A program made the translations under genes and the position numbers. Source: Elusimicrobia bacterium RIFCSPLOWO2_01_FULL_60_11 (GTDB lineage Bacteria; Elusimicrobiota; Elusimicrobia; 2-02-FULL-39-32). Taken from it: a stretch of DNA of 10,020 bases. A model generated the notes under the pieces. The model had not been told where the DNA came from. It saw only the letters and a list, made by a program, of their open reading frames with translations, and searched no databases. This document shows, one piece after another, positions 1 through 10,020 of this stretch. Position 1 is the stretch's first letter. Every line of letters starts with the position of its first letter. Location: positions 1-10,020 of the forward strand of contig MGUS01000023.1 of NCBI GenBank assembly GCA_001800085.1, in the 5' to 3' direction.

Positions 1-1
1 C

Positions 2-1756
2 GCCATGGAGGCGGCCGAGTACGTCGAGAAGGTGCGCATCAACCCGGGCAACTATGTGGATTCCAAGCAGTTCAAGATCGTCGAATACACCGACGCGGAT
101 TATCAGAGGGAACTGGACCGCATCGAGGAGAAATTCACACCCCTGGTCTTGAAGATGAAGAAACTGGGGCGGGCCATGAGGATAGGCACCAATCATGGCT
201 CGCTTTCCGACCGTATCATGAACCGCTACGGGGATTCTCCCGAAGGCATGGTGGAATCGGCCCTTGAGTTCACGCGCATCTGCGAGAAGAACAAATATTT
301 TGACTTGATCCTTTCCATGAAGTCCTCCAATCCCAAGGTGATGATCGCGGCCTACCGCTTGCTCGCCGCGCGCATGGCCGAGGAGGGCATGGACTATCCT
401 TTCCACCTGGGCGTGACGGAAGCGGGCGACGGCGAGGACGGCCGCATCAAGTCCGCCATCGGCATCGGGGGGCTTTTGGAGGACGGCATCGGTGACACCA
501 TACGCGTCTCCCTCACTGAGGAGCCCGAGTTGGAGATTCCCGTATGTAAACAGATCGCTGCTTTCTATACCTCTCCCCGGCCCTCTCCACTACGTGGAGA
601 GGGAGAGATCACCCCTTCTCCCCGTAGGGGAGAAGGACGGGATGAGGGTTACACGGAGAACCCCTATCACTATGCTCGGAGAAAGACCCGGGAGATAAAG
701 ATAGGGCCCTTCAAGCTCGGCGGAGAGAACATCGTGCGGCTGGTCTCGGATTTCACGGACAAGAAGGCCATCCTTTCCGTCCTTGAGGCCCAGCTCCAGA
801 ACACCAAGAGCTTGGCCCCGGAGATCGTGCAGTGGACCATCCGCAATGATGAAGATTTGAAAGCCCTGGAAGAATGTTCAAAGAAACTCGCAAAAGAAAC
901 ATCCCGCCTGGCATTCCTGGGGCGGTTCGAGAACAGCTTGGCGCAGGCGGAGAAGGGGCTTTCTTTGGTGCAATGCGCCATATTCAAGTACAAGCCGGGC
1001 GATGACGGCTCGACCCGCAAGAAGAAGTTCACCGATTTCTTAAAGCTGGCCAAGGCCAAGAATGTCCCGGTCATCCTGGAGGCCGAAGATTGCAAGAGCG
1101 AGGACAAGCTGGCCAAGTGGGGGGAGTTGACCCCCGCCCACAACACCCTGGACGGCATCGAATGGGCCCAGTCCGTCGGGATGAAGGACATCATCTTGTC
1201 CTTCAATCTTTCCGGGCGCTCCGAGATGATCCACAATGTGAGGTATCTGGCGGCTACGCTTAGGGAGAAGAACATCGATCTGCCCATCCACCTTAAAGTC
1301 CAGACCTCCAACCTCATCCATGCTTCCATCGCCTTGGGCTCGCTCCTCTGCGACGGCATCGGGGATTCCGTTCAGGCGGGCACGGGCACGGACCCCAAGA
1401 AGGACTTGGAACTGCTCTACAACATTCTCCAGGCGGCGGGCGTGCGCATCACAAAGACCGAATATGTCTCCTGCCCTTCCTGCGGGCGCACTCTCTTTGA
1501 CCTGCAGAGCACGACCGAGCGCATCCGCTCAAAGACCGGGCACCTGAAGGGTGTGAAGATCGCCATCATGGGCTGCATCGTGAACGGCCCGGGGGAGATG
1601 GCAGACGCGGATTTCGGCTATGTGGGGGGCGCTCCGGGGAAGATCAACCTCTATGTGGGCAAGGACTGCGTGAAGAAGAGCATCCCTTTTGAAGAGTCCG
1701 ACGAAAAACTCATCGAGCTCATCAAAGAGCACGGCAAGTGGCAGGACCCCACCTAA
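2..1756 (+). CDS. ispG: 4-hydroxy-3-methylbut-2-enyl diphosphate synthase, long form (5' end outside window)
   Basis: IspG (GcpE) reductively converts methylerythritol cyclodiphosphate to HMBPP in the cytosolic non-mevalonate isoprenoid pathway, using a [4Fe-4S] cluster. The frame is already open at base 2 and reads AMEAAEYVEKVRINPGNY, a conserved TIM-barrel stretch, so the N-terminal part of the protein lies to the left and the ATG at 5 is internal. Counting from that Met, cluster ligands are visible in SCPSCGR (Cys490, Cys493) and in GCIVNGPGE (Cys524, Glu531). More than 300 residues separate the end of the barrel from the cluster domain, so this is the long, three-domain type known from Chlamydiae, Bacteroidota, spirochaetes and plants, not the short E. 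coli type. Residues about 189-215 are a proline/arginine/glycine-rich insert encoded by a double-hairpin repeat (separate entry). All three Cys ligands survive, so the enzyme may still work. Confidence 0.96.
   Translation, partial: AMEAAEYVEKVRINPGNYVDSKQFKIVEYTDADYQRELDRIEEKFTPLVLKMKKLGRAMRIGTNHGSLSDRIMNRYGDSPEGMVESALEFTRICEKNKYFDLILSMKSSNPKVMIAAYRLLAARMAEEGMDYPFHLGVTEAGDGEDGRIKSAIGIGGLLEDGIGDTIRVSLTEEPELEIPVCKQIAAFYTSPRPSPLRGEGEITPSPRRGEGRDEGYTENPYHYARRKTREIKIGPFKLGGENIVRLVSDFTDKKAILSVLEAQLQNTKSLAPEIVQWTIRNDEDLKALEECSKKLAKETSRLAFLGRFENSLAQAEKGLSLVQCAIFKYKPGDDGSTRKKKFTDFLKLAKAKNVPVILEAEDCKSEDKLAKWGELTPAHNTLDGIEWAQSVGMKDIILSFNLSGRSEMIHNVRYLAATLREKNIDLPIHLKVQTSNLIHASIALGSLLCDGIGDSVQAGTGTDPKKDLELLYNILQAAGVRITKTEYVSCPSCGRTLFDLQSTTERIRSKTGHLKGVKIAIMGCIVNGPGEMADADFGYVGGAPGKINLYVGKDCVKKSIPFEESDEKLIELIKEHGKWQDPT
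569..649. repeat. Double-hairpin palindromic repeat inserted in frame in ispG
   Basis: Two perfect hairpins lie side by side. The first has 10-bp arms at 581-590 and 594-603 with a TAC loop. The second has 10-bp arms at 614-623 and 627-636 with a GTA loop. The stretch is C-rich then G-rich, unlike the surrounding coding sequence, and encodes low-complexity peptide of the PSPLRGEGE / PSPRRGEGR kind. Flanking protein reads IPVCKQIAAFY before and YTENPYHYARRKTRE after, which would join well if about 28 codons (84 bp) were removed. A short TATAC / TTACAC similarity at the edges may be a trace of the insertion. The position falls between the barrel and the central domain of long IspG. Its family in this genome is unknown. 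Confidence 0.85.
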
Positions 1757-1847
1757 TTTTTTGAGCTTGATTAGAATTAAACATCCTGTCCAAAAGGCTT
1801 TTGAGATTTGGATATCCAATTGTCCCGAAAGCTATCATCCCCTAGAT

Positions 1848-2072
1848 ATGAGAAGGTTTTATATGTTTGTAAAGACGGTCTGCAGATATGGAAGGGGTTC
1901 ACGGTCCAAAAATAAACATATGCTAAAGAAGATGATTTGCGACTATAAAAATCACGAATTAAGCGAAGCAAATATTGAATGGTACTGTGAGCTTTTTGGT
2001 CATTTAGAGAAATACCATTTTGTTGCTCCTATCAGCCTATATCAATCTACTATTCCTATGGACACGGAATGA
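1848..2072 (+). CDS. Small hypothetical protein in AT-rich islet
   Basis: This is an open frame of 74 codons from the first in-frame ATG after ispG. I do not recognise the family. The translation looks like a real, mostly helical soluble protein (for example DMRRFYMFVKTVCRYGRG, then NIEWYCELFGHLEKYHF), rich in aromatic residues and basic in its first half, with no signal peptide or membrane segment. Good protein-like sequence continues upstream of the ATG (HPVQKAFEIWISNCPESY), so the true start may be a TTG at 1761 or 1767, or the gene may be a 5'-truncated remnant fused to the ispG tail. No clear ribosome binding site is seen at any of these. Base composition is much more AT-rich than ispG, suggesting separate origin. 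Confidence 0.5.
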   Translation: MRRFYMFVKTVCRYGRGSRSKNKHMLKKMICDYKNHELSEANIEWYCELFGHLEKYHFVAPISLYQSTIPMDTE

Positions 2073-2107
2073 GTTATTTTAATGTCTGAAGCCAAGGCGT
2101 CCAATCC

Positions 2108-2113
2108 AGGAGG
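2108..2113 (+). promoter_or_regulatory. Strong Shine-Dalgarno (AGGAGG) for the exported-protein gene
   Basis: A perfect AGGAGG lies 4 nt before the ATG at 2118 and 10 nt before another in-frame ATG at 2124. It argues that the longer reading from ATG 2082 is not the true start. It also stands out because the core genes in this window lack strong Shine-Dalgarno sequences. Confidence 0.75.
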
Positions 2114-2117
2114 ACTT

Positions 2118-2669
2118 ATGATAATGTTCGTAAAATCCATGATTTTGAGCTCAATTTTGTTTCTGTCCGCCTTCACCTTTGTAATGGCCGAAGAGCCCTC
2201 ACTTGAAGAATTGAGGAAACGTCATGATAGCTACATGTCCGGTCTTGTTGAAAACGCGCCAAAAGAAGCAGAGGGAACATTTAAGCCAATTATGAAGGGC
2301 TCAGATCTCAAGATTTTTATATCTGAACTCAGTTTGCAGATTCAATATTTAAAGGCCACATTACCCGCAAATCCGAATAAGGGTTCAAATGATGAGAGTT
2401 TAATGCTCATTTTAAATAATGCAGAAGAATTTATCGTTGAATTTGAGAAGCGTCCATATTCTCTGTTTACATCCGTTGGACTTTCAAATGCTTGTTCATC
2501 CATCCTAGTGACTTTTTTAGATCGGAAATATAAAGATTCAAATAAGTTAATAGTTTTGTTTGTGAAACTGTCTCAGCATACAAGTTCTTTGTCAAAGTTT
2601 TCAGATATGTGGATGGCCAATATGGAATATAAAATATCAAAATATAATACCTCTCAGAAAAACAGGTAG
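2118..2669 (+). CDS. Exported hypothetical protein with signal peptide
   Basis: This gene encodes 183 residues of unrecognised family. The start at 2118 is chosen because AGGAGG precedes it and because it places a standard Sec signal peptide at the very N-terminus: a short basic region with Lys6, a hydrophobic core ILSSILFLSAFTF, and a likely cleavage after VMA, before EEPSLEEL. The mature part is highly charged and probably helical, with no cysteine pair motif, lipobox or second membrane segment, so a periplasmic or secreted soluble protein is likely. A single Cys lies in the C-terminal half (SNACSSI). No enzymatic motif can be seen. The gene is clearly AT-rich compared with ispG and nadK and follows the small ORF by about 45 bp, so both may have arrived together. 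Function unknown. Confidence 0.75.
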   Translation: MIMFVKSMILSSILFLSAFTFVMAEEPSLEELRKRHDSYMSGLVENAPKEAEGTFKPIMKGSDLKIFISELSLQIQYLKATLPANPNKGSNDESLMLILNNAEEFIVEFEKRPYSLFTSVGLSNACSSILVTFLDRKYKDSNKLIVLFVKLSQHTSSLSKFSDMWMANMEYKISKYNTSQKNR

Positions 2670-2767
2670 GAAGATCGCCTAGAATTAGAGGCGTCTCGCA
2701 ACCGCCCCCACAAGCTCCAAATGGCTCCTTTGGTTCGGTAACATCTTATATGAGTTGATTTGCGCCC

Positions 2768-2796
2768 TTGACAAACATGATATATTGAAGTACACT
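2768..2796 (+). promoter_or_regulatory. Putative sigma-70-type promoter of the DUF4143 ATPase gene
   Basis: A perfect -35 TTGACA at 2768-2773 is followed 17 bp later by TACACT at 2791-2796 (4 of 6 matches to TATAAT). The expected transcription start, near 2802-2805, lies just before the ATG at 2807, giving a transcript with almost no leader. No Shine-Dalgarno is present before that ATG, which agrees with leaderless translation. The -10 lies inside the long palindrome described separately. Confidence 0.55.
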
Positions 2797-2811
2797 TCAT
2801 TATATCATGTT
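2774..2811. promoter_or_regulatory. 38-bp near-perfect palindrome over promoter and start codon (putative operator)
   Basis: Arms of 18 nt (2774-2791 and 2794-2811) pair around a 2-nt centre with a single mismatch. The core is TGAAGT-AC-ACTTCA and the outer arms are AACATGATATA / TATATCATGTT. The dyad starts one base after the -35, covers the -10 and the predicted start, and ends just past the ATG. DNA-level dyads in this position are typical operators, and autoregulation by the downstream protein (which has a winged-helix segment) is a reasonable but untested idea. It could also form an RNA hairpin only if transcription starts farther upstream. Confidence 0.6.
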
Positions 2812-3958
2812 TAATCGCAACCAAGGTTTAAAGGGTCTTGGCCGGGAATCCTGCTTTCTATGGGGGGCTAGGCAGACCGGTAAAAGCACCCTGCTCAAGC
2901 GTCTTTATCCCCGCGCCCGGGTGTATGACCTTCTTCTTTCGGATACGTTTGAGCGGCTGGTCCGGAGGCCCTCTCTACTGCGCGAAGAGATCCTGGCCGA
3001 GGGGGGGCGGATCCATGGGCCCGTCATCGTGGACGAAGTGCAAAAAGTCCCCCTGCTCCTGGACGACATCCAATGGCTCATCGTGAACCACGGCGTCCAG
3101 TTCATCCTCTCCGGTTCAAGCGCGCGGAAACTTAAAAGAGGGGGCGGCAACCTTCTGGGAGGCCGGGCGCTTCGGTATGAGCTTTACCCCCTTGTCTCCG
3201 GAGAAATCCCGAACTTCAATCTCCTGCGAGCGCTCAATCACGGGCTTCTTCCCAGGCATTATCTTGCGGAGGCCGCCCAGCCCATGATCCACGCCTATCT
3301 GGGCGACTATCTCAAGGAAGAAATCGCCGCCGAGGCCTTGAGCCGCAACGTTCCCGCCTTCGCCCGTTTTCTGGAGGCGGCGTCCTTCAGCAACGGGGAG
3401 ATCGTCAACTACCAGAACGTCGCGGCCGAATGCGGGGTCAGTTCTCACACCGTGAAGGAATATTTTCAAATCCTCGAAGATACCCTCCTGGCTTATAGCA
3501 TTCCCTCTTTTCGAAAGCGGCCCAAGAGACGCGTCATCCACGCGCCCAAGTTTTATTTTTTTGACGTCGGTCTGGCCAACGTCTTGCTCAAAAGGGGGAA
3601 GATCGCGTATCGCGGGGAGGCGTTCGGAAGGGCTTTCGAGCATTTCATCCTTCAGGAGATCGCCGCTCACCGCAGCTATTCCGGGCTTCATTATCCCCTA
3701 TCCTATTGGCGCACCGCTTCGCAAATTGAGGTTGATTTTATTTTGGGCGATGCTGAAGTGGCCGTCGAAATTAAAGGAACTGAAATGGCGATGGAACGCC
3801 ATTTACGAGGGCTTCGAGCGTTCGGCGAAGAATATAAAGTTAAAAAATTAATTGCCGTGTCGTTGGATGCCAGGCCCAGATCTGTGAATGGGGTGCAAGT
3901 TCTGCCTTGGGCGGATTTTTTACAGCGCTTATGGGGAGGGGATATTATTTCTGGTTGA
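2807..3958 (+). CDS. DUF4143-family AAA ATPase (AAA_14 + winged helix + nuclease-like C-terminus)
   Basis: This 383-residue protein has the architecture of the widespread archaeal/bacterial AAA_14-DUF4143 ATPases. Walker A is GARQTGKST at residues 20-28. Walker B is GPVIVDEVQ around 71-79. A sensor-like FILSGSSARKL lies near 105-115. A winged-helix-like segment (VAAECGVSSHTVKEYFQIL) lies near 205-223. The C-terminal DUF4143 part has a PD-(D/E)xK-like signature, with IEVDFIL followed by VAVEIKGTE. The N-terminus MFNRNQGLKGL fits the family, which supports ATG 2807 despite no Shine-Dalgarno. The true cellular role of this family is not established; mobile or defence-associated functions have been suggested. 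It sits next to the AT-rich islet but is itself GC-rich for most of its length. Its 3' end overlaps pepA convergently by 14 bp. Confidence 0.92.
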   Translation: MFNRNQGLKGLGRESCFLWGARQTGKSTLLKRLYPRARVYDLLLSDTFERLVRRPSLLREEILAEGGRIHGPVIVDEVQKVPLLLDDIQWLIVNHGVQFILSGSSARKLKRGGGNLLGGRALRYELYPLVSGEIPNFNLLRALNHGLLPRHYLAEAAQPMIHAYLGDYLKEEIAAEALSRNVPAFARFLEAASFSNGEIVNYQNVAAECGVSSHTVKEYFQILEDTLLAYSIPSFRKRPKRRVIHAPKFYFFDVGLANVLLKRGKIAYRGEAFGRAFEHFILQEIAAHRSYSGLHYPLSYWRTASQIEVDFILGDAEVAVEIKGTEMAMERHLRGLRAFGEEYKVKKLIAVSLDARPRSVNGVQVLPWADFLQRLWGGDIISG

Positions 3959-5414
3959 GCAAATAATGAAGAAGCGTGCGTACGGGGAAACCCGTGCCGC
4001 CCTGTTTGCAGTAAGGCAGTTCGCGGTCCGTCCAGGCCGGGCCCGCGATGTCCAGGTGGATCCAGGGCGTATCGTCCATGAATTCCCGCAGGAAAAGCCC
4101 GCCGATGATGGAGCCGGCCTCCCGGCGGATGGATGAGATGTTCTTCACGTCGGCCACGGGGGATTTTATCCCTTCCTTGTAGTCCTCCACAAGCGGCAGC
4201 TGCCAGAACCTCTCCCCGGAATCTTTTGACGCCAGATCGATCTCCCTGAACAGCTCGTCATTGTTTCCCATGGCCCCGGCCACGAGCGCCCCCAGAGCAA
4301 TCACGCAGGCCCCGGTCAAGGTCGCTATGTCGATGACCGCGTCCGCCTTCAGTTTCACCGCGTAGGCCAGAGCGTCGGCCAGGACGAGGCGCCCTTCGGC
4401 GTCCGTGTTCAGGACCTCGATGGATTTTCCGTTCATCGCGCGCAAGATGTCGCCCGGCTTCTGCGCGCGGCCCCCGGGCATGTTCTCCGTCACCGCCAGG
4501 ACCCCATGGATTTCAACCCGGGGCTTGAGCGAGGGTAGGGCCCTGAAGACAGCGAGGATCGAGGCGGCCCCCGCCATGTCCATCTTCATGGTCTCCATGT
4601 TCAATGAGTCCTTGAGCGAGAGCCCTCCCGAGTCGAAAGTGATGCCCTTGCCGACGAGCGCGATGGACTTGAGCGGATTTTCCGGCTTGTAGTGGAGATG
4701 GATGAATACCGGCGGCTCCGCGCTCCCCCGCGCCACGCCCAGGAGGGCCCCCATCTTCATCTTCTCGATCTCGTCCTTCTCGAAAACTTTGACGGTGATG
4801 CCGGCCGCCTTGCCCTGTTCCGCCACGGCCCTGGCCCGTTCGGCAAAATCCGTCGGAGTCATGTCGCTGGGCGGCTCGTTCACAAGGTCCCGCGCGAAGC
4901 AGGCCGATTCTGCCATCACATGGCCGAGCTTCACGCCCTCGCGGCTCTCGGCAATGGATGATTTGGAGCCGACCAGGAAAGCTTCTTTAAGCTCTTTTCC
5001 GGCTGATTTTTTCTGCTTGTACTTGTCAAAAGAATAGGCCGAGAGGATGATGCCTTCGGAAACGGCCAGGGCCTCCCCGATGGGGTCCAGGATCTCGGGA
5101 AGGCGGATGGATATGGAGGACTGTGCCAGCGCCTGGAATTTTTTTGCCGCGAGCGCGGCGCCCCGCCTCACTTTTTCCAGGTCCGCGTCCTTGCGGGGGC
5201 CCAGGCCCACGAGCAGGACCAGGCGGGAAGGGGAGCCGGTGATGGGGTGAAGGAGCGCAAAAGTGCCGGCTTTTCCGGTGAACCCTTCCGATTCGGCGGC
5301 TCCCGCGAGTTTTTTGTCCTGCGCGATGCCCAGGACCAGGTTCTCCTTCTCAAAAACGAACGCGGCCAGGGGGGATTTGCGGTCGATTCTCTCGGTGAGG
5401 GCGAGGCGTATCAC
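3945..5414 (-). CDS. pepA: Leucyl aminopeptidase (M17 family, PepA)
   Basis: This cytosolic two-metal aminopeptidase removes N-terminal residues in peptide turnover. I start it at the GTG at 5414 (489 residues). A TTG at 5450 also opens the frame, but that TTG is part of the -35 of a convincing promoter whose expected start lies at the GTG. Counting from the TTG, the ligands and catalytic residues are Lys268, Asp273, Lys280, Asp291, Asp350, Glu352 and Arg354 (subtract 12 for the GTG start). They lie in VGKGITFDSGG and the family signature NTDAEGRL, and the spacing between them matches E. coli PepA. The N-terminal domain is present and length is normal. The enzyme is encoded opposite the nadK operon from a shared promoter region. 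In E. coli, PepA also acts as a DNA-binding protein at recombination sites and promoters; nothing here shows that role. Confidence 0.95.
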   Translation of the reverse strand: MIRLALTERIDRKSPLAAFVFEKENLVLGIAQDKKLAGAAESEGFTGKAGTFALLHPITGSPSRLVLLVGLGPRKDADLEKVRRGAALAAKKFQALAQSSISIRLPEILDPIGEALAVSEGIILSAYSFDKYKQKKSAGKELKEAFLVGSKSSIAESREGVKLGHVMAESACFARDLVNEPPSDMTPTDFAERARAVAEQGKAAGITVKVFEKDEIEKMKMGALLGVARGSAEPPVFIHLHYKPENPLKSIALVGKGITFDSGGLSLKDSLNMETMKMDMAGAASILAVFRALPSLKPRVEIHGVLAVTENMPGGRAQKPGDILRAMNGKSIEVLNTDAEGRLVLADALAYAVKLKADAVIDIATLTGACVIALGALVAGAMGNNDELFREIDLASKDSGERFWQLPLVEDYKEGIKSPVADVKNISSIRREAGSIIGGLFLREFMDDTPWIHLDIAGPAWTDRELPYCKQGGTGFPVRTLLHYLLNQK

Positions 5415-5421
5415 AGGCCTT

Positions 5422-5450
5422 ATTAGACTAAAACAATGGTATAATTTCAA
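5422..5450 (-). promoter_or_regulatory. pepA promoter (TTGAAA-17-TCTAAT), apparently leaderless
   Basis: On the minus strand TTGAAA (5450-5445) is followed after exactly 17 nt by TCTAAT (5427-5422), a 5-of-6 match in each box. Transcription would begin near 5414-5416, at the GTG start of pepA. The upstream AAGG is only 3 nt from the GTG and would lie outside the transcript, so translation is probably leaderless. The nadK -10 box lies mostly within this promoter's spacer and -35. Confidence 0.65.
5437..5445 (+). promoter_or_regulatory. nadK operon promoter (extended -10, TGGTATAAT)
   Basis: The sequence TGGTATAAT is a perfect extended -10 (TGnTATAAT). No good -35 is seen 16-18 bp upstream, which extended -10 promoters tolerate. 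Start of transcription would be near 5451-5453, only about 6-8 nt before the nadK ATG at 5459. That leader is too short for a Shine-Dalgarno, and none is present. The element overlaps the oppositely directed pepA promoter, so the two polymerases should compete. Confidence 0.7.
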
Positions 5451-5458
5451 GAACTTCC

Positions 5459-6277
5459 ATGTCCCGACGAGCGGTCGTCTATTGCAACCCTGACAAGCCG
5501 CAGGCCAAACGGACTTTCACCGCCTTGTCCGCCTGGCTCAAGCGCCGTAAAGTGAGCGTCATCCCCCGCCTGAACGACCCTCTCTGCCGGCAGGCCGATT
5601 TCGCCGTCATCCTGGGCGGAGACGGCACCATCCTGGCCGCCGCACGGGCACTCGCCCCTCACGGCGTCCCGATATTGGGCGTCAACCTGGGGCGTCTCGG
5701 GTTCCTGGCGGCCACAGAATCCAAGAACCTCTATTCCACGGTCGGCAAGGCCTTGCAAGGACGCCTGGCCGTCGAAGAGCGCCTCATGCTCGACGTCCGC
5801 GTCCTCGGCAAGGGCAAAAAATACATCCTCTCCTGCCTGGCCCTGAACGACTGCTACCTCCACGCGGGCTCGGCTTCGCGCATCACCGAAGTGGAGACCT
5901 CCTTCAACGGGGAATTTCTCACCACTTACAAGGGCGACGGCGTCATCGTTTCAACGCCTACGGGAAGCACGGCCTACTCTCTGGCCGCGGACGGGCCCAT
6001 CGTATCCCCTGATCTGGGCGTCCTGCTCGTCACCCCCATCTGCCCCCACACGCTCTCCCAGAGGCCCCTCGTCATATCGGAGCGGGGCCGTCTGGACCTG
6101 GTCGTGGGCCCGAGGTCGTCCCCCATGCTCCTCTCCGTCGACGGCCAGATCAACGGGAAAGTGGGGCCCGGCACGCGGGTGGAAGTCCGCGCGGCGGAGC
6201 GGAAGCTCCGCCTCCTCGTGAGCCCGAAGCGGAGCTATTTCGAGATCCTGCGCAAGAAACTGGGCTGGGGCCTATGA
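5459..6277 (+). CDS. nadK: NAD kinase (NAD+ to NADP+)
   Basis: NadK phosphorylates NAD to NADP in the cytosol and is normally essential. The 272-residue protein shows the family motifs in order: the opening strand VVYCNPDKPQA, the nucleotide-binding GGDGT at residues 53-57, GVNLGRLGFLA at 74-84, ALND at 128-131 (usually an NE pair; Asp here), the substrate-pocket stretch STPTGSTAYSLAADGPI at 165-181, and a late ITPICPHTLS-like strand. Length is typical of the bacterial enzyme. ATG 5459 is the right start because homology begins within a few residues of it, even though there is no Shine-Dalgarno. Its stop overlaps the recN start as ATGA, so the two are probably translationally coupled and form the head of an operon nadK-recN-GNAT. 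NADK next to recN is a common bacterial arrangement. Confidence 0.96.
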   Translation: MSRRAVVYCNPDKPQAKRTFTALSAWLKRRKVSVIPRLNDPLCRQADFAVILGGDGTILAAARALAPHGVPILGVNLGRLGFLAATESKNLYSTVGKALQGRLAVEERLMLDVRVLGKGKKYILSCLALNDCYLHAGSASRITEVETSFNGEFLTTYKGDGVIVSTPTGSTAYSLAADGPIVSPDLGVLLVTPICPHTLSQRPLVISERGRLDLVVGPRSSPMLLSVDGQINGKVGPGTRVEVRAAERKLRLLVSPKRSYFEILRKKLGWGL

Positions 6278-7935
6278 TTCGGGAACTCGAGATCCGGAAC
6301 TTCGCTTTGATCGAATCCCTCCGCATCCGCTTCGGCGATAAACTGAACGCCATGACGGGGGAGACGGGAGCGGGGAAGTCCATCGTGGTGGACGCTCTCG
6401 GGCTTCTTTTGGGCGACAAGGCCCAGGCCTCCGTGGTGCGCAAGGGCGCCGAACGCTGCCAGATATTGGGGATATTCGACACCGGCAGGAACCGCGCGGC
6501 CGCGAAACTCTTGAAGGAGCTTTCCCTGGAGAATGAGGGCGAGGACCTGATTTTAAGGCGGGAGATAGACGCCCAGGGCAAGTCCAGGGCCTTCGTGAAC
6601 GACCGGCCCGTCACGCTGTCCACGCTCTCGTCCTTGGGAGACCACCTGATAGAACTCCACAGCCAGCACGAGCACCAGAAGCTTTTGAAGAGCGCGGAAC
6701 AGAGGGATTTCCTGGACCGCTATGCCGAGGCCTGGGACCTGCGCGCGCAGGCGGCGGAAGCCTTCGCCTTGTGGAAGGCGCTTCTGGAAAAGAAAGAGGC
6801 GTCGCAGATCTCGGACCAGGAACGGAACCAGAAGATCGATCTCTATGCTTTCCAGGTGAAAGAGATCGAGGACGCCAAGTTGAAGCCCGGCGAGGAAGAG
6901 GAACTGGACGAGGCGCTCCCCCGCTTGAAGAACGCCGAGAAGATCCGCGCGGCTCTGGATGAAGCGTACGGTCACCTTTATGAGGATGAGGGCTCCGTTT
7001 CCGACCGGCTGCGCAAGGTGAAGCGTTCCCTGGACAATCTGACTGTTCTCGGCATGGATTTGAAGGAGGTTCCCCGGATATTGGAAGAAGTTCTCGTGGG
7101 GGCGGAAGAGATGGCGGGCGAGATTGAAAAGGCCCGCGGGAACATCGTCTCAGACCCTTCCCGCCTGGACGCCATATTCTCCCGCCAGGACCTGATCTCC
7201 AAGCTCAAGAGAAAATATGGGGCGACCCTGGCGGATATCATCGCTTACGGCGCCAAGATCAAAGGGGAATTGGACATTCTGCAGAACTATGCCGAGAACA
7301 TCGGGAATCTTGAAAAAGAGATTGAGGCGTCCCAGGCATCCTTCATGAAAAAGGCCAAGGCGCTTTCCGCGGCCCGCAGGAAAGAAGGGGAGAATCTCGC
7401 CTCCGCCGTGGAGAAGGAGCTGAAGGACCTGGGGTTCTTGAAGGCCCGCTTTGCCGTGCAGCTGGTCTCCGAGCCGCCTTCCGCGGCCGGGCTGGAAGCC
7501 GTGGAATTCCTTCTTTCCGCAAATCCGGGAGAGGACTTGAAGCCCATCAAGGCCGTGGCATCCGGAGGGGAGCTTTCCCGCATCATGCTGGCCTTGAAAA
7601 AGATATTGGCCCAGGCCGACATGGTGCCCACGCTCATATTCGACGAGGTGGACGCGGGCATCGGTGGCGCGATGGGGAATATCATCGGGGAGAAACTCAA
7701 AGGGCTCGGGAAGACCCACCAGGTCATCGCCATCACCCACCTTCCGCAGGTGGCCGCTTTCGCGGAATGCCACATCGCTGTGCGCAAAGAGGTGCGCTCG
7801 GCCCGCACCCAGACCGAGATCGAGCTCCTGGGAAAGGATGCCCGCGTGGAGGAGATCGCGCGCATGCTGGGGGGCGTCTCCAGCATCTCCCTCAAGCACG
7901 CGGCCGAGCTTTTGAGCGAGGCCGGGAAGAAATAA
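6274..7935 (+). CDS. recN: DNA repair protein RecN (SMC-like ATPase)
   Basis: RecN is an SMC-family ATPase acting early in double-strand break repair with RecA. All 553 residues expected of the family are here. Walker A GETGAGKS lies at 29-36 after the RNFALIESL start typical of RecN. A long charged, helical middle forms the coiled coil. The ABC signature SGGELSR lies at 430-436 and Walker B LIFDEVDAGIGG with Asp457 and Glu458. The His-switch region ITHLPQVAAFA follows. The ATG at 6274 overlaps the nadK stop by 4 bp, and the GNAT gene begins 3 bp after the recN stop, so the gene is tightly placed mid-operon. No LexA-type box is recognised in front of it; regulation presumably comes from the nadK promoter. 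Confidence 0.97.
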   Translation: MIRELEIRNFALIESLRIRFGDKLNAMTGETGAGKSIVVDALGLLLGDKAQASVVRKGAERCQILGIFDTGRNRAAAKLLKELSLENEGEDLILRREIDAQGKSRAFVNDRPVTLSTLSSLGDHLIELHSQHEHQKLLKSAEQRDFLDRYAEAWDLRAQAAEAFALWKALLEKKEASQISDQERNQKIDLYAFQVKEIEDAKLKPGEEEELDEALPRLKNAEKIRAALDEAYGHLYEDEGSVSDRLRKVKRSLDNLTVLGMDLKEVPRILEEVLVGAEEMAGEIEKARGNIVSDPSRLDAIFSRQDLISKLKRKYGATLADIIAYGAKIKGELDILQNYAENIGNLEKEIEASQASFMKKAKALSAARRKEGENLASAVEKELKDLGFLKARFAVQLVSEPPSAAGLEAVEFLLSANPGEDLKPIKAVASGGELSRIMLALKKILAQADMVPTLIFDEVDAGIGGAMGNIIGEKLKGLGKTHQVIAITHLPQVAAFAECHIAVRKEVRSARTQTEIELLGKDARVEEIARMLGGVSSISLKHAAELLSEAGKK

Positions 7936-7938
7936 CCC

Positions 7939-8337
7939 ATGGACATCAGGATACGGAAAGCCGGGATCCAGGACGCGCCCGCCGTCTTCAGCGTGGTGCG
8001 CTCAGCCACGAAGCGGGGCAAGATATTGAAGCGGTCCAAGGCGGAGATCCAAAAGACCATCCATCACTTCTGGGTCGCGGAAGATTCTTCCTCCATCGTT
8101 GCCTGCTGCGCCCTCGAAATATATAATAAAAAGCTCGCGGAGATACGCTCGCTCGCGGTGGACTCCAGGCGGGAGAAGCAGGGCATCGCCAGCCGGCTCG
8201 TGCAGGCCTGCCTCAAAGACGCGCGCAAGAAAAGGATCTACGAGGTCCTCGTCATCACCAACCGCGAGAACATATTCCGGCGGCACGGGTTCTCCGAACA
8301 GCTCCAGGACCAAAAGGCGCTCTTTATAAGACCATGA
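7939..8337 (+). CDS. GNAT-family N-acetyltransferase, N-acetylglutamate synthase-like
   Basis: This is a single-domain GNAT protein of 132 residues. It opens with IRKAGIQDAPAV, the usual first strand and helix. The acetyl-CoA pyrophosphate loop is REKQGIASRLV at 78-88, preceded by the strand AEIRSLAVD. The late segments VLVITNRENIFRRHGF and QKALFI resemble the C-terminal acetyltransferase domain of ArgA-type N-acetylglutamate synthase (first step of arginine synthesis), so an ArgA-like role is plausible. There is no amino-acid-kinase regulatory domain. Other small-molecule or protein substrates cannot be excluded. It begins 3 bp after recN. Its final codons (ALFIRP stop) lie in the first copy of a 22-bp direct repeat whose second copy starts ilvD, indicating that it once overlapped ilvD directly. 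The protein itself is not truncated by the insertion. Confidence 0.85.
   Translation: MDIRIRKAGIQDAPAVFSVVRSATKRGKILKRSKAEIQKTIHHFWVAEDSSSIVACCALEIYNKKLAEIRSLAVDSRREKQGIASRLVQACLKDARKKRIYEVLVITNRENIFRRHGFSEQLQDQKALFIRP
8316..8337 (+). repeat. 22-bp direct repeat, left copy (end of GNAT gene)
   Basis: This 22-bp sequence begins GGCGCTCTTT and ends GACCATGA. It is identical to 9690-9711. Bases immediately outside differ (A versus C before, T versus A after), so the repeat is exactly 22 bp. In this copy the final TGA is the GNAT stop codon. Confidence 0.95.
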
Positions 8338-8350
8338 TCCCTTTTTGTGC

Positions 8351-8427
8351 GTCATTCCCGCGAAAGCGGGAATCTAAGCAGAGATCGATAAACATCACTG
8401 GATTCCCCGGTCAAGCCGGGGAATGAC
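8351..8427. repeat. Inverted pair of palindromes (REPIN-like)
   Basis: One palindrome at 8354-8373 (arms ATTCCCGC / GCGGGAAT, GAAA loop) and a second at 8402-8424 (arms ATTCCCCGG / CCGGGGAAT) face each other across about 28 bp. The outer ends GTCATTCCC and GGGAATGAC are also complementary. This head-to-head layout is that of REPIN or MITE-like elements. No T-run follows, so it is not a typical terminator. Confidence 0.85.
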
Positions 8428-8525
8428 GGGATTGATTAAGTGAATGACAGGATTGACTAAGGGAATGACGGGATTGATTAAGTGAATGACGGGATTGATT
8501 AAGTGAATGACAGGATTGACTAAGT
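8421..8525. repeat. Five-unit 21-bp tandem repeat
   Basis: Units start at 8421, 8442, 8463, 8484 and 8505, each beginning GAATGAC and continuing (G/A)GGATTGA(T/C)TAAG. Units 1, 3 and 4 carry G at position 8 and T at 16, and units 2 and 5 carry A and C, giving the order A-B-A-A-B. Unit 2 alone ends in G. The first unit overlaps the end of the palindrome at 8402-8424, so the array seems to have grown from the repeat's tail. It has no ORF of its own. Confidence 0.95.
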
Positions 8526-8558
8526 GAAGACTTTGCCAAGCCATGAGTAACTTAGCAT

Positions 8559-8583
8559 GTCATTCCCGCGAAAGCGGGAATCC
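8559..8583 (+). repeat. Palindromic repeat, forward copy upstream of first nuclease gene
   Basis: Arms ATTCCCGC (8562-8569) and GCGGGAAT (8574-8581) enclose GAAA, preceded by GTC and followed by CC. It is the same element as 8351-8375 and ends about 20 bp before the nuclease start codon. Confidence 0.92.
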
Positions 8584-8603
8584 AGTAATATGTAAATGAC
8601 CAT

Positions 8604-9323
8604 ATGAATAAAGACCACATACTTAGCGAAATACGGCGTACTGCCAGCACGAATAAAAGCACCGCGTTAGGTGCGCAAAGATTTTTTACGGAAACGGGTA
8701 TTAAAAGATCTGATTGGTTAGGGCGGTATTGGGCGCGTTGGGGTGATGCCCTTCGGGAAGCTGGACTATCGCCGAACCAATTTCAAAAAGCACATGATGA
8801 GGGAGATCTTTTGGAAAAATATATTGCCGCTGTCAGAGAGCTTGGTCGATTTCCTACTGGGGCTGAACTTCGCATGCGGAAGCGTAGTGATCCAACGTTC
8901 CCAACCCACAACGTTTTCAATCGATTTGGATCCAAGTTGGCCCTGATTGAACGGCTTGCAATTTTCTGTGAAGCCCATGGCAAGTATGAGGACATTCGAA
9001 AACTATGCAAAGATTATATTGCCAGAGCGCCAGAAGAAGCTAAGATTTCAACGGAGGCTAATGAGGATATAGGGTTTGTTTATCTGGTTAAATCAGGCAA
9101 ATTTCATAAAATAGGAAAATCAAACTCTGCCGGAAGAAGACAATACGAGCTTGATATTCAACTGCCCGAACGGGCTACAAAAGTTCATGCGATAAGAACT
9201 GATGATCCTTCAGGGATTGAGGCATACTGGCACAATCGTTTTAAGGCTAAACGTAAGAACGGGGAATGGTTTGACCTTGCTGCTTCAGATATTGGGGCGT
9301 TCAAGCGTCGGAAGTTTATGTAA
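8604..9323 (+). CDS. GIY-YIG-like (T5orf172/MUG113-type) nuclease with homing-endonuclease-associated repeats
   Basis: The 239-residue protein has two parts. Residues about 5-57 and 69-120 look like two copies of the helical DNA-binding repeat found in homing endonucleases: the second contains AVRELGRFPTGAELR and the first ends in RYWARWGDALREAGL. Residues 155-235 form a GIY-YIG-fold domain of the MUG113/T5orf172 kind: FVYLV (158-162, in place of GIY), HKIGKS (168-173, in place of YIG), Arg178/Arg179, Glu206 in IEAYWHNRF, and the closing GEWFDL (220-225). Catalytic residues appear present, so site-specific nicking or cutting of DNA is likely; the target is unknown. No Shine-Dalgarno precedes ATG 8604. 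It lies between inward-facing palindromes at 8559-8583 and 9328-9352, and is AT-richer than the operon, consistent with acquired DNA. Confidence 0.85.
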   Translation: MNKDHILSEIRRTASTNKSTALGAQRFFTETGIKRSDWLGRYWARWGDALREAGLSPNQFQKAHDEGDLLEKYIAAVRELGRFPTGAELRMRKRSDPTFPTHNVFNRFGSKLALIERLAIFCEAHGKYEDIRKLCKDYIARAPEEAKISTEANEDIGFVYLVKSGKFHKIGKSNSAGRRQYELDIQLPERATKVHAIRTDDPSGIEAYWHNRFKAKRKNGEWFDLAASDIGAFKRRKFM

Positions 9324-9327
9324 ATAT

Positions 9328-9352
9328 GGATGCCCGCTTTCGCGGGCATGAC
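9328..9352 (-). repeat. Palindromic repeat, reverse copy between the two nuclease genes
   Basis: Arms ATGCCCGC (9330-9337) and GCGGGCAT (9342-9349) enclose TTTC. It fills most of the 38 bp between the two genes and is identical over 25 bp to the copy at 9650-9674. No T-run follows, so it is an unlikely terminator. Confidence 0.92.
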
Positions 9353-9361
9353 AAATAGGAA

Positions 9362-9673
9362 ATGGACAAACAACCATGCGTATATATCTTAGCTAGTCGC
9401 CGCAATGGAACACTTTATACAGGGGTTACGTCTGATATTATTAAGCGTGTTTGGGAGCATAAAAACAATGTTGTTCCTGGATTTACCAAAGAGTATGGAG
9501 TGCACACGCTTGTTTGGTATGAACAGCATGAAACTATGGAAACCGCTATTCTTAGAGAAAAGAGGATCAAGAAATGGAACAGGGCATGGAAATTGGAGCT
9601 GATCGAGAAACAGAATCCGACATGGCAGGATTTATACCAGGAAATAACTGGATGCCCGCTTTCGCGGGCATGA
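9362..9673 (+). CDS. Small GIY-YIG nuclease family protein (UvrC N-terminal-like)
   Basis: The 103-residue protein is a stand-alone GIY-YIG domain like the many YhbQ/UvrC-N-like proteins. The first motif is CVYIL (residues 6-10), the second LYTGVTS (18-24), the conserved Arg is Arg29 in IKRVWEHKN, and the likely metal-binding Glu is Glu66 in ILREKRIKKWNRAWK. The motifs are intact, with Thr20 where Ile is usual in YIG. Such proteins are predicted DNA nicking enzymes of poorly known function and commonly lie among palindromic repeats. Its last residues, CPLSRA, and its TGA stop are encoded by the palindrome at 9650-9674, so the ancestral C-terminus probably ended around EITG. A weak TAGGA lies just before the ATG. 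The gene begins 38 bp after the larger nuclease gene and may be co-transcribed with it. Confidence 0.9.
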   Translation: MDKQPCVYILASRRNGTLYTGVTSDIIKRVWEHKNNVVPGFTKEYGVHTLVWYEQHETMETAILREKRIKKWNRAWKLELIEKQNPTWQDLYQEITGCPLSRA

Positions 9674-9674
9674 C
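9650..9674 (-). repeat. Palindromic repeat, reverse copy at right end of insert
   Basis: Arms ATGCCCGC (9652-9659) and GCGGGCAT (9664-9671) enclose TTTC. It supplies the C-terminus and stop codon of the small GIY-YIG gene and, with the forward copy at 8351, forms the outer inverted pair of the insert. Confidence 0.92.
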
Positions 9675-9681
9675 GGGTAAA

Positions 9682-9687
9682 TATAGT
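9682..9687 (+). promoter_or_regulatory. Possible -10 box for ilvD (TATAGT), no clear -35
   Basis: TATAGT matches five of six -10 bases and would start transcription near 9694, 14 nt before the ilvD ATG. The -35 position falls in the palindrome (CTTTCG) and is poor. It would matter because the insert now separates ilvD from its former operon. Confidence 0.25.
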
Positions 9688-9689
9688 GC

Positions 9690-9711
9690 GGCGCTCTTTA
9701 TAAGACCATGA
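9690..9711 (+). repeat. 22-bp direct repeat, right copy (start of ilvD)
   Basis: Identical to 8316-8337. In this copy the ATG at 9708-9710 is the ilvD start codon, while the stretch encoding the GNAT C-terminus is now non-coding. Confidence 0.95.
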
Positions 9712-10020
9712 ACGACATGAAAGAACGCAGTTCCATGATGACGGAAGGCGACACGCGCGCGCCCAACCGCGCGATGCTGCGCGCCGTGGGTTTCAAGGAC
9801 GAGGATTTTGACAAGCCCGTCGTGGGCGTGGCCTCCCTCTGGAGCGAGATCACACCCTGCAACATGCACTTGGATGAGCTGGCCAAGAAGGCCAAGGTCG
9901 GGGTGAAGCAGGGCGGGGGTGTTTCCCAGACCTTCGGCACCATCACGGTGAGCGACGGCATATCCATGGGCCACGAGGGCATGAAATATTCCCTGCCCAG
10001 CCGCGAAGTCATCGCCGACT
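9708..10020 (+). CDS. ilvD: Dihydroxyacid dehydratase, N-terminal part (3' end outside window)
   Basis: IlvD dehydrates dihydroxyacids to 2-keto acids in valine, isoleucine and leucine synthesis, using an iron-sulfur cluster, in the cytosol. The 104 codons visible cover the well conserved N-terminus. They include [13 protein letters not shown], the cluster-ligand segment [11 protein letters not shown], the [20 protein letters not shown] stretch and [13 protein letters not shown]. The full protein is usually about 550-570 residues, so most of the gene lies to the right. A second ATG at 9717 also exists, but 9708 overlaps the reconstructed GNAT stop as ATGA and is preferred. No Shine-Dalgarno precedes it; formerly it was probably translated by coupling to the GNAT gene. 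The link of an ArgA-like GNAT with ilvD suggests an amino-acid biosynthesis operon continuing rightward. Confidence 0.95.

Follow-up and report, generated by a model that had tools for sequence, protein, structure and literature searches.

A GIY-YIG nuclease gene with CGTC-tagged REP hairpins inserted at the GNAT-ilvD junction of an Elusimicrobia genome, with an exact 22-bp target duplication

How did a segment of 1,352 bp come to lie between a GNAT acetyltransferase gene and ilvD in Elusimicrobia bacterium RIFCSPLOWO2_01_FULL_60_11 and leave both genes whole, and which enzyme could have brought it there? The window analyzed here is the whole stretch of 10,020 nucleotides at the start of contig MGUS01000023.1, and its features are collected in Table 1. 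The original prediction held that a cassette with GIY-YIG content had entered exactly at an ATGA overlap of the two genes, that a 22-bp duplication of the target recorded the event, and that the ancestral state could still be read from the sequence.

Table 1. Features of the insertion locus, with positions in the window
Feature	Position	Strand	Remarks
GNAT acetyltransferase gene, whole, 132 aa	7939..8337	+	PF13508 and PF00583
Target duplication, left copy	8316..8337	+	Last codons and stop of GNAT; exact repeat, only two copies in own assembly
Inserted cassette, 1,352 bp	8338..9689	.	Missing in G001 and at six more loci of the same family
Spacer, 12 bp, left target copy to first hairpin tag	8338..8349	.	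Sequence reading
CGTC-tagged hairpin 1	8350..8376	+	8-bp stem, GAAA loop, -9.0 kcal/mol, z -3.6
CGTC-tagged hairpin 2, inverted, head-to-head with hairpin 1	8398..8428	-	-10.4 kcal/mol, z -3.8
21-bp tandem repeats, starting within the hairpin 2 arm	8421..8528	.	5 matches
TGTC-tagged hairpin 3	8558..8585	+	-9.0 kcal/mol, z -4.9
239-aa protein, MUG113/T5orf172 (GIY-YIG-like) C-terminal domain	8604..9323	+	PF13455 4e-12, PF10544 3e-4
CGTC-type hairpin 4, tag TGTC, inverted	9327..9354	-	-10.5 kcal/mol, z -5.3
103-aa GIY-YIG nuclease gene	9362..9673	+	PF01541 1.2e-14; stop codon within hairpin 5
CGTC-tagged hairpin 5, inverted	9648..9675	-	-10.2 kcal/mol, z -4.4
Spacer, 14 bp, last hairpin tag to right target copy	9676..9689	.	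Sequence reading
Target duplication, right copy	9690..9711	+	Contains the ilvD ATG; one copy at the G001 empty site
ilvD (dihydroxy-acid dehydratase), start	9708..10020	+	PF00920; continues beyond the window to 551 aa

The sequence GGCGCTCTTTATAAGACCATGA is present as an exact direct repeat at the two ends of the insert, and the bases bordering the two copies differ on both sides, so that the repeat is exactly 22 bp long. In a chance control, 400 pairs of 65-bp segments lying 1,374 bp apart were drawn from the rest of the window; no pair shared a word longer than 10 bp (mean 5.8 bp), versus 22 bp at the insertion site. A search of the organism's own assembly allowing up to three mismatches placed the 22-mer in two positions only, both flanking the insert. 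In silico deletion of positions 8338 to 9689 together with one copy of the repeat gives ...AGACCATGAACGACATGA, in which the start codon of ilvD overlaps the GNAT stop codon as ATGA.

The same arrangement occurs in a genome of the same genus (G001, locus L018), which reads ...AGCGCTTTTCACAAGGCCATGACGAAC...; there the site is present once, without the insert, GNAT and ilvD likewise overlap as ATGA, and both belong to a run of aminopeptidase, nadK, recN, GNAT, and ilvD genes that is collinear with the window. Among the 11 best GNAT loci outside the organism's own genome, ilvD adjoins GNAT without the insert in 7 (L018 to L020 and L022 to L025). Four of these have the ATGA overlap (L018, L022, L023, and L025, the last with an ilvD frame that is broken shortly past its start), and in the other three (L019, L020, and L024) ilvD starts 8 to 18 bases beyond the base at which the GNAT stop codon begins. 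The ilvD frame next to the insert is open to a stop within the contig, with six of its residues unknown at Ns of the record, and both neighbor genes are intact because the insertion copied 22 bases of its target. A segment thus entered the GNAT-ilvD junction with a 22-bp duplication, and what had been predicted of the entry point, the ancestral state, the duplication, and the wholeness of the two genes is borne out, including the expected empty sites in relatives. The assembly is fragmented (137 contigs, 74% complete), which would favor an artefact as the origin of the arrangement; a false join, however, requires a cassette located elsewhere with the 22-mer on either side, and the assembly contains no other copy, which makes this explanation barely credible.

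The wider nature of the insert had escaped the original prediction: it is built on hairpins of the kind defined by Di Nocera in 2013 as CGTC-tagged REPs, which include dRS3 of Neisseria (PMC3733652), and these are tied to the GIY-YIG family encoded in the insert. The parts of that survey drawn on here define the repeats by an unpaired CGTC or TGTC tag, a stem of 8 to 9 bp beginning with AT, a loop of 4 to 5 bases, and a tail near CCA, and report them from five phyla. Each of the five hairpins in the window bears one of these tags, unpaired, on one side, and they have stems of 8 to 9 bp that start with AT, loops of 4 to 5 bases, unpaired CTA or CCA tails, and head-to-head pairing like that of the published repeats. 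The cassette accounts for 4 of the 14 places at which the core CCCGCKWWMGCGGG occurs in the organism's genome, and most of the remaining 10 lie in a tagged context. Judged by tag, by stem, loop, and tail, and by genomic repetition, the five hairpins are CGTC-tagged REPs. The 21-bp tandem repeat is confined in this genome to its stretch in the window when up to three mismatches are allowed, and Rfam returned nothing in the window at gathering scores.

The two proteins of the insert have the predicted GIY-YIG content. In 150 of the 182 loci analyzed, the 103-aa family conserves Y, Y-x-G, R, H, E, and N at 99 to 100%, which we take to be the catalytic residues of GIY-YIG enzymes; domain and residues together identify the 103-aa protein as a putative GIY-YIG nuclease. 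A separate DNA-binding domain was not found in it. A domain search of both proteins detected no integrase, recombinase, transposase, Y1_Tnp, or reverse transcriptase domain, and neither protein has a family in NCBIfam or PADLOC. The sole match in a sequence search of the PDB was 1zg2, the UPF0213 protein BH0048 (E 0.0006), and phage records gave 12 matches at 34 to 40% identity that covered at most 75% of the query. The 239-aa protein was matched in 6 of 339 other genomes of the phylum. It was considered as the partner of the hairpins and set aside, as the inspected flanks of its relatives in six other genomes held no CGTC-type hairpin; a stem-6 hairpin lay somewhere in one of the six whole loci. 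This MUG113 protein is probably cargo. Because 39 of the 63 inner branches of a gene tree of 66 proteins are open, no claim of transfer rests on that tree.

The hairpins keep company with the smaller gene well beyond this genome. Among 110 GIY-YIG loci chosen on the protein alone, a tagged hairpin lay within 200 bp of the gene of the 103-aa family in 93, and seven controls with altered tags gave 1, 0, 0, 0, 0, 0, and 2 of 110 loci. Hairpin density was 8.4 per kb in the first 100 bp and 0 to 0.3 per kb in 100-bp bins past 600 bp. By set, 70 of 80, 63 of 89, and 7 of 12 loci had a hairpin, and 5 of 12 loci from plasmid records were without a strict one. In candidates selected by tag, pairing at stem positions 3 to 8 was well over expectation; as judged from these stems, pairing is maintained despite base changes. 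A different GIY-YIG subfamily had the hairpin at none of 21 loci. DUF559 nucleases pair with another palindrome, and a CGTC-type hairpin was found at 2 of 30 DUF559 loci. From gene neighborhoods in many genomes, the 103-aa GIY-YIG family is tightly and specifically associated with CGTC-type hairpins. According to the 2013 survey these repeats lack a dedicated transposase, and it names no enzyme for them (PMC3733652), whereas in the present comparison a GIY-YIG nuclease gene is their recurrent partner. In many other bacteria, relatives of this gene adjoin hairpins of this type, and the 103-aa-type nuclease is therefore a candidate for the missing enzyme behind the spread of CGTC-tagged REPs. 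It could also be a passenger of REP-rich sites, and the association is no proof that the nuclease moves hairpins.

In having an enzyme gene between tagged palindromes that belong to it, and further repeats scattered through the genome, the cassette recalls the RAYT/REP systems. Unlike those systems, which have a Y1 (HuH) transposase gene between GTAG REPs, the cassette has a GIY-YIG nuclease gene in that position, another tag, and a long target duplication. A RAYT-type Y1 transposase might nevertheless move the REP cassette in trans, with the GIY-YIG gene as mere cargo. RAYTs are held to mobilize the other REP superfamily, and their action on CGTC REPs is left open in the portion of the survey cited (PMC3733652). 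The genome of the cassette also carries two Y1 transposase genes (two Y1_Tnp matches), a counterpoint to the cassette model proposed below. However, the RAYT loci of this genome and its relatives show CGTC-type hairpins at about background density (8 stem-6 GTC-AT hairpins in 72,923 bases at 28 loci, present in 7 of 28, versus 64 of 89 GIY-YIG loci with a hairpin within 250 bp), on which ground RAYT was rejected as the enzyme. The first RAYT locus of the genome has a different inverted repeat, and action by RAYT gives no account of why this GIY-YIG subfamily alone should be the cargo. We regard movement by a Y1 transposase as quite unlikely.

Other known systems resemble the cassette in part. 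Insertion sequences have a transposase, terminal inverted repeats at their very ends, and a fixed short duplication; here the tags of the inverted hairpins do not coincide with the ends of the insert and lie 12 and 14 bp inside them. Penelope-like retroelements, in the part of the account consulted as PMC3846280, also combine a GIY-YIG endonuclease at insertion, target duplications that are variable or missing, and palindromes in some terminal repeats, but they are eukaryotic, carry a reverse transcriptase, which the domain search did not find in the cassette, and make duplications of 8 to 10 bp.

GIY-YIG nucleases are a class known for homing, and classical homing leaves no target duplication. 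The 103-aa protein shares the catalytic fold and residues of free-standing GIY-YIG homing endonucleases. The nucleases in the insert thus speak for a site-specific or homing-type entry in which the 22 bp would be an att core, as had also been suggested originally, or a homing site. Unlike a homing endonuclease gene in an intron, an intein, or a homing site, however, the cassette lies between two whole genes, has a target duplication, and belongs to a group with scattered, unrelated targets; with no integrase or recombinase domain in its proteins and no further copy of the 22-mer in the assembly, the att suggestion is not supported, and entry of this type is very improbable.

Duplications of similar length, which had been expected at other copies of the cassette, were not confirmed. 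Long direct repeats bracketed 17 of 176 GIY-YIG loci versus 3 of 869 controls (6 of the 182 loci were left out for short flanks). They vary in length, several are repeated REP spacers, and the better candidates for a duplication measure 67 to about 196 bp and are diverged. The remaining 159 of 176 loci had no bracketing repeat at the threshold; a duplication was not found at every cassette. An earlier test that used inverted-strand controls and weaker masking separated the two groups poorly (10 of 105 versus 15 of 299 at score 18). At Azospirillum and Sphingobium loci from plasmid searches, for which empty relatives were available, no duplication was seen. When empty sites were sought for further candidates, the neighbor gene of locus L133 had no match in the three other genomes of its family, and in the one clear relative the L137 neighbor gene lacked an adjacent homolog of the gene upstream in L137. 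The window locus is the only one at which empty site and duplication are proven together. Variable or missing duplications elsewhere, and the 12 and 14 extra bp outside the hairpins, are what might be expected of a one-off capture, in which a chromosome break with a long stagger at the junction, perhaps cut by the nuclease, was repaired with a REP-nuclease fragment and no regular transposition took place. Units of hairpin, gene, and hairpin recur in many genomes, however, which argues for a repeated process, and we consider a one-off capture unlikely.

The explanation that we find moderately probable is that a mobile cassette of CGTC-tagged REPs and a GIY-YIG nuclease gene, probably carrying the second GIY-YIG-like gene as cargo, inserted between GNAT and ilvD through a wide-stagger break driven by the nuclease. 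The insertion itself is observed; for the role of the enzyme and the mechanism, which we infer, staggered nicking by the resident nucleases followed by gap fill, as originally proposed, is possible. The nuclease would recognize the tagged hairpin in single-stranded or cruciform DNA and free or expose the cassette. Two nicks 22 bp apart would open the target, the cassette would be joined to it with the few extra bases beyond the outermost tags, and filling of the gaps would produce the two 22-bp copies. A wide stagger would permit entry at gene junctions with the genes unbroken, and such insertions would therefore survive.

A specific nuclease partner turns the question of the enzyme behind CGTC-tagged REPs into an assay of binding and cutting, and the window supplies a clean insertion along with its empty site. 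The wide-stagger duplication may be the reason why such elements enter operons harmlessly. We think the chances evenly balanced that unrelated enzyme families each keep a tagged hairpin of their own, GIY-YIG nucleases the CGTC-tagged REPs, DUF559 nucleases C/T-rich palindromes, and Y1 transposases theirs, with the GIY-YIG class inserting through wide staggers and leaving overlapping operon genes intact thanks to the long duplications that result. If the parallel with DUF559 is true, a nuclease family matched to a palindrome of its own would be a general principle.

The original prediction held that a GIY-YIG cassette had entered a GNAT-ilvD operon at an ATGA overlap and had duplicated 22 bp of its target, and the direct repeat around the cassette is indeed exact and lies where it had been placed. 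The longest word common to pairs of 65-bp segments at equal distance was at most 10 bp (400 pairs), compared with 22 bp here; this match is far beyond chance. Allowing up to three mismatches, no third copy of the 22-mer was found in the genome's own assembly (1.72 Mb in 137 contigs, 74% complete). When the GNAT protein was searched against 60 genomes, its own among them, matches were obtained in 21. In seven of the 11 best loci outside its own genome (L018 to L020 and L022 to L025), ilvD adjoins GNAT without an insert; the two overlap as ATGA in four of these (L018, L022, L023, and L025, in the last of which the ilvD frame breaks shortly past its start) and the remaining three have a spaced ilvD start. 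The same-genus genome G001 (L018) is collinear with the window in its aminopeptidase-nadK-recN-GNAT-ilvD order, and the window's own ilvD is whole (551 amino acids, 6 of them under Ns). The ancestral GNAT-ilvD junction is well supported because of these insert-free relatives, their ATGA overlaps, the collinearity of G001, and the intact ilvD. None of the conditions named in advance as refuting the prediction applies, and the observation holds and is stronger than could be told from the sequence alone.

Features of the window, and bracketing repeats in other genomes (L numbers) that were the least REP-spacer-like among the candidates
Feature	Location	Length	Description
Direct repeat, first copy	8316-8337	22 bp	end of GNAT (7939-8337)
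Direct repeat, second copy	9690-9711	22 bp	start of ilvD (from 9708)
Insert	8338-9689	1,352 bp	
MUG113-type gene	8604-9323	239 aa	
GIY-YIG gene	9362-9673	103 aa	
Second candidate insertion	1757-3944		between convergent ispG and aminopeptidase genes
Palindrome	2773-2812	19-bp arms	immediately upstream of ATPase gene
C/T-rich palindromic repeat	571-655		in frame within ispG; peptide YTSPRPSPLRGEGEITPSPRRGEGRDEGY
Bracketing repeat	L133	67 bp, 62 identical	close to where two convergent reading frames end
Bracketing repeat	L064	80 bp, 87.5% identical	at start of long frame, presumably DNA methyltransferase-like
Bracketing repeat	L137	89 bp, 81 identical	contains hairpin and terminator-like palindrome
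Bracketing repeat	L056	about 196 bp	

A second candidate insertion in the window contains a 195-amino-acid frame and an AAA_14/DUF4143 ATPase gene matching PADLOC PDC-S01 models; the corresponding gap in G001 is about 17 bp, and no flanking repeat of 15 bp or more was noticed around it. A palindrome similar to the one upstream of this ATPase gene, together with a similar ATPase start, lies beside a MUG113 relative at L129.

Read from left to right, the insert opens with two hairpins placed head to head and continues with 21-bp tandem repeats and a third hairpin. The MUG113-type gene, a fourth hairpin, and the GIY-YIG gene follow, and the fifth and last hairpin contains the GIY-YIG stop codon. 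In computed folding, the five hairpins as single strands gave −9.0 to −10.5 kcal/mol (z scores of −3.6 to −5.3), and stretches of 12 and 14 bp separate the outer hairpin tags from the target copies. In tag, stem, loop, and tail, the hairpins match the description of CGTC REPs in a published survey, whose abstract and Table 1 give these REPs as having no associated transposase (PMC3733652). Besides its copies in the cassette, the hairpin core is present at 10 other places in the genome (14 in all), and the GIY-YIG gene occurs once, along with one remote GIY-YIG relative. Pairing was assessed in candidates chosen on tags alone, with no pairing demanded past AT. Stem positions 3 to 5 were paired in 80 to 84% versus 38 to 54% expected from independent columns, and positions 6 to 8 in 55 to 59% versus 29 to 32%. 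Positions 3 to 6 were fully paired in 83 of 182 distinct candidates compared with 8 upon shuffling, and 26 different paired 5-nucleotide stems were observed; the conserved feature of the hairpins is their structure.

A protein search of named genomes yielded at least 576 confirmed loci, of which the best 80 (62 to 78% identity, several phyla) were kept, selected by protein alone. Together with 29 same-phylum loci and the window, these formed a set of 110, in which a tagged hairpin with a 6-bp stem lay within 200 bp of the gene in 93 loci, while seven control patterns with altered tags matched 1, 0, 0, 0, 0, 0, and 2 loci. Hairpin density in this set was 8.4 per kb within 100 bp of the gene, fell to 2.8 per kb over the next 100 bp, and was 0 to 0.3 per kb in every 100-bp bin between 600 and 2,000 bp. 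The commonest arrangement of the nearest hairpins was left forward and right inverted (36 of the 64 loci having both). After enlargement by 60 further same-phylum loci and 12 from plasmid-collection records, 6-bp stems were found at 70/80 of the best named-genome loci, 63/89 same-phylum loci, and 7/12 plasmid-record loci, and at 0/21 loci of a different GIY-YIG subfamily (20 in other genomes of the phylum, unmatched in that some have the REP-linked gene and others lack it, and one in the window's own genome). Relaxing stems to 5 bp gave 71/80, 87/89, 7/12, and 3/21, respectively.

The loci of DUF559 nucleases (L267 to L296) differed: 21 of 30 had a C/T-rich palindrome and 2 a GTC-AT hairpin, versus 1 and 64, respectively, of 89 GIY-YIG loci. 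The C/T-rich pattern was composed after inspection of the same DUF559 loci and is partly fitted to them, but fitting by itself does not account for this contrast. Palindromes flanking DUF559 genes are of the same kind as the C/T-rich repeat within ispG, where relatives have shorter, unrelated linkers; at L182, the DUF559 gene is located between sufB and sufC. The 28 loci of RAYTs, the Y1 transposases credited with mobilising the other REP superfamily, contained 8 GTC-AT hairpins in a total of 72,923 bases, which is about background density; seven of the loci had such a hairpin. An inverted repeat, CAGGGGACACCCCACTTA / TAAGTGGGGTGTCCCCTG, brackets the first RAYT gene of the window's own genome (L315) and does not resemble the CGTC hairpins.

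With hairpins masked and a score of at least 18, direct repeats bracketed 17 of 176 loci (10%) versus 3 of 869 control comparisons (0.3%). Several, among them those at L122, L110, L092, and L081, consist of repeated REP spacers. The GIY-YIG gene lies between sufB and sufC in Azospirillum lipoferum and is absent there in three relatives; a Shinella record has a GIY-YIG match within its sufB-sufC match (L163 and L180 are the loci of these two organisms). On Sphingobium plasmids the gene lies beside fnrL and is absent in four relatives, in two of which (L170 and L171) a single GTCAC...GTGAC palindrome of the same kind occupies the place of the hairpin-gene-hairpin unit. This palindrome might be a scar left by excision, or it might be a repeat that was there ancestrally. 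No target duplication was seen at the Azospirillum or Sphingobium sites in comparison with empty relatives, whose spacers have diverged enough to hide a decayed one. Since these sites show no duplication and several other candidates are REP spacers, the case for a wide stagger rests mainly on the window.

Among the matches listed in a search of open-access literature (titles, abstract starts, and term counts), none linked GIY-YIG or DUF559 nucleases to CGTC-type or C/T-rich repeats; a prior description is possible in subscription journals and preprints, which lay outside this scope. In the parts of PMC12306157 covered, GIY-YIG is not mentioned and CGTC appears in the reference list only. Most likely, the nuclease would act on its own tagged hairpins, the cassette would join a target in which two nicks at a spacing of 22 bp had made an opening, and gap fill would then yield both target copies. 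The first half of this scheme is suggested by the hairpin association and conserved active-site-type residues, and the second, with its staggered nicks and gap fill, by the 22-bp duplication. Penelope elements offer a precedent for a GIY-YIG endonuclease with target duplications, as far as the consulted part of PMC3846280 describes them. A wide stagger would account for the survival of two overlapping genes, and selection for survivors would do so too. The cassette is a variation on the theme of a REP together with its enzyme.
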